Below are positions 1-64,000 of a stretch of 64,000 nt of DNA, piece after piece. Made by a program: the position numbers and the translations under genes. The notes below the pieces were generated by a model that was given only the letters and a program-made list of their open reading frames with translations, was not told the origin of the DNA and ran no database searches. The stretch is from Thiorhodococcus drewsii AZ1 (GTDB lineage Bacteria; Pseudomonadota; Gammaproteobacteria; Chromatiales; Chromatiaceae): the NCBI RefSeq assembly GCF_000224065.1, contig NZ_AFWT01000010.1, positions 1-64,000 on the forward strand, written 5' to 3'. Every line of letters begins with the position of its first letter. Within the stretch, counting starts at the first letter, position 1.

Positions 1-75
1 CCTCATGCGCTTATCTCGGTGCCGTCTGGGCTTCGGGTGCGCTCTGCTTGCTCGATTCGACCTTGCTTGCCCGCT

Positions 76-1111
76 CCTGATTATTAACATGCCTCAGCCA
101 TTTTCAGGAGACGGTGTGGCATCGGTGGAGTTCGCACTGCAGCCCATCCAAGGCGCGGGAGCATGGAGGCCAGATCAAATCGGCGATTGAAGCGATAGCA
201 AAACTCGGCCAGGAAGCGTGGTAGATGCTTGCTGCTCACCTGATGATAGGAACCATGCAGGCTGTTTTTGACGTTACCGAGGACGGTGTTAAGCCACTGA
301 AATTCGGGCAAGGCCATGCTGCGATAGCCGCCACCGGTGACGACGGGCTGGTGCTCGAACCCGGCGCTGGCGACGCCACGAAAGCACGCCAGCCCATCGG
401 TGAGCACGATGGCATTGGGATCGAAGTGGCGCTTGGCGAAGCGCTCGACTTCGCGCGAGCGGAAGCCGGCCACCTTGCCCAGGCAAAGCCCGATCGGGTG
501 GCCTTCTGCGTTGCAGGACAAGGCGGCGATGAACGCAACCTTGTTCGGTGAGCCGCGCCCAGGCTTGGCCCCGTGACGCTCTCCGCCCCAGTAGGCATCG
601 TCTACCTCGATAACGCCCTTGAGTCGGGTTTGATCGTCACGCTCTTTCATGACCTGCAACAGCTTGTGCTTGACCCGCCAAGCGGTGAGATAGGAGACGC
701 CCAGATGACGCTTGAGCTCCAGCGCAGAGATGCCGTTTTTCTGCTGCGTCAACAAGAACATCGCCAGGAACCAGGTCGTGAGCGGCAGCTTGGTCGCCTC
801 GAAGATCGTCCCAGCCGTTACGGAGGTTTGGTGATGGCAATGGCGGCACTGCAACAGGGCGCGCGTGCGCAGTCGCACCGGTACGCCGCCGTGACCACAG
901 CTCGGGCAGACGAACCCCTGCGGCCAGCGCCATTGCTCCAGGGCTTCAACGCACAGAGCTTCACGGCCGTAGTGCGTCATAAATTCCTGCAAGCTCAAGC
1001 CCTTCTGAAATTGGATCGGGTTTTGTGCCATCAGCGTTTCTCCAGGAACTCGCGATGGTCTCAGTATGCGCCGACTCAGCACTCGCAGGCTGAGATTCGT
1101 AAATAATCAGG
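76..1111 (-). mobile_element. IS1595-family insertion sequence, copy A (intact)
   Basis: A complete 1,036-bp element. Its ends are inverted repeats reading inward CCTGATTATTAA at the left and CCTGATTATTTA at the right (reverse complement of the bases ending at 1111). It is flanked by a perfect 8-bp direct repeat TGCCCGCT at 68-75 and 1112-1119, the target-site duplication length known for IS1595-family elements. It carries one transposase gene on the minus strand. A second, slightly diverged copy lies at 40015-41048, which fixes the element boundaries independently. The sequence it interrupted is cut by the window edge and cannot be identified. Confidence 0.95.
84..1031 (-). CDS. IS1595-family transposase
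   Basis: DDE transposase of 315 residues that moves the surrounding element. An N-terminal zinc ribbon has Cys42 and Cys45 (CPSC) paired with Cys62 and Cys65 (CRHC). The DDE core shows Asp144 or Asp145 in VIEVDDAYWGG, Asp212 in VLTDGLACF and Glu276 in LAEFCYRFNRR, as expected for the family. The ATG at 1031 is chosen because a GGAGA ribosome-binding site sits about 8 bases upstream; the frame stays open 17 codons further. The stop lies inside the left end of the element. No frameshift is seen, unlike copy B, so this copy is probably able to transpose. Confidence 0.93.
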   Translation of the reverse strand: MAQNPIQFQKGLSLQEFMTHYGREALCVEALEQWRWPQGFVCPSCGHGGVPVRLRTRALLQCRHCHHQTSVTAGTIFEATKLPLTTWFLAMFLLTQQKNGISALELKRHLGVSYLTAWRVKHKLLQVMKERDDQTRLKGVIEVDDAYWGGERHGAKPGRGSPNKVAFIAALSCNAEGHPIGLCLGKVAGFRSREVERFAKRHFDPNAIVLTDGLACFRGVASAGFEHQPVVTGGGYRSMALPEFQWLNTVLGNVKNSLHGSYHQVSSKHLPRFLAEFCYRFNRRFDLASMLPRLGWAAVRTPPMPHRLLKMAEAC

Positions 1112-1722
1112 TGCCCGCTTGATTCGGCCTTCGTAAACGATTGCTGGACAGTCGGCGGCGGGCTGTGCTGACCGCGCGTTATTCGAGATATTATTGAGCT
1201 GGCCGTCCGGCAGGGGCGGTGCGCTCTGATGTCTGTCGAGAGAAGGCTGCGCTCTATGCGGCGATTTGGCTTATTGAGTGGGTGGAGCCTGCTCGACTGA
1301 ATGGAAGGGCGCCAATCCAGTATTCCTTCTTCGTGGTTTGTATGTGCGTGCGTCGTGTCTAAGAAGGGCCTTTCTTATCGCATTCGACGTCTAGGTTATT
1401 ATTTTTATTTATGTGGGTGTGCTTTTGCGTGACGGATTTGGTGCTTAGGCGGCGCGCGTCCGATTTCGATAGAAATAGAGCTGAAATATCGCGTGCTTTC
1501 CCGTTCAAGACCTGTTACGGTATAGAGAGTGAGAGAAGTCGATGATACCAGTCGGCATATGGCGTCTGCTGATTTCGCAGAAATCCAAGTTTGTTTCCGA
1601 GACCTCGTAGCCTCCCTGCCTCACTGATACCGCGCCAGCGGTGACTCCGTATCGAAAGCGTCGCCGTTAGGCCGGCTTCGATATCCTATATACATGCAAT
1701 TTCTGAGTTCAGAGAGACAGCG
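1112..1722. other. Intergenic stretch upstream of the RRM gene, with a leader hairpin
   Basis: No coding frame with recognisable features lies in these 611 bases. Just before the RRM gene, TATCGAA (1650-1656) can pair with TTCGATA (1677-1683), forming a stem about 40 bases ahead of the start codon. This could be a structured 5' leader. No clear -35/-10 pair was recognised. The A/T-rich part around 1380-1550 is the likeliest promoter zone. Confidence 0.4.
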
Positions 1723-1995
1723 ATGAATATCTACGTAGGCAATCTATCTTATAACACGACCGATTCTGATCTGCGTGAAGCCTTTGCGCCTTTTGGTGAG
1801 GTTGCCCAAGTCAATTTGATCAGTGATAAATTCACGGGTCAATCGAAGGGATTCGGTTTCGTCGAGATGCCCAATAATAGCCATGCCGATGCGGCGATTA
1901 AGGGGCTCAATGGAACGGATCTTCAGGGGCGCTCCATCAAAGTGAACGAAGCCAAGCCCAGAAGCGATCGTGGCTCGAGTGGACGGCGTTTCTGA
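1723..1995 (+). CDS. Small RNA-binding protein with a single RRM domain
   Basis: A 90-residue protein that is essentially one RNA-recognition motif plus a short Arg/Gly/Ser tail. RNP2 is IYVGNL at residues 3-8 and RNP1 is KGFGFVEM at residues 42-49; the aromatic residues that stack on RNA bases are all present. Stand-alone RRM proteins of this size occur in cyanobacteria and many proteobacteria, where some are cold-induced; the RNA targets here are unknown. The gene is monocistronic: a hairpin-containing leader precedes it and a strong intrinsic terminator follows 30 bases after the stop. The start is the only ATG giving a complete first beta strand; the upstream AGAGAG is a weak ribosome-binding site. 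Confidence 0.9.
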   Translation: MNIYVGNLSYNTTDSDLREAFAPFGEVAQVNLISDKFTGQSKGFGFVEMPNNSHADAAIKGLNGTDLQGRSIKVNEAKPRSDRGSSGRRF

Positions 1996-2025
1996 GGCGG
2001 TTTCCCGCTTCTTCGGATCCGCTCT

Positions 2026-2061
2026 AAAAGCTTGCCGGCTGTCAGCCGGCAAGCTTTTTTT
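2026..2061 (+). terminator. Strong Rho-independent terminator after the RRM gene
   Basis: A 15-bp stem (2026-2040 pairing with 2044-2058) with a 3-base loop GTC, core AGCTTGCCGGCT/AGCCGGCAAGCT, followed by a run of T to 2061. It lies 30 bases after the RRM stop codon. The A-run on the 5' side makes it potentially bidirectional. Confidence 0.92.
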
Positions 2062-2708
2062 GTGCTTTAAAAACTGACTCTTGTTCGTCGTTATAAAGAT
2101 GGAGTTCGAGTCAAGCTGACATCACTGCGCCTGGAGTGCGATACGAATATTCTGGGATAAAGTCAGTCGCCATTTTGGCCTCCTTTATGCTTTGATGTCG
2201 GTATGGTAAAAGCGGCCTCTAGTATTTGACTCTGCGCTATGTGGTGAATGGTGTTGGTCGAGATGCGATCAAGGTATCTTGATCCATTTATCAGTGACGC
2301 TCTCTTCGGCCTGTTGAGCAGTAGAGTAGAGCGGATACTTCTGGAAGTCGCTCTAGAGTTGCGCCGAATTCGCTTTCGGTTTTATTTTGGAGTCGATCAG
2401 GATGTTGTGGTATTTGCTGTTGCGGCGGTCCATTTTATTTATTTAGCCTGCTTCATTAAAGCCAATCCGGTCTACGGGAAAATACTCTGTTATTTCGATC
2501 TCTGCGATTAGCCTTTTTTTGAGCGCTCAATTAGCACGTTATTGAATGCGTCAGTATCATGTTTTCTCTGCTAATCTGCTCGCAGGGCGCAGATTGTTCG
2601 CAATAGAGACTCTGCTGAAACGTATCCTGAGTGTGGGGATGCGCGACGCAGTTGCGGCGTTTGTTGGGATCCACTGCTGGCGAACCGATACGACTAGGAG
2701 ATGACCAG
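2062..2708. other. Intergenic region with no convincing gene
   Basis: About 650 bases between the RRM terminator and lpxD. An open frame at 2248-2511 (87 codons, plus strand) has a hydrophobic C-terminal half but no recognisable domain and no ribosome-binding site. It may be chance. The stretch is more A/T-rich than its surroundings and presumably holds the lpxD promoter. Confidence 0.35.
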
Positions 2709-3785
2709 ATGGTGTTCGACCTTCCTCAGATCTGTACCTTGCTGCAGGTCCCTCTTACGGCCGCCGAGCCTACGCAAGCGCCTCTGCGTATCGATGGAGT
2801 CAATACCTTGCAATTGGCGGGGGGTGGAGACCTTTGTCTAGCTGAGACCTCCGAGCAGGCCGACGCCGTTCAGGCCAGCGGAGCGGGTGCTATCGTCGTT
2901 CCAGAGGACTTCCCCGTCCTCAGCGGTTCTGTGCTCATTCGTTCGTCGGAGCCGCGGCGAGGATTTTTTCGGGTCGCCGAAGCCTTTGCCTATGTCTCGG
3001 AGATTCAAGGTATCAGCGCGCGCGCGGTGATCGACCCCACGGCGATCCTCGGTCAGGATGTGGCGATAGGCGCCTGCGCTGTTGTTGGTCCCGGCGTGCG
3101 GGTCGGTGATCGCTGCATCATCGGTCCTGGCTGTTATCTTGGGCCTGATGTGGTTTTGGGGATGGACTCTGTCATTGAGGCCAACGTTACCCTTCACCGA
3201 GGCAGTGTGCTGGGTCAGCGTTGTCTCATCCACTCTGGAACGGTCATCGGTGGGGATGGATTCGGTTTCAGTTGGGATGGCAATAGGCATCGCAAGATCC
3301 CTCAGCTCGGGTGCGTGGTGATCGAGGATGATGTCGAAATCGGTAGCAACTGCTGCGTTGACCGGGCCACTCTGGGCGAGACGCGTATCCGCTGCGGCAC
3401 CAAGATCGACAATCTGGTTCAAGTCGCTCATAACACCCAGATCGGCCAGCACGTCATTCTGGTGAGTCAGGCTGGGGTGGCGGGTAGTAGCCGTGTTGGG
3501 GATGGGGCGGTTATCGCTGGACAGGTCGCCATTTCAGACCATGTCAGCGTCGGACCGGGCGCGCGCGTTGGCGGTCAGTCTGGCGTGACCAAGGACGTTC
3601 CGGCAGGTCTTTCCGTGTTCGGAACCCCGGCGCGTCCGATTAGGGATACCCTCCGCGAACTTGCGGCGCTGGCGCAGTTGCCGGGTTTGCTCAAGCGGAT
3701 CAATCGCCAGGCGGGTGAGTTGGTCGAGCTAGGCAAGCGGTTGGAGGCGCTGGAGCAACAGGATCGTTCCGGGTCTTGTCGGTAG
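2709..3785 (+). CDS. lpxD: UDP-3-O-acylglucosamine N-acyltransferase (LpxD)
   Basis: Third step of lipid A synthesis: adds the N-linked hydroxyacyl chain from acyl-ACP to UDP-3-O-acylglucosamine in the cytoplasm. The 358-residue protein has the usual layout: an N-terminal uridine-binding domain (to about 100), a left-handed beta-helix of hexapeptide repeats (about 105-315) and a C-terminal coiled coil. The expected catalytic His241 lies in VQVAHNTQIG. AGGAG at 2696-2700 sets the ATG at 2709; the frame is open 26 codons further upstream. It stands alone rather than in the usual bamA-skp-lpxD-fabZ-lpxA cluster, so it may be a second LpxD paralogue. That cannot be settled from the window. Confidence 0.93.
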   Translation: MVFDLPQICTLLQVPLTAAEPTQAPLRIDGVNTLQLAGGGDLCLAETSEQADAVQASGAGAIVVPEDFPVLSGSVLIRSSEPRRGFFRVAEAFAYVSEIQGISARAVIDPTAILGQDVAIGACAVVGPGVRVGDRCIIGPGCYLGPDVVLGMDSVIEANVTLHRGSVLGQRCLIHSGTVIGGDGFGFSWDGNRHRKIPQLGCVVIEDDVEIGSNCCVDRATLGETRIRCGTKIDNLVQVAHNTQIGQHVILVSQAGVAGSSRVGDGAVIAGQVAISDHVSVGPGARVGGQSGVTKDVPAGLSVFGTPARPIRDTLRELAALAQLPGLLKRINRQAGELVELGKRLEALEQQDRSGSCR

Positions 3786-4012
3786 ATGCGCTAGCACGTT
3801 CGGCAGTCGAATGTTGAGATCGACGGTATGCGCGGTGTTTGGGCCTCTTCACCATCGTGGCCCAGGTCAGCCGGGTCTGATCGTGAGCCGGGGACTCGCC
3901 ACGGGTCTCTGTCCTCGAAGGTCGAGAGCGGTCGCCGTCAGGTGAGTGGCGCCAAGACGAACGGTCACGGGCTCGTCTCGGGAGGCTGCAGTCGAGGGGC
4001 GTGATCGGGTCG

Positions 4013-4588
4013 TTATTGCTTTCGCACGCGACCTGACGCCCTTTTCCATCCGACAGTGTTGCGTAGATTGAAATCGTCCGCGCAGGTTTGCGCAAAAGCT
4101 GTGACCTCATCTAGGTCCCCCTGGCGGTAACCGACGATGCTTGAGGTGCCGCTCTCCAAGATATAGCGAAACCAGTCGACTCCATCTGTGCTCGTGGTCA
4201 TGTCTACTTTTTCCACGGAGGCCAGCTCATAAGGGGTTCTCGCGGAGTAGTTGGGCTCGCTGCTGTCTTTGAGGACGGTCGAGAGGTGATCGGCTGAGTC
4301 TTCATCCGCTGAAGAGGCGTCGGAGCATTGCGTTAGCTGGATGATCGCGCCTTTGAAGAGCTGTCCGTCCAGTGCGGCAAGCGCTTGTGCAGGCTTATCG
4401 GATGAAAGATCGACATGGGCGATTTTCTGAAACCTGTGCTGGAACCTGTCTTCGGAGAATTGTATGCAGCGCACGACTCCGTATGCCGAAAATAGCTCCG
4501 TCACTTCGGCTGCGGTGGTTTCACTGGCGAGATTCGTGACGCAGATCGTCACCATTTTAGGGTCCGGCGTGGAATGTTTAGCCGTCAT
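4013..4588 (-). CDS. Divergent RRM-domain protein with a C-terminal extension
   Basis: A 191-residue protein whose first half (about 10-90) is an RNA-recognition motif. RNP2 reads ICVTNL, but RNP1 is diverged (KIAHVDLS), losing the aromatic residues of the usual GFGFV. An acidic Ser/Asp linker follows, then an unrecognised C-terminal segment of about 60 residues containing VDWFRYILESGTSSIVGYR. The ATG at 4588 follows GGGGCG at a suitable distance; the frame continues 27 codons upstream. It lies convergent to lpxD with about 230 bases between them. RNA binding is plausible but weaker than for the small RRM protein nearby; function unknown. Confidence 0.7.
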   Translation of the reverse strand: MTAKHSTPDPKMVTICVTNLASETTAAEVTELFSAYGVVRCIQFSEDRFQHRFQKIAHVDLSSDKPAQALAALDGQLFKGAIIQLTQCSDASSADEDSADHLSTVLKDSSEPNYSARTPYELASVEKVDMTTSTDGVDWFRYILESGTSSIVGYRQGDLDEVTAFAQTCADDFNLRNTVGWKRASGRVRKQ

Positions 4589-4846
4589 TGAGTCGCCCCT
4601 GATCAGCGATAAGTGATGAAGATCGTGCGTTTGCGCTAACGCAGCATCGATAAATATGGATGTCGGCAAGGATTATCCGTTTAGGTTGTACCTGTAAGCG
4701 GGGTAGTCGGCAATACCATTTCAGAGAATGCAGGCGGCGCATGGCTGTTTTTCTGGTGCGGAAAAGCCGTAATCGATGCGATGTCAATGGTCCTCTTTGT
4801 ACGATATCCCGGAACTCACGTCCGTGGGACGAGGGCGGGTCGACGG

Positions 4847-5644
4847 TTAGCGGATTTGTTCGGTCGTTATCCTGTCTTCACCCGAAGCGTTGTCCGGTTG
4901 GTCGATCAAATGAGCAGAGGCACGGACCGTCATTCGGTATGCCTTGTGGTGGACGGTCTCGCTCCGTTCCTGCGGGCATTGCTGGTCGGTTTCGACGTGA
5001 GTTTCAACCTGGGCCAGGTCGATCTTGAAACGCTCGGCATAGAGCGTTTGGATTTCCTGGGCGACGGTCGATATCTGCCCCAATGATTCGCCAGGCACAG
5101 AGTCTTCGGATGTCAGTACCAGAAGTTGGCGTGCATCGGGGACGATCAGGGCTAGGTGGGTGACATAGAGTCGGCGGATATCTTCAGGTAGCGCTGTGAG
5201 CGCGGCGCAATCGTAGATGGCATCGATTGGTCCGAGATCGGCGGCGGTGGCGGCGAAGAAGTCACCGCACAGGATGCTCAGATTTCCATGTCCCCAGCGT
5301 GTCAGTGGGCCTTGTGTCCGCTTGGTAGATCCAAGGTCATGCTCAAAGAAGAAGGCGCGAACGGCCACCGGGCTCAGCTCGATGCCGGTGACCCTGTATC
5401 CCTCTTTGATGAGCCAGAGCATATCCTGGCTCTTGCCGCACATCGGAACCAATACGCGGCTGCCCTTTGCTAGGCCGAGGCTGGACCACCAACGCATCAG
5501 GAGTGGATTGACCCCCTGTTGGTTCAGATCGGTTCGCTGGTCGCGCCAGTATTGCTGCCAAAGGGCGTTGTCCCGGTTCGTCATCGAAAGGAGGCTCGCG
5601 CGCGCTGGAGTGCGGGCTGCGTGGGTGATGCGATCCTTGGGCAT
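4847..5644 (-). CDS. tpm: Thiopurine S-methyltransferase family protein
   Basis: SAM-dependent methyltransferase of the TPMT family. Bacterial members methylate selenium and tellurium oxyanions or thiol compounds and can give metalloid tolerance. The family pattern is clear: WQQYWRDQR near the N terminus, the SAM loop VLVPMCGKSQDMLWL, GIELSP, the acidic ICGD-like stretch LSILCGDFF and YDCAALTALP. The ATG at 5644 has a good ribosome-binding site (GAGGAGAGG) and gives 265 residues, longer than the usual 215-220. An internal ATG at 5584 would fit the family length better but has no Shine-Dalgarno. The C-terminal end also runs a few residues long. Confidence 0.9.
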   Translation of the reverse strand: MPKDRITHAARTPARASLLSMTNRDNALWQQYWRDQRTDLNQQGVNPLLMRWWSSLGLAKGSRVLVPMCGKSQDMLWLIKEGYRVTGIELSPVAVRAFFFEHDLGSTKRTQGPLTRWGHGNLSILCGDFFAATAADLGPIDAIYDCAALTALPEDIRRLYVTHLALIVPDARQLLVLTSEDSVPGESLGQISTVAQEIQTLYAERFKIDLAQVETHVETDQQCPQERSETVHHKAYRMTVRASAHLIDQPDNASGEDRITTEQIR

Positions 5645-6035
5645 GGCCTCTCCTCGTGAGTTGGAAATGCATGTGCTAATCGAACGGGCACAACGCTTCG
5701 TGAGAAGAGGTATGCGGGCCGATAAGGCTCCGGCAAGCGTCGGTCGGAGGTTCGTGGGAGGGTGACCGCGCTTCTTGCTGGCAGAGTAGCATGGTTAGTG
5801 CTTGGTTCGGCGGCGAGAGCTGGGGCGGTGGAATGCTGTTGTTTTGGTCTTGGTGCGGGGCTGCTCTCGTCGTCTTGGTCAATCACGAACGGCATTTCTG
5901 TCGGTTGGATGTGCGTGTTCGTCTGCCTGCTTCTCCTGCTCGACAGTCATGTCGGCTCGGGCTTAACCTAGATTCCTTGTCAACCAGGGCCTCGCGATCC
6001 TGGTTTTTCGATCAAACTATGTTTGCAGGTGTCCA
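5645..6035. other. Intergenic region ending in a terminator-like hairpin
   Basis: About 390 bases between the divergent tpm and bacteriohemerythrin genes. No coding frame looks real. Near the right end AACCAGG (5982-5988) pairs with CCTGGTT (5999-6005), followed by T to 6008. This terminator-like hairpin lies only 28 bases before the bacteriohemerythrin start codon. It could be an attenuator in the leader or the end of a small RNA transcribed from this gap. Confidence 0.5.
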
Positions 6036-6443
6036 ATGCTCAAAGACTGGTCCGACGTCTACCTCATCGGCGTTCCCGAAATCGACCAACAGCATCAGGG
6101 GTTCTTCGTGGCCTCGCATCGTCTGTACGAAGGTATCCTCGACCGTGACGGCAAGGCTGCTGTAGGGCCGGCGATCGCCTTCATGCGGGAGTATGCGGAG
6201 GAGCACTTCCAGACGGAGGAGGCATTCATGCGCGAGCATGACTACCCTGGTATCAAGGACCATCTGCGCCAGCACGTCGCCTTCTTTAAGCGTCTAGATG
6301 AGCTTGAAAATGATCTGATGATCTTTGGCCCAAGTCAGGATCTGGCGGACCGCGCTCTAGATATTACCCAGGATTGGCTGATCGACCATATTGCGGATGA
6401 GGACATGCTGTATGCATTGCATGTTAAGGCGGGCGTAGCTTAA
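6036..6443 (+). CDS. Bacteriohemerythrin (oxygen-binding di-iron protein)
   Basis: A single-domain hemerythrin of 135 residues that reversibly binds O2 at a non-haem di-iron centre; bacterial forms are implicated in oxygen storage, delivery or sensing. All iron ligands are visible: His20, His57, Glu61 (HFQTE), His76 and His80 (HLRQH), His118 and Asp123 (HIADED). The opening sequence DVYLIGVPEIDQQHQ is characteristic. AGGTG lies just before the ATG. It is monocistronic: a terminator-like hairpin precedes the start and another hairpin follows about 55 bases after the stop, convergent to the PEP-CTERM gene. Confidence 0.95.
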   Translation: MLKDWSDVYLIGVPEIDQQHQGFFVASHRLYEGILDRDGKAAVGPAIAFMREYAEEHFQTEEAFMREHDYPGIKDHLRQHVAFFKRLDELENDLMIFGPSQDLADRALDITQDWLIDHIADEDMLYALHVKAGVA

Positions 6444-6498
6444 TACTGCTGTAGCTTAAAGAAAGGGTGGTTTAAATTAGGGTGTGTGTTGCTGGAAG

Positions 6499-6536
6499 GA
6501 AAGCGCCCTCAAATTCTGCGAGAGCGCTTTCTCTTT
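6499..6536 (+). terminator. Intrinsic terminator after bacteriohemerythrin
   Basis: GAAAGCGCCCTC (6499-6510) pairs with GAGAGCGCTTTC (6520-6531) with one mismatch around a 9-base loop, followed by TCTTTT. It sits between convergent genes and may also serve the PEP-CTERM gene on the minus strand. Confidence 0.75.
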
Positions 6537-6543
6537 TGCTTAA

Positions 6544-7104
6544 TTAGGCTCGTGCCGTTTTGCGTCGCTTGGCTATTCCGGCGAGTCCAAGCATCGCAGA
6601 GCCGAAGAGCCAGCCGGCCGCAGGTAAGGGAACTGACGTTGCACCAGCTGAGAACGATGCTGTAGTTCGCGTTCCTTGAGTTGTGATCGTGAAATATGCT
6701 GGGGTTGTTTCGTAGAGGGTATCTGTGCTGCTAAGTGTGCCAGAGAGGACCACAACCAGATAATTTGGGTCTTTGTTTTGTGTAACGGATTCAACTTCGT
6801 CGGCATTGAATGAAAACTGGCCACTGTTAAAAGACCAGATTGTTTTTCCAGATACTTCATCCGGATCGAACTTGAATCCTTGGAATGTTAGTGAAGAACC
6901 GGTTTTGGCGCCATTCATTACTTTGAGATCGTCATTGCCATAGTTGGCTTCGACTGCCCCAAATGAAACTGAGACTGCGTCTGGTATAGATGCGTTAAGT
7001 ATTATTTCGCCAGTGAAATCGATGGAGCCGTTAATTGTGGCTGCGTTTGCAACGGTCGCTAACGAGAGTAGTAATAATGCAATTGCTGATTGAAAAAGCC
7101 TCAT
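6544..7104 (-). CDS. PEP-CTERM (VPLPA-type) exosortase substrate protein
   Basis: Exported protein of 186 residues. It has a signal peptide (RLFQSAIALLLLSLATVANA), a Ser/Thr/Asn-rich beta-type body and a C-terminal sorting signal: VPLPAAGWLFG, a hydrophobic segment, then KRRK. This tripartite tail is recognised by exosortase (EpsH/XrtA), which cleaves it at the membrane; substrates are typically linked to exopolysaccharide and biofilm matrix. The ATG at 7104 follows GAGG at 8 bases. The exosortase itself is not in the window, but the divergent neighbour resembles the PEP-CTERM-associated TPR lipoprotein. A sigma-54-like promoter lies upstream. A/T content is higher than in the neighbours. Confidence 0.88.
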   Translation of the reverse strand: MRLFQSAIALLLLSLATVANAATINGSIDFTGEIILNASIPDAVSVSFGAVEANYGNDDLKVMNGAKTGSSLTFQGFKFDPDEVSGKTIWSFNSGQFSFNADEVESVTQNKDPNYLVVVLSGTLSSTDTLYETTPAYFTITTQGTRTTASFSAGATSVPLPAAGWLFGSAMLGLAGIAKRRKTARA

Positions 7105-7212
7105 GTTTAATGCCTCATCATAAATATGGATTAAAAATTGCATTCTCAAGCAGCCGGTCCGTGTTTAGTGGTTGCTGATATGCGTAAGCTGTACCTCGTC
7201 AATTGTTAATTT

Positions 7213-7229
7213 AGCAGGATATGTGCCGA
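7213..7229 (-). promoter_or_regulatory. Candidate sigma-54 promoter of the PEP-CTERM gene
   Basis: On the minus strand CGGCACATATCCTGCT matches the sigma-54 pattern GG-N10-GC (consensus TGGCAC-N5-TTGC), with the GG at 7227-7226 and GC at 7215-7214. It would start transcription about 100 bases before the ATG at 7104. RpoN with the PrsK/PrsR pair is known to drive PEP-CTERM genes in other bacteria. The rest of the 361-base divergent gap (7105-7465) is A/T-rich and holds no gene. Confidence 0.5.
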
Positions 7230-7465
7230 AGTTAAGGCTTTTGATTCTGTGGTCGATTTTAGTATCTTTTTTTGGAGGTGATTTTTTAAAACAGTGGCTT
7301 AGCAGAGTCTGAGGTGCGTAAATATGGACCGTGAAATTATGGTGCACGCTAGGTGGTGGTGCTGATATTTGTGAACGGTGCTGTAACAGATTTATTTTTT
7401 GTAACAATCTTGATGCGTTTTGGTCTGGCGCCTGAATGTGCTGCTGGGACTTCGGAGAAATTCAA

Positions 7466-9847
7466 ATGCCCCTGAAGTTTAAAGTTTTACCATTGATTTT
7501 GTTGCTGTTAGCCTCCTGCGGTGCCGACGACCGCAAGCAAGCCTACTACGACCATGGCGTAGAGCTGCTGTCCCAAGGCGACAGAATCAAAGCCCGTCTA
7601 GAGTTCAAAAACGTCCTTCAGATCGATCCAAAATATGCGCCGGCCTGGTACCAGCTGGCCGAGATCGAGGCGGCGGAGCAAAACTGGTCGGCTGCCTTCG
7701 GTGATTACGGCAAGGCTTTGGAGCTCGATCCGCAAAACGTCGATGCGCACCTCAAGCGGGGGCGTTTGCTGTTCGGGGCGAACCAACTCGATGATGCCTC
7801 GAAGGATGTCGAAGCTGTCTTGGCGATCGATCCGCAACAGCCGAGTGCTTTGGCGCTGAGGGGGATGATCCGTGCCAAGCAGGGCGACGTGGATGCGGGG
7901 ATAGCGGATGCCAATGCGGCGCTTGCGGTCGATCCCAAGTTGCGCGACGGCCTGGTGCTCCTCGCCGAGATTCGTCGCTCGCAGAAGAATTTGGATGAGG
8001 CGAAGCGACTGTTGCGAACGGCTGTCGAGGCGCATCCGGAGGACGTCTCGCTGCGGATCATGCTGGCAAGCATCCTCATGGATGGCGGAGAGTCCGACGC
8101 GGCTCGCGCTCAGCTTGAGCAGGCCGTGAAGCAGGAGCCCGATCAGTTGGCGCACGTGGCGCGATTGGTCGCGTTCGAGACGCAGCAAGGGCATTTGGAT
8201 CGCGCCGAGGAGACGTTAAAGGCGGCGGTGGCCGCACATCCCGATGACGATCAGCCGCGATTCTTGATGGTGCAATGGATTACGCAGCAGAAAGGGTTGG
8301 ACGCGGCCGCAGCCACCTTGAAGGGCTTCATCGCCAAGGAGCCCGATCGTTATTCGCTGCGCTTTGCCCTCGCCGATCTGTATCGGAAGAGCGGCAAGGC
8401 GGACGAGGCCGTTGCCGTCTATCGTGAAATCATCGAGCGGGATGACGATGGCGCCAACCGTCTGCGCGCGCGCGGATTGCTTGCAGCGTTGCTATTGGCG
8501 ACGGATCGTCAGGACGAGGCCGAAGCGCTGGTCGCGCAGGTGCTGGACGAGGATTCCCGGAACACGGATGCCTTGGTGGTGAGGGCCGCGATTGCGCTGA
8601 AACGCAAGGACGCCGACCGTGCCGTTGCCGATCTGCGTAACGTGCTGCAGAACGTTCCCAATGCGGTCAATGCGTTGCGTATGCTTGCTGCTGCGCACGA
8701 GATGCGCGGGGAGGTGTCGTTGGCGCAGGACGCTTTGGATAAGGCGATCCAGGCGGCGCCTAAGGATCCGCAGGCCTATCTGCAACTGGCTCAGTTGCGT
8801 TTCTCGCACGGTGATGCCCAGGGTGCGACGTCCGTCCTCCAATCCTTCCTCGAGCGAACACCCGATAACGCACAGGTGCAAAGCGCCTTGGCGCGCTTGC
8901 AACTCAGTCAGCAGGACTGGGAGGCGATGAAAAAGACCGCTGACCAGTTGCTCAAATCGCAGTCGGATCATCCGTTGGGTCACTATCTCGCTGGGCTCTA
9001 TGCGCAGCATGCGGGTGATCTAGAGGGAAGCGTCAAACATTTCGAAACGGCGCTTGAAAAGCGGCCCGACGCGATCGAGCCCAAGCTGGCATTGGCTAGG
9101 AGTCAGCTCGCGCTGGGGCGTGCCGAGGATGCCGAGCGTCAGGTCCAGCAGGTGTTGGACAAGCAGCCCGTGAATTCGTCGGCCCTCAGTCTTCTGGGCG
9201 AAATCTATATGGCAACCGGGCGTCTAAAGGAGGCCCGTGACCAGTTCGCTCAAATGATCGTGCTGCATCCAGAGTCTCCCGCTGCCTATGTGCGTTTGTC
9301 GGACCTACAGGCTCGTGATGGTGATCCGGCGGCCTCGGTCGAGACCTTGCGCAAGGGCGTCGATGCCACCAATCGCAATGCCTTCCTCGTGTTTCGTCTC
9401 GGGCAGGCGTTGCAGCAGGATTCGCGACCCGATGAGGCGCTCGCCGTCTATGAGGAGGTGTTGAAGACCAACCCGGATGCGGATGCTGTCATCAACAACC
9501 TCGCGATGCTGCTTGCGAACGACCGCAAGGACGATCCCGAAAGTCTGGCCAAGGCGCGGGAGCTGGTGAAGCGGTTCGAGGGCTCGGATCAGTGGGTGCT
9601 GCTGGACACCCTCGGTTGGGTCCAATTCCGCGTTGGCGAGCTGGATCAGGCCGCTGCGACCATGGATAAGGTCGTCTCGATGGTCGACAAGGTTCCGCCA
9701 GAGGTCCAGTTTCATCGGGGGATGATTGACGCCGCCCTCGACCGTAAGGCGGAAGCGAAAGATCTTTTGGCCAAGGCGCTTGCCTCGGGAGTCGATTTCC
9801 CGGGAATCGACGAGGCGCGACAGATGCAGGCTCAGCTGAATCGATGA
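7466..9847 (+). CDS. PrsT-like TPR lipoprotein of the PEP-CTERM/exosortase system
   Basis: A 793-residue lipoprotein built almost wholly of tetratricopeptide repeats. A signal peptide ends in a lipobox (LLAS before Cys18), predicting attachment to a membrane. About twenty TPR units follow, with recurring A..L..DP and A......L signatures, suggesting a scaffold for protein-protein contacts. Size, lipobox and repeat register match the PEP-CTERM system TPR-repeat lipoprotein family, normally found with EpsH/PrsK/PrsR genes; here the only PEP-CTERM partner in view is the divergent substrate gene. The ATG at 7466 follows GGAGA at 7 bases. A hairpin follows the stop. Assignment to PrsT rests on architecture and context. 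Confidence 0.82.
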   Translation: MPLKFKVLPLILLLLASCGADDRKQAYYDHGVELLSQGDRIKARLEFKNVLQIDPKYAPAWYQLAEIEAAEQNWSAAFGDYGKALELDPQNVDAHLKRGRLLFGANQLDDASKDVEAVLAIDPQQPSALALRGMIRAKQGDVDAGIADANAALAVDPKLRDGLVLLAEIRRSQKNLDEAKRLLRTAVEAHPEDVSLRIMLASILMDGGESDAARAQLEQAVKQEPDQLAHVARLVAFETQQGHLDRAEETLKAAVAAHPDDDQPRFLMVQWITQQKGLDAAAATLKGFIAKEPDRYSLRFALADLYRKSGKADEAVAVYREIIERDDDGANRLRARGLLAALLLATDRQDEAEALVAQVLDEDSRNTDALVVRAAIALKRKDADRAVADLRNVLQNVPNAVNALRMLAAAHEMRGEVSLAQDALDKAIQAAPKDPQAYLQLAQLRFSHGDAQGATSVLQSFLERTPDNAQVQSALARLQLSQQDWEAMKKTADQLLKSQSDHPLGHYLAGLYAQHAGDLEGSVKHFETALEKRPDAIEPKLALARSQLALGRAEDAERQVQQVLDKQPVNSSALSLLGEIYMATGRLKEARDQFAQMIVLHPESPAAYVRLSDLQARDGDPAASVETLRKGVDATNRNAFLVFRLGQALQQDSRPDEALAVYEEVLKTNPDADAVINNLAMLLANDRKDDPESLAKARELVKRFEGSDQWVLLDTLGWVQFRVGELDQAAATMDKVVSMVDKVPPEVQFHRGMIDAALDRKAEAKDLLAKALASGVDFPGIDEARQMQAQLNR

Positions 9848-9854
9848 TCTGTGT

Positions 9855-9888
9855 GCCGTCGACCTCCTGTTCGGGGGCGACGGCTTTA
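9855..9888 (+). terminator. Terminator between convergent prsT-like gene and nikO
   Basis: GCCGTCG (9855-9861) pairs with CGACGGC (9878-9884) around a 16-base loop that can add two more CC/GG pairs, followed by TTT. It lies between two converging genes and is probably used from both sides. Confidence 0.6.
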
Positions 9889-9917
9889 AAGTGTCCGGCA
9901 AGCGCCTTGACGCTCTC

Positions 9918-10745
9918 TCAGGAACTCTCGTGATGATCGGCGTGCGCGGCGTCCTGGTGGTCGGTCGCGGCGTTGGCGAGATGCAGGTGGAGATGGCTGT
10001 GGTGGTGCGTGTGCGGGTGTCTGTGCAGGGTCGCTTCGTTCAGCCTGCCGTCGACCAGATGCACCGCTCGGGTCGCTAGGCGTTCGAGGAAGGTGCGGTC
10101 GTGGGAGACGATCAGCATCGCCTGGTCGAGTCCCGACAGATGGGCGATGAGGCGTTGCTCGGTCGCCTCGTCGAGGCCGTTGGTAGGTTCGTCGAGCAGC
10201 AGGACCGAAGGGGCCATGGCGAGCACGGTCGCGAGTGCGACCAGCCGCTTCTCGCCGGCCGAGAGGCGGTGTGTGACCCGTTCGGCAAATTCCTCCAGTC
10301 CGAGCACCGCGAGGGTCCGCAAGGCGTCGCTGCGCGCCTCGTCGGGCGAGCGGCCGAGGTTCAGCGGGCCGAAGGCGACGTCTTCGAGCACGGTGGGGCA
10401 GAAGAGTTGATCGTCGGAGTCCTGGAACAGCAGCCCGATCCGGGCGCGCACCTCGTGGAAATCCGACTCGACACGGCGCTCGCGGCCGAAGGCGAGCAGG
10501 GTTCCCGCGCGCGGTTGGTGCAGTCCGACCAGTAGGTGCAGCAGCGTGGTCTTGCCTGCCCCGTTGGGGCCGATCAAGGCGATCCGCTCTCCGGCATGCA
10601 GGCTGAAATCGACCCCTTTGAGCACCTGGCGGTCGCGATGATCGAAGGCGATGTCGCGCAGCTCGATCAATGGGGTTTGAGAGTCTGAGTGGGGTATCTC
10701 GTTCTGGCTCACGTCATCCGGTCCAGGATCGGCAGGCTCGCGCAC
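9918..10745 (-). CDS. nikO: Nickel/cobalt ECF transporter ATPase (NikO/CbiO type) with a His-rich tail
   Basis: ATP-hydrolysing subunit of the nickel importer. Walker A GPNGAGKTT at residues 59-67, Q-loop LFQDSDDQLF, signature LSAGEKR and Walker B VLLLDEPTN are intact, as is the switch His in IVSHDRTF. The last 35 or so residues form an unusual His-rich tail (HRHPHTHHHSHLHLHL and further HADHH) that probably binds metal on the cytoplasmic side. It overlaps nikQ by 37 bases and is last in the nikKMLQO operon. CbiO-type cobalt transport is the alternative; the operon with DUF4198 and NikL favours nickel. Confidence 0.9.
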   Translation of the reverse strand: MREPADPGPDDVSQNEIPHSDSQTPLIELRDIAFDHRDRQVLKGVDFSLHAGERIALIGPNGAGKTTLLHLLVGLHQPRAGTLLAFGRERRVESDFHEVRARIGLLFQDSDDQLFCPTVLEDVAFGPLNLGRSPDEARSDALRTLAVLGLEEFAERVTHRLSAGEKRLVALATVLAMAPSVLLLDEPTNGLDEATEQRLIAHLSGLDQAMLIVSHDRTFLERLATRAVHLVDGRLNEATLHRHPHTHHHSHLHLHLANAATDHQDAAHADHHESS

Positions 10746-11467
10746 AGTATCACGAATCCGATCCCCGATCCGGTATCGGCGAGGCGCCAGCGCGGTCGAT
10801 CCAGCAGATAGAGCCGTCCCTGAAAACCGCGACAGCGCATGGCCGCCATGAGTCGCCGTGCGCGGTCTAGGCTGCGCACCAGCAGCATGCCCATCAGCCA
10901 GCCATAGCTGCTCCAGGTGTGTCGATCGCTACGTGGAACGAAGGCCCGTGCCCGCATCGCCTGGCGCAGCCGGAGATATTCCTGATGCAGCAGATGGATC
11001 TGGCGGATCGTCATCAGCAGCAGATGCACCAGCTTCTCCGGAACGCCGAGGCGTCCGAGTGCGTGCCCGAAGACCACCGGTTCCAGGGTTCCGGCCAGCG
11101 CGGTAAGCGCCAGCACCACGGCATTGGCCTTGAGCAGGATCAGACCGGCTTGATGCAGCCCTTCCTGGCTCGCCGTGAGCGGGCCGAACGTGGCGACCGG
11201 GGTTCCCGGCACCGTTAAAGGGAGGCTTAAGAGCAGGATTGCCATGAAGCCTTCCAGTGCCGCTAGGCGACGGAGCAGGAAGGCTGGGCGCATGCCGGCC
11301 GTCAGGGCGAATCCCAGGGCCAGGGCGAAGGCGAGCAGGGCGATCTCAAGCTGCTGCAGCCCGATGGTGACCAGCGCGAAGAGCAGCGCGGCGAGGATGC
11401 GCAGACGCGGGTCGCGCTCCGAGATCCAGCCCGATCCCAGCGGCGCGAGCAAGGCGCTCTCGGTCAC
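10709..11467 (-). CDS. nikQ: Nickel/cobalt ECF transporter transmembrane T-component (NikQ/CbiQ)
   Basis: Integral membrane coupling subunit of 252 residues linking the ATPase to the substrate-binding NikM. Several hydrophobic segments lie in the first 150 residues. The cytoplasmic coupling region contains the family's Ala-Arg-Gly-type motifs, seen here as MRARAF and MRCRGF, which dock on the ATPase. It overlaps nikL by 4 bases upstream and nikO by 37 bases downstream, consistent with translational coupling. Confidence 0.9.
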   Translation of the reverse strand: MTESALLAPLGSGWISERDPRLRILAALLFALVTIGLQQLEIALLAFALALGFALTAGMRPAFLLRRLAALEGFMAILLLSLPLTVPGTPVATFGPLTASQEGLHQAGLILLKANAVVLALTALAGTLEPVVFGHALGRLGVPEKLVHLLLMTIRQIHLLHQEYLRLRQAMRARAFVPRSDRHTWSSYGWLMGMLLVRSLDRARRLMAAMRCRGFQGRLYLLDRPRWRLADTGSGIGFVILCASLPILDRMT

Positions 11468-12132
11468 GAATGTCCGCCTTTGGAGCGCGCGTGCATCCAG
11501 AGTGCCAGCCCGGTGAGCCCGATGATGTAGCCGATGCCCCCGAGCACGTCATGCCAGCGGGCACGGTCCTCGGACGCGATCAGTTGTTCCCGCAGGGGGC
11601 GGACTTGGCGGGCGACGGCCTGCTCGATCTCCATCAGCAGCCGCGCGTCGGGTGTGGTGGCCGATGTCTCCGGGGTCGGCTTGGCTGTGGTGGATGTCTG
11701 GTCAGCGGTGACCGGCTCGCTGGCTCCTGGCTGTCCTTGGGTCGGTGCAGGGGGAATCGACTCGGATTGAGGAAAGCCGCCGGCCAGCTCGTCGGCCGTG
11801 ACTCGCCACTCGGCACGATGTCCGTCGCCCGATTCGGCGATGATGATGTGATCGGTCGGCGATGTGGCCTGGTAGCTGAACGCGCCCTCGGCATCGGGCG
11901 TCAGCTCGGCGAGCGTTTTACCCGTGGTGTCCTGGATGCGAATTCTGGCGCCGCTGGCCTTGGCCCCGCCGGCGAAATAGGCGCTGCCCTGGATCTGGGC
12001 GCCCTCGGCAAAGGCGAAGACCTGGAGCTTGTGTGCGAGCACGGGCAGGCTGACGAGCACGAGCCCCAGTAAGAGTCCGGCGGCCAACGGCTTGAGCCGC
12101 CGCGCGGACGGTTTGGATTCAGACATGTCCAA
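11464..12132 (-). CDS. nikL: Nickel transporter accessory membrane protein (NikL/CbiL-like)
   Basis: A 222-residue protein with an N-terminal hydrophobic segment, a mature start at AHKLQVFAFAEG, a beta-sandwich carboxypeptidase-regulatory-like region (about 45-110), a Pro/Thr/Ser-rich linker and one C-terminal transmembrane helix (GGIGYIIGLTGLALWMH). This layout matches NikL, an auxiliary component found with NikM in many nickel ECF systems. The His just after the signal peptide may bind metal. It overlaps nikM and nikQ. Sequence conservation in the family is low, so the call leans on position and architecture. Confidence 0.82.
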   Translation of the reverse strand: MDMSESKPSARRLKPLAAGLLLGLVLVSLPVLAHKLQVFAFAEGAQIQGSAYFAGGAKASGARIRIQDTTGKTLAELTPDAEGAFSYQATSPTDHIIIAESGDGHRAEWRVTADELAGGFPQSESIPPAPTQGQPGASEPVTADQTSTTAKPTPETSATTPDARLLMEIEQAVARQVRPLREQLIASEDRARWHDVLGGIGYIIGLTGLALWMHARSKGGHS

Positions 12133-12739
12133 CCTCGTCGTGGATGAGGATCTCGGGCGCGACGCGTTGCAGGAAGGCGACGACCGTGGCGGTGATGAGC
12201 GCCTCGACGACGGCCAGCGGGATGTAGGTCAGGACCAGGACCTTGGCGGCTGGTAGGAAGGCTTGTCCGCTCAGCCCCAGGTCGATCGCGACCAGAGCCG
12301 CCGTGGACATGACGCCGATACCTCCCGCGGCCGCCCCGACCCAGAGGCGTCGTCGCGGCGCGACCCGACGCATCAACGGTGCCAGAGTAAGTGCGCAGAT
12401 GAGCGCCGGCAGGGCCATGTTGAGTGTATTGACGCCGAGCGTCAGGATCCCACCGAAGCCGAAGAAAACCGCCTGCAGCAGCAAGGCGACGAAGAGCGCG
12501 GGCAGGGCGGTCCAGCCGAGCAGCAGTCCCATGAGTCCGTTCAGCAGCAGGTGGACGCTGCTCGGGCCGACCGGGACGCTGATGAGGGACGATACGAAGA
12601 AGGCGGCGGACAGAACCGCCGCCTGTGGGAGCCGATCGTAGTCGAGACGTCTGAGCGCGACAGCGAGCAGCGCGGCGGACACCAGTCCGCCGCCGATCAG
12701 AATGGGCGCCGAGAGGACGCCGTCAGGGATATGTGCCAT
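12119..12739 (-). CDS. nikM: Nickel/cobalt ECF transporter substrate-specific component (NikM/CbiM)
   Basis: Membrane protein of 206 residues that binds the metal ion. It starts MAHIPDGVLS; the N-terminal His of the family's M-(A)-H-I-P-D-G signature is a metal ligand in characterised CbiM/NikM. A second conserved His is in SSVHLLLNGLMG. About six or seven membrane spans follow. It sits between nikK and nikL and overlaps nikL by 14 bases. Nickel is preferred over cobalt because NikK and NikL accompany it and no B12 synthesis genes are near. Confidence 0.93.
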   Translation of the reverse strand: MAHIPDGVLSAPILIGGGLVSAALLAVALRRLDYDRLPQAAVLSAAFFVSSLISVPVGPSSVHLLLNGLMGLLLGWTALPALFVALLLQAVFFGFGGILTLGVNTLNMALPALICALTLAPLMRRVAPRRRLWVGAAAGGIGVMSTAALVAIDLGLSGQAFLPAAKVLVLTYIPLAVVEALITATVVAFLQRVAPEILIHDEVGHV

Positions 12740-12756
12740 CGAGTGGGGCCGATCCG

Positions 12757-13545
12757 CTACTTCATGTCGGTCGCCTTCACCCAGATGAGTGCCCCGGCTT
12801 CGACCGGGACCGTTTTCCCATCCGGATTCTTCATGGGCTTATCGCCTTCGAGCAGCGCGGCGAAGCCCCACCAGCCGGCGCGCGGCATGGCGTAGCTGAA
12901 GCGACCGTTGGCGTCGGCCTTGATGACCTGGGTGACGAAGGGCGAGGCGGGCGGCGTGACCGAGCCGTCGTTGACCCATTCCACCTCGACCTCGGCGAAG
13001 GGCACCGGCTGGCCGTTCTGCTTGACGATGCCGCTGAAGAGGTTGCCGGTCCAGAGGCCGTAGGGACGCACCAGGGGCTCGATCTCGACTGGCAGGCCGA
13101 TCTCTCTATCCCAACCCTCCTCGGCGCCGAAGGCATCGACGACGACCTTGGTGTAGTGGACGATCATGACCCCTTCGGCTGGTTCCCAATAGGGCGCCGG
13201 TTCGACGAAGAAGACATAGTCTCCGGGTTGTTTGACGTGGTAATCGGCGCTGAAGGTCTGTTTGCCGTCGGTCTTCTCGGCCTTCAGGCTGTCGGTGAGA
13301 TCCTCGACGCCAGCCGGGCCGGCGACTCCGAATCGAACTGGCTGGCCCATGTTCATCAGCGGGCCGCGTTCCATCGGATGGGTGAATCTCAGGTCCAGAT
13401 TCACCTCGGCGCCGGTGTCGGCGGTGAGGATGTCAGGGTAGGGAATGAGCTGCTGGAAATGCGCCTGAGCACTGGTTGCGGCCAGTAGAAGGGTGGACAG
13501 CAGGGCAGCGAGCGGAGCGGGACGCGCAAAGATGGGTCGATTCAT
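12757..13545 (-). CDS. nikK: Periplasmic nickel-associated protein (DUF4198, NikK-like)
   Basis: First gene of the nickel operon, 262 residues. A signal peptide ends at AQA before [10 protein letters not shown]; the mature protein thus begins with His, a feature of metal-binding DUF4198 proteins. The rest is beta-rich with FTHP and AYWEP-type motifs, here HPMERGP and APYWEPAEG. NikK probably captures nickel in the periplasm and passes it to NikM. It ends 17 bases before nikM. A NikR-like palindrome lies 29-55 bases upstream of the start. Confidence 0.88.
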
Positions 13546-13573
13546 AGGATTTGGACGACGATTGACGCGTGGA

Positions 13574-13600
13574 GTGTGACGTGATTTTTCTGCGTAACAC
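13574..13600. promoter_or_regulatory. NikR-like operator upstream of nikKMLQO
   Basis: GTGTGAC (13574-13580), a 13-base spacer and GTAACAC (13594-13600) form an inverted repeat with one mismatch, extendable to GTGTGACGT/GCGTAACAC. It closely resembles the GTGTTAC-spacer-GTAACAC palindromes described for the nickel repressor NikR in several bacterial groups. Its position, 29 bases before the nikK ATG, suits nickel-dependent repression. No nikR gene is in the window. Confidence 0.65.
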
Positions 13601-13661
13601 TCTTTGTTGTCAACCCCGACGGGATGTCTTGGTCCTCATTCCCAGCATCCAGCCCGCCCGG

Positions 13662-14036
13662 CTAGTCGTCGTGTCGTTCGTCCTCGTCGGGTCTCGAATC
13701 GGCGAGCAGAATTGGCTCGATCGCCTCCTCTTGGTCGAGCTTGTCGCGGAGCGTGACGATCTGAGCATCCAGCTCTTTCAGCTTGGTGACCTGTGTCTGG
13801 AGATAGTTAAGTTCCTCTTTCATACGCATGATCTCCTGGGCCTTTTCGCGTCGATCCCGGAGTTCGCTCAATGCCTGCTTGAGTTCGATCGAGCCGCGTT
13901 CGCGACGCACCAGGGATTGCCGGAAGCTGGTTGCGCTTCGGCCTGGCTCGGACTGTATATTGGAACCCGCGCCATAGACCCGATTGAGGATCTGGTCCAG
14001 GTCGGGATCGAAATGCAATGAGGTATTTTTGAACAT
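13662..14036 (-). CDS. Hypothetical coiled-coil protein
   Basis: A 124-residue soluble protein not recognised by family. From about residue 55 to 105 it is a heptad-rich coiled coil (ELKQALSELRDRREKAQEI, LQTQVTKLKELDAQIVTL), followed by an acidic tail with Asp/Glu/His. The N-terminal part, containing DPDLDQILNRVYG, is not low-complexity. The ATG at 14036 has GGAAG a few bases upstream; the frame is open further and overlaps the divergent SDR gene. No signal peptide or membrane segment is seen. Confidence 0.6.
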   Translation of the reverse strand: MFKNTSLHFDPDLDQILNRVYGAGSNIQSEPGRSATSFRQSLVRRERGSIELKQALSELRDRREKAQEIMRMKEELNYLQTQVTKLKELDAQIVTLRDKLDQEEAIEPILLADSRPDEDERHDD

Positions 14037-14175
14037 CGTCTTCCGCGTCTCGGTTCCGTGAGGGGGGTAGCTGGAATCGACAGCTGTGCTGTTGTCGGTT
14101 CGCATTATAGCGATGGCCTGAACACGGAAGCGCGGCCTAGTCCACAAGATCTTAAACTCGATAGGAGAGTTCATC

Positions 14176-14889
14176 ATGTCGAATCGACCACTCGCGCTCG
14201 TGACGGGTGCTTACCGCGGTCTCGGGTTCGAAACCTGCCGCCAGTTGGCCCATAACGGATATCAGGTGATCCTCACCGCGCGTCGCGAGTCTGAGGGGCA
14301 GGCTGCTGCGGATGACTTGGTGGGGCAGGGGTTGGAGGTGATCTTCCACCCGCTGGACATCACCGATGGGTCCAGTGTCGAGGCGTTGGCCGCCTTTGTA
14401 CGCGAGCGTTTCGGACGGCTCGACGTCTTGGTGAACAACGCTGGCGTCTTTCCCGATCCGAGGCCGGGCTCGGCCGGTTCGAGTGTCTTCGAGGCGGATC
14501 TGGATCTGGTGCGTCAGGCGCTGGAGGCCAATACGCTCGGCGCCTTGCGGGTCTGTCAGGCGCTGATTCCGTTGATGGAGGGGCGTGGACGGGTCGTCAA
14601 CGTCTCGTCGGGGATGGCCCAGCTCAGCGAGATGAACGGCGGTTGCACCGGATATCGTCTGTCCAAGACGGCGCTCAACGCTGTCACATGCATGTTTGCC
14701 GACGAACTTCAGGGTACGGGCGTCAAGATCAATTCGGTGTGTCCCGGCTGGGTTCGGACCGAGATGGGCGGGATGGAAGCCCCGATCGGTGTGGAAGAGG
14801 GCGCGCGTGGCATCGTGTGGGCGGCGACGCTCCCAGAGGATGGTCCGAGCGGCGGATTTTTCCGCCAAGGAGAGCCGATCCCCTGGTGA
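14176..14889 (+). CDS. Short-chain dehydrogenase/reductase (carbonyl reductase-like)
   Basis: NAD(P)H-dependent oxidoreductase of 237 residues with a Rossmann fold. The cofactor motif is TGAYRGLG at 10-17, NNAG is present, and the catalytic Ser-Tyr-Lys appears as NVSSGM and YRLSK. An Arg in ILTARR after beta-2 favours NADPH. The pattern, with SKTALNAVT and a C-terminal GFFR-like end, resembles carbonyl-reductase-type SDRs found in plants and bacteria. AGGAGA sits 9 bases before the ATG. Substrate unknown. Confidence 0.9.
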   Translation: MSNRPLALVTGAYRGLGFETCRQLAHNGYQVILTARRESEGQAAADDLVGQGLEVIFHPLDITDGSSVEALAAFVRERFGRLDVLVNNAGVFPDPRPGSAGSSVFEADLDLVRQALEANTLGALRVCQALIPLMEGRGRVVNVSSGMAQLSEMNGGCTGYRLSKTALNAVTCMFADELQGTGVKINSVCPGWVRTEMGGMEAPIGVEEGARGIVWAATLPEDGPSGGFFRQGEPIPW

Positions 14890-14910
14890 TGCGTCAACCG
14901 GCGGGCTCGA

Positions 14911-16317
14911 TCACTCGGTTCGCGGCACTGGACGATAGAGGGTGGCGTCCGGCTCCAGCTTGCGGATCCAGATGTCGAGTTTCGCCAGGTCGGGCGGAAG
15001 CGCGGCGACGCTGGCCTCGGCTTCTTCCTTGGTCGCATGAAGGCTGTGGATGAGCACGAACCAGGGCCGTCCCTGGTAGCGCTCCTCATCATAGACAGGG
15101 TGGTCGGTCAGCCCGTGTTGGCGGGCAAAGGCCAGCAACGAGTCCAGCGAATAGAACCCCATGAGCTGGACCGTATAGGGTCTGTCGCCGACCGAGATAC
15201 GCTCGGGAAGCGATGATGCCTCGGGCTTAGTCGCCTCTGTCGTTTCGGTCGGCGCCGTCTCAACCTCTCGCGTCGGCGTCGGCGGTTCGGATGTCGTCTC
15301 GGGAGGCGCCGCTTCAACCTCTTGCGCTGGCGTTTGCATCTGCGGTTCGGATGTCGTCTCGGGAGGCTCCGCTTCAACCTCTTGCGTCGGCGTTTGCGCC
15401 TTCGGTTCGGGTTCTGGCTCCGGCGCCGTTGTGGCTGCTGTCACGGCTGGCGCCGATGCTTGCCCAGGGTCGATCGCCGGGGCTGGTTCCGCGAGTGTTT
15501 CTTCGGCTTGAGGCTCTTCGGTCGCATCGGACGGCGTTTCAGCGATTTCCTTTACCGATGAGTCCTGGGTCGATGCCTTTTCCACTGTCGGTTGGTCCGC
15601 TTCGGGCGATGTCTCGGCGGGCTGAGTGGATGCGTGGTCAAGTGGTTCGGCGGCTGGCTCCGTACCCTCGATCTGATCGGGCGCCTGCTCCGCTGATTTG
15701 GCCGACTCGGGAGCGGGTGGCGCCTGAGTGGAGATCTGCTGCGACTCGACATTCGAGTCGATTGAGAGATCGGTGGCGGGTGTTTGGGCTGCGCTCGTCG
15801 CCATCGATTCCTGCTCGTCGGCGAGTCGTTCCAGCGACGCAGTGATGGCCTTGACCGCCGTGGACAACTGGGAGAGCTTCTCTCGCGTGGCCGGAGTCTG
15901 TTCCTGATCCTGTGGCTCGGAGATAGAGGATTTGACCTCCTCCAATGTCTGTCGCAGCTCCTGCACTTCGGTCGAGAAGGTCTGGCGCGCCTGGTCGAAT
16001 TTGGCGTAGGCGAATACCAAGAGGACGCTGACGATGACGACGAAGAGGATGAACGTGATGGTCACGATCAGGTTCTGATGGCGCAGACGCCCGTCCATTT
16101 CCTCGCGATGGTTCTGTAGGGTGCGCTGAAGCCGTGTTGCGGCGTGCCGCCGGTCGTCATCGACATCGGCGATCCGCGAGATCAGCGCGACCTCTATCGA
16201 TTGGAGCTCGGATCTCTGCTGCTCCAATTCCTCGCGAAGCAGGGCGATCTCGTCTGACGTGCCGGAGGTTTCCGGCAGATCTTTGGAATCCATATCTTGA
16301 TCTTGCTGATTGGCCAT
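14911..16317 (-). CDS. SPOR-domain membrane protein with a repetitive acidic linker (DamX-like)
   Basis: A 468-residue inner-membrane protein. A cytoplasmic coiled coil comes first (about 20-85), then one transmembrane helix (VTITFILFVVIVSVLLVFAY), a second coiled coil, a long Pro/Glu/Thr/Ala-rich linker and a C-terminal SPOR domain (PYTVQLMGFYS to KLDIWIRKL). SPOR domains bind denuded peptidoglycan at the septum, so a division-site or envelope role is likely. The linker contains a 60-bp tandem repeat. The ATG at 16317 begins MANQQDQ; another ATG is two codons upstream, and the open frame continues about 60 codons beyond with no sign of being translated. Confidence 0.82.
   Translation of the reverse strand: MANQQDQDMDSKDLPETSGTSDEIALLREELEQQRSELQSIEVALISRIADVDDDRRHAATRLQRTLQNHREEMDGRLRHQNLIVTITFILFVVIVSVLLVFAYAKFDQARQTFSTEVQELRQTLEEVKSSISEPQDQEQTPATREKLSQLSTAVKAITASLERLADEQESMATSAAQTPATDLSIDSNVESQQISTQAPPAPESAKSAEQAPDQIEGTEPAAEPLDHASTQPAETSPEADQPTVEKASTQDSSVKEIAETPSDATEEPQAEETLAEPAPAIDPGQASAPAVTAATTAPEPEPEPKAQTPTQEVEAEPPETTSEPQMQTPAQEVEAAPPETTSEPPTPTREVETAPTETTEATKPEASSLPERISVGDRPYTVQLMGFYSLDSLLAFARQHGLTDHPVYDEERYQGRPWFVLIHSLHATKEEAEASVAALPPDLAKLDIWIRKLEPDATLYRPVPRTE
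15241..15410. repeat. 60-bp in-frame tandem repeat in the SPOR-protein linker
   Basis: Three imperfect 60-bp units; for example GGTTCGGATGTCGTCTC recurs exactly 60 bases apart and CTTCAACCTCTTGCG follows each. They encode EVE(A/T)xPPETTSEP-type units in the linker. The length is a multiple of three, so copy-number change would keep the frame. Confidence 0.85.
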
Positions 16318-16519
16318 GATCATGCGTCCCGATGCTGCTTGCTTATGGGGTGGCCCAAGCGCGCGGTGCGCGGCTGGGGCCTGGATCTCCATCGGCGAGC
16401 CAATCCGTTCGTCACCCGCCGTGCGCACTCCGGTCCTTGATTCCGTGGCAAGGACCGGACACGCTACAAGTATCTTCGTCCGGGCGAACGACGGCAACTG
16501 TGAGCGGGTCCGGCGCCGG

Positions 16520-16948
16520 TCAGCTGATCTCGATCAGCTCCAGCGCGAAGGTGAGGTCGCGGCCAGCCAACGGATGGTTGCCATCAATGGTCACCTCTTC
16601 ATCGTCGAACGCCTTGACAACGAATGAAACCTGACTCCCGTCGGGGGCCTCGGCGCTGAGGATGATGCCGACCTGCAGTTCGATCTCCGGCGGAATGGCG
16701 GAACGCGGAACCTGTTGGGTCATCTCTTCCTGATATTGGCCGTAGGCCTGTTCCGGCGGAATGGTGACGGTCTTGGTCTCGCCGACGCTCATGCCGGTTA
16801 CGGCGGACTCGAAGCCGGGGATGACGCCGCCCGAACCGAGCGTAAATTCGAGCGGCTCGCGGCCGTTGCTGGAGTCGAATACGGTGCCGTCATCCAGTGT
16901 TCCCGTGTAGTGTATTTTGACGGTGTTGCCGTTTTGCGCTTGTGACAT
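16520..16948 (-). CDS. FKBP-type peptidyl-prolyl isomerase (SlyD-like)
   Basis: Cytoplasmic cis-trans prolyl isomerase of 142 residues. It starts [17 protein letters not shown], then GxGxVIPGFE is seen as [10 protein letters not shown], followed by the insert-in-flap region and a return to the FKBP fold with [13 protein letters not shown]. That last motif is a hallmark of the SlyD/FkpB branch. It lacks the long His/Cys-rich metal tail of E. coli SlyD. GAGGAGG at 7 bases fixes the ATG at 16948; upstream codons in frame are not used. Confidence 0.93.
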
Positions 16949-17131
16949 GGGTATGCCTCCTCGTGGTGCGAGTGATACCCGTCGACCGCGACGAATGAGC
17001 GTGCGGATCATGTGCGGATGAACGCTGGCAATTCGAGACGGGAGACGAGCGATAGGGGTTGGCGGGCACTCTAGAACAGGCGCGGCGCGAGTGCAAACCG
17101 CGTACCCGCCGGGTTGGCGGGGACGCGCGGC

Positions 17132-18001
17132 CTATTTGCGTACCCTTTTGAGCGCGGTTTGCGCGCGGTTGCTGGGGACTGCGAAGCCGATTCCGACATT
17201 GCCTCCGGTGGGTCCGATGAGCGCCGTGTTGATGCCGACTACAGCACCGGTCAGGTCGATCAGGGGACCGCCGGAGTTTCCTGGATTGATCGAGGCGTCG
17301 GTTTGGATGAGTTCGCCGAGCTGGTTCCCCGCGATGTCGCTACGGCCGACGGCGCTGACGATACCGAGCGTGACCGTCTGTCCGAGGCCGAACGGGTTGC
17401 CGATCGCAATCACGAAATCCCCGACCTCTAGTCGGTTCGAGTCGCCGAACGGCAGCGGGATTACATCGACCGGAGGAATCTTGAGGATGGCGACATCCGT
17501 GCTCGGATCCGAGGCGAGTTTGCGGGCGCGGAAGCTGCGCCGATCCGTGAGCGTGACGGTGATCGTGTTCGCGTCCTTGAGCAGATGCTCATTGGTCATC
17601 ACATAGCCACGACGGGCGTCGACGATGACTCCGGAGCCTACGCTTTGGCGCCGTTCCGACGGATCCCAGTCGGGCAGCGGCAGGCCCATCTGGTCCAGGA
17701 AACGTTTGAAATCGGGATCCTTCAGAAAGGGAGGCGGTTCCGTCTGGATGCTGGATTCGGCTGAGACGGTCACGACCGCCGGCGTCACCCGCCGCATCAA
17801 GGGGGCCAGACTGGGTAGTCCTTGGCTGTTCTCCTCCATTCCGCACCCAGTGCTCTGAAGCGGGATGCGCGCGGCGGACTTGGGTTCGGGCGCGGTCGCG
17901 CAACCGACCAGCAGCCATCCGGCGGTCACCAGCACGGCTAGGCGGACGACCGGTCGCTTGAACCTATCGTTGATCCTGAATGAGGCGGGACGGATCGGCA
18001 C
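17132..18001 (-). CDS. Trypsin-like serine protease lipoprotein without PDZ domain (DegP/HtrA family)
   Basis: A 289-residue S1C protease. The signal peptide ends in LLVGC, giving a lipidated Cys34. The triad is His139 (TNEHL), Asp169 (STDVAILKI) and Ser243 (GNSGGPL). HtrA proteins normally continue into one or two PDZ domains; this one stops 18 residues after the GIGFAVP strand, and the DNA beyond does not encode one in another frame, so the absence is real. Without PDZ it may lack substrate sensing or trimer regulation typical of DegS/DegP. It lies just downstream of the PBP4 gene (21 bases), possibly co-transcribed. Confidence 0.9.
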   Translation of the reverse strand: MPIRPASFRINDRFKRPVVRLAVLVTAGWLLVGCATAPEPKSAARIPLQSTGCGMEENSQGLPSLAPLMRRVTPAVVTVSAESSIQTEPPPFLKDPDFKRFLDQMGLPLPDWDPSERRQSVGSGVIVDARRGYVMTNEHLLKDANTITVTLTDRRSFRARKLASDPSTDVAILKIPPVDVIPLPFGDSNRLEVGDFVIAIGNPFGLGQTVTLGIVSAVGRSDIAGNQLGELIQTDASINPGNSGGPLIDLTGAVVGINTALIGPTGGNVGIGFAVPSNRAQTALKRVRK

Positions 18002-18021
18002 CAGATGGACTCGCGTTTGAG

Positions 18022-19239
18022 TCAGTGCGCCAGGCTGCTTGCGACCCGGCGTCTCAGGCCGTAGTCGACCGGCTGGTTGATCAGAAGCGCGAAGGGCTCC
18101 CAGGCTCCGTGACGCCGCACGTAGCCCGCATAGCAGCTGACGCCGCGCAGGGTTCCTGTCTTGGCGCGGACGTCTGGATCGCCGTCCTGGGTCGGCATGA
18201 GATCGCGATAGGGGGTGAAGGCATCGAGCACGGCGACCAGTTGGCGGGCGCTGATCCGATTGGCGCGCGAAAGACCCGCGCCGTCATCGATGCGGACGTC
18301 GCGCCAGCCGAAGCGGTGTTTGGCGAACTGTGCCATGGCCCGCTGTGCGCCCGCCATGCTCACCTGGCCCTTGGCCTGTGGGTCGGCCAGACGGAGAAAG
18401 AGCGCGTTGGCGACGAAATTGCTCGAATACTTGAGCATGGGACGGATCATCTCGGCCAGGGTGCGGCTGTTGGTGTGTCGGTAGATGCGTTTGGCCCCGC
18501 TAGGAACTCGGCCGACGCGGATGGATTCGCCCACGCGCACCCCGGCACCCTTCAGCTTGGCGCCGAGCAGTTCGCCGAAATAGCGCAGTGCGATCTCGCG
18601 CTCGCGCAGATTGACCCGCTGCTTGCCCTGTCCGCCCGAGAGCCCGAAGCGGCGCGCGGTCGCGGTGAGCGGGGTCTGGGGTTCGGCGCTGCGGATCTGG
18701 TCGCCTTTGCGCACCAGGTTGAGTGTGTTGAAGTTCGCCGCCAGTGCCGTGACCGGGGCGTCGTAGGGATTGTCGGATGTGGAGCGTCCGGCGATCTCGA
18801 CATCCGGGCTGAAGAAGCTGTCGTCGAGCCCGATGCCAGCGACCGAGCGAATGCCCTTCGCTTGGAGCCCGGCGACCAGACGGTCGAGTTCCTCGGAGAC
18901 CAGATAGGGATCGGCATAGCCCTTCACCCACAGCCAGTCGCTGCCATCGCGATAGACATCGGTGTGGAAGCGGTAATCGCGTCCCCAGGTCTCGAGCGCG
19001 GCATAGGCGGTCAAGAGTTTCATGGTCGAGGCCGGGACGCGCGGCGTGTCGGCCTGATAGGCGATGCGGTCGCGGCCACCGTCCTTCAGCAGCAGACTGG
19101 CCTGCCCCAGCGACTTGACCTGCGCGACCGGGTCGGTCGCGGCCGAGGCGGTGCCGGCGATCGCGGCGCCGAGCAGCAGGATGGCGGCGAAACGGAGGCG
19201 TTTGGTTCGCATGCTCGATCCGGTGACGTCGGTCTTCAT
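18022..19239 (-). CDS. dacB: D-alanyl-D-alanine carboxypeptidase (PBP4/DacB, peptidase S13)
   Basis: Periplasmic penicillin-binding protein of 405 residues that trims or cross-link-cleaves peptidoglycan stem peptides. It has a signal peptide (FAAILLLGAAIAGTASA), the SxxK nucleophile Ser71-Thr-Met-Lys74, SxN as SSN in KYSSNFVANAL and KTG as AKTGTL. It is shorter than E. coli DacB, with a reduced inserted domain. It lies 10 bases after bioD on the same strand, so it may be read from the biotin operon. An internal ATG at 19212 is an alternative start. Confidence 0.92.
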   Translation of the reverse strand: MKTDVTGSSMRTKRLRFAAILLLGAAIAGTASAATDPVAQVKSLGQASLLLKDGGRDRIAYQADTPRVPASTMKLLTAYAALETWGRDYRFHTDVYRDGSDWLWVKGYADPYLVSEELDRLVAGLQAKGIRSVAGIGLDDSFFSPDVEIAGRSTSDNPYDAPVTALAANFNTLNLVRKGDQIRSAEPQTPLTATARRFGLSGGQGKQRVNLREREIALRYFGELLGAKLKGAGVRVGESIRVGRVPSGAKRIYRHTNSRTLAEMIRPMLKYSSNFVANALFLRLADPQAKGQVSMAGAQRAMAQFAKHRFGWRDVRIDDGAGLSRANRISARQLVAVLDAFTPYRDLMPTQDGDPDVRAKTGTLRGVSCYAGYVRRHGAWEPFALLINQPVDYGLRRRVASSLAH

Positions 19240-19249
19240 GATGATCCTG

Positions 19250-20907
<1,658 letters not shown>

Positions 20908-20917
20908 GATCGAATAT

Positions 20918-21697
20918 TTAGTCGCCTTCCGGGTTCTCGACGCATTCGCCGATGAAGGCGCGGATTACTTCGGAGGTTTCCTGCGGATGCGATAGGTGCG
21001 GTGCGTGGGCGGCGTGCTGGATGATGTGGGTCCGCGCGCCTGGCATCAGTAGCTCGACGCGTTCCGCCACGCCCTGGGGCACCAGTGCATCGTGGCTGCC
21101 GAACAGCCAGAGTGCCGGGCAGGGGATGTCCGGCAGCGGGCCCCGCAGATCCTCGTCGCGCAGCAGATCGAGCCCGAGCGAGAGCGCGTCCGGGTTGGGT
21201 TCGGGGCGCTGGGCGAGTTCCTGTTTCAATGTGCGCAGCGTCTCGCGGGCGGCGTCGCTGCCGCGCACCTGAAGGGCGAGGAAGCGCTCCAGCGTGCCCT
21301 TGGGATCCTGGGCCAGCCCGGCATGGAATTGATCGAGCGTCGTCTCCTCCATGGCCGGGGTCCAGTCGGCGGCACGCACGAAGCGTGGTGTTGCGGTCAG
21401 CAGGACCAGTCCCGCGACCCGTTTGGGCACGCGCAGCGCAGCGGCCAAGGCGACCAGTCCGCCCAGCGACCAGCCGAGCCAGACGGCACGTTCCGGTGCC
21501 GCGTTGAGACAGGCGTCGGCCCAGCTCCAGAGGGTGTCGAGCTTGGGCTGAAAGGCACTGTGCCCGTGGCCCGGAAGATCGATTCGGTGCTGCGAGAGTC
21601 CGTTCCAGCAATCCGGGCAGCCGTCCCAGACGGCTGAATTCATGCCCCAGCCATGCAGCATGACCAGATCGAGTTGGGTGTCCGATGGTTCAGTCAA
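20918..21697 (-). CDS. bioH: Pimeloyl-ACP methyl ester carboxylesterase (BioH)
   Basis: Alpha/beta hydrolase that removes the methyl group from pimeloyl-ACP methyl ester, ending pimelate chain growth. LHGWGMN gives the oxyanion hole, the nucleophile is Ser in GWSLGG, the acid Asp is in GSHDALV and the base His is in HAAHAPHLS. The most upstream sensible start is TTG at 21697, overlapping the bioF stop by 8 bases; the first ATG, at LVMLHGWG, would remove the first strand. The frame continues far upstream inside bioF but that part is a shadow. About 259 residues, as usual. Confidence 0.93.
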
Positions 21698-22898
21698 GGT
21701 GATCGTCCTTCGTGGATTGCGTCGATAGGGACAGTCGGTCCAATGCTTCGAGCAGGCGGTCGAGATCCTCGTCGCGGTGTGTCGCGGAGAATGTGATCCG
21801 CAGTCGCGCCGTGCCCTCGGGGACCGTCGGCGGGCGGATGGCACCGACCAGGATACCCGCCTCCTCTAGCGCGCGGCTCCAGGCCAGTGCCTGCGCCTCG
21901 CTTCCGGCCATCAGAGGCTGGATCGGGGTAGGGGAATCCATGATCGGCAGGCCGAGCTGTTCGGCCCCGTGCCGGAAGCGTGCGATCAGTGTTTGCAGCC
22001 GTTCGCGACGCCAGTCCTCGCGCTCGGCGATGGCGAGACTGGCTCGGGTCGCCTCGGCCACCGCCGGTGGCGAGGCGGTGGTGAAGACATAGCTGCGGGC
22101 GCGTTGGATCAGGGTCTCGATCAGCTCCTCTGAGCCGGCGACGAAGGCGCCGAAGGTCCCGAGCGCCTTGCCCAGGGTGCCCATCAGGATGCAGTCGTCG
22201 TCCGGCGTCAGCCCGAAATGGTCGAATGTGCCTCGGCCGCCGCGTCCCAATACGCCTAGCCCGTGGGCATCGTCCACCAGCAGCCAGGCACCCGCGCGGC
22301 GGGCGATCGGGATGAGTTCGGGCAGCGGGGCGAGGTCGCCGTCCATGCTGAAGACGCCGTCGGTGGCGATCAGCCGTGCGCCCGAGTCATTGAGCTGGCG
22401 TTCGAGCCCGGCGGCATCCGCGTGTGGATAGCGGCGCAGATTGGCCCGCGAGAGCTGTGCACCGTCGAGGAGCGAGGCGTGGTTGAGTCGGTCCTGAAGC
22501 ACCTTGTCGCCGCGTCCGGCGAGCGCCGAGATGACGCCTAGGTTGGCCATGTAGCCGGTCGAGAACAGCAGTGCGCGCGGTCGTCCGGTGAAGGCGGCCA
22601 GCGCTTCTTCGAGTGCGTGATGCGCCCGGCTGTGGCCGTTGACCAGATGGGCGGAGCCGCTGCCGACGCCCCAGGTCTCGGCGCCGCGTTGCAGCGCCCG
22701 GATCACCTCGGGGTGATTGGCCAGACCCAGATAGTCGTTGCTGCAAAAGCTCAGCATGGGGCGGCCGTCGAGGACCGCCTTGGGTTGCTGCGGGCCGTCC
22801 TGGACGCGCCGACGCCGGTAGCGCTGGGCTGCGGCCAGCTGGTCGAGCTGCTCGCGCAGTCCGGCGTCGGGTCGGTTTGGGGCGGTTGGCGTTTCCAT
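21690..22898 (-). CDS. bioF: 8-amino-7-oxononanoate synthase (BioF)
   Basis: PLP enzyme that condenses pimeloyl-ACP with alanine. The sequence shows [38 protein letters not shown] and the PLP lysine in [12 protein letters not shown]. 402 residues. ATG at 22898 is used here; a GTG at 22919 overlapping the bioB stop (GTGA) would add seven residues and could be translationally coupled. The frame is open through bioB, but the upstream part has no BioF homology. Confidence 0.95.
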
Positions 22899-22915
22899 GG
22901 TGGAACTGGGCGTCG

Positions 22916-23953
22916 TCACAGGGTCATGTGGACGTGCGATTCGCCCTCGTGCTTGTGACAGGCGCCCGGTTCGGTACGCTCGGCCTCGACCTCTTCGAAC
23001 TCCAGACCCAGACGGGCAAAGAGTTTGCGGTCGCGGTCGGACTCGGCATTGGGCGTGGTCAGCAGACGCTCGCCGTAGAAGATGGAGTTGGCCCCGGCCA
23101 GGAAGCAGAGTGCCTGCAGCTCGTCGCTCATCTCGCTGCGTCCGGCCGAGAGACGCACGTGCGATTGGGGCATGATGATGCGCGCCGCAGCGACCACGCG
23201 CACGAACTCGAAGGGATCGAGCGCCTCGCGCCCGAACAGTGGCGTGCCTTCGACCTGGACCAGCAGGTTGATGGGGACGGACTCGGGATGGGCCGGCAGG
23301 TTGGCGAGCTGGCGCAGCATGGAGGCGCGGTCGCGGCGCGACTCGCCCATGCCGAGGATGCCGCCGCTGCAGGTCTTGAGACCCACGTCGCGGATGTGCT
23401 CCAGTGTGTCGAGCCGGTCCTGGTAGGTCCGGGTGGTGATGACCTGGCCGTAGTACTCGGGCGAGGTGTCCAGGTTGTGGTTGTAGTAGTCGAGTCCGGC
23501 GTCCTTGAGGCGGCGTGCCTGGGGTGCGGTCAGCATGCCGAGGGTCACGCAGGTCTCCATGCCCAATGCATGGATGCCTTCGACCATGGAGACGACCTGG
23601 TCCAGATTCTTGTCGCTCGGATTGCGCCAGGCCGCACCCATACAGAAGCGGGTCGCGCCGTGCTCGCGCGCGGTGCGGGCGGCCGCCAGGACCTCTTCGA
23701 CCGGCATCAGACGCTCGCGCTCGACCTCGGTCCCATGCTTGGCGCTCTGGCTGCAATAGCCGCAATCCTCGGGACAGGCGCCGGTCTTGATGCTGAGCAG
23801 CGAGCTGACCTGGATGCGGTTCGGATCGAAACCGGCGCGGTGGACGCCCTGGGCGCGGAACAGCAGATCGTTGAAGGGCAGGTCGAGGATGGCTTGGATG
23901 TCCTCGATCGACCAGTCGTGACGGACGATGGGAGTGAATTCGGAAGAAGACAT
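22916..23953 (-). CDS. bioB: Biotin synthase (BioB)
   Basis: Radical-SAM enzyme that inserts sulfur into dethiobiotin. The [4Fe-4S] cysteines are Cys60, Cys64 and Cys67 (CPEDCGYC). The [2Fe-2S] site residues are in [19 protein letters not shown] and [13 protein letters not shown], with the Arg in [11 protein letters not shown]. 345 residues. ATG at 23953 begins MSSSEFTP; upstream codons lack homology. First gene of the bioBFHCD operon. The C-terminal His-rich end ([12 protein letters not shown]) is an extra. A BirA-type operator lies 84-117 bases upstream. Confidence 0.97.
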
Positions 23954-24036
23954 GGCGATGATCGTGTCGAAATGAGGGCGACCCGAGTGCGGATCGCGAC
24001 TGGAAAAACGGCAGTATCCTAAGATGTGCGGGCGAC

Positions 24037-24070
24037 TTGTCAACCAAACCTTTGCGCTTGAGGTTTACAA
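24037..24070. promoter_or_regulatory. BirA operator between bioB and comF
   Basis: TTGTCAACC (24037-24045), 16 bases, GGTTTACAA (24062-24070). It matches the known BirA operator (TTGTAAACC-spacer-GGTTTACAA) in 17 of 18 half-site positions, with the spacer length of the E. coli site. It would let biotin-loaded BirA repress bioBFHCD; it also lies 34 bases before comF, so that gene could be affected too. birA and bioA are not in the window. Confidence 0.9.
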
Positions 24071-24103
24071 GTCTATCTCGCCGATTGGTCTTCGAGGGTT
24101 GGG

Positions 24104-24814
24104 ATGATGCGCGTCAGATTGTCCAATCAGCCGATTTCATGGTTCTTTCCGCCGACATGCGTGCTCTGCGGCGCGCCGGGTGACGCGGGACGCGATCTCT
24201 GTGCCGGATGCGATGCGGATCTGCCGCGCAATCGGATCTGCTGCGCCCGTTGCGCCCTTCCATTTGAGTCTCCGGTTCCGTCTGGAACGCTCTGCGGGCG
24301 TTGTCAGAAGCGCGAACCGCCCTTCGATCGCTGCATGACGGCCTTTCGCTATGAGGCCGAGATCCCGAGCCTCGTCGGTGGGGCCAAGTTCGAGGGGCGC
24401 CTCAATCTGGTCCGGTTGCTCGGTCAGTGTCTGGCCGTCGAGGTGAACGCGAGGGGGCTTTCGATGCCGCACGCACTGGTGCCGGTCCCCCTGCATCCGC
24501 GTCGATTGCGCGAGCGCGGCTACAATCAGGCGCTTGAAATCGCACGGGTGTTGGGACGCGAGCTGGCGCTTGAGGTCGATCCTGATTGCTGCACCCGGAT
24601 CGCTGCGACCCCGCCCCAGGCTAGGCTCGACGCGCGCGCCCGACGGCGCAACCTGCGCCGCGCCTTCAGCGCCCGAGAGCCGTTTGGTTGGTCTCATGTG
24701 GCGATCGTCGACGACGTGGTGACCACCGCCAGCACGATCGTCGAGCTGAGTCGCGTACTGCGTCGGGCCGGAGCCGAGCGAATCGATGTCTGGGCCGTCG
24801 CCCGGACGCCTTGA
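24104..24814 (+). CDS. comF: ComF-family phosphoribosyltransferase-like protein
   Basis: Cytoplasmic protein of 236 residues. An N-terminal zinc-binding part has CVLCG, CAGC, CARC and CGRC pairs; a C-terminal phosphoribosyltransferase domain has [18 protein letters not shown] and the PRPP loop [13 protein letters not shown]. Members (ComFC, GntX) are linked to natural transformation or gluconate metabolism, but the exact reaction is unknown. Its place divergent from bio genes is common in Gammaproteobacteria. The ATG at 24104 or the next codon serves as start. Confidence 0.92.
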
Positions 24815-24855
24815 TGTCGGGGTGAGCCGCCGGTCTTCGGCGACCGGCTTTTACA

Positions 24856-24904
24856 ATAGCTGGCGGCTGGCGGCTGGCGGCTGGCGGCTGGCGGCTGGCG
24901 GCTG
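24856..24904. repeat. Heptamer tandem array 1
   Basis: One ATAGCTG followed by six perfect copies of GCGGCTG, between the ends of comF and the 24914-26167 gene. Array 2 at 55630-55667, read on the minus strand, contains three ATAGCTG plus GCCGCTG and AATGCTG, so both fit the pattern NNNGCTG. Confidence 0.95.
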
Positions 24905-24913
24905 ACACGTCCA

Positions 24914-26167
24914 TCAACTCGGTGGTTGTCGGTACAGCGGTCGCTCGTCGATGCGCTGGTCGATGTGGGCGATCGTCTCGCGATAGAGACGCGCCTTGTC
25001 GTCGCCGAAATCGGTGATGAATTGCTGTCGGTCCATGCCCTCCGGCAGACCCTCGATGCGCGGCATGAAGTCGTCCTCGGTGAGTCCCTTGGCGGCGGCG
25101 CGCTGGAGCCAGCGGGCATCTTCCGGGTTGCCGGTCGCGAGCTTGGCTAGCCGGATTCCGGAGCGGTTGGCCGCCATGTCGGGGAAGCTGAATCCGCTGC
25201 CCCCCTTGGAGTCCGACATCTCCTTGTACCAGCCGATCAGGCCGGAGAAGGTGCTACTGCCCTGGATGGCGATCGCTGCAGAAGCGGCGAAGTGCTGGCT
25301 CAGATCGTGCCGGCCGCGCAGCACCACGGTGCGCGGGCGCGTGGAGACCTTGGGGGTGCTCTCTTGGCTCGGGTCGCGGATGGTCTGACCGTTGACGTAG
25401 GCCGCCAGGACCATGAACACCGCGCGGTTCTCTTGGATCGGATCCGCGCTCTTCGAGCGCTCGCCCGCCGTGGCGAAGAGATGGGACAGCAGATCCGCGA
25501 GCGGGATGTTCTGGGGCTGTGGATGCTCGGCGGCCCAGCGGTTCAGATCCTCCTGATAGCGCAGCAGCCGTGGCAGGTCGGCCGCAGCCAGCATCCCGCT
25601 GCCGATGCGCTCCATCAGATCCGGGCGCCAGGCATAGGTCAGGGCGAGACGATCCGGCTCAATGCTGAGATCGCGCAGCAGCTCGCTGTGGTCGACGGAC
25701 GACAGGACACGGTCGGCCAGTGACTGGATCAGCGCGCTGGGAACGGGGAGTCCGGCCAGACGGGCCGATTCGATGATCGGTAGATGCCCGGTTTCGACCA
25801 GATCGAATTGCAGGTTGAGATAGCCTTGGACCAGATCCCAGGGCAGAGACAGGGATGCCTTGATGTGTGCCCTGCCGTCGTCGAGATGGATGTGCGCCTG
25901 TCCGGGGCCGAGCTTATCGAGCAGTTCATTGGCGATCAGGTTGAGCTCGCGCTCGGACAGGTCCAGGTGGATCCACTGGCCGGGTTTGTTGGCCGAAGGG
26001 CGATGTTGCAGCAGCCAGTTTCGGGTCCAGGCGCGCTCTCCGGCGGTGAGGCTCTCGTCCTCGGGGACGACTGCGTGGCGGTCGTGATACACCATGACCC
26101 CCAGGACCAGTGCCAGGAGTAGCATTGGGGTCAGCAGCCAACCCAAGACCTTGAGCAAAGAACGCAT
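24914..26167 (-). CDS. Conserved envelope protein of unknown function
   Basis: A 417-residue protein with one N-terminal membrane segment (LLTPMLLLALVLGVMVY) and a large, presumably periplasmic domain. I do not recognise a named family. A notable conserved-looking stretch is QHFAASAAIAIQGSSTFSG followed by SFPDMAANRSGIRLAKLA and a Tyr/Asp-rich end (DFGDDKARLYRETIAHIDQRI). No catalytic motif is evident, though the shape suggests peptidase-like membrane-bound proteins of Gammaproteobacteria. The start MRSLLKVLG places the membrane helix at the usual distance. Converges on comF with the heptamer array between. Confidence 0.6.
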   Translation of the reverse strand: MRSLLKVLGWLLTPMLLLALVLGVMVYHDRHAVVPEDESLTAGERAWTRNWLLQHRPSANKPGQWIHLDLSERELNLIANELLDKLGPGQAHIHLDDGRAHIKASLSLPWDLVQGYLNLQFDLVETGHLPIIESARLAGLPVPSALIQSLADRVLSSVDHSELLRDLSIEPDRLALTYAWRPDLMERIGSGMLAAADLPRLLRYQEDLNRWAAEHPQPQNIPLADLLSHLFATAGERSKSADPIQENRAVFMVLAAYVNGQTIRDPSQESTPKVSTRPRTVVLRGRHDLSQHFAASAAIAIQGSSTFSGLIGWYKEMSDSKGGSGFSFPDMAANRSGIRLAKLATGNPEDARWLQRAAAKGLTEDDFMPRIEGLPEGMDRQQFITDFGDDKARLYRETIAHIDQRIDERPLYRQPPS

Positions 26168-26261
26168 CCGATTGTTCCGTTGAGTATCGAATTGAAGAGG
26201 GCCGAATCATGACATCAGAATGGCCGGAGTGGCTGCCATGAGCCGAGTTGGAGACAGCGCC

Positions 26262-26810
26262 ATGCGCTCGAATATCCGTCCTTTCGAGGGCAGGTCGCCC
26301 CTGATCGCCGAGAATGCCTGGGTGGATGATACCGCCGTAGTCATCGGCGACGTGACCTTGGGCGCCGAGTCGTCCATCTGGCCACTCTGCGTGGTGCGCG
26401 GCGACATCCACCGCATCGAGATCGGCGCTCGGACCAATATTCAGGACGGAAGCGTGCTGCATGTCTCGCACGACAGCCAGTTCATGCCGGGCGGTGCGCC
26501 GCTCATCATTCATGACGGGGTGACTGTCGGTCATCAGGTGGTGCTGCATGGCTGCGAGATCCAGGACCATTGTCTGGTCGGCATCGGCGCACGCGTTCTG
26601 GATCGGGCCGTTCTCAAGCCTCGGACCATGCTGGGTGCGGGTGCCTTGGTCACGCCGGGGCAGGTTCTCGACGGCGGATTCCTCTGGCTCGGTGCCCCAG
26701 CTAGACGTGCGCGCGCACTGACCGATCGCGAACTCGAATACCTGGACTACGTGGCCGACAACTATGTGCGACTGATCGCCCGCTATCGGGACGGGGCGAA
26801 GTCGGTCTGA
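26262..26810 (+). CDS. Gamma-class carbonic anhydrase-like hexapeptide protein (YrdA/PaaY family)
   Basis: Left-handed beta-helix protein of 182 residues, trimeric in known relatives, with zinc at subunit interfaces. The family core is intact: VIGDVTLG, SIWPLCVVRGD, IGARTNIQDGSVLHV. Metal-ligand histidines lie in VLHVSHD and VGHQVVLHG. GAPARRARALTDRE marks the C-terminal helix. ATG at 26262 follows GGAG at 8 bases and matches the family's usual beginning; ATGs at 26238 (also with GGAG) and 26220 are possible. Catalytic activity as a carbonic anhydrase varies in this family. Confidence 0.9.
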   Translation: MRSNIRPFEGRSPLIAENAWVDDTAVVIGDVTLGAESSIWPLCVVRGDIHRIEIGARTNIQDGSVLHVSHDSQFMPGGAPLIIHDGVTVGHQVVLHGCEIQDHCLVGIGARVLDRAVLKPRTMLGAGALVTPGQVLDGGFLWLGAPARRARALTDRELEYLDYVADNYVRLIARYRDGAKSV

Positions 26811-26865
26811 CGCCAGCTCCGATGTTCTCGGATTGCGCTTCGCTTCATCCGGACTACGGGTGGCG

Positions 26866-27756
26866 TCAAGCCGCTGGTGTTTCCTCGATGCGATCGACGT
26901 CCACCGCGACCATCAGGTCTTGCGTTCCGCCGCCATAGAAGATCCCGCGCAGTGGCGTGACGTCTTGGAAGTCACGTCCGATGGCGGTCGTGATGTGCTG
27001 TTCGCCTGGGACCTGATCGTTGGTCGGGTCGAAATCGACCCAGCCGATGTCCGGAATCAGGACCGAGAACCAGGCGTGGGAGGCGTCCGCTCCCTGGAGT
27101 TTGACCTGGCCGGGCGGCGGCAGGGTTTCGAGGTATCCGCTGACATAGCGTGCGGCGACGCCCAGTCCTCGGAGTCCGGAAATAGCGAGATGGGCGAAGT
27201 CTTGGCAGACGCCGCGACGATTGGCCATGACCTCGGCGACTGGAGTCGTCACGGTGGTCGAGGCGGGGTCGTACTCGAACTCGTGATAGATGCGTCCCAT
27301 GAGGTCGAGCGTGGCCTCCAGAATGGGACGGCCCGGTGTGAAGGATAGGGCGGCGTAGTCGCGCGCGGCCGGGTCCAGCGGAATCTGTGGCGAGGGCAGG
27401 GTGAAGATCCGGGCCTCGACCATGAGACCGTCGCCCTTGTCGTACAGGCGTTCGACGGCGCGTTCCCAATCCGGTGTTTTGTCTTCCTCGGGTAGCGGGA
27501 AGGGTGTCACCTCGACCTCGCTCTGAGCCGTCACCTCAAGGGCGTCGTGGGCCTGCTGTATCGAGAAATAATTGACTCGGTTGCCGAAGAAGTCCTCGTG
27601 CTCGCGCGCGACCGCTGGCCAGGGGCTGACTCTCACGGTGGATGCCAGGCATTGCTGTCGACGCGATTGGATGGGCTTCAGGTGCGCGATGCTATGGCAG
27701 AGCGAGACGGTCTCGGCGTATTCGTAGCGTGTGACGTGCTGAATGCGGAACTTCAT
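26866..27756 (-). CDS. Transglutaminase-like cysteine protease
   Basis: A 296-residue protein with the bacterial transglutaminase N-terminal beta domain (MKFRIQHVTRYEY start) and a transglutaminase core. Catalytic Cys is in RRGVCQDFAHL, His in ADASHAWFSV and Asp in GWVDFDPTND. Such genes almost always travel with circularly permuted ATP-grasp and alpha-E genes and are predicted to act on a small peptide-like product. The ATG overlaps the stop of the fusion gene upstream by 4 bases (ATGA), so the two are translationally coupled. Confidence 0.93.
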   Translation of the reverse strand: MKFRIQHVTRYEYAETVSLCHSIAHLKPIQSRRQQCLASTVRVSPWPAVAREHEDFFGNRVNYFSIQQAHDALEVTAQSEVEVTPFPLPEEDKTPDWERAVERLYDKGDGLMVEARIFTLPSPQIPLDPAARDYAALSFTPGRPILEATLDLMGRIYHEFEYDPASTTVTTPVAEVMANRRGVCQDFAHLAISGLRGLGVAARYVSGYLETLPPPGQVKLQGADASHAWFSVLIPDIGWVDFDPTNDQVPGEQHITTAIGRDFQDVTPLRGIFYGGGTQDLMVAVDVDRIEETPAA

Positions 27757-30338
27757 GAGGGCGTCGTCCCTGTCCGGCGCAACAGGCTGTGTGGCTGTTC
27801 TTCGTGACGGAAGTATTGGGCAGTGATGGCGTTGGAGAGTGCCGCTAGTCCCTGATCGAGATTGACCAGCAGCTTGGAGAGCGCGGTTCGACGCAGTCCC
27901 TGTTTTTCGACCTGGATGAGTTGATTGATCTCGGCGAGTCGGATGTCCGTCAGGCTTTTGAGCACCACCTTTTCAGCCGGTGTCCGTCCCATCGCCAGAT
28001 CGCCCTTGGGCAAGTCGGCGACCAGCTTGGATAGCATGGCGAACTGGTAGGCGAGGGCGCGTGGATTGCCCTCGTCCTGGAGCACCAGATCCAGCAGCGC
28101 GCCGACGCGGGTGCCGCCTCGGTAACGGCGGCGGTAGGTGATGAGGCTGTCGCTGATCCCCAGCACCGCCTCGATCAGCATGTTTTCGTCCTGCTCGCTC
28201 GCCACGGGGACCAGGGTGGATTGCAGTAGGCTGGCGATGGAGGTTCCGCGTTCGAGCCGTCTGCCGGTTTCGAGGAAATGCCAACCCTCGTTGTGTGTCA
28301 TGTTCTCCTGGCTCAGACCGGAGAAGGCGACCAGCGAGGTGACCAGCGGGTCGAGTTCGTCGAGTGCCTGGGAGAGCTGGGTTGGCGGGTGCTCCGAGAG
28401 GCTGCCGAGCAGTCGCTCGATGTCGCTGATGATGCGCCAGGTGTCGACCGAGAGACGGTCGCGCACCGAGTAGGCGGCCTGTCCCAGCGCCTCCAGCGTG
28501 CGCGGGAGTCCGCCGACCTTGGTGCGGTCGGAGATGAGCGCAAGCAGCTCGGGAACCGGATCGATCAGGCGCTTATCGGCGCCTTTGCCGATGAAGCCGG
28601 GAAGGGACTGGGTTTGGTTGGTGATCGCCTCCAGCAGCGAGCGCAGACAGGAGGCATTCCCCTCGGCGATTCGGTAATCGCCGCGTTCGGAGAACTTGAA
28701 GATGGTGATGCGCAGCAGCCGCACCAGGCCCTCCGCGCGCTCGGCGTAGCGACCGATCCAGAACAGATTGTCGGCGACGCGGCTGGAGACGGCGCTCTCC
28801 TGGATGACGGCTGGAGTCTGCATCTCGGCGGTCGGCAGCAGACTCTCCTGGCGCTCCGGCTCGGAGGCCAGGACCCAGACGTCCTTGCCCAGTCCGCCGA
28901 GTTGGGTCGAGAGCAGCGTTGCGTCATGGCTCATGGCCACGCGTCCGAGTCCGCCCGGCATGACCGCGTAGCCTTCTTCCTCGGCGATCAGGAAGGTGCG
29001 CAGCACGCTCGGTCGGGGTTCGAGCCGTTGCCCGATCAGGGCCGGGGCCGTCGAGGGCTGGATGCGCTCCTGGGCGATATAGCCGCCTGGGTTGCGCTTA
29101 ATCGAGGCGATCAGCGCGTCACGTGCGGCGGGCTCCATCGCGGCGGGGAACAGCGGGTGCTCATCGGATGTGCGGATGCAGGAACGGATGGTCAGGCGGT
29201 CGAGGTCGTCCAGCACCCGGGCGAGCGAGTCCGGGTCGCCACACCACCAGGTTGGGATGTCGGGGAGCAACAGGGACTCACCGAGCAGGCGCTGACAGAG
29301 CGCGGGCAGGAAGGCCATGAAGGCTGGGTGCTCCAGCACGCCACTGCCCAGCGCGTTGGCCAGCATCACGTTTCCGGCCCGCGCGGCCTGAACCAGCCCG
29401 GGCGCACCCAGCAGCGAATCCTCGCGCAGTTCGAGCGGATCGCACCAGGCATCGTCGACGCGGCGCAGCACAGCGTCGATGCGTTCCAGTCGGCCAAGCG
29501 TGCGCAGCCAGATGGCTCCGTCGCGTACCGAGAGATCGCCGCCTTGAACCAGGGTGTAGCCTAGATAGTTGGCGAGATAGGCGTGCTCGAAATAGGCCTC
29601 GTTCTGTGGGCCGGGCGTGAGCACCACGACGCGTGCCTCGTCGCCTCGATGGGGCGCGAGTCGGGCCATGGTTTGGCGCATGGAACGGAAGAATCCGGCC
29701 AGTCGATGCACGTGCGAGTCGCGGAACAGACTGGGGATGACGCGTGAGAGCACAACCCGGTTCTCCAGCGCGTAGCCGGCACCGAGTGGGCTCTGGGTGC
29801 GATCGCCGATGACGCGCCAGCGTCCGTCCGGAGTGCGGGTGAGGTCGGCAGCGTAATGGATGAGTGGGCGCCCGCCCGAGATATCGATGCCATGGCAGGG
29901 CAAAAGATAGCCGGGGTCGCCGTCGATCAGTTCGGCGGGCAGCAGGCCCAGCCGCAAGAGCTCGCGTGGGCCATAGAGATCCGCGAGGATGAGGTTGAAC
30001 AGCTCGGCGCGCTGGATGAGTCCACGCTCCAGGTCGGCCCACTCCTCGCTGCGGATCAGCAGCGGGAGCAGATCCAGCTCCCAGGGGCGCGACATACCGC
30101 GCGGGTCGCCGTTGAGGTTGTAGGTGACCCCATTGTCGCGAACGAGTCGGGATGCCTCGCGCCAGCGCTCTTCTATCCCGGTCGGGCCGAGCGTGCGCAG
30201 CGCGTCCAGCAGGTACTGCCAGTGCGGACGCACCTCGCCCTCGGCGGTGCGCATCTCGTCGAAGCAGTCGGCAAGCGGGGTGTAGGCATCGACCAGGCCC
30301 GATGATTCGGGTATGGGCGCAAGATCGGGGACTGACAT
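27753..30338 (-). CDS. Circularly permuted ATP-grasp / alpha-E domain fusion protein
   Basis: An 861-residue fusion. The N-terminal 480 or so residues are a circularly permuted ATP-grasp domain (DUF404/DUF407): RGMSRPWELDLLPLLI, VIGDRTQSPLGAGYALENR, RVDDAWCDPLELREDSLLG and YIAQERIQPSTAP are typical. The C-terminal 330 or so form the alpha-E domain (DUF403), an all-helical module beginning NLFWIGRYAERAEGLVRLLR. In many genomes these are separate genes. ATP-grasp members form amide bonds, so this pair plus the coupled transglutaminase is predicted to make and process a peptide or peptide tag; nothing is biochemically established. ATG at 30338 (MSVPDLAPIP) is preferred; the frame is open 14 codons more. 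Confidence 0.92.
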   Translation of the reverse strand: MSVPDLAPIPESSGLVDAYTPLADCFDEMRTAEGEVRPHWQYLLDALRTLGPTGIEERWREASRLVRDNGVTYNLNGDPRGMSRPWELDLLPLLIRSEEWADLERGLIQRAELFNLILADLYGPRELLRLGLLPAELIDGDPGYLLPCHGIDISGGRPLIHYAADLTRTPDGRWRVIGDRTQSPLGAGYALENRVVLSRVIPSLFRDSHVHRLAGFFRSMRQTMARLAPHRGDEARVVVLTPGPQNEAYFEHAYLANYLGYTLVQGGDLSVRDGAIWLRTLGRLERIDAVLRRVDDAWCDPLELREDSLLGAPGLVQAARAGNVMLANALGSGVLEHPAFMAFLPALCQRLLGESLLLPDIPTWWCGDPDSLARVLDDLDRLTIRSCIRTSDEHPLFPAAMEPAARDALIASIKRNPGGYIAQERIQPSTAPALIGQRLEPRPSVLRTFLIAEEEGYAVMPGGLGRVAMSHDATLLSTQLGGLGKDVWVLASEPERQESLLPTAEMQTPAVIQESAVSSRVADNLFWIGRYAERAEGLVRLLRITIFKFSERGDYRIAEGNASCLRSLLEAITNQTQSLPGFIGKGADKRLIDPVPELLALISDRTKVGGLPRTLEALGQAAYSVRDRLSVDTWRIISDIERLLGSLSEHPPTQLSQALDELDPLVTSLVAFSGLSQENMTHNEGWHFLETGRRLERGTSIASLLQSTLVPVASEQDENMLIEAVLGISDSLITYRRRYRGGTRVGALLDLVLQDEGNPRALAYQFAMLSKLVADLPKGDLAMGRTPAEKVVLKSLTDIRLAEINQLIQVEKQGLRRTALSKLLVNLDQGLAALSNAITAQYFRHEEQPHSLLRRTGTTPS

Positions 30339-30418
30339 AAAGAGGCTCGTTCGGCAGTGCGGACTGTATCGATTAGACACGTCTCGCCGAGGGGGTGCAA
30401 GGAGCGAGACTCAGAGGC

Positions 30419-33310
30419 TTAACTTTCGTAGGTACGCGAGCGACTAGGCGCGCGATTCGGATCCAGCAGCGCCTGGATCTCGGCGGCGCAGAGCGGTTCA
30501 CCGCACAGGTCGCCCAGTGCCTGGTTGCAGCCCATGTTCGACAGCAGATTGAATTGCTTGTCCGAGCGGACACCGTCGGCCCGCGTGGTGAGGTTGAGTG
30601 CCTGAGCCATGTTGATGACGGCCTGGACCACGGCCTGGTCATGCACCGACTCCGAGAGGCACTCGACGAAATCCGCATGAATGCCGAGCGTCCTGATCGG
30701 CAGTCGCTGGAGTACGGCGGGCGCGGTCCAACCGGCACCTACCTCGGACAGACTGGTGAGGATTCCGAGACGATTCACTCCGCTGAAGACCTCGGCGATC
30801 TGTTCGCGGTGCTTCACCAGCAGCGATTCGCTGAATTCGAGTTCCAGTCGGTGCGCGATCAGGGGATGCTGCTTGGTCAACAGCGTGAGTGTTTTGACCA
30901 GATCGCCCCGGACGAGCTGGGCCTCCGAGATGCCGATCAGCATCGATTCCAGCGGCAGTCCCCGCGAGAGCCAGGCCTGCAATTGTTCGCAGGCGGTGTG
31001 CAGGGTCAGCTGGCCCAATTCCAGGAGTAGGCCGCTGTCGTTGGTCAGCAGTGGGAAGCGTTCGGGAGGGATCAGTCCCAATTCGCGCTGCGCCCAATGG
31101 AGTCTGGCCTGAACGGCGCTGCAATCCTTGTTCAGCAGATGTTGCCCAACGCGGTAGAGCACCTTGAATTCGTTCTTGCGAAGCCCGTTTCGCATCAGTT
31201 CGACCATGCCCTGTTGGTCGTTGATCGGCTCGGTCGGTCCGCTGGTCGCGATGCGGAAGCCGTTGCGTCCCTGACGCTTGACGAGGCGTAGCGCCGATTC
31301 GGCGCGGGCGACGATCGTTTGTCGCTCGATATCGGATCCCGTATTGAAGGCAATGCCGATGCTGACGGTGACGAACATCTCGTGGCCGTTGACCCAGATG
31401 GTCGCCCCGAGCGTGGACTGAAGCCGGCGGGCGATCTCCTCGACCTCCTTGGGGTCGGCGATATCCTCGATGATCAGGGCGAACTGGTCCGCGCGCAGTC
31501 GTGCCAAGGTATCGGAGGGACGGACGGTCTCGCGTAGACGGAAGGCGATCGCGCGCAGGAGTTCGTCGCCGATGTGATGCCCCAGACTGCTGTTGATATG
31601 CGAAAAGCGATCCAGATCCACCAGCAGGGTTGCGACCAGCGCGCCCTTATGTAGCCCCAGATCAAGCGCATGATCCAGTCGCGACTCGAACAGCAACCGG
31701 TTGGGCAGCTTGGTCAGTGCATCGTAATGGATCAGATGCTCGGCCCGTCGCGGGGCCGCGCCGAGGCTTGCGGTGCTCTCGGCAAAGACGCCGACAAAAT
31801 TCACCACTCTGTTGCGCGAATCCTGGATGCTGCGGATGGTCAGCTTCTGCCAGTAGATCTCGCCGTCCTTGCGGCGGTTCCAGATTTCGCCTTGCCAGAA
31901 ACCGGTCCGAAGCAGTTGCCGCCACATGCGCACGAAAAAACGTTTGGGGTGCCAATTGGAGTTCAGCAGATTGGGCTTGTTGCCAACGACCTCGGCCGCC
32001 GTGTATCCGGTGATCTGCGAAAAGGCCGAGTTCACCGAGACGATGGTGCCATCCATGTCCGTGATGACGACGCCTTCCGAGGTGGAGGCATAGACAGCGG
32101 CCGACTGGCGCAGCCGGAGTTCGGACCCGCGTAGTTGCGTGACATCGCGGATATTGATGACGATTCCGGCCACGGCTCCCTGACCGTCGAGATGGGGGAA
32201 GAGGCGAACCTCGGCATCGCGTGGCTGGCCATTGCGTCCGATCTCGCGGATGTCCTCGACGACGATGTCTTGGCGATCGAGGCAGCGGCCCAGACTGCGG
32301 TAGAGCAGGGCGGTCAATGGTCCGTCGCCGCAGACATCCTTGAAGGGGTAACCGATGTTATTCGGGGCCTGCAATCGGTGGGCTGCACGCAGGAAGGGCG
32401 TGTTCGCGGCCAGCAGACGGCAGCCTCTGTCGACGTAGGCGATTCGGTCCGGGGACGAGGACACGATATCGGCGTAGCGCGCGAGTTCTTGCTCGACCTT
32501 GCAGCGTTCTGTGACGTCCATGACTACGCCATGCATCCGACCGGCCGAGGGAACCTCGTTCGTATTCATCTGGCCGGTGGATTCGAACCAGCGTATCTCG
32601 CCGTTCGCGTCAGGGACGCGAAAGCGGATGAGAACGGGCTCTGACGTCTCGCGTGCATGCCGGACTGCGGCGCGCACCTGATCGCGATCCGCTGGCAGGA
32701 TCCGCTGGATGACGTCGTCGTGGTCGATCGTTTCATCCGCTGAAAAGCCCCAAAGATCCCACCAGGTTTGCGGTGCATGGATACGCCTGGTTGCAAGCTC
32801 CAGCTCCCAACGGGCGGCTCGGACCAGTGAGAGTGCTTCGTCCGTTGCAGTGGCGGGTGTGGCGCCCGTTTGGTCCGTCGCGTGGCGGAGAATGATTGCG
32901 AGTAGTCTTAGATACCCCTCGGTCGCGTCCGGTATGCGAGAGACGGAGATCGATGCGAACAAGGTTCCGCCGCGCTGGAGGATAAAGCGGACGTCCAGTT
33001 CCAGCCGCTGCGTCGCGTCGTCGCTCAGAAGCGGGTTCAAGGCGTCGTCGATCGGGGTGAGCAGCAATTCCTCGAATGTCGTCCCCGACACCTGTTCTCG
33101 TGTGTGGCCCAGGAGATCAAGCAAGGCGGCATTTGCCTCCAGCACTGAGAGCTGGTGATCCAGGATGAGCGCGCCCATGGGGAGGGCGGCGAGGAGGGGG
33201 GATGAGTCGAGGTTAGACACGTATGAAGCGCGAGACCAAGGCTGGCGGATTGGAAAGATGGGTCTTGGATGACTTAAGGTGCTCGTCGACCTCAGCGCTT
33301 GATTATACAC
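30419..33310 (-). CDS. PAS-containing protein with degenerate GGDEF and degenerate EAL domains
   Basis: A 963-residue cytoplasmic signalling protein. It carries about four PAS regions (roughly 40-150, 165-275, 280-390 and 405-530), then a GGDEF-like and an EAL-like domain. The GGDEF signature reads RADQF near residue 605, and EAL reads QAR in QARLHW near 734. The metal and substrate residues of active EAL (DDFGTG, the KID Lys, EGVE) are replaced (SEVGAGW, IHADF, ADGVR). Neither domain should make or cleave cyclic-di-GMP; a role as receptor or regulator is likely. Start is GTG at 33310. Whether the first 30 residues are translated is uncertain. Confidence 0.88.
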   Translation of the reverse strand: MYNQALRSTSTLSHPRPIFPIRQPWSRASYVSNLDSSPLLAALPMGALILDHQLSVLEANAALLDLLGHTREQVSGTTFEELLLTPIDDALNPLLSDDATQRLELDVRFILQRGGTLFASISVSRIPDATEGYLRLLAIILRHATDQTGATPATATDEALSLVRAARWELELATRRIHAPQTWWDLWGFSADETIDHDDVIQRILPADRDQVRAAVRHARETSEPVLIRFRVPDANGEIRWFESTGQMNTNEVPSAGRMHGVVMDVTERCKVEQELARYADIVSSSPDRIAYVDRGCRLLAANTPFLRAAHRLQAPNNIGYPFKDVCGDGPLTALLYRSLGRCLDRQDIVVEDIREIGRNGQPRDAEVRLFPHLDGQGAVAGIVINIRDVTQLRGSELRLRQSAAVYASTSEGVVITDMDGTIVSVNSAFSQITGYTAAEVVGNKPNLLNSNWHPKRFFVRMWRQLLRTGFWQGEIWNRRKDGEIYWQKLTIRSIQDSRNRVVNFVGVFAESTASLGAAPRRAEHLIHYDALTKLPNRLLFESRLDHALDLGLHKGALVATLLVDLDRFSHINSSLGHHIGDELLRAIAFRLRETVRPSDTLARLRADQFALIIEDIADPKEVEEIARRLQSTLGATIWVNGHEMFVTVSIGIAFNTGSDIERQTIVARAESALRLVKRQGRNGFRIATSGPTEPINDQQGMVELMRNGLRKNEFKVLYRVGQHLLNKDCSAVQARLHWAQRELGLIPPERFPLLTNDSGLLLELGQLTLHTACEQLQAWLSRGLPLESMLIGISEAQLVRGDLVKTLTLLTKQHPLIAHRLELEFSESLLVKHREQIAEVFSGVNRLGILTSLSEVGAGWTAPAVLQRLPIRTLGIHADFVECLSESVHDQAVVQAVINMAQALNLTTRADGVRSDKQFNLLSNMGCNQALGDLCGEPLCAAEIQALLDPNRAPSRSRTYES

Positions 33311-33563
33311 GTCGCTGCCGCGTCGACGCCTGCCGCGAAAATGTCGGTATAGGGTGAGCGCGCTATAATATTCCAGGTTTTGGGAGTCGCAGATGGGAGA
33401 CAGTCGGTCGCCGAAATTAGTGTGCGCGTCTTCACACTAACAGATCAAGTCATCGGCTAGGCTTGCGTGTGCAGAGACACTGTCAGCGCCCGCTCACCAC
33501 AGGCCAAGTTAGCGCGACCTCGCCAATCGCCGGTTAGACCCGATATCAACGGAGAAGGGATCA

Positions 33564-34229
33564 ATGCCCACCATTCCGAGCCGTCAGACAAGGAGCATCT
33601 GGCCAAACCGCACCATGCCCCCCCACTTCCGCGCCGGCTTGATCGCCTTCGAAGCGCACGAACGGCGCCGACTGGCTCCGTCCCCAGCCGATCCTCCGCT
33701 CGGTGCGACGATACGGGTTGTACGGTTCCTCCGAGCGCGAGGCATGGCCGGAGTTACGCTGATTGAATTGGTTGTCACCCTTTCGATTGCCGCCATTTTA
33801 ATGACCATTGCTGTGCCGAGTTTTCAAGATCTGATACGCAACAATCGCGCTTCGGCACAGGTCAATGAATTTCTAACCGCCTTGAATTTGGCTCGTACCG
33901 AAGCGGTCAAGCGTGGCGCGTCTGTTTCAGTCTGCTCGTCCACCGACTCCACGACGTGCCGCTCCAGCAGCGTGACCAACTGGGCGGATGGCTGGATTCT
34001 GTACGTCACCGGCTCTAGTCCATTGGACGTGCTGCGCGTCTGGCCCGCCGTGAACGGTACGGCAACCTTCACGGCGACCGCCGGAGAAGTCACCTTTCGT
34101 GGCGCCGGACAAGCCTCAGCCGCCATCACCTTCACCTATACACCAACCGGCTGTACCGGCGATCAACAGCGAACCATCTCCGTTACTGCGGTTGGCCGGG
34201 CCTCTTCAAGCAAGGCGACATGCCCCTGA
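33564..34229 (+). CDS. fimT: Minor pseudopilin FimT (GspH/FimT family)
   Basis: Minor pilin of the type IV pilus, 221 residues as called. Prepilin peptidase would cut after Gly63, before VTLIELVVTLSIAAIL, with the required Glu at +5 (Glu68). The body has the GspH/FimT pattern with a Cys pair (VCSSTDSTTC) and a C-terminal Cys. The leader before the cut is unusually long (63 residues, typically 6-30). AAGGGA lies just ahead of the ATG at 33564, but a shorter leader beginning near residue 54 cannot be excluded. First gene of a fimT-pilV-pilW-pilX-pilY1 run. Confidence 0.88.
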   Translation: MPTIPSRQTRSIWPNRTMPPHFRAGLIAFEAHERRRLAPSPADPPLGATIRVVRFLRARGMAGVTLIELVVTLSIAAILMTIAVPSFQDLIRNNRASAQVNEFLTALNLARTEAVKRGASVSVCSSTDSTTCRSSSVTNWADGWILYVTGSSPLDVLRVWPAVNGTATFTATAGEVTFRGAGQASAAITFTYTPTGCTGDQQRTISVTAVGRASSSKATCP

Positions 34230-34247
34230 TTAGATGATCGAATCGAA

Positions 34248-34709
34248 ATGAAGCGTTTAACAGATTTTGCGCCGTGCGCTGTTTCTCGCCAGCGTGGCTT
34301 TACCCTTATTGAAGTCTTGATCGCCATCCTCGTGCTATCCATTGGTTTGCTTGGGTTGGCGGGATTGCAGACCGTGTCTCTCAAGATGAATCAAGGCTCT
34401 TATCTGCGTACTCAGGCCACGAATTTGGCTTATGAGATTACCGATGCGATGAGGGCTAATCCGTCTAAAGCTTCTGATTACATTGGCGCTTTCAGTAACG
34501 TGACCTGCGATCTTAGTTATGTTCGGTCGGGCAGCATTGAGGCAGCCGATATTGCTGAATGGCGAAATCGTTTGGCTTGCCTATTGCCAGCGGGGAGCGG
34601 CTCGATTGCTCAGAAGGGCGATATTTTTACGATTACAGTAATCTGGGATGAATCGCGTCAGGAAGGCAGTAGTGTTACTCAATCATTCAGTTTCGAGACC
34701 CAGCTATGA
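34248..34709 (+). CDS. pilV: Type IV pilus minor pilin PilV
   Basis: Prepilin of 153 residues cut after Gly17 ahead of FTLIEVLIAILVLSIGLLGL, which is the PilV/minor-pilin N-terminal helix with Glu at +5. GLQTVSLKMNQGSYLRTQATNLAYEITDAMRANP follows in form typical of PilV. It helps prime pilus assembly at the inner membrane with PilW, PilX, FimT and PilE. It begins 18 bases after fimT and overlaps pilW by 4 bases (ATGA). Confidence 0.93.
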   Translation: MKRLTDFAPCAVSRQRGFTLIEVLIAILVLSIGLLGLAGLQTVSLKMNQGSYLRTQATNLAYEITDAMRANPSKASDYIGAFSNVTCDLSYVRSGSIEAADIAEWRNRLACLLPAGSGSIAQKGDIFTITVIWDESRQEGSSVTQSFSFETQL

Positions 34710-35728
34710 GCGAACCAAAGAAGAACGGTTTCACGCTGGTCGAGTTAATGGTAGCTATGACCATTGGTTTATTCATTTCTGGCGGTATTCTTCAGATATT
34801 TCTTATTTCCAAGCAGAGCTATCGCGCCACTGAGGCTATGTCTCGTTTACAGGAAAACGGGCGATTCGCACTCGAATATCTGTCACGCGATATCCGTCAA
34901 GTGGGATTCAAGAGTTTGTGTGCCAACGGGCTCAATAACCTGCTTGATGAAAGTGATACGAAATACACCGCAGACCGCTTTGATCTAATAAATAGTCCTG
35001 TTAAGGGTTGGGATGGAGAAAAAGGCGATGACCCTGATGTCGGGGTAGGAAAGATGTCGGCATATAAGGCCGACACCGATGTCATAATGTTCAACCATGC
35101 GGCGGAATCTTCCGGTCTGACCGTGACCGGTGCAACAGACGATACTTCGTCCGTGATTGCATTAACTGGATCGAGCGGGTTGCTCAGTAATTCCATCCTG
35201 CTGATCGGGGATGATGCCAACAACTGCTACATTTGCTGTGATCTATTTCAAAATCTTGCCGCTGATGACGCAACCAGCCTTTCGCGTGCCGCTGCTGGAA
35301 CCCCCGGAAACAAAGCCATCACGACTCCACTGAGCCATGATTATGGAGCCGGGATGGAAATTCGTTTGCTCCGCAGCCGCCTGTATTTTATCGCGCCCGG
35401 CGAGAATAACTTGCCCGCCTTGTGGGAGCGGAGTTTCGATAAAGGTGCCTACGAAGATAATGATCTGGTGGAAGGTGTTTTTGACATGCAGATAAGCTAC
35501 CTGATTCGCGCAGGTAATTATGTCAATGCAAGTGCCGTCACTAACTGGAATGATGTGATTGCGGTGAAAATCGATCTGCTTCTGGTTAGCAATGAAGACA
35601 ACCTGGTAGAGCAACCGATGTCGCTTCCTTTCCTGAAAAACGATGGCGCAACTGCTTTTACTGCGACTGACCGACGAATCTATCAGTCATTTAGTACCAC
35701 CATCGCCTTGCGTAACCGAATGCCTTAA
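34706..35728 (+). CDS. pilW: Type IV pilus minor pilin PilW
   Basis: Large minor pilin of 340 residues. The leader is short (cut after Gly8) before FTLVELMVAMTIGLFISGG; Glu is at +5. The region SRLQENGRFALEYLSRDIRQVGF is the PilW signature. Cys residues (ANNCYICCDLF) suggest a disulfide-held loop. It overlaps pilV by 4 bases and ends 12 bases before pilX. Base composition of pilV-pilW is more A/T-rich than the surrounding housekeeping genes. Confidence 0.93.
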   Translation: MSEPKKNGFTLVELMVAMTIGLFISGGILQIFLISKQSYRATEAMSRLQENGRFALEYLSRDIRQVGFKSLCANGLNNLLDESDTKYTADRFDLINSPVKGWDGEKGDDPDVGVGKMSAYKADTDVIMFNHAAESSGLTVTGATDDTSSVIALTGSSGLLSNSILLIGDDANNCYICCDLFQNLAADDATSLSRAAAGTPGNKAITTPLSHDYGAGMEIRLLRSRLYFIAPGENNLPALWERSFDKGAYEDNDLVEGVFDMQISYLIRAGNYVNASAVTNWNDVIAVKIDLLLVSNEDNLVEQPMSLPFLKNDGATAFTATDRRIYQSFSTTIALRNRMP

Positions 35729-35740
35729 GGAGAACGCCCC

Positions 35741-36226
35741 ATGTTTCAGCCGACTTACGACCGCCGTCAGCATGGCATGGTTCTGGTAACCGGGCTCATC
35801 ATTCTTCTCGTCATGACAGTGATCGGTGTTACTGCGATGCAGAGCGTCAGCCTCGATGAACGCATGGCCGGCAATGTGCGCTCCCGCAATGTCGCTTTCC
35901 AGGCTGCGGAGGGCGCTTTACGTAAGGCCGAAAGTCAATTGCTGCAATCCACTGCTGTTCAAAATACAGCAAAAACCAAAACGAAGATCGGTGATCCTGC
36001 TCGGTGGGATGGGACTTCCAGCCCCGATGAAACCGGTAGTTTTTCCATTTCAGGGCCAGTTGAAAGCCCGACCTATTACATTGGTCCACCTTATAAGGTC
36101 AACTCTGGTGGCGTCGAGTGGGGAAAGGGAGAAACTGAATCCCGTGATGTTTATACCATTACCTCATTCAGCAAGGGTGCAACTGATACAGCTATCGTGA
36201 TCCTGCAAAGCAGGTTCGCGCTTTAG
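35741..36226 (+). CDS. pilX: Type IV pilus assembly protein PilX
   Basis: Minor pilin-like protein of 161 residues. Cleavage is predicted after Gly12 (RRQHG) before MVLVTGLIILLVMTVIGV; as in other PilX proteins the helix lacks the Glu+5 of major pilins. The motif MQSVSLDERMAGNVRSRNVAF followed by AAEGALRKAE (note: one residue stretch each) is diagnostic for PilX. AAGGAG precedes the ATG. It lies between pilW and pilY1. Confidence 0.9.
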   Translation: MFQPTYDRRQHGMVLVTGLIILLVMTVIGVTAMQSVSLDERMAGNVRSRNVAFQAAEGALRKAESQLLQSTAVQNTAKTKTKIGDPARWDGTSSPDETGSFSISGPVESPTYYIGPPYKVNSGGVEWGKGETESRDVYTITSFSKGATDTAIVILQSRFAL

Positions 36227-36369
36227 TCTGAGCAGGCGATGGTTGTTTTTGTGAGCGAATCATTAGTGCGCTCCCGAGTCAGCCTGTGATGGTCATCAGC
36301 ACGGTTACTCAGCCGACTCGATGTGCCGCATTCAAGCTAGGGGCAATTGCTCCGCACGGAGGTCAGATC

Positions 36370-39300
36370 ATGTCCGCATCCGCATCATTCACGCGATTGC
36401 TCATCCATGCCCAGGCGTTGCTCGCGGGGGCGTGCCTCGGTTTGGTGCTTGCAACACCTGTCATAGCGGCGGTCGATATCGAGCCAAAGCCGCTGTTTAC
36501 CACTCCAGCGGTAACCCCCGCGCTGATTTTGGCTGTTGATGACTCTGGTTCCATGGATTCTGAAATCCTGACGAAAAATAATGATGGCGCCCTTTGGTGG
36601 CATACTGGAGATAAATCGTTTACAGGACGCAATCAGAGTGATGCCGTTGAGGCCGGTGTCCTTAACTTTAATATGAACGGCGGCGCAAATGGCACGTGGA
36701 AAAAATTTGTTTATCTCTTCCCTAATGGCACTGGGCAAAAAAGCGGTCGTCGCCAATATTCAGATAGCAGCAACGATCACTATGCTGTGCCACCCATCGG
36801 TGACTTCGCCTTTGCTCGGTCACATGAATATAATCTGATGTATTTCAATCCAGCTACAACCTACAAACCCTGGCCAAGCCTTGGCGGTAAAACATTTAGT
36901 GATTCGAACCCTACGGCAGCCAAAACTGATCCGACACGCGGTAGCGAGACTTTTAATTTAACGGTGGATCGAGTTAACAGTAACAACAACCATAAATTCA
37001 GAGTCTATCCCGGTATGACGCTTCCGATTGGTACGCGGAAATTATCTGGATCGACCTGTCAAGCAGAATTGACAGCACCGGAAGCTGTCACGGCAGTAGC
37101 TTCACAAGCATTATGCTATTTTCCTGCAACCTTTTATCTCAAAGAAACGACCCCGCTGCCTGCCGGATTTGGTTATCTTACAAGCAAAACGATTGGTGGC
37201 GCCGATGCGGTCGTTGACGGCAAGGCACCAAACGGATCGAATATGATCCGCTATGAGATTAAGCCAGAAAATTTCGACTCGACGGCTGCGTATGACGCGG
37301 CCATTCAAAATTTCGCCAATTGGTTTACCTATTATCATAAGCGCCATATCGCAACTCGTGGTGCAATCGGCCAAGCTTTTAAAGATATTTACGGTTTTCG
37401 GGTCGGGAGCTATCTGATCAATACGAACCCTTCGTCAACGCTAGTGTATCGAGATATGTCCGTTGACTCTGATCGGGATGATTTCTTCGAAATGGTATAC
37501 GAGGATTACCTTGGGTCGGGCGGTACGCCAAACCGCCGGGCAGTCAATCGAATGTGGAGCCAATTGGAGCGAACCGATAATGGCGCGCCGATCCAGGAGA
37601 AATGTCAGATGAATTTCGGCGTCCTCTTTACAGACGGTTATTCCGATGTTCACGATACCGGAGTCGGAAATCGCGATGACGAACTGGGCTCGCCCTTTGC
37701 CGATACCTACTCCAATACAATGGGCGATGTCGCTGCCAGGCTTTATCTCGATAATCCTCGTCCAGATCTGCCGACCGGAGAGGTTCCAGTCCCGCTCGGT
37801 TGCAGTCTTGCAACCCCATCCCCCAGGCTCGACTGTAACACCAATCTGCACCTTAATCTTTTTGCCATTACGATGGGATCACCTGGCACTATCTTTAATG
37901 TCAACCAGGCACAAACCGATGATCCTTACACTAATCCACCGACCTGGCCTAGCGTCACGACGACACGCAATCCAGTGCAAATCGATGATCTCTGGCACGC
38001 GACTCTTAATGGCCGTGGGACATTCTTAAGCGTCGATGTGCCCTCTGAGTTGGGCGAGAAATTTAGCGAGATCTTGGCTGAAATCGGCTCCCGGCTGGAG
38101 ACATCTTCATCCTCGGCGGCCACTAGTTCGGCCATTCTGAGTACCAGCACCTTGGTCTATACCGCTGGATTTCGTAGCGAAGACTGGTCGGGGACCTTCA
38201 CCGCCCATTCTGTCACCGCTAGCGAGGAACAGGGGCCGCTGGTCTGGAACGCCGAGGCCAAACTGCGGAATATGTATGCAGCCAGCCGCAAGATTTTCAC
38301 GCGGGCGGCGGATACAGCGGGCGTCGGGAGTGGCGCCGTATTTGAGTGGGCCAATCTGACTGCGGCTCAAAAGGCAGCGTTGAACTATAACGCTAGTAAT
38401 ATATCCGATGGGCTCGGTAGCGATCGGGTCGATTGGCTGCGTGGCAATGAGAGCGCTAATGCTACGTTTAGGGATCGTGATGGTAAATTGCTCGGCGACA
38501 TCGTCAATTCGGACCCTCAATACGATGATGGGGTACTCTATGTCGGCGCCAATGATGGCATGCTGCATGCTTTCAACGGCGAAACTGGCGACGAGATCTT
38601 CGCCTTCATCCCCAGCGAGCTAATGTTATCTGAGCCGGGCGAGAGCTATGCCCCCCTCAGTCGCCTGACCGATCCGAACTATACCCACCGCTACATGATG
38701 GATGGTTCCGTTTCGGTTATGACGGCCGTGCTGAGTGGCACGGAAAAGAAGGTTTTGGTTGGAAGCATGGGGCTGGGGGGGCGCTCTGTGTTTGCTCTGG
38801 ATGTGACCGATCCGACAAGCTTCAGCACATCGAATGTGCTCTGGGAGTTCCGTGATGCTGATCTTGGCTACGGTGTTGGCCAGCCGCTGATCGGCCAGTT
38901 CAACGATGGCACCTGGGTGGCCGTATTTGGCAACGGCTACAACAGCGATCAGAATCGGGCCTTTCTCTATGTCGTCAATCTCGCAACCGGTGCGTTGATC
39001 GCCAAACTCGACACCGCAACTGGGGATGCGACGACCCCAAATGGCCTTGCCGCTCCCATCGGAACGATCTGGCCAGCCATGAACGGCAAAGCGCAACGGA
39101 TTTATGCCGGCGACCTGTTGGGTAATCTCTGGCGTTTCGATGTCTCCTCGACGCCTTGGACGGTTGAGCTTTTATTCACTGCTACGGATGATAATGGTAA
39201 TTTGCAACCGATTACCTCGCGCCCTGCCGTTGGGAAATTGCCTGACGTTGATAACTACGTTGTCGTGACCTTCGGCACTGGCAGTTATTTTCGCACGTCT

Positions 39301-39936
39301 GATAAAACGGATAATCATATCCAGTCTCTGTACGGTATTTTCGATCCGGTCGGTGCATCACCTAATCCAGTGAACGACCGTAGCGACCTTCTGGAACAAG
39401 AGGTTGTTTATTACGGCGTCAATGCGTTTGGAAATTACGCCAACCGTGTCCGTGTGCTTTCTAACCATGCTCTGGACACGGCAACGCCGGAAGCGGGTTG
39501 GTACATTGATCTTGATGAGGCGGATACTGGCGAGCTTGGTGAGCGCGTTATCAGTGACGCGAAGGTCAAGTATAGTGGCGAGCTAGTTTGGGCTGAGATC
39601 AGTACTTTGATCCTGGACGAAGATGTGTGCGGAAGCGGCAGAAACGGTTATCTCATGGATATCGATCTTGCCACCGGCGGACGCACAGCGAGCGCCGTTT
39701 TGGATCTGGATTTTAATGGCAGCTTTGACGCAGGCGATAAAGTCCAGTTGGCTGATGGCACTTGGGCTGATGTTAGCGGGATCCACTATGGACAGGGTGA
39801 GGAAATCATAGCGATCGGATCGCCAAATCAAACCTATGAACTGCTGGTGCCGGGTGGCGATCCTAACGGACGTTACGCGCGTGGGCGAAAGAGCGGAACT
39901 GATATTGGCAGGCAGGGTTGGCAACAATTGCGATAA
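36370..39936 (+). CDS. pilY1: Type IV pilus tip adhesin / biogenesis factor PilY1
   Basis: Secreted 1,188-residue protein carried at the pilus tip; acts in adhesion, twitching and surface sensing. The signal peptide ends near residue 34 (PVIAA before VDIEPKP). A von Willebrand A-type domain begins at VDDSGSMD (residues 57-62 hold the DxSxS metal site). The C-terminal half is the PilC/PilY1 beta-propeller (GDIVNSDPQYDDGVLYVGA, VLVGSMGLGGRSVFALDV). A calcium-loop-like DLDFNGSFD lies near residue 1115. GGAGG 7 bases upstream sets the ATG at 36370; 28 codons of open frame precede it. Confidence 0.93.
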   Translation: MSASASFTRLLIHAQALLAGACLGLVLATPVIAAVDIEPKPLFTTPAVTPALILAVDDSGSMDSEILTKNNDGALWWHTGDKSFTGRNQSDAVEAGVLNFNMNGGANGTWKKFVYLFPNGTGQKSGRRQYSDSSNDHYAVPPIGDFAFARSHEYNLMYFNPATTYKPWPSLGGKTFSDSNPTAAKTDPTRGSETFNLTVDRVNSNNNHKFRVYPGMTLPIGTRKLSGSTCQAELTAPEAVTAVASQALCYFPATFYLKETTPLPAGFGYLTSKTIGGADAVVDGKAPNGSNMIRYEIKPENFDSTAAYDAAIQNFANWFTYYHKRHIATRGAIGQAFKDIYGFRVGSYLINTNPSSTLVYRDMSVDSDRDDFFEMVYEDYLGSGGTPNRRAVNRMWSQLERTDNGAPIQEKCQMNFGVLFTDGYSDVHDTGVGNRDDELGSPFADTYSNTMGDVAARLYLDNPRPDLPTGEVPVPLGCSLATPSPRLDCNTNLHLNLFAITMGSPGTIFNVNQAQTDDPYTNPPTWPSVTTTRNPVQIDDLWHATLNGRGTFLSVDVPSELGEKFSEILAEIGSRLETSSSSAATSSAILSTSTLVYTAGFRSEDWSGTFTAHSVTASEEQGPLVWNAEAKLRNMYAASRKIFTRAADTAGVGSGAVFEWANLTAAQKAALNYNASNISDGLGSDRVDWLRGNESANATFRDRDGKLLGDIVNSDPQYDDGVLYVGANDGMLHAFNGETGDEIFAFIPSELMLSEPGESYAPLSRLTDPNYTHRYMMDGSVSVMTAVLSGTEKKVLVGSMGLGGRSVFALDVTDPTSFSTSNVLWEFRDADLGYGVGQPLIGQFNDGTWVAVFGNGYNSDQNRAFLYVVNLATGALIAKLDTATGDATTPNGLAAPIGTIWPAMNGKAQRIYAGDLLGNLWRFDVSSTPWTVELLFTATDDNGNLQPITSRPAVGKLPDVDNYVVVTFGTGSYFRTSDKTDNHIQSLYGIFDPVGASPNPVNDRSDLLEQEVVYYGVNAFGNYANRVRVLSNHALDTATPEAGWYIDLDEADTGELGERVISDAKVKYSGELVWAEISTLILDEDVCGSGRNGYLMDIDLATGGRTASAVLDLDFNGSFDAGDKVQLADGTWADVSGIHYGQGEEIIAIGSPNQTYELLVPGGDPNGRYARGRKSGTDIGRQGWQQLR

Positions 39937-39978
39937 CCTGATGCCGCGCTAAACCATCCGGGATTTTGACGCTTCTCA

Positions 39979-40010
39979 ACCCTCCTTTCGCAAGAGGGAG
40001 GGTGTTTCTA
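39979..40010 (+). terminator. Possible terminator after pilY1
   Basis: ACCCTCC (39979-39985) pairs with GGAGGGT (39997-40003), 11-base loop, followed by GTTTCTA. The T-run is weak. It lies 43 bases after the pilY1 stop and ends at the IS target site. If real, pilE already had its own promoter before the insertion. Confidence 0.5.
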
Positions 40011-40014
40011 TGTG

Positions 40015-41048
40015 CCTGATTATTAAAATGCCTCAGCCATTTTCAGGAGGTGGTGGGCATTGGCGGTGTACGAACGGCTGCCCACCCCAGACGAGGGAGC
40101 ATGGCTGCCAGGTCAAATCGGCGATTGAAGCGATAGCAAAACTCGGCCAAAAAGTGTGGCAGATGCTTGCCGCTGACCTGATGATAGGACCCATGCAGGC
40201 TGTTTTTGACGTTACCGAGGACGGTGTTAAGCCACTGAAATTCGGGCAAGGCCATGCTGCGATAGCCTCCGCCGGTGACAACGGGCTGGTGCTCGAACCC
40301 GGCGCTGGCGACGCCACGAAAACACGCCAGCCCATCGCTGAGCACGATGGCATTGGGATCGAAATGGCGCTTGGCGAAGCGCTCGACTTCCCCCTTGCGG
40401 AAGCCGGCCACCTTACCCAGGCACAGCCCGATCGGGTGGCCTTCTTCGTTGCAGGACAAAGCGGCGATAAACGGAATATTGTTCGGTGAGCCGCGCCCAG
40501 GCTTGGCGCCGTGACGCTCCCCGCCCCAGTAGGCATCGTCGACCTCGATAACGCCCTTGAGTCGGGTTTGGTCGTCACGCTCTTTCATCACCTGCAACAG
40601 CTTGTGCTTGACCCGCCACGCGGTGAGATAGGAGGCACCCAGATGACGTTTGAGCTCCAGTGCAGAGATGCCGTTTTTCTGCTGCGTCAACAAGAACATG
40701 CCAGGAACCAAGTCGTGAGCGGCAGCTTGGTGGCCTCGAAGATCGTCCCAGCTGTCACGGAGGTTTGGTGATGGCAATGGCGGCACTGCAACAGGGCTCG
40801 CGTGCGCAGTCGCACCGGTACGCCCCCGTGACCACAGCTCGGGCAGACGAACCCCTGCGGCCAGCGCCATTGCTCCAGGGCCTCAACGTACAGGGCTTCA
40901 CGGCCGTAGTGCGTCATAAATTCCTGCAAGCTCAAGCCCTTCTGAAATTGGATCGGGTTTTGTGCCATCAGCGTTTCTCCAGGAACTTGCGATGGTCTCA
41001 GTATGCGCCGACTCAGCACTCGCAGGCTGAGATTCGTAAATAATCAGG
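40015..41048 (-). mobile_element. IS1595-family insertion sequence, copy B (decayed), between pilY1 and pilE
   Basis: A 1,034-bp relative of copy A, with the same outer bases: CCTGATTATTAA at 40015-40026 and AATCAGG ending at 41048. Flanking bases TCTATGTG (40007-40014) and TCTATGTA (41049-41056) are an 8-bp target duplication with one later mismatch. Relative to copy A it has two single-base deletions and scattered substitutions. The mismatched duplication and the deletions suggest an older insertion. Confidence 0.95.
40043..40968 (-). pseudogene. Frameshifted IS1595-family transposase
   Basis: Same gene as in copy A, starting at the equivalent ATG (40968). The first part reads correctly through PLTTWFLA, then a missing C near 40698 (CAAGAACATGCC instead of CAAGAACATCGCC) breaks the frame. 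The remainder, with the DDE residues VIEVDDAYWGG, VLSDGLACF and LAEFCYRFN, continues in another frame to 40043. A second one-base deletion near 40055 alters the C-terminal end. The product is unlikely to be functional, but the element could still be moved by copy A's transposase. Confidence 0.93.
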
Positions 41049-41181
41049 TCTATGTAAGAACAGAAATTACCCAACTGCTCTGCACTGTATACCCAACTAG
41101 AGGGAAAAACCGCCAAAGTGGTGCGGTTAGCCTATTTGCCTGATAGCCGCTCTCAATCATCCAGCAACAAGGTTTAGAGTC

Positions 41182-41616
41182 ATGCACGCAACTCGATCTC
41201 AACTTATTGGATTCACTCTGATCGAACTCATGATCACGGTCGCCATCGTTGGCATCCTCGCCGCGATTGCCTATCCGTCTTATCAGGATTCGGTTCGCAA
41301 ATCTTGGCGGGCTAACGCGGCGGCCTGTCTCTCTGAGTTGGCGCAAGGAATGGAGCGGCGTTTTACCGGTAGTTCGAGCTATGTCGGCGGTCTTCCGCCC
41401 TCCGGCTGCCCGAACGAAGGCGGTATGGGGAATCGCTACGCTTTTTCGTTTACCTCCGCCGCCACGGCGACCGCCTTCAGCCTGCAAGCAGTGCCCGTTG
41501 CCAGCGGTCCTCAGGCCAACGACAGTTGCGGCACACTGACCATCAATCAGATGGGGCAGAAGGGCGTCACGAGCGCCGCCAACGGCTATGACGCTGCCAC
41601 CTGCTGGCGCCGCTGA
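41182..41616 (+). CDS. pilE: Type IV pilin PilE-like minor pilin
   Basis: A 144-residue prepilin. Leader cut after Gly10 (QLIG) before FTLIELMITVAIVGILAAIAYPSY, with Glu at +5: the classic PilE helix. The C-terminal part holds Cys residues in PPSGCPNEGG, ANDSCGTL and DAATCWRR, for the pilin D-region disulfide. In related genomes pilE follows pilY1 directly; here the IS1595 copy B lies between them, so transcription must either cross the IS or start in the 130 bases before pilE. AAGG lies 10 bases upstream of the ATG. Confidence 0.9.
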   Translation: MHATRSQLIGFTLIELMITVAIVGILAAIAYPSYQDSVRKSWRANAAACLSELAQGMERRFTGSSSYVGGLPPSGCPNEGGMGNRYAFSFTSAATATAFSLQAVPVASGPQANDSCGTLTINQMGQKGVTSAANGYDAATCWRR

Positions 41617-41627
41617 TCGACTCAGTC

Positions 41628-41710
41628 CGCTTTGGGCAAAGCGCAACGCGCCCAACGCCTTCAAGCGCGCCACCCGAGTACGTGGGGATGGCGCATGCGT
41701 TCAAGGCGTT
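41628..41710. repeat. Palindromic (REP-like) sequence between pilE and fbp
   Basis: Two nested inverted repeats: CGCTTTG/CAAAGCG (41628-41643), directly after the pilE stop, and AACGCCTT/AAGGCGTT (41654-41661 with 41703-41710), whose inner parts also pair imperfectly. No T-run follows. It may slow or end transcription from pilE, or be a dispersed palindromic element. Confidence 0.55.
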
Positions 41711-41853
41711 CGCGCTTCCGCGCAAGCTCAAGACGCCTGTAGCACCAGCTGCACGTTCTTCGTCGTGGGTGTGGGTTCCTGTCCCATCCATGAAACACTT
41801 ATACTCGTCCACTCACAAAACAATACTTCAGATTGCTTGAGACGAGGACAACC

Positions 41854-42867
41854 ATGCACAACGGTACGACCATCACCCAGTTCATCATCGAAGAGCAGCG
41901 CCAAATCGCTGGGGCGACGGGGGATTTTACGTCGCTTCTCAACGATGTGGTCACGGCCTGCAAGGTCATCAGCGACATGGTCAACCATGGCGCGTTGGTG
42001 GGCGTGCTGGGCAGTGCCGGGACCGAGAACGTGCAGGGTGAGACGCAGAAGAAGCTCGACATCCTGTCCAACGAGGTGTTCATCAAGTCCAACGAGTGGG
42101 CGGGGCATCTGGCGGCGATGGCCTCGGAAGAGATGGACGAGATCTATCCCATCCCGATCCAGTATCCGCGCGGTAAGTATCTGCTGACATTCGACCCGCT
42201 GGACGGTTCGTCGAACATCGACGTCAATGTCTCGGTCGGGACCATCTTTTCCATCCTGCGCTGTCCGGGCGGTAACGATGAGCCGACCGAGCGCGATTTT
42301 CTGCAGGCGGGCACGCAGCAGGTTGCGGCTGGGTACGCACTCTATGGTCCCTCGACCATGATGGTGCTGACCACCGGCAACGGGGTCAACGGCTTTACGC
42401 TGGATCAGAATATCGGCGAGTTCATCCTGACCCATCCCAAGATGCAGATCCCCTCGGATACGCGGGAGTTTGCCATCAACGTCTCCAACATGCGCTTTTG
42501 GGAGCCGCCGGTGCGCCGCTATGTTCAGGAGTGTTTGGACGGCAAGGAGGGGCCGCGCGGCGAGGACTTCAACATGCGTTGGATCGCCTCGATGGTCGCC
42601 GAGGTGCACCGCATCCTGACCCGCGGCGGTATCTTCATGTATCCGATGGATTCCAAGATCAAGTCGAAGGGGCAGGGCGGTAAGCTGCGACTGCTCTACG
42701 AGGCCAATCCCATGTCCTTCGTCGTCGAGCAGGCGGGCGGCGGCTCCATCACCGGGGACGAGCGGATCCTGGAGGTCCAGCCTGAGTCGCTGCATCAGCG
42801 GGTGCCCGTGATTCTGGGCTCGCGCAACGAGGTCGAGCGCATTCTCGGATATCACAAGGATTCCTGA
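41854..42867 (+). CDS. fbp: Fructose-1,6-bisphosphatase, class I
   Basis: Hydrolyses fructose-1,6-bisphosphate in gluconeogenesis and the Calvin cycle. 337 residues. Metal and substrate motifs are complete: [22 protein letters not shown], the catalytic GGIFMYPMD, and [21 protein letters not shown] lies 7 bases before the ATG at 41854; seven upstream codons in frame are not used. It stands alone, without other Calvin-cycle genes, and is followed by an inverted repeat. In an autotroph this would serve CO2 fixation as well. Confidence 0.97.
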
Positions 42868-42879
42868 TCCCGTTCGATC

Positions 42880-42921
42880 GAGAACCGGCCGTTGCGCCGG
42901 TTCTCTTCGCTGTTTTCCGCT
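42880..42921 (+). terminator. Terminator after fbp
   Basis: GAGAACCGGC (42880-42889) pairs perfectly with GCCGGTTCTC (42896-42905), 6-base loop, followed by TTCGCTGTTTT. It starts 12 bases after the fbp stop codon. Confidence 0.8.
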
Positions 42922-42999
42922 TTTCCCAAGGGCGTTCTGGGGCTGGTCGACAGGCCTCCCCGGATTTCGCTCGCGCCGCATCCGGGCTACGGGTGCGGT

Positions 43000-43509
43000 T
43001 CAGGCGTTGTTTGGTTGCTTCATTGATTCTGTCGTCTCGATGCGGGCCTGATTCTCGGGTCCGCTGATCGCGAGGGCCTCGGGGTTCTTTCCCAGCGCCT
43101 GCCCCATGATGCGATGCGCGCGTTCGGCGATGAAGGCCGGCGTCAGGCGTCGATCGCGATAGATCAGTCCCTCCAATGCCTCGCGGTCCTGATAGAGAAT
43201 TTGTGATGGGGCGGGATTGAAATTGCTTTCCAGGCTGATTCGCGCGATGCGTCCCAGGTTCAGTCCTCGGCCGTCGTCGAGCAGGATCAGGTGGGGGGTG
43301 AGTCCGCGCGATGGGTCTGGGCGCGGAAAGGCCAGCACGTCGAGCAGGATATAGGGCTGCCCCAGCTGACGGATGTGCACATGGGTGGCGCTGATCTCGA
43401 GTTCGACCAGATGGATGGGTTGGCCGATGGCGGCTCGGAGTCGGCCGACCTGTCGATCGTAGTCGGCGCTGGGCCAGATGGGTGGGGGCGATGTGTCGGA
43501 TGGAGACAT
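43000..43509 (-). CDS. Hypothetical protein divergent from the FNR/DNR-like regulator
   Basis: A 169-residue soluble protein I do not recognise. It contains YDRQVGRLRAAIGQPIHLVE, a region of beta strands (ISATHVHIRQLGQPYILLDVL, split by turns) and a C-terminal helix-rich part with RAHRIMGQALGKNPEAL. No signal peptide or metal motif is evident. ATG at 43509 (MSPSDTSPPP) is used with GGAG about 12 bases upstream; the frame is open far beyond, overlapping the regulator. It is transcribed away from the regulator across a 132-base gap, so could be under its control. Confidence 0.6.
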   Translation of the reverse strand: MSPSDTSPPPIWPSADYDRQVGRLRAAIGQPIHLVELEISATHVHIRQLGQPYILLDVLAFPRPDPSRGLTPHLILLDDGRGLNLGRIARISLESNFNPAPSQILYQDREALEGLIYRDRRLTPAFIAERAHRIMGQALGKNPEALAISGPENQARIETTESMKQPNNA

Positions 43510-43641
43510 GAGGCTCGGGCTCCTCAGTTGCCTGGATTCGGGCGATCCGCCGCCATGGGAATGCGGCCTTGCGCTAGCATGGTACTCGATCGGCGCGTCC
43601 GGATTGGGCCGGCGCGCGTCGGAACGAGGTGCGCCATTGCC

Positions 43642-44361
43642 ATGATCGAAGATTTGCGCCGGGCCCCGCTGCTGTCGAGGCTCGAAACCGAGCAACTGGA
43701 ACGGGTCAGCCGTCACGCCTTGCGGGTGGCGCTCGATGCGGAACAACTGCTCTTCAGTCAGGGCGACGCCGCCAACCGTTTTTATCTCCTCCTCTCTGGG
43801 CAGATGCAACTCTTTCGTCTCTCGCCCGAGGGCGCGGAGAAGGTGATCGAGATCGTGAGTCCTGGCCAGACCTTTGCCGAGGCCCTGATGTTCCTCAGCG
43901 CGCCGCGCTATCCGGTGTGTGCCTCCGCGTTGGTCGCCTCGGAATTGGTGGCGATCGATGCTGTGGATTTCGCGGCCATGCTGCGCGAATCGGTCGACAC
44001 CTGCTTCGTGCTGCTGGGCGCGCTCAGTCAGCGTCTGCGGGGTCTGATCGGTGAGATCGACGACCTCACGCTGCACACGGCGACCAGCCGGGTGGCGCGT
44101 TATCTGGCCGCCAAGATTGCGCCTGGCGAGCAGACGCTGGAACTCGATGTCCGCAAGGGCGTTCTGGCGTCGCGGCTTTCGGTTCAGCCCGAGACCTTTT
44201 CGCGCGTCGTCAAATCGCTGACCGCTCAGGGCGTTATCCGCATGCAGGGCAGTCAGGTGACTGTTCTGGATCTGGGGGCGTTACGGCGGATCGCCGAGCT
44301 GGTCGACATCCTGGAGCCCGGTCCGGTCTCGATCGGCACTCTGGGGTCGCTCCGCCCCTGA
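43642..44361 (+). CDS. CRP/FNR-family transcriptional regulator (DNR-like)
   Basis: A 239-residue regulator with an N-terminal cyclic-nucleotide-like sensor fold (FSQGDAANRFYLLLSGQMQ) and a C-terminal winged helix. The recognition helix reads LSVQPETFSRVVKSL; the E..SR pattern is that of FNR and DNR, which read TTGAT/TTGAC half-sites. The N-terminal Cys cluster of FNR is absent, so an Fe-S oxygen sensor is unlikely; DNR-type haem/NO sensing fits better. A TTGAC-N4-GTCAA box begins two bases after the stop codon, ahead of ygbA. ATG at 43642 is the best start; its ribosome-binding site (GAGG) is a little far. Confidence 0.88.
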   Translation: MIEDLRRAPLLSRLETEQLERVSRHALRVALDAEQLLFSQGDAANRFYLLLSGQMQLFRLSPEGAEKVIEIVSPGQTFAEALMFLSAPRYPVCASALVASELVAIDAVDFAAMLRESVDTCFVLLGALSQRLRGLIGEIDDLTLHTATSRVARYLAAKIAPGEQTLELDVRKGVLASRLSVQPETFSRVVKSLTAQGVIRMQGSQVTVLDLGALRRIAELVDILEPGPVSIGTLGSLRP

Positions 44362-44362
44362 T

Positions 44363-44376
44363 TTGACCTCGGTCAA
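44363..44376. promoter_or_regulatory. FNR/DNR-type operator in front of ygbA
   Basis: TTGACCTCGGTCAA: perfect half-sites TTGAC and GTCAA with a 4-base spacer, itself CC/GG-symmetric at its edges. This is the pattern bound by DNR and related regulators. It is centred 75 bases before the ygbA ATG and directly follows the regulator gene. Confidence 0.75.
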
Positions 44377-44444
44377 GGCGTCAGGTGCTCTGGTGCCTTG
44401 TGATGACGTGTATTCATATCCGGAAATCCCCGCAGGGGGCATGA

Positions 44445-44795
44445 ATGGCGCGGAATGCTGGATCGACGGGGCCGCGTATCCGGCGCGAGCAGCGGACTAT
44501 CGCCGTCATGATGCGCATCTATTGTTGCGACCATCATGGTGGGCGGGATGCGCTCTGCGCGTCGTGCTCGGAGCTGCACGAGTATGCTCGGCGTCGTCTG
44601 GAGATCTGTCCCTTTCAGGACGCCAAGCCGGCCTGCAATCGTTGCGAGGTGCACTGTTATAGCGCTGCCAGGCGGGATCGGGTCAAGGCGGTGATGGGCT
44701 ACGCGGGGCCGCGTATGCTCTTGCGTCATCCCTGGCTGAGTCTCTGGCATCTGATCGACGCGCGTCGTCCGGTGCCGAGACTCGATCGTCGCTGA
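44445..44795 (+). CDS. ygbA: YgbA-family protein (nitrous oxide-stimulated promoter family)
   Basis: A 116-residue cytoplasmic protein of the YgbA_NO family. E. coli ygbA belongs to the NsrR nitric oxide regulon and helps growth recovery from nitrosative stress; the activity is unknown. The family cysteines and histidines are all here: IYCCDHHGG, LCASCSEL, RRLEICPF, KPACNRCEVHCY, then VMGYAGPRMLLRHP. These look like metal or Fe-S ligands. A G-rich ribosome-binding site (AGGGGG) precedes the ATG at 44445. It is 83 bases downstream of the regulator with an operator between, forming a probable NO-responsive pair. Confidence 0.9.
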   Translation: MARNAGSTGPRIRREQRTIAVMMRIYCCDHHGGRDALCASCSELHEYARRRLEICPFQDAKPACNRCEVHCYSAARRDRVKAVMGYAGPRMLLRHPWLSLWHLIDARRPVPRLDRR

Positions 44796-44805
44796 TCGCG
44801 TGGCT

Positions 44806-46740
44806 TCAGCCTGTTGGCGGAGGCGTTCGGCGTGCCGGGAAGAAACGGTTCTCGAAGACCTCGGCGCAGACGGGACGTCCGAGATGGAATCCTTGGCCAA
44901 GCTCGCAGCCCTGCTGCCGCAGGAGATCAAGCTGTTCGGTGTTCTCGATGCCTTCCGCCACCACTGGATGACCCAGATGCCTGGCCATGGACAGGATGGT
45001 GCTGGCGATCACCTCGGTCGTGGGATTCTGGGTCAGGTCGCGTACGAACTCGCGATCCAGCTTGATACCCGAGATTGGGAAATTCTTGATCGACTTGAGC
45101 GAGGAATAGCCGGTGCCGAAGTCGTCGATCCAGATCTCGAATCCGGCGGCGCGCAGGGCCTTGAGATTGGCCAGCGCCTGTGACTCGTTGCGGGCGATAG
45201 CGGTTTCGGTGATCTCGATGTGCAGGCGTTCGGGCGGTACGCCTTCCAGGTCCAGGATGTGGCGGATGCGCGCGCTCAGATCGGTGCGGGACAGCTCGAT
45301 TCCCGAGACGTTGACTGACAGCGGAATGTGGGGGTAGCCGTTCAGATTCCATTCGCGGATCTGGCGGCAGGCTCGGTGCAGGACCCATTCGCCGATCTCG
45401 ACGATCTGCCCGGTGCTTTCTGCGATCGGGATGAAGCTCGCGGGTCCGAGCGGCATGCCGTTGTCGAGCCGCAGGCGCAGTAAGACCTCGGCACCGATCA
45501 GCGCCATGTCCTTAAGCTGGAAGAGCGGCTGGAAATAGAGGGTGAAATGGTCCTTGCGCAGTGCCTCTTGGAGCAGTGATTCGGTACGCAGGTGCGCGGA
45601 GCCGGCTTCGTCCCAGGTTGGATCGTAGGTGACGTGTTGGTTGCGTCCGTTGCTCTTGGCGCGTTTGAGCGCCGAATCCGCGCTGCGTAGCAGCGCCTGG
45701 GCCGAGACGGAAGTGGAAATGTTGCGCGAGGAGGCGACACCGATGCTGACCGAGAGATAGAGCTTGGTCCCTTGCTGACTGAAGCCCTCGGCCAGATGGC
45801 TGTGCAGATGGGCGGCGATCTCGGCGAGTTGCTCGGGGTGGCGGATACGCGCGATCGCGAGCCCAAACTCGTCGGCACCGGTGCGGGCGAAGCAGAGATC
45901 GCATTCGGCGACCCCGATGGTGGTGTAGACGAATCGCGACCTCAGGGCCGTGTCGAGACGTAGTGCCACATCCCGCAGCAATCGGTCTCCGGCCTCGCAG
46001 CCGAATTCGCGGTTTACGCGGTGAAAGCCGTCGACATCGAGCAGGATGGTGCCGGTTGCCGTTTCGGGTTTGGTATCGAGGATGGCTCTCTGCAGAAAGC
46101 GGATGAAATGGTTTCGGTGTGCCAGACCCGTCAGTTGGTCGACCGGGATGGCGATGTCGTCGAGCGATGTGTCGCAGATGCCGCGCGCCAACTCGGGATT
46201 GCCTGGGAGCAGACATGACTCGGTGCCGCCCTGCAGACGGTCGAGCGAGAGCGCAGCCAGGTCCACCAAAGCCCCCAGTGGTTGTCGGTAGAGTGCGGGA
46301 ATCTTGCGATCGACCCAGATCGCCATGCCGTAGATACGTTTGGGCGTGGCGATGGCGTGCAGCAGACAGGAGTGTTCCTCGCTCTCTTCCACCCAATGTC
46401 CGCCGTGCTTGAGCGCCTGGGCGAAGCGGCCGGAGTCGATCAGTTGGTCGATGAGGTTGCGCAGGTCGTCCTGGGCGCTGATCGGCGAGCTGAACACCAG
46501 TTCGAAGCAGGCGTCGGGCTGGCGGAGCAGTAAGGCGGTTTGCGTTGTGGGCAACAGGAGTCTGGAGCAACTGTTCAGTGCACTGAACAGTTCGGTGAAG
46601 GTGCGGCAGGACGGGAAGCGTCCGATGGCCTCGCGCAGGATATCGAAGGCCAGCGGGTAGACGTTGGTCGGCCTGCTTTGCGAATGTTCGCCGGGCGTTT
46701 CGGCGGGCGACAGCAGCCTGGGATGCAAGGCGAGATTCAT
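44806..46740 (-). CDS. GGDEF-EAL protein, probable cyclic-di-GMP phosphodiesterase
   Basis: A 644-residue protein. The N-terminal 180 residues look like a GAF-type sensor. The GGDEF domain has GADEF near residue 288 instead of GGDEF, so cyclase activity is doubtful. The EAL domain looks complete: EVLLR for EAL near 418, SVNVSG, IEITET, WIDDFGTGYSSL, GIKLDREF and AEGIEN. Net effect: cyclic-di-GMP breakdown, possibly GTP-regulated. It is last of three genes with the HDOD protein and a small partner; the ATG comes directly after the HDOD stop. Confidence 0.9.
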   Translation of the reverse strand: MNLALHPRLLSPAETPGEHSQSRPTNVYPLAFDILREAIGRFPSCRTFTELFSALNSCSRLLLPTTQTALLLRQPDACFELVFSSPISAQDDLRNLIDQLIDSGRFAQALKHGGHWVEESEEHSCLLHAIATPKRIYGMAIWVDRKIPALYRQPLGALVDLAALSLDRLQGGTESCLLPGNPELARGICDTSLDDIAIPVDQLTGLAHRNHFIRFLQRAILDTKPETATGTILLDVDGFHRVNREFGCEAGDRLLRDVALRLDTALRSRFVYTTIGVAECDLCFARTGADEFGLAIARIRHPEQLAEIAAHLHSHLAEGFSQQGTKLYLSVSIGVASSRNISTSVSAQALLRSADSALKRAKSNGRNQHVTYDPTWDEAGSAHLRTESLLQEALRKDHFTLYFQPLFQLKDMALIGAEVLLRLRLDNGMPLGPASFIPIAESTGQIVEIGEWVLHRACRQIREWNLNGYPHIPLSVNVSGIELSRTDLSARIRHILDLEGVPPERLHIEITETAIARNESQALANLKALRAAGFEIWIDDFGTGYSSLKSIKNFPISGIKLDREFVRDLTQNPTTEVIASTILSMARHLGHPVVAEGIENTEQLDLLRQQGCELGQGFHLGRPVCAEVFENRFFPARRTPPPTG

Positions 46741-47598
46741 TCAGTGCTCCAGAAAGGCGGACGTGACGTCGCGCGCGGTGCTGATCGTGGTCTCGACGAT
46801 ATCCGGCAGGTCTCTCGTGACCAGTTCGGTCATCCGCCAGGCACTGTCGTTCAGTAGCGGAACCCAGCGGGTTCCGCTGGTGCCGATGCGCAGACTGTTG
46901 ACGATGATGTCTGCGACATGGGTCAGCGCCGTCTCGGTGCAGGTCGGCTCCGCGTCTTGGGAGAGATGATGCGTCTCGGCCGCTACGCAGTAAGGCTCCG
47001 GGATGCCCCAGTGTCTCAGCAGCGCGGCGCCGACGACGGCGTGGTCGGTCGCGAAGAGTTGGCGCTCGATCTCGTGGAGCGGGCCTTGGCGCTCGCGATG
47101 GGCCTGCAGGGCGGAGCTCATGGTGGTGGGCTCTAGGATGAACAGACAGAGGCGTCCGATGTCGTGGAGCAATCCCGCCAGATAGAACCGCTCCGGTGAG
47201 CTGAGGTGCATGCGCCGCGCAATGGTGCGCGATGCGACTCCGCAGGTCACGCTGTGCTCCCAGAAGGAACGCATGGAGACCGCGCCGAGCGGCAGATCCT
47301 TGAAGGCGGAGATGACTGCAGTCGCGAGGATGAGACTGCGTGTCTCGGCGACCCCGATGATGCTCAGCGCGCGCCACACGCTGTCGACCCTGGTGGGGAG
47401 TCCGTAGAGCGCGCTGTTGGCGACCCTGAGTATCCGCGCGGACATCGCTGGGTCGGTGCTGATGATCTGCGCCAGGGTCTCCAACGACCCGTTCGGATCG
47501 TCCATCGCCTCGCGCGCGTGGTGGTAGGTGGAGGGTAACGAGGGGAGGTCGTCGATGCGTTCGAGGATCGGGGTTCCTTGGATCTCGGCTGCGCTCAC
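46741..47598 (-). CDS. HDOD-domain signalling protein
   Basis: A 285-residue protein consisting of an HDOD domain, a degenerate HD-phosphohydrolase fold used in regulation. LPSLPSTYHHAREAMDDP, IISTDPAMSARILRVANSA, SIIGVAETRSLI and LLHDIGRLCLF are characteristic; the HD pair remains in LHDIG, yet the rest of an HD-GYP active site is missing. GTG at 47598 is chosen because homology starts just after it; another GTG at 47631 would overlap the small upstream gene. It lies in a cyclic-di-GMP operon, so it may link the phosphodiesterase to motility or pilus control. Confidence 0.88.
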   Translation of the reverse strand: MSAAEIQGTPILERIDDLPSLPSTYHHAREAMDDPNGSLETLAQIISTDPAMSARILRVANSALYGLPTRVDSVWRALSIIGVAETRSLILATAVISAFKDLPLGAVSMRSFWEHSVTCGVASRTIARRMHLSSPERFYLAGLLHDIGRLCLFILEPTTMSSALQAHRERQGPLHEIERQLFATDHAVVGAALLRHWGIPEPYCVAAETHHLSQDAEPTCTETALTHVADIIVNSLRIGTSGTRWVPLLNDSAWRMTELVTRDLPDIVETTISTARDVTSAFLEH

Positions 47599-47611
47599 GG
47601 CAATGGTTCCG

Positions 47612-47920
47612 CTAACAGTGCTTGAGCGCACGTTCCAGGCAGATCTCGTAGAGGGCTCGGACGGCGGGGTGGTCTGGGTTGCTGAGGCTGAACTGGATGT
47701 CCAGCATCGTCTTCAGCTCTTGGACCGAGGCCGAATCCCGCGTGAGCGCGCTCGGTGTCGGGGCATCGCTCTGGATCGCAATCTCGGCGATGCCCCAGGA
47801 TTTGAGCGCCCGCACGTGGCGTTCGGTGATGATGGCGCCGGCCCGAATCAACGGAGTGCCATTGGGATCGCTCACGTCCTTGGCGAGGAGCATTCCAGGG
47901 GTGATGTCTTCCAGTTTCAT
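47612..47920 (-). CDS. Small protein resembling the N-terminal domain of HD-GYP/HDOD regulators
   Basis: A 102-residue protein starting MKLEDITPGMLLAKDVSD, followed by GTPLIRAGAIITERHVRALKSWGI. This beta-rich segment is usually found fused in front of HD-GYP or HDOD domains; here it is a separate gene 13 bases before the HDOD gene. The C-terminal part is helical with two Cys. It probably interacts with the HDOD protein. No clear Shine-Dalgarno. Confidence 0.75.
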   Translation of the reverse strand: MKLEDITPGMLLAKDVSDPNGTPLIRAGAIITERHVRALKSWGIAEIAIQSDAPTPSALTRDSASVQELKTMLDIQFSLSNPDHPAVRALYEICLERALKHC

Positions 47921-47991
47921 GCTTGAATGCTCGTCGTCCGATGCACGGGAGCACGGGTCGGGTCTTCGGAACCGATCCGAGCGTTAAACGC

Positions 47992-48879
47992 TTAAGGGGT
48001 CTGAGTCAATCGTTGTTCGGCTTCGCGATACTTGTCGGCGGTGCGATCGATAATCGCCTGGGGGAGTTCGGGGCCAGGCGCGGTCTTGTCCCAGTCGAGC
48101 GTTTCCAGGTAGTCCCGAACGAATTGCTTGTCGAAGCTCGGCGGGCTGGTATCGGGCTGATAGTCATCGGCGGGCCAGAAGCGCGACGAGTCCGGGGTGA
48201 GTACCTCATCGATGAGGTGCAGCCGGCCTGCGTCATCGAGACCGAACTCGAACTTGGTGTCGGCGATGATAATGCCGCGCTCGCGGGCATAGCTGGCGCA
48301 GTCGCTGTAGATTGCCAGACTGATCTCGCGCACCTGTTCGGCCAGCTCGGTTCCGAGCAGCTTGACGGTGTGAGCGAAATCGACGTTTTCGTCGTGGGCG
48401 CCCAGCTCGGCCTTGGTCGATGGCGTGAAGATGGGCTTCGGGAGCTGATCCGCCTGGCGCAGTCCGCGCGGTAGACCGATTCCACACACGGAGCCCGTCT
48501 TCCGGTAGTCTTTCCATCCGGATCCGATCAGATAGCCGCGCACGATGGCCTCGACCGGGAGTGGCTTGAGTCGTTTCACCACCATGGCGCGGTCGCCGAG
48601 CGTGGCCAGTTCCTCGGGGTCGGTGACGATTGCTGCGACCGGAACCTCCGTGAGGTGGTTGGGAATCAGGCTTGCGGTGCGCCCGAACCAGAAGTTTGAG
48701 AGACGTGTCAGCACCTCTCCTTTGCCAGGAATGGGCTGGGGCAGAACCACGTCGAAGGCGGAAAGCCGATCGCTGGCGACCACGAGCAGGTGATCGTCGC
48801 TGACCTGATAGATGTCTCGGACTTTGCCGCGTCCGATGAGTGGCAGGCTGGAAAGATTCGACTGATAGAGGGCTGGCAT
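47992..48879 (-). CDS. purC: SAICAR synthase (PurC)
   Basis: Purine synthesis: joins aspartate to CAIR with ATP, giving SAICAR. 295 residues, the long type (yeast Ade1-like). [67 protein letters not shown] and [13 protein letters not shown] are all family landmarks. It stands alone, 70 bases from the HDOD operon and divergent from the 48955 gene. Confidence 0.97.
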
Positions 48880-48954
48880 GAAGGTTGATCCCGGATCGAT
48901 AGGCTTGCGATTATATCGACTCTACCAGGTCTGAGAACCATCGCGAATTTCGGA

Positions 48955-49401
48955 ATGAACCAGCCGCACGATTCCACCGACCCCTTTTTGAGCGCCTTTC
49001 GCGGGTCCTTTACCTCGGCATTGCGTTGGCCTCAGCTCGATGCGCTCTGGTCGGCGGTCCGCGAGCGCGCGGACGCGGGCTGGTATCTCTATGCCGTGGG
49101 GCAGACCCCGCCGCGCCAGGCGGCCGATCGCGATCAGGTGCTGAAATTCGTGAACGAGATCGATACGCTGCTGCGGGCGGAGCATCGCCACGACTCTTGC
49201 GGGATCGTCTATGCGGACGATCCGCGCAGCCCTTCCTTTATCAAGATCTACGACCCTCATAATCTCGGCGTCTCCTGCGGCTACAGCAACAATCCGCCCT
49301 TGCCCGGTTGGGTTATGAGCCTGCTCGCGCCGACCGAACTGGCTTCGGCCCAACGCCTGCCCAACAACCGTCGTCGCTGGTGGGCACGCCTGTTCGGCTG
49401 A
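48955..49401 (+). CDS. Conserved hypothetical protein
   Basis: A 148-residue soluble protein not recognised as a named family. Notable stretches: [56 protein letters not shown] and [15 protein letters not shown]. The last, with an Asp/His-rich centre, resembles conserved proteins of gammaproteobacterial genomes next to metabolic genes. No signal peptide. Ribosome-binding site is not obvious ahead of the ATG. Confidence 0.65.
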
Positions 49402-49541
49402 TTGCGCGCGGACGTCGTGTCGGTCCGATCCAGGGCCCCTCTGGCACGACGGCTTCCGAGGGAGTGGGCCAGTCTTCGATGAGCGTGAACTCAACCCTGG
49501 ATGGCGTTCAAGCCATCCGTATTCTGAAGAGGTGGTTTTCG

Positions 49542-49928
49542 ATGACCAAGCAGATCATTAGCACGGATCGTGCTCCACAGGCGATCGGTACCTATTCCCA
49601 AGCGGTTCGGGTTGGCGACACGCTCTATCTTTCCGGTCAGATTCCGTTGGTGCCAGAGACGATGGAGCTGGTCGATGGGAACATGGAGACGCAGATTCGT
49701 CGGGTCTTCGACAACCTGCGCGGTGTGGCGGAAGCGGCCGGAGGCTCGTTGGCGGATATCGTCAAGCTCAACGTCTTCCTGACCGATCTGGGACATTTTC
49801 CGCTCGTCAATCAGGTGATGGCCGAGTATTTCGAGGCGCCCTATCCGGCTCGCGCGGTTATTGGTGTCGCGTCCTTGCCGAAGGAGGCGACGGTCGAGAT
49901 GGATGCGGTTCTGGTCCTGAGCCAGTGA
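49542..49928 (+). CDS. ridA: RidA (2-iminobutanoate/2-iminopropanoate deaminase)
   Basis: Trimeric enzyme of 128 residues that hydrolyses reactive enamine/imine intermediates from PLP enzymes. [21 protein letters not shown], the Asn in KLNVFLTDL, the catalytic Arg in [13 protein letters not shown] and the C-terminal Glu in [10 protein letters not shown] are intact. GAGGTGG before the ATG at 49542 decides the start; the open frame extends 78 codons upstream but lacks homology. Confidence 0.96.
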
Positions 49929-49948
49929 GGGGCGTTGGGTATAAAGTC

Positions 49949-50010
49949 ACTATAAAATAGTGGTTTGGGTTGCCTTCCTCAAAAACCGACTTACCATAGT
50001 GGGGCAACCC
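49949..50010 (+). promoter_or_regulatory. Two hairpins between ridA and mltB
   Basis: CACTAT-AAA-ATAGTG (49949-49963) is a perfect small palindrome, and GGGTTGCC (49968-49975) pairs with GGCAACCC (50003-50010) about 27 bases later. The first could be the ridA terminator, though no T-run follows. The second lies 23 bases ahead of the mltB start and could be a leader structure or an operator. Confidence 0.45.
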
Positions 50011-50032
50011 TTCAATTTTCCTTTGGTCCACC

Positions 50033-51124
50033 ATGATGCGCGCCTTTCTGCTTCCACTCCTGATCTTGTCGCCGCTTGCGTTTGTCGGTTGCGCTTCGCA
50101 GCCGACTCAGGAGGGGGTTCCGATCTTTCGTGGTGCATCACTGGGGTCGTCAAGCGTCCAGGGTGACTTCGCCCATGCGTCGGGCGTGGACGCCTTCATT
50201 CATCGGATGCAGCGCAAGCATGGATTCAGTCCGGCGCAGACCGCCGCGATCCTTTCGCGCGCCCAGCGCCGCCAGTCGATCATCAATCTGATGGACCGTC
50301 AGGCGCCAAGACGCAGTACTGGCCCCAACGGTGCCTGGACCCGCTATCGCGCCAAGTTCCTGACCGACGCCTCTATCTCGAACGGCGTCCAGTTCTGGCG
50401 CCGACACGAGTCGTCGCTGGCCCGTGCCTCGGCATATTATGGTGTGCCGTCGGAATATATCGTCGCCATCATCGGGGTCGAGACCCGCTATGGCGGCTTC
50501 GTCGGCAAGACCTCGGTCCTAGACGCGCTGGCGACGCTCTCCTTCGCCTATCCCCGCCGCGCGGACTATTTCACCAACGAGCTGGAAGAGTTTTTGGTCA
50601 TGGCTCGCGACGAGGGCATCGATCCTACCCGGCCCGAGGGATCCTTCGCCGGCGCCATGGGGCTGTGCCAGTTTATGCCGTCGAGCTTTCGTGACTATGC
50701 GGTGGACTTCACCGGAGATGGTCATCGCGATCTCTGGCATCCGGAGGACGCCATCGGTAGCGTGGCCAACTATTTCAAGCAGCACGGCTGGCGTGCCGGA
50801 CAGGGCGTGGCGGTGCGCGCCAATGTGGCTCCGGGTGCCTCGGTTGGTCTGATGAAGACAGGGTTCGATACGCGATACGGTCTTGGCGAGCTGGCGGCGC
50901 GGGGCGTCGTGCCGGCCGGTTCCGTTTCCAGCATGGGCGAGGTCAGTCTGCTCCAGTTGGATGCGGCCGGTGGTTACCAATACTGGGTCGGTCTGCACAA
51001 CTTCTATGTGATTACCCGCTACAACCACAGTAGCTATTACGCCATGGCCGTGCACCAGCTGGCTCAGGCGATTCGGTCGCGGCACTCCGGTCTGCCGCGC
51101 GTGAGACTGTCGTCGGTGTGGTGA
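50033..51124 (+). CDS. mltB: Lytic murein transglycosylase B (MltB family)
   Basis: Outer-membrane lipoprotein of 363 residues that cleaves peptidoglycan glycan strands, forming 1,6-anhydromuropeptides. Lipobox LAFVGC gives Cys20. The catalytic Glu150 lies in VAIIGVETRYGG. SFAYPRRADYFTNELEEFL and GSFAGAMGLCQFMPSSFRDYAVD are MltB landmarks. The start has a second ATG directly after the first. It is followed by recG after 34 bases. Confidence 0.93.
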   Translation: MMRAFLLPLLILSPLAFVGCASQPTQEGVPIFRGASLGSSSVQGDFAHASGVDAFIHRMQRKHGFSPAQTAAILSRAQRRQSIINLMDRQAPRRSTGPNGAWTRYRAKFLTDASISNGVQFWRRHESSLARASAYYGVPSEYIVAIIGVETRYGGFVGKTSVLDALATLSFAYPRRADYFTNELEEFLVMARDEGIDPTRPEGSFAGAMGLCQFMPSSFRDYAVDFTGDGHRDLWHPEDAIGSVANYFKQHGWRAGQGVAVRANVAPGASVGLMKTGFDTRYGLGELAARGVVPAGSVSSMGEVSLLQLDAAGGYQYWVGLHNFYVITRYNHSSYYAMAVHQLAQAIRSRHSGLPRVRLSSVW

Positions 51125-51158
51125 ACGGGCAAGCGCCAGCGTGGGACCGCTTCGCGTC

Positions 51159-53300
51159 ATGACGGCGTCCGAGACCAAAGAGCCCGTCTCCGCTGATGCG
51201 ATCGCTGCGGGGGGTGACGCGGATTCGGCGCTCGAACGTCTCTCCGTTGAGGGCCTCAAGCGTGTTGGTCCCAAGGTGGCCGAGCGGCTTGCGCGGCTGA
51301 ATGTCCGCACGATCCAGGACCTGCTCCTGCATTTCCCATTGCGTTACCAGGATCGGACCCGTCTCGTCCCGATCGGTGCATTGGTTGTGGGCGCCGAGGC
51401 ATTGATCGAGGGTGAGGTCGTCGAATCGACGGTCGTCGAGGGACGCAGGCGTTCGCTCAAGGTCTGGCTGTCCGACGGCCCCGCTCAGGGGCTCGTTCTG
51501 CGGTTCTTCCATTTCTCCGCCTCTCAGGCCGGATTCTTCCGTCCGGGCATCCGTCTGCGCTGCTACGGCGAGGTCCGGCCTGGGCAGGGCGCGCTGGAGA
51601 TGATCCATCCCGAGTATCGCGTCCAGACTGGCGATGTCTCGCAACCCGATGCCTGTCTGACGCCGGTCTATCCCACCACCGAGGGGTTGAGTCAATCGGT
51701 TTGGCGCGCGCTCATGGATCAGGCGCTCGAACAGTTGGGGCGCAGTCCGCTGTCCGATTGTCTGCCGCGCGAGACCCTGGGTGGCGCGTCCTTCAGCGAT
51801 TTGGCCGAGGCGCTGGTCTATCTGCATCGTCCGCCAGTCGGGGCGGATCTTGATGAGCTTCAGGAGCGTCGCCATCCGGCCTTTCTGCGGCTGGCTTTCG
51901 AGGAGTTGGTCGCCCATCAGGTCGGACTGCGGCGGATGCGTCTTGCCCAGCGCAAGGTCTCGGCGCCGATTCTCGACGGGGATGGCGGGCTGCGTCAGGC
52001 ATTGCGTCGGTCGCTCCCCTTTGCGCTCACCCCGGCGCAGGAGCGGGTGTTGGGCGAGATCTCGGCCGATCTTGCCGAGGCGCGGCCCATGCAGCGTCTG
52101 CTTCAGGGCGACGTGGGTTCCGGCAAAACCGTGGTGGCGGCGCTGGCCGCGCTCCAGGCGCTGGAGGCGGGTTGGCAGGTGGCTCTGATGGCGCCGACCG
52201 AGCTCTTGTCCGAGCAGCATCATCGCACTCTGGCCGGCTGGCTCGAACCGCTGGGGATCCAGGTGCGCTGGCTCACCGGTCGACACAAGGGGCAGGAGCG
52301 GGCCGATCTGCTCGATGCCATCGCCTCGGGCGAGGCGCGTCTGATCGTCGGAACCCATGCGCTCTTTCAGGACAGTGTGCGCTTTGCGGGTCTAGGACTG
52401 GTGATCATCGATGAGCAGCACCGGTTCGGCGTCCATCAGCGCATGAAGCTGCGCGAGAAGGGTGCTGATGCGGATTGCGTGCCCCATCAGCTCATCATGA
52501 CCGCGACGCCGATTCCGCGTTCGCTGGCCATGACGTTCTATGCGGATCTGGATCTCTCGGTGATCGATACGCTTCCGCCGGGGCGTACGCCCATCACCAC
52601 GGTTGCGGTCCCCGAGGGACGGCGCGACGAGGTTATCGAGCGGGTCAGAAGGGCCTGCGAACAGGGGCGGCAGGTCTATTGGGTCTGTACCCTGATCGAG
52701 GAATCCGAGGCGCTCCAGTGTCAGGCCGCCGAGGAGAGCGCCTGCCAGTTGGCCGAACTGCTGCCCGATGTCCGCGTGGGTCTGGTCCATGGGCGGGTCA
52801 AACCGAGCGAGCGCGAGTCGGTGATGGGGGCCTTTGCGCGCGGCGAACTGGGGCTGCTGGTTGCCACGACGGTGATCGAGGTTGGGGTGGACGTGCCCAA
52901 CGCCAGCCTCATGATCATCGAGAACGCTGAGCGGCTGGGCCTCGCCCAGTTGCATCAGCTGCGCGGGCGGGTTGGGCGCGGCTCGGTCGAGAGTCATTGT
53001 CTCCTGCTGTACCGCGCGCCCTTGTCCGAGGTGGCGCGCGAGCGTTTGGGCCTGATGCGTTCGACCTGCGATGGCTTCCTGCTCGCCGAGCGCGATCTGC
53101 AGATGCGCGGGGCGGGCGAGGTGTTGGGTACGCGTCAGACGGGCGCCATTCAGCTGCGCGTGGCCGATCCACTGCGCGATCAGCATCTGGTCGCCCCGGC
53201 CCAGCGCGCGGCCGACCTCATCTTGGCGCGCTATCCCGATCTGGTCTCGCCGCTGATCGATCGTTGGCTGGGCGATCGCGAACTCTACGGGCAGGTCTGA
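51159..53300 (+). CDS. recG: ATP-dependent DNA helicase RecG
   Basis: Reverses stalled replication forks and migrates Holliday junctions. 713 residues: an N-terminal wedge/OB region (to about 270), then two helicase domains. Walker A GDVGSGKTV, DEQH in IIDEQHRFG, TATPIPRSL, VIEVGVDVPNA and QLRGRVGRG are intact; the C-terminal ERDLQMRGAGEVLGTRQ is the RecG TRG motif region. The ATG at 51159 is used; a GTG six codons upstream is an alternative. Confidence 0.96.
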   Translation: MTASETKEPVSADAIAAGGDADSALERLSVEGLKRVGPKVAERLARLNVRTIQDLLLHFPLRYQDRTRLVPIGALVVGAEALIEGEVVESTVVEGRRRSLKVWLSDGPAQGLVLRFFHFSASQAGFFRPGIRLRCYGEVRPGQGALEMIHPEYRVQTGDVSQPDACLTPVYPTTEGLSQSVWRALMDQALEQLGRSPLSDCLPRETLGGASFSDLAEALVYLHRPPVGADLDELQERRHPAFLRLAFEELVAHQVGLRRMRLAQRKVSAPILDGDGGLRQALRRSLPFALTPAQERVLGEISADLAEARPMQRLLQGDVGSGKTVVAALAALQALEAGWQVALMAPTELLSEQHHRTLAGWLEPLGIQVRWLTGRHKGQERADLLDAIASGEARLIVGTHALFQDSVRFAGLGLVIIDEQHRFGVHQRMKLREKGADADCVPHQLIMTATPIPRSLAMTFYADLDLSVIDTLPPGRTPITTVAVPEGRRDEVIERVRRACEQGRQVYWVCTLIEESEALQCQAAEESACQLAELLPDVRVGLVHGRVKPSERESVMGAFARGELGLLVATTVIEVGVDVPNASLMIIENAERLGLAQLHQLRGRVGRGSVESHCLLLYRAPLSEVARERLGLMRSTCDGFLLAERDLQMRGAGEVLGTRQTGAIQLRVADPLRDQHLVAPAQRAADLILARYPDLVSPLIDRWLGDRELYGQV

Positions 53301-53440
53301 ACGCCATCTCTGCGCTCTGAAACGTCCTCTGATCGATGCCTCGCACTCGGCGGGGATCTCCTCGGCCTTCGGGCTATGCCATAATCTTCTGCGTTTCCAG
53401 CGTTTCGCTCTCCAAAATTCAACCGATTTTCGATCAGCCT

Positions 53441-54346
53441 ATGAACGTCCCCGAGCTGAAAGTTCGTCATCAGCGGCCCTTCTCGCTGCGTGACCGCCTG
53501 ATTGGCTATATGTATCTGGTCCGTCTGCACCGCCCTATCGGCATCTTCCTGCTGATGTGGCCGGCATTGTGGGCGCTCTGGCTCGCAGGCGACGGGCAGC
53601 CGCCGTGGTTGGTGGTGGTCATCTTCGTGCTTGGGGTGGTGCTGATGCGCTCGGCCGGGTGCGCGATCAACGACTATGCCGATCGTGATTTCGATGGCCA
53701 CGTCGCTCGCACCAATCGACGCCCGCTTGCGACGGGCGATGTGACGCCGGGCGAGGCGATCGGCGTGTTCGTCGGGCTGAGTCTGATGTCGTTCGGGCTG
53801 GTGCTTCAGTTGAATTGGCAGACCATTGCGCTTTCGATCGTCGCGTTGCTGCTGACCTTCGTCTATCCCTTCATGAAGCGCTTCACCCACGTCCCGCAGC
53901 TCTTCCTCGGTGCGGCGTTCGGTTGGGCCATTCCCATGGCCTTCACCGCCGTGACGGGCACTATTCCTGTCTATGCCTGGGTGCTCTTCGTTGCGACCCT
54001 GATCTGGGCGCTGATCTACGACACCCAGTATGCGATGGTCGATCGCGAGGACGATCTCAAGATCGGCGTCAAATCCACGGCGATTCTGTTCGGGCGCTGG
54101 GATCGGCATGTGATCGGGCTGTTGCAGCTGCTGATGCTGGCGCTTCTGTTCTGGGTCGGGCAGCAGGCCGGGCGCGGTCCCGTCTATGTGTCGAGCCTTC
54201 TGGTGGCCGCCGGCTTCAGCATCTATCAGCAGAAGCTGACCTGGAATCGCGAGCCCGCCGCCTGCTTCCAGGCCTTCCTCAACAACAACTTCTTCGGCAT
54301 GGTCGTCTTCGTCGGATTGGTGTTGGATTACGCCCTGATCGGCTGA
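53441..54346 (+). CDS. ubiA: 4-hydroxybenzoate octaprenyltransferase (UbiA)
   Basis: Inner-membrane prenyltransferase that attaches the isoprenoid chain to 4-hydroxybenzoate in ubiquinone synthesis. 301 residues with about eight membrane spans. The two Asp-rich motifs are NDYADRDFD and DREDDLKIGVKSTAI. RLHRPIGIFLLMWPALWALWLA is a signature of the family N terminus. ATG at 53441 gives the typical length; upstream open frame lacks homology. No clear Shine-Dalgarno. ubiC is not next to it. Confidence 0.95.
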   Translation: MNVPELKVRHQRPFSLRDRLIGYMYLVRLHRPIGIFLLMWPALWALWLAGDGQPPWLVVVIFVLGVVLMRSAGCAINDYADRDFDGHVARTNRRPLATGDVTPGEAIGVFVGLSLMSFGLVLQLNWQTIALSIVALLLTFVYPFMKRFTHVPQLFLGAAFGWAIPMAFTAVTGTIPVYAWVLFVATLIWALIYDTQYAMVDREDDLKIGVKSTAILFGRWDRHVIGLLQLLMLALLFWVGQQAGRGPVYVSSLLVAAGFSIYQQKLTWNREPAACFQAFLNNNFFGMVVFVGLVLDYALIG

Positions 54347-54396
54347 TGTCGGTCGGAGACTCTCGTCAACCTGGATTCGAATCAGGAGTCGCTGCC

Positions 54397-55047
54397 ATGT
54401 CTCTAACGCTCGGACCGCTTCGCGCGATGCGGCCTGTCTCTCTGGTCTCGGTTCTGTGCGGTCTTGTGCTGACCTGTTCGGTCTGGGCATTCGATGAGGG
54501 GATCGACTATCAGCGCCTCGTTCAGCCCCAGCCGACTGAAACGGGCGATAAAGTCGAGGTGTTGGAGGTCTTTTGGTACGGCTGTCCGCATTGCTGGCAT
54601 CTGGAGCCGGCGCTCGCGCGTTGGCTGAAGACGCTTCCCGAGGGAGTCGAGTTTCGACGCATGCCGGCGACCGGCGGACGTTGGGACGCCCATGCGCGCG
54701 CCTTCTATGTCGCCCAGTCGATGGGCAAACTGGAGGCGTTCCATCGCGCGCTGTTCGAGGCGATCCACGTACAGCGGCGTTCTGTGATGAGCGAGGACGA
54801 CCTGGCGGCCGTCGCCGTGGAGGTCGGGCTGGATGAGGCCGAATTTCGGTCTCGCTACGCCTCTCCCGAGGTCGAGGCCGAGCTGCAGCATGCCAAAGAG
54901 ATGGCGATCCGTTACGGCATCGACAGTGTTCCGACCCTGATCGTCGATGGAACATACCGTACGACTCCGGGCGAGGCGGGCGGGACCGAGCGGATGTTCC
55001 AGGTGCTCGACGCACTCATCGTCGAGGAGCTGGCCGGGCGCTCATAG
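54397..55047 (+). CDS. dsbA: Thiol:disulfide interchange protein DsbA-like
   Basis: Periplasmic disulfide oxidase of 216 residues. Signal peptide (LVSVLCGLVLTCSVWA), active site Cys63-Pro-His-Cys66 in FWYGCPHCWHL, helical insert, and cis-Pro in DSVPTLIVDG. CPHC is the E. coli DsbA redox motif, favouring a strong oxidase acting with DsbB. AGGAG precedes the ATG at 54397. It follows ubiA by 50 bases and ends overlapping by 6 bases the convergent membrane-protein gene. Could mature pilins and other cysteine-rich exported proteins of the window. Confidence 0.95.
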   Translation: MSLTLGPLRAMRPVSLVSVLCGLVLTCSVWAFDEGIDYQRLVQPQPTETGDKVEVLEVFWYGCPHCWHLEPALARWLKTLPEGVEFRRMPATGGRWDAHARAFYVAQSMGKLEAFHRALFEAIHVQRRSVMSEDDLAAVAVEVGLDEAEFRSRYASPEVEAELQHAKEMAIRYGIDSVPTLIVDGTYRTTPGEAGGTERMFQVLDALIVEELAGRS

Positions 55048-55635
55048 AGCTGTCTGGTTTGGCTCCTCAAGGCTCGCCTCCTCGTCGAGGATGCGGGCAT
55101 CCGGGTTGGGATAGCGCGCGACCACCCACAGTGGCAGTCGGGCCTGATTGGCGTGATAGAGCGCGTCCGACTCTACGATGACCAGAACCAGGATGGTGAC
55201 CATGATGGGCAGGATGCCTGTCCCTCCGACCAAGGCCCAGACGGCTTCCTTCATCATCCCGCCGTAGGTATAGCCGATCCATCCGAGTGTGGCTGCGATC
55301 AGTAGCAGCCCGAGCATCAGCATGAACAGCCGGCTGCGGCGTGCGCAGATCTGCCAGTGACACATGACGTACCAGGAATCGCGTTTGCGCGACTGGCGCG
55401 CGCGCCAAAGGGTGTATCCGAGGATGCTGAACGAGATGGTCGGAATCAGCGCCATCGCCCAGGGGAAACTGCCGGCCAGGCCGCCCAGTCCCACTGCCAT
55501 GAGGATGTGATTGCCGATCAGGTTGGTCAGGAACAACTCGTGTGGGATGTTGGCCTGTTTGATTTCGTCGTGACTGACTTCGAAGCGCATGGTGGGTGCG
55601 GCCGGGACGTTGGACGAATCCCGAAGATACAGCAT
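55042..55635 (-). CDS. Membrane protein of unknown function
   Basis: A 197-residue protein with about four membrane spans (LMAVGLGGLAGSFPWAMAL, TISFSILGYTLW, MLMLGLLLIAATLGWIGYTY, ILPIMVTILVLVIV) and a conserved-looking WYVMCHWQICARRSR loop between spans 2 and 3. A C-terminal cytoplasmic tail is acidic. Not recognised as a named family. Start: ATG at 55635 or at 55590 (MRFEVSHDEIK); neither has a good ribosome-binding site. Heptamer array 2 overlaps the upstream start. Confidence 0.65.
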   Translation of the reverse strand: MLYLRDSSNVPAAPTMRFEVSHDEIKQANIPHELFLTNLIGNHILMAVGLGGLAGSFPWAMALIPTISFSILGYTLWRARQSRKRDSWYVMCHWQICARRSRLFMLMLGLLLIAATLGWIGYTYGGMMKEAVWALVGGTGILPIMVTILVLVIVESDALYHANQARLPLWVVARYPNPDARILDEEASLEEPNQTAL

Positions 55636-55667
55636 TCAGCGGCCAGCTATCAGCTATCAGCTATCAG
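55630..55667. repeat. Heptamer tandem array 2
   Basis: On the plus strand: CAGCATT, CAGCGGC, then three CAGCTAT and a final CAG. On the minus strand this reads ATAGCTG three times, GCCGCTG, AATGCTG, the same units as array 1 at 24856-24904. It lies between a moeB-like gene and the membrane-protein gene. Confidence 0.92.
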
Positions 55668-55712
55668 TGCTTGGATCGTTTGGTGTCGATCGACAATCAC
55701 GCCGCTGGCCGG

Positions 55713-56456
55713 CTACTGTCCCGAGCAGACCGGACAGTCCGGGTCCTGGGGCAATCTCAGGCTGCGCCACTCCATGCTGGAGGCGTCCAGCAGCAGTAGG
55801 CGACCGAACAGCGGGCGGCCGACTCCGGTGAGAATCTTGATCGCCTCGGCGGCCTGAACGCTGCCGATGATGCCGACCAATGGAGCGAGGACGCCGTTGG
55901 CCGAGCAACTGTCATCGATGCTGCCGTCATCCGGATAGAGACAGCGATAACAGGGGGTACCTGGCTGGCCGGAGAAGGCGGTCACCTGTCCCTCCATGCG
56001 GATCGCGGCGCCTGAGACGAGCGGAACCCGTGCCGCGACGCAGGCGCGGTTGAGTGCAAAGCGGGTGGGAAAGTTGTCGCTCGCATCCACGACCAGATCG
56101 ACCTCGGCGAGCAGGTCGGGAAGTTGATCCTCGCTCAGACTGCGCTTGATGGTCGTGAGTCGGACCTCTGGATTGAGTGCCTCTAATGCCAGGCGGGCCG
56201 AATCCGCCTTGGGCATGCCGATGCGTTCGTTGGTATGCAGGATCTGGCGTTGAAGGTTGGACAGATCGACGGCGTCGAAATCGGCGAGCAGCAGATGTCC
56301 CACCCCGGCGGTCGCGAGATACATGGCCGCTGGCGATCCCAGTCCGCCCAGTCCGACGATCAGCACGCTCGACGCCATCAGGCGTTCCTGGGCATCGATC
56401 CCGAAGGCGGGCAGCATGATTTGGCGGCTGTAACGGAGGAGTTGGTCGTCGTTCAT
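55713..56456 (-). CDS. moeB: MoeB/ThiF-family adenylyltransferase
   Basis: E1-like enzyme that adenylates the C-terminal Gly of a ubiquitin-like sulfur carrier (MoaD or ThiS). 247 residues. VLIVGLGGLGSPAAMYLATAGVG is the nucleotide loop; DFDAVDLSNLQRQILH, the Asp in VDASDNFPTRF and zinc Cys pairs CYRC and CPVC are present. Its position close to prmC-prfA-hemA matches moeB in many Gammaproteobacteria, favouring molybdopterin synthesis over thiamine, but sequence alone does not separate the two. Confidence 0.92.
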   Translation of the reverse strand: MNDDQLLRYSRQIMLPAFGIDAQERLMASSVLIVGLGGLGSPAAMYLATAGVGHLLLADFDAVDLSNLQRQILHTNERIGMPKADSARLALEALNPEVRLTTIKRSLSEDQLPDLLAEVDLVVDASDNFPTRFALNRACVAARVPLVSGAAIRMEGQVTAFSGQPGTPCYRCLYPDDGSIDDSCSANGVLAPLVGIIGSVQAAEAIKILTGVGRPLFGRLLLLDASSMEWRSLRLPQDPDCPVCSGQ

Positions 56457-56537
56457 GGTATGGGTATGGCGTGATGGGCGAGCGGTCTAATCCCCTTGCG
56501 GGGCCGTTTTGTGCGGGCGAATGGGGGGAGTCCTGAG

Positions 56538-56948
56538 TTAGAGATAGCGCCGCCAATGCTCGGGGCGGTCGTCACGGCAGCCGTGTTCGATCAGCTCGTA
56601 GCGTTTGGCGAAGAGTTTCTTGGTGCAGTTGCTTTCGCAGTTGAGACCGCCGCAATTGGCGCGGACTGTTTCTTCCGTGTAATGGTGCAGTGCGCGCCGA
56701 AGCCGATAGAAGAGCCGGTTGTCGAGGTGTAGTCCCAGTTCGATCAGGGCCGATTCGATCTCGTGCAGGCTCGTTTTGAGGACATCGTAGCGGATTCGCA
56801 GCTGGGTGGGTGAGAGGGAGCGGACGTCCAGTATGCCGTCCACATCATTCAAAAAACGGGCTGCCGTGTCCGCCTGATGCGGATTCGGGTGGATCGCCTG
56901 GAAGGCGATCTCGCGCTGTTTGATGCGTTCGGCGTGTGGAATGTCCAT
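56538..56948 (-). CDS. Hypothetical protein with ferredoxin-like fold and C-terminal Cys cluster
   Basis: A 136-residue protein. The middle region (AARFLNDVDGILDVRSLSP to ALIELGLHLDN) follows the beta-alpha-beta-beta-alpha-beta rhythm of heavy-metal-associated domains but lacks their CxxC. The C-terminal region has NCGGLNCESNCTKKLF and a later HGC, four cysteines that could bind metal or an Fe-S cluster. Not recognised further. The upstream gap contains the palindrome AATCAAGATTGATT (56980-56993) and is A/T-rich. Confidence 0.65.
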   Translation of the reverse strand: MDIPHAERIKQREIAFQAIHPNPHQADTAARFLNDVDGILDVRSLSPTQLRIRYDVLKTSLHEIESALIELGLHLDNRLFYRLRRALHHYTEETVRANCGGLNCESNCTKKLFAKRYELIEHGCRDDRPEHWRRYL

Positions 56949-57120
56949 AGGGATATTATGCTAATAGCCTATTTGAAATAATCAAGATTGATTTTTTGGT
57001 TTTTGAGCGTTCCCCTCCCTGTGGGTGTTGCGGCGGTTTGTCTGGGTTGCCAGGATATAATTGGGCGTTGATTGGGTTCTCTCAAGAACCCTGGATCCAC
57101 CGACGCGAGCGTTGGGCATC

Positions 57121-57909
57121 ATGCAATCCAGATCAACGATCGATGCAGACATGACGGATATCCCTATCGGCCTGGGTATCAGGCTGCGAAGCCTGCTGTT
57201 TTTCCTTGTCTACAACCTTCTCGGCATCCTGCACAGCTCGCTGAGCGTGCTGCTGGCGCCGCTCATGGCGTTCGAGCAACGCTACCGATTCGTCAATCTC
57301 TGGACGCATGTCTGCATGTGGCTGCTGCGTCACTTGAACGGGGTGCGCATCGAGGTGATTGGTCGCGAGCATGTGCCGCGCGACGAAGCGGTGGTCGTCA
57401 TGGCCAATCATCAGAGCGAGTGGGAGACCTTCTATCTGCAGTTGATCGTGGCCCCGCAGGCCACGGTGCTGAAGCAGGAATTGCTCAAGGTCCCCTTCTT
57501 CGGCTGGGCCTTGGCCCTGCTCAAACCGATCGCGATCGATCGGGGCAAGCCGGTGAACGCCATGAAGACCCTGTTGCGGCTCGGTAAGGCGCGCCTGGAC
57601 GAGGGGATCAGTGTGGTGATCTATCCCGAGGGGACCCGCCAGCCGTCAGGGTGTCTGGGGCGGTTCAATCCTGGCGGGGCCAGGCTGGCCTGTCATGCAG
57701 GAGCGCGGGTGGTTCCGATGATCCACAATGCCGGCGATTGCTGGCCCGCCCGTTCGATGCTGCGCCTCCCCGGAACCATCCGCTTGGTAATCGGCGAGCC
57801 GCTGTGCTGCGAGGGTGGGGCAGAGGATCTACTGTCCCGCGTCGAAGCCTGGATGCACCAGAACTCCGGCCTGTTGCGGGCCGATGGATTTAGCGATACC
57901 CCAGAGTGA
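57121..57909 (+). CDS. 1-acyl-sn-glycerol-3-phosphate acyltransferase-like protein (PlsC family)
   Basis: Membrane acyltransferase of 262 residues making phosphatidic acid from lysophosphatidic acid. The catalytic motif reads NHQSEWETF, with Glu in place of the usual Asp of HX4D; this variant is common in this gammaproteobacterial clade. YPEGTRQPSG is the substrate motif, and VPMIHNAGDCWP the fourth block. An N-terminal hydrophobic helix (LLFFLVYNLLGILHSSLSVL) anchors it. ATG at 57121 is chosen; 57151 (MTDIPIG) is an alternative. Its 3' end overlaps prmC's by 20 bases in convergent orientation. Confidence 0.9.
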   Translation: MQSRSTIDADMTDIPIGLGIRLRSLLFFLVYNLLGILHSSLSVLLAPLMAFEQRYRFVNLWTHVCMWLLRHLNGVRIEVIGREHVPRDEAVVVMANHQSEWETFYLQLIVAPQATVLKQELLKVPFFGWALALLKPIAIDRGKPVNAMKTLLRLGKARLDEGISVVIYPEGTRQPSGCLGRFNPGGARLACHAGARVVPMIHNAGDCWPARSMLRLPGTIRLVIGEPLCCEGGAEDLLSRVEAWMHQNSGLLRADGFSDTPE

Positions 57910-58753
57910 TGCGGTCGAGCCGCGCCAGATCTTGGCGTGTCTCGACGCGTGCCAATCCTCGGGCGGTGAAGATGGCGCGCGCGGATTCTCCCTGATCGAA
58001 GCCGTGCTCGACGGCGATCAGTCCGCCTGGGCGCAGGCAGCGCGCGGCTTCGGCAGCGATGACGCGGATCGCGTCCAGGCCGTCGCCCTCCGGAGTCAGC
58101 GCCTGACGCGGCTCGAAGCGCAGGTCGCCGCGTTCGAGATGCGGATCGGTCCCGGCGATATAGGGCGGGTTGCTGAGGATGGCATCCAGGCTGGCGTCGG
58201 CGAAGGCGTTCAGCCAATCGGTCTCGACGAGTTCGATCCGCTGGAGATCGAGGGCGGCGAAGTTCTCCCGAGCTACCCGCAGCGCGGCGTACGAGCGATC
58301 GGTGGCGATTAGCTGCCAGTTGGGGCGCTCCAGCGCCAGGGCGGCGGCGATGGCGCCGCTTCCGGTCCCCAGGTCCGCGATGTGCGGCGTGCTCGATGCT
58401 TCTAGCAGATCCAGAGTCGTTTCGACCAGCAACTCCGTTTCGGGACGCGGGATGAGCGTGTCTGGCGTGACCCTCAGGTCGAAGCTCCAGAAGGACTGCC
58501 AGCCTCGGATGTAAGCGATGGGCTCGCCGTTCAGGCGGCGTTGCAGGAGTTGGGCGAGCACGGCATCCTGCTCGGCGTCCAGGGTGCGTTCGGGCCACGC
58601 CAGCAGCTGGGTTCGGGAGCGCCCAGTGGCCTGGGCGAGCAGAATCTCGGCCTCGATTCTCGGGCTGCTTTCGGGAAGGTTTCCGAGTGCCTCGACCGCC
58701 ATCCGCAAGGCGGTATCGATCCGTTTGGGCTGGTCGGTCGCGGACGGCGGCAT
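57890..58753 (-). CDS. prmC: Peptide chain release factor N5-glutamine methyltransferase (PrmC/HemK)
   Basis: Methylates the Gln of the GGQ motif in release factors RF1 and RF2, raising termination efficiency. 287 residues with an N-terminal helical RF-binding domain, then a methyltransferase with PRPETELLVE, ADLGTGSGAIA and the substrate motif NPPYI. ATG at 58753 overlaps the prfA stop (TGATG), showing translational coupling with its substrate gene. Confidence 0.96.
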   Translation of the reverse strand: MPPSATDQPKRIDTALRMAVEALGNLPESSPRIEAEILLAQATGRSRTQLLAWPERTLDAEQDAVLAQLLQRRLNGEPIAYIRGWQSFWSFDLRVTPDTLIPRPETELLVETTLDLLEASSTPHIADLGTGSGAIAAALALERPNWQLIATDRSYAALRVARENFAALDLQRIELVETDWLNAFADASLDAILSNPPYIAGTDPHLERGDLRFEPRQALTPEGDGLDAIRVIAAEAARCLRPGGLIAVEHGFDQGESARAIFTARGLARVETRQDLARLDRITLGYR

Positions 58754-59832
58754 CAGCCGTCCATCATCGCGGCGAGCTGCTCGCTCTGATACTCCGTCAA
58801 GAGCGGCTCGATCACCTGGTCGAGCTGGCCGGCCATGACCTCGTCGAGTTTGTAGAGTGTGAGGTTGATGCGGTGATCGGTGAGCCGGTTCTGGGGGAAG
58901 TTGTAGGTGCGGATGCGCTCTGAGCGGTCTCCGCTGCCGACCTGAAGTTTGCGCGATTCCGATTGTTCCGATGTCTGCGTCTGACGAGCGCCCGAGAGCA
59001 GCTTGGCGTGCAGGTGCGACATCGCCTTGGCTCGGTTTTTGTGCTGCGAGCGTTCTTCTTGGCATTCGACCACGATCCCAGAGGGGATGTGGGTGATGCG
59101 GATCGCCGAATCGGTCTTGTTGACATGCTGACCGCCGGCACCCGAGGAGCGATAGGTGTCGATGCGCAGGTCGCTGGGATTGATGTCGATGGCATCGATC
59201 GATTCGACCTCGGGCAGCACGGCCACCGTGCAGGCAGAGGTGTGGATACGGCCCTGGGATTCGGTCTCGGGGACGCGCTGGACGCGGTGCGCGCCAGGCT
59301 CGAACTTGAGTCGCGAATAGACGCTGGTACCCGCGATGCGGATCGCAACCTCCTTGTAGCCGCCGAGTTCGCCTGGGCTCTCTGAGATCTGCTCGGTGCG
59401 CCAGCCCTGGATCTCGGCATAGCGCATGTACATGCGCAGCAGATCGCCCGCGAACAGGGCGGCTTCGGCACCGCCGGTTCCGGCGCGGACTTCAAGGAAG
59501 ATGTTGCGCTGATCGTTGGGATCGGCCGGGATCAGCAGATGATGCAGCTCCGGCTCCAGTGCGTCGCGCCGGGCGTTGGCCGAGGCGATCTCGTCCTTGG
59601 CGAGCTCGGCCATTTCGGGATCGGCGAGCATCTCCTCGGCCGTTGCGATGTCGCCCTCTGCGGCCAGGTAACGCTCATAGCAGTTCATGAGCGGTTCGAG
59701 CTGGGCGTATTCGCGACTCAGGTCGCGAAAACGATTGGCGTCGGTTTGGGTTTCCGCCTCGGCCAACAGGGCCATGACCTCGCCGAAGCGCTCCGAGATG
59801 CGCTCCAGCTTGCCCCGAATCGATGGATTCAT
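58753..59832 (-). CDS. prfA: Peptide chain release factor 1 (RF1)
   Basis: Recognises UAA and UAG stop codons. 359 residues. The stop-codon reading P-x-T motif appears as PET in [14 protein letters not shown] (E. coli has PAT), and the peptidyl-release GGQ is in [10 protein letters not shown]. Its start overlaps the hemA stop by 4 bases and its stop overlaps prmC. Middle gene of hemA-prfA-prmC. Confidence 0.97.
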
Positions 59833-61103
59833 GGATTGGCGTTCAGCCGCGACTGATCGAGTTGGAAGAGCTCGTTTGCGGCATCCAGGATTTCCGCGTC
59901 GCCGTCACGGGCGGCTTGGCGCAGTCTGGAACTGGGCGCGTGCAGGAGCTTGTTGGTTAGTGTGTGGGCAAGGAAATTGAGCACCTCGGCCGGGGGCTTG
60001 CCGGCGTCGAGCTGTCGCTTGGCGCGTGCCAGCACCTCGTCGCGCAATTCCTCGGCGCGCTGACGATAGTCCTGGATCAGGCCGGCGGCGTCGAGCGAAC
60101 GCAGCCAGGCCATGAACTCGCCGGAATGGAAGGCGATGATCTCTTCCGCCTGGTCGGCAGCGGCTTGGCGCGAGCGCAGGCTTTCGTCGATGACGCCCTG
60201 GAGGTCGTCGATGGTGTAGAGATAGACGTCGCTCAGTTCCCCGACCTCGGTCTCGATGTCGCGTGGAACCGCGATGTCGACCATGAAGATCGGGCGGTGC
60301 TTGCGCTTCTTGAGCGCGCTCTCGACCGTACCCTTGCCAAGGACGGGCAGAGGGCTCGCGGTGGAGGCGATGACGATGTCGGCGTCCGGAAGATGATTGG
60401 CGATCTCGGTGAGCGAAATGGCAAAGCCGTCGAACTGGGCGGCGAGATCGTGCGCGCGCTCGACCGTGCGGTTGGCGACAATGATGCGCCCGACCCCGTT
60501 GTGATGGAGGTGGCGTGCGGCCAGCTCGATCGTCTCGCCGGCGCCGATCAGCAGGGCGGTCTGCTGCGAGAGGTCGCTGAAGATCTGGCGCGCCAGGTTG
60601 ACGGCGGCAAAGGCGACCGAGACCGGGCTGCTGCCGATGGCGGTCTCGGTGCGCACCGTCTTGGCGACCGAGAAGGTGTGCTGGAAGAGTCGGCCCAGCA
60701 GCTTGCCGGTGGAGGCGCAGTCGGTCGCCGTTTGGTGGGCGGCCTTGACCTGGCCGAGGATCTGCGGCTCGCCGAGCACCAGTGAGTCCAGTCCGCTCGA
60801 TACGCGCAGCAGATGCGTCACCGCGTCCTGATCGGCGTAGGCGTAGAGGAAGGGGTCGACCCGCTCGTGCTCGAGTCCGTGGAAGCTGCTCAGCCAGCGG
60901 CGGACCTCTTCTTCCGCGCCATCGTGGCCGGCGCAATAGAGTTCGGTGCGGTTGCAGGTGGAAAGGATCACACCTTCGCAGATGGTGTTGCAGCCGGTCA
61001 GATCGCGCAGTGCGCCCGCGATGATGTCCGGCCCGAAGGCCAGGCGTTCGCGGATCTCGACCGGGGCTGTCTTATGGTTGAGTCCGAGAGCAAGCAGCTT
61101 CAT
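59829..61103 (-). CDS. hemA: Glutamyl-tRNA reductase (HemA)
   Basis: First enzyme of C5 tetrapyrrole synthesis: reduces glutamyl-tRNA with NADPH to glutamate semialdehyde, feeding haem and, in a phototroph, bacteriochlorophyll. 424 residues. Catalytic Cys50 lies in [16 protein letters not shown] loop [15 protein letters not shown] and [10 protein letters not shown] follow, and the C-terminal dimerisation helices are complete. ATG at 61103 ([16 protein letters not shown]). The ribosome-binding site is weak; a 399-base gap separates it from the divergent TPR gene. Confidence 0.97.
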
Positions 61104-61415
61104 GTTGGTTTTGTGATTATTTCGTTGGTGACGGCCTGGAGTGGCTGTTTCGGCGACATCCACGCACCTTTTGCCCCGCTGGGGTTCGGCGGCGGCGTTC
61201 GAGGGAGACCCGCGTGCCATGCTATCCGCGCATCTTCATCAGATGCAAAACGCGGTGATTTTAACAAGCTTTCGGGTGAAATATCTTAACGGCTGCTTTC
61301 TGGGCGCGGGCGTTAAATGGCGGCGGCTTGACGTAGCGCATTCACTTTTCGGTTTCTGCGCCCGAGGCCCCTATCATTGGCAGCGGATCTTGCTGGCGCC
61401 ATTATAGGACGACTG

Positions 61416-61443
61416 TTGGGGTACGGAACCGCTTGGTTATACT
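61416..61443 (+). promoter_or_regulatory. Possible sigma-70 promoter of the TPR gene
   Basis: TTGGGG (61416-61421), 16 bases, TATACT (61438-61443), about 60 bases before the TPR gene start. The rest of the 61104-61502 gap between hemA and the TPR gene contains no coding frame; an A/T-rich patch near 61255-61300 may hold the hemA promoter. Confidence 0.4.
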
Positions 61444-61502
61444 GCGATCCCAATTAGGTAGGTCGAGTTCGCAACGCACCCTCATCACGGATCCATCATC
61501 GC

Positions 61503-63290
61503 ATGTCACCCATGTCTTCGTTTTCATCGTCTCCTGGTCTGGCGGTTCTTTGTGCCCTGTTCGTCGTCTCGCCGGCGATGGCGCGGAGCGATTCGCCGGC
61601 CACCGCTGGCGGGCCGACGGGCGCGAGTGTCGACTCCGTCGTGTCCGATGTCGATTCGCCCTCGCGGGGCTTGACGCCCGATCAGGTCTACGCGGTTTTG
61701 GCCGGCGAATTCGCGGGCCGACGCGGCGATATGGCGACCGCCTTCGTTCATTATTATCAGGCCGCTCAACTGACCCGCTCGCCCCGGATGGCCGAGTTGG
61801 CGGTCCGTGCCGCCATCAGTGCCGATGACGAGCAAGCGGCAGGGAAGGGGATCGCGCTCTGGCTGGAACTCGCGCCCGATGCGGTGGCGGCCAATCAGGT
61901 TGCGGCCTTCCTGCGCATCAAGGCCAAGGACCGCGAGGGTGCGCTGATTCATTTGTCTCGGCTGGTCGCCTTGAACAAAGACCCCTCAGCCTCGCCATTC
62001 TCGCTGGCGGCTGCGATCGTCTCGCGCGTACCTGACCCCGGCGAACGGGTCGGGCTCATGCGGGCGCTGGTCGAGCGTTTTCCCGAGAGTGCCGATGCCC
62101 AGCAGGCTCTGGCGATGGTGGCGGCGAGCGCCTCGCATTTCGAGGCGGCGGACAAGGCGTCGCGCCGAGCGATGGCGTTGCGTCCCGAGTGGGATGTTCC
62201 GCGCCTCTTCCTGGTGCGCATGAAGTTGTCGCAGGGGCAGAGGGATGAGGCGAGGTCGCTTCTCGAGGACTTTGTCGCTCAGCGTCCGGACGACCAGGCG
62301 TTGCGTAAGCTCTATGGCCAGTTCCTGGTCGAGGACCAGGAGTTTGCACGTGCGCGCGATGTCTTCGAGCGTCTATTGAGTGATCGTCCGAATGAGCCCG
62401 ATGCCCTGTTCGCTGCAGGCGTGTTGTCGCTTCAGCTTGATGATCTGGATGGCGCGCGGACCTATTTCACCCGTCTCCGCGAGACCGGCGAGCGCCAGGA
62501 CGAGGCCGCCTTCTATCTCGGGCAGACGGAGGAGCGCGCCGACGATCCGCAGGCCGCGCTCGGCTGGTACGCCAAGGTGAGCGGCGCCAACGCTTCCGAT
62601 GCCAAGGTGCGCATGGCGTTGCTCCTGGCTAAGGACGGGGACGTGGTCAAGGCGCGCGAACTCCTGCAGCGGCTGCGGGATCGGTCTCCCGAGGATGCGG
62701 TCTCGCTCTATATGGTCGAGGCGGAGATCCTTGACGAAGTGGGACAGCGCGACGAGGCCATGTCGGTCTATACGTCGGCGATCGAGAGCCGCAGCGATGA
62801 CCACACTCTGCGCTACGCGCGTGCGCTCTACGCGGTCAAGCTCGGCCGGCTGGCGCTCGCCGAGCGGGATCTGCGGCGCATCATCGCCGAGGATCCCGAG
62901 CATGCCGATGCATTGAACGCGCTGGGCTATACCCTGGCCGATCGGACCGATCGCTATCGCGAGGCGCTGGGCTTCATCGAGCGCGCCTACGCGCTCAAGC
63001 CGGATGAGCCCGCGATCCTCGATAGTATGGGGTGGGTGAATTTCCGTTTGGGCAACTATGAGGTGGCCCGCGATTTTCTGCGTCGGGCGCTGGACAAGAT
63101 GGACGATGGCGAGATCGCCGCGCATCTGGGCGAGACCCTCTGGGCCTTGGGGCGTCGCTCCGATGCCTGGGCGGTTTGGGACGCCGCAGCCAAGGAGCAC
63201 CCTGATCATCAATATCTGCGGGAGGTGATTGGGCGTCACCGTGTCTCCAGGACCGATGTCGAGCCGCCCGCAGCAAACACGAAGCCTTGA
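61503..63290 (+). CDS. Exported TPR-repeat protein
   Basis: A 595-residue protein with a signal peptide (LAVLCALFVVSPAMA) and about a dozen tetratricopeptide repeats, e.g. ALNALGYTLADRTDRYREAL and ILDSMGWVNFRLGNYEVARD. This TPR gene is found next to hemA and before lolB-ispE in many Gammaproteobacteria, where an outer-membrane assembly role is suspected. Here lolB is missing and ispE begins 13 bases after the stop. ATG at 61503 or 61512 could start it. Confidence 0.88.
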   Translation: MSPMSSFSSSPGLAVLCALFVVSPAMARSDSPATAGGPTGASVDSVVSDVDSPSRGLTPDQVYAVLAGEFAGRRGDMATAFVHYYQAAQLTRSPRMAELAVRAAISADDEQAAGKGIALWLELAPDAVAANQVAAFLRIKAKDREGALIHLSRLVALNKDPSASPFSLAAAIVSRVPDPGERVGLMRALVERFPESADAQQALAMVAASASHFEAADKASRRAMALRPEWDVPRLFLVRMKLSQGQRDEARSLLEDFVAQRPDDQALRKLYGQFLVEDQEFARARDVFERLLSDRPNEPDALFAAGVLSLQLDDLDGARTYFTRLRETGERQDEAAFYLGQTEERADDPQAALGWYAKVSGANASDAKVRMALLLAKDGDVVKARELLQRLRDRSPEDAVSLYMVEAEILDEVGQRDEAMSVYTSAIESRSDDHTLRYARALYAVKLGRLALAERDLRRIIAEDPEHADALNALGYTLADRTDRYREALGFIERAYALKPDEPAILDSMGWVNFRLGNYEVARDFLRRALDKMDDGEIAAHLGETLWALGRRSDAWAVWDAAAKEHPDHQYLREVIGRHRVSRTDVEPPAANTKP

Positions 63291-63303
63291 AGGAATCCTC
63301 TAG

Positions 63304-64000
63304 ATGACTGAACGATCGACTGCCGGTCTCGGCACGCCCTGGCCCGCGCCGGCAAAGCTCAACCTGATGCTGCGGGTCGTTGGCCGGCGCCCGAATGGGT
63401 ATCACGAGTTGCAAACGGTCTTCCAATTCATCGATCGATGCGATCGTCTCTGGTTCGATGTCCGTGATGACGGGCGGGTTAGGCGTCTGACCAGCGTATC
63501 GGGGGTTCCGGAGGCCGAGGATCTGACCGTGCGCGCGGCGCGCGCGCTCCAGGAAGCGACCGGTTGCGGGCTTGGGGTCGATATCCGCTGCGAGAAGATG
63601 CTTCCGATGGGCGGGGGGCTCGGTGGCGGAAGTTCCGATGCGGCGACGACCCTGGTCGCCTTGAATCAGTTGTGGGGAACCGAGCTGGACGAGGATGCCT
63701 TGTCCGAGATCGCCTTGCCACTTGGGGCTGATGTGCCCGTTTTCGTGCGGGGTCGCGCTGCCTGGGCGGAAGGGGTCGGTGAGCGCCTTTCGCCGGTTGA
63801 ACTCCCTCAACCCTGGTATCTGGTGTTGGCTCCGCCTTGCTCGGTCTCGACCAGGGATGTTTTTTGTCATCCTGAATTGACAAGGGATTCCGTTTGCATC
63901 AAACTAGAGGACTTCTTGAGCGGGAATGCTGTCAACGATTGCCTTCCTGTCGTGCGTCGGGGATACCCTCCGGTTGAGGCTGCGCTCGCGTGGCTCGATC
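63304..64000 (+). CDS. ispE: 4-diphosphocytidyl-2-C-methyl-D-erythritol kinase (IspE), cut by window end
   Basis: GHMP kinase of the MEP isoprenoid pathway; 232 residues are visible and the frame runs off the end. APAKLNLMLRVVGRRPNGYHEL near the N terminus contains the catalytic Lys, and PMGGGLGGGSSDAATTL is the ATP-binding loop. LGADVPVFVRGRAAWAEGVGE is the third family block. AAGGA lies about 9 bases before the ATG. It is closely spaced behind the TPR gene, likely one operon. Confidence 0.95.
   Translation, partial: MTERSTAGLGTPWPAPAKLNLMLRVVGRRPNGYHELQTVFQFIDRCDRLWFDVRDDGRVRRLTSVSGVPEAEDLTVRAARALQEATGCGLGVDIRCEKMLPMGGGLGGGSSDAATTLVALNQLWGTELDEDALSEIALPLGADVPVFVRGRAAWAEGVGERLSPVELPQPWYLVLAPPCSVSTRDVFCHPELTRDSVCIKLEDFLSGNAVNDCLPVVRRGYPPVEAALAWLD

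Follow-up and report, generated by a model that had tools for sequence, protein, structure and literature searches.

The dnr–ygbA locus

The window, which is the whole stretch of 64,000 nucleotides analysed here, contains a gene for a CRP/FNR-family regulator that is followed on the same strand by a palindromic box and a member of the ygbA family. The features considered are the following.

43642..44361, plus strand: dnr, coding for a DNR-clade CRP/FNR-family regulator of 239 aa (Pfam PF00027/PF13545, match to PDB 3dkw, reverse search, tree and recognition helix)
44363..44376, plus strand: predicted DNR/FNR-type operator, TTGACCTCGGTCAA, followed by GG (pattern scan, conservation at dnr loci, the same 14 bases in front of hcp in this genome)
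44399..44404, plus strand: predicted -10 hexamer TGTGAT, proposed from a position common to hcp and other ygbA promoters
44445..44795, plus strand: ygbA (YgbA_NO, PF11756), 116 aa, Cys/His-rich, function unknown (Pfam, alignment)
43000..43509, minus strand: divergent gene with no Pfam or NCBIfam match, of uncertain membership, which at dnr loci is mostly found together with ygbA

The first-pass annotation had delimited its feature as 44363–44795, an interval that covers the box and ygbA and leaves out the regulator gene. In a Pfam search, the 239-aa product of 43642–44361 contains the cNMP_binding and HTH_Crp_2 domains. Its recognition helix (SVQPETFSRVV) is of the E-T-x-S-R type and has PETFSR in common with the DNR of Pseudomonas aeruginosa (SIQPETFSRIM). 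Only two cysteines are present, C93 and C121, and none is N-terminal, in contrast to the FNR of the same genome. The original description of a CRP/FNR protein with a PETFSR helix and without N-terminal Fe-S cysteines is thus borne out, and its assignment to the DNR type agrees with two further searches. The top PDB match was P. aeruginosa DNR (3dkw) at 1.9e-40, ahead of a runner-up at 1.2e-23, and in a reverse search of the genome with a fragment of P. aeruginosa DNR, dnr came out on top (1.4e-40, 41% identity), with the next protein at 6.4e-11. In a tree from which L041 (internal stop codon) and lower-scoring regulator matches had been left out, P. aeruginosa DNR falls inside the group of the regulator and FNR lies apart (support values are not displayed). 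These sequence comparisons support a DNR-type regulator. The residue His187 is implicated in the heme binding of P. aeruginosa DNR; at the corresponding position, 28 of the 30 Chromatiaceae DNR-type proteins that were aligned, including the regulator of the window, have Arg, one has Leu and one a gap. Because of this substitution, heme binding and NO sensing by the window regulator are not secured, and NO sensing is the weakest step of the interpretation given below. All 30 of these proteins have the cysteine at position 121 (window positions 44002–44004), where P. aeruginosa DNR has Ala.

The product of ygbA scores 138.4 bits against PF11756, for which the curated cut-off is 25, and seven cysteines (C27, C38, C41, C55, C64, C67 and C71) and two histidines (H31 and H70) are invariant in five aligned proteins, so the gene is, as first described, of the YgbA family with its full Cys/His set. 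An AlphaFold model built with 5 sequences had a mean pLDDT of 65, too poor for a fold search. The box begins one base past the dnr stop codon, and the ygbA start lies 68 bases beyond the box. It is the sole exact TTGACN4GTCAA of the window; at up to one mismatch, 2 matches were found where 1.1 are expected, so the window by itself gives the box no significance, which comes from the comparison across loci. Elsewhere in the window, two overlapping frames on the minus strand (40043–41019) encode the zinc-ribbon and DDE-domain halves of an IS1595-type transposase, which is possibly frameshifted.

Conservation of the box at ygbA and dnr loci

Of 210 Chromatiaceae genomes, 76 gave a match to PF11756, as did 6 of 369 genomes sampled evenly across the class (2 of these Chromatiaceae and 4 from outside the family). 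From 87 PF11756 places, 81 were scanned over up to 400 bases upstream (fewer in L122, L128, L139 and L142), and six partial rows, in G174, G170 (twice), G132, G176 and G144:C388, were left out. The box that had been associated with ygbA proved conserved: it occurs at up to one mismatch in 45 of the 81 upstream regions and exactly in 30. Shuffled versions of these regions gave a mean of 2.6 (maximum 8) at up to one mismatch and of 0.1 (maximum 2) for exact matches, and seven altered patterns, with a different spacing or with substituted or reversed arms, had no exact match in the same regions and between 0 and 5 matches at one mismatch. A chance origin of the box is excluded by these controls together with its conservation at the loci. 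The 45 boxed loci belong to 11 genera, in which related species are not independent, many coming from g16, g76 and g8. The other 36 of the 81 loci have no box at one mismatch; in some of them ygbA follows closely behind cytochrome c, HPP, SPOR or response-regulator genes, and no single alternative motif was evident by eye in the boxless promoters. At 74 of the 81 ygbA loci, no dnr was found in the fetched DNA (1.5–2.5 kb to either side unless the contig ends sooner), and since boxes are present at such loci, the occurrence of a box does not depend on a dnr close by.

The ygbA promoters of g16 and g76 (L150–L162, L164–L166 and L168) carry a box subtype that is mostly TTGACAANNRTCAA, with no GG and with CATAAT or GATAAT near base 22, and this subtype may answer to another CRP/FNR regulator. 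Among the 81 fetched loci, NnrS is encoded in 12, an HPP membrane protein in 10 and a TehA/SLAC1 protein in 3, counts that have no chance control. In L103, L104 and L105 (genus g27), ygbA adjoins a TehA/SLAC1-family gene; tehA has been discussed as an NsrR target of Escherichia coli.

The regulator–box–ygbA order, whose conservation in Chromatiales the first-pass annotation had suggested as a check, was found, with both genes on the same strand, in six Chromatiaceae species: the window genome, Imhoffiella purpurea (L060, G001), Thiorhodococcus minor (L065), T. mannitoliphagus (L067), a Thiorhodococcus MAG (L070, G023) and G019. The box is present in all six, four times exactly and twice with one mismatch. 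It also lies, with up to one mismatch, within 400 bases downstream of dnr at 4 of 20 dnr loci without ygbA (L068, L074, L076 and L082), and therefore it is not strictly tied to ygbA. Nine of these 20 loci have a dnr 79–85% identical to that of the window (L061–L064, L066, L068, L069, L071 and L072); a site was found only in L068, where it has one mismatch, stands precisely at the expected place and may be a relic. In the 11 loci with a dnr 39–72% identical (L073–L083), three sites were found, exact in L074 and L082 and with one mismatch in L076. In L074 (5986–8581), from a Candidatus Thiosymbion ectosymbiont, dnr is 68% identical, and the box lies 14 bases past its stop codon and is followed by GG. 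The gene after this box encodes a cytochrome cd1 protein (Cytochrom_D1, 500 bits), that is, a nirS-type nitrite reductase, and nirS is described as a classical DNR target in PMC1274295. The slot behind the DNR-type regulator can thus hold different NO-related genes, each preceded by a box, which slightly raises the probability of a DNR site and slightly lowers that of an FNR site.

The divergent gene at 43000–43509 had been proposed as a possible member of the module. Its homologue occurs at 5 of 6 dnr loci with ygbA versus 1 of 20 without it (L068), and this co-occurrence speaks for membership, whereas the shared intergenic region offers no box to support it, as no match was found in 43510–43641 even at 3 mismatches. 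This rules out a box serving the divergent gene and, equally, an FNR-to-dnr cascade as in Pseudomonas. In G024 (L020, 8140–11444), a homologue of this gene clusters with ygbA, nnrS and the gene of an HPP membrane protein, and the surroundings showed no dnr.

Promoter architecture and the regulator proposed to act at the box

The hcp promoter of the window genome contains a 14-mer identical to the ygbA box and in the same orientation, and the hcp genes of G019 and G032 have the identical 14-mer as well. An exact box was found upstream of all 15 hcp loci detected, in 14 of 34 Chromatiaceae genomes. The dnr gene is the direct neighbour of hcp in G018, in G028 and, in two places, in G033; in G029 an HPP gene intervenes. 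DNR control of hcp was predicted in 2005 for Thermochromatium tepidum and Acidithiobacillus ferrooxidans, according to PMC1274295. The window genome has 24 sites of the pattern TTGAYN4RTCAA and 2 of the reversed one; a Pfam search covered 20 proteins encoded beside the 24 sites, several of which have no assigned gene. The nnrS gene of this genome sits 3' of a TTGATTCGCATCAA site, with a good -10 absent at the class II position.

The boxes of hcp and ygbA share further traits. GG directly after the box is seen in 13 of 15 hcp promoters and 18 of 45 boxed ygbA promoters and in 0 of 20 fnr promoters, and position 5 of the box is C in 12 of 15 hcp promoters, 12 of the 18 GG-type ygbA promoters and 2 of 20 fnr promoters; the fnr control consists of 20 fetched Chromatiaceae promoters that are mutually orthologous and is therefore narrow. 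Counted from the end of the box, the first base of a -10-like NANNNT is base 23 in 13 of 15 hcp promoters, which places the box centre at -41.5, the position of a class II activator. Among the 18 GG-type ygbA promoters, of which 17 had enough sequence for the test, 13 have it at base 22 or 23. In the fnr promoters, NANNNT is found at base 10 (60%) and not at the class II place. The other 27 ygbA boxes have it at base 22 (47%, genus-weighted); these boxes, which lack the GG, could answer to another regulator. The window hexamer TGTGAT agrees with TATAAT at 4 of 6 positions, lacks the A at position 2 and fails NANNNT, as one of five such GG-type promoters. If 44399–44404 served as the -10, the box centre would lie at about -41.5, as predicted for class II activation. 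No sigma-70 -35/-10 pair was found in 44300–44830.

On this evidence, we think it likely that a DNR-type activator binds the box and brings about class II activation of ygbA and hcp under NO, in the place of NsrR. A dimer of the activator encoded next door would bind TTGACCTCGGTCAA at the ygbA promoter, centred near -41.5, and would recruit RNA polymerase when nitric oxide or a related nitrosative stress is present; ygbA would be coexpressed with hcp through the identical box. In the Chromatiaceae, DNR would thereby take the role that the NsrR repressor plays for hcp and ygbA in enterobacteria. Activation of ygbA by DNR appears well supported as a prediction from conserved sequence, and we infer that DNR rather than FNR acts at the box, that it acts as an activator and that NO is the signal.

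The alternative that fares best, a site at which FNR and not DNR turns on ygbA at low oxygen, seems unlikely. A canonical FNR with the expected Cys is encoded in the window genome (G000:C115, 289.8 bits), FNR and DNR boxes overlap, and TTGAT..ATCAA makes up 13 of the 24 exact boxes of the genome, including the sites beside nrdD and fnr. The class II position by itself does not separate the two regulators. However, C at position 5 and the GG are common at hcp and ygbA and rare or absent at fnr boxes (within the narrow control), all 14 bases of the box are common to hcp, and it is dnr, not fnr, that adjoins the box here and several hcp genes. Dual control, with one box serving FNR and DNR as an oxygen-plus-NO gate, strikes us as a little less probable still: Anr and Dnr sites overlap in P. 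aeruginosa, as stated in PMC12403760, but the ygbA promoter has a single box and nothing speaks directly for such a gate.

It is very improbable that the box is a site of dnr or of the converging GGDEF-EAL gene, or marks the end of transcription, with ygbA as a bystander. Such a reading would fit a box that starts one base past the dnr stop codon and that also follows dnr at a few loci without ygbA; against it, no terminator-like structure was found at the box, which discards a terminator, the box is missing in L062, L063 and L064, where dnr and the GGDEF-EAL gene occur without ygbA, ygbA loci with no dnr in the fetched DNA are also boxed, and the box of L074 has a downstream gene of its own.

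The remaining alternative is control by NsrR as in E. coli. PMC5320621 and PMC2884951 report ygbA and hcp as NsrR targets in E. coli and Salmonella. Among 34 Chromatiaceae, one genome, G004, which has no ygbA, encodes a clearly NsrR-like protein (3.9e-41, with E<1e-35 as the threshold); this call rests on an E-value gap, the next best of the family being 1.8e-12, and the curated cut-off was reached in 0 of 55 genomes. A search for YtfE at 1e-10 was negative in all 34. With no evident NsrR orthologue (best match 2.3e-8), at least 4 mismatches to the motif ATGYATN5ATRCAT upstream of ygbA (the best site has 4) and no YtfE, control by NsrR is nearly excluded for the window genome. The first-pass annotation had held that ygbA was rewired from NsrR to the neighbouring DNR. 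The lack of an evident NsrR orthologue and of a good NsrR motif here agrees with this, whereas a descent from NsrR control would be conjecture: at four ygbA loci outside the Chromatiaceae, a DNR/FNR box (searched at up to 2 mismatches) and an NsrR motif were both lacking, so these loci indicate no direction for any rewiring.

As a broader conjecture, and one that we hold to be rather doubtful, Chromatiaceae might have an NsrR-free NO-defence regulon with hcp, with ygbA as a core member and perhaps with HPP genes and nnrS, controlled by DNR proteins of a lineage that lacks the His187 equivalent and would sense NO otherwise, e.g. via the invariant Cys121.

Comparison with known NO-response systems

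The HcpR motif TTGACnnnnGTCAA is given for delta-proteobacteria and cyanobacteria in PMC1274295. HcpR resembles the present case in the same box consensus before hcp and in a regulator gene located beside hcp in some genomes. A probable difference is that the window regulator is, among solved structures, nearest to DNR.

With the enterobacterial NsrR regulon (hmp, hcp-hcr, ytfE and ygbA), the system has hcp and ygbA in common. The regulator, the motif and the sign differ, NsrR being a repressor and an activator being predicted here, and the window genome has no evident NsrR and no YtfE. PMC2884951 describes ygbA, an NO-induced, NsrR-regulated enterobacterial gene, as without known function. 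An independent regulator that ties ygbA to hcp in phototrophic (purple) sulfur bacteria, together with the frequency of ygbA in the Chromatiaceae (76/210, against 4 matches from other families in the class-wide sample of 369), argues that YgbA itself matters in nitrosative stress. The case would also be an example of the same target genes under unrelated NO regulators, and it offers a promoter that can be tested.

The DNR regulon of Pseudomonas and beta-proteobacteria is alike in its DNR-clade regulator, its FNR-like box and, as neighbours or targets, hcp and (in L074) the cd1 nitrite reductase. Because hcp and the cd1 nitrite reductase stand beside orthologous dnr genes elsewhere, the likeness extends to the neighbours and targets of DNR; in the window genome it consists of the shared box only. 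As a DNR target, ygbA appears new within the open-licence papers searched, of which PMC1274295 alone mentions both ygbA and DNR; in its text the gene occurs once, as an NsrR target. Unlike the known DNR regulon, the one proposed here would have ygbA among its targets, TTGAC arms followed by GG are common at hcp and ygbA, and His187 is not conserved.
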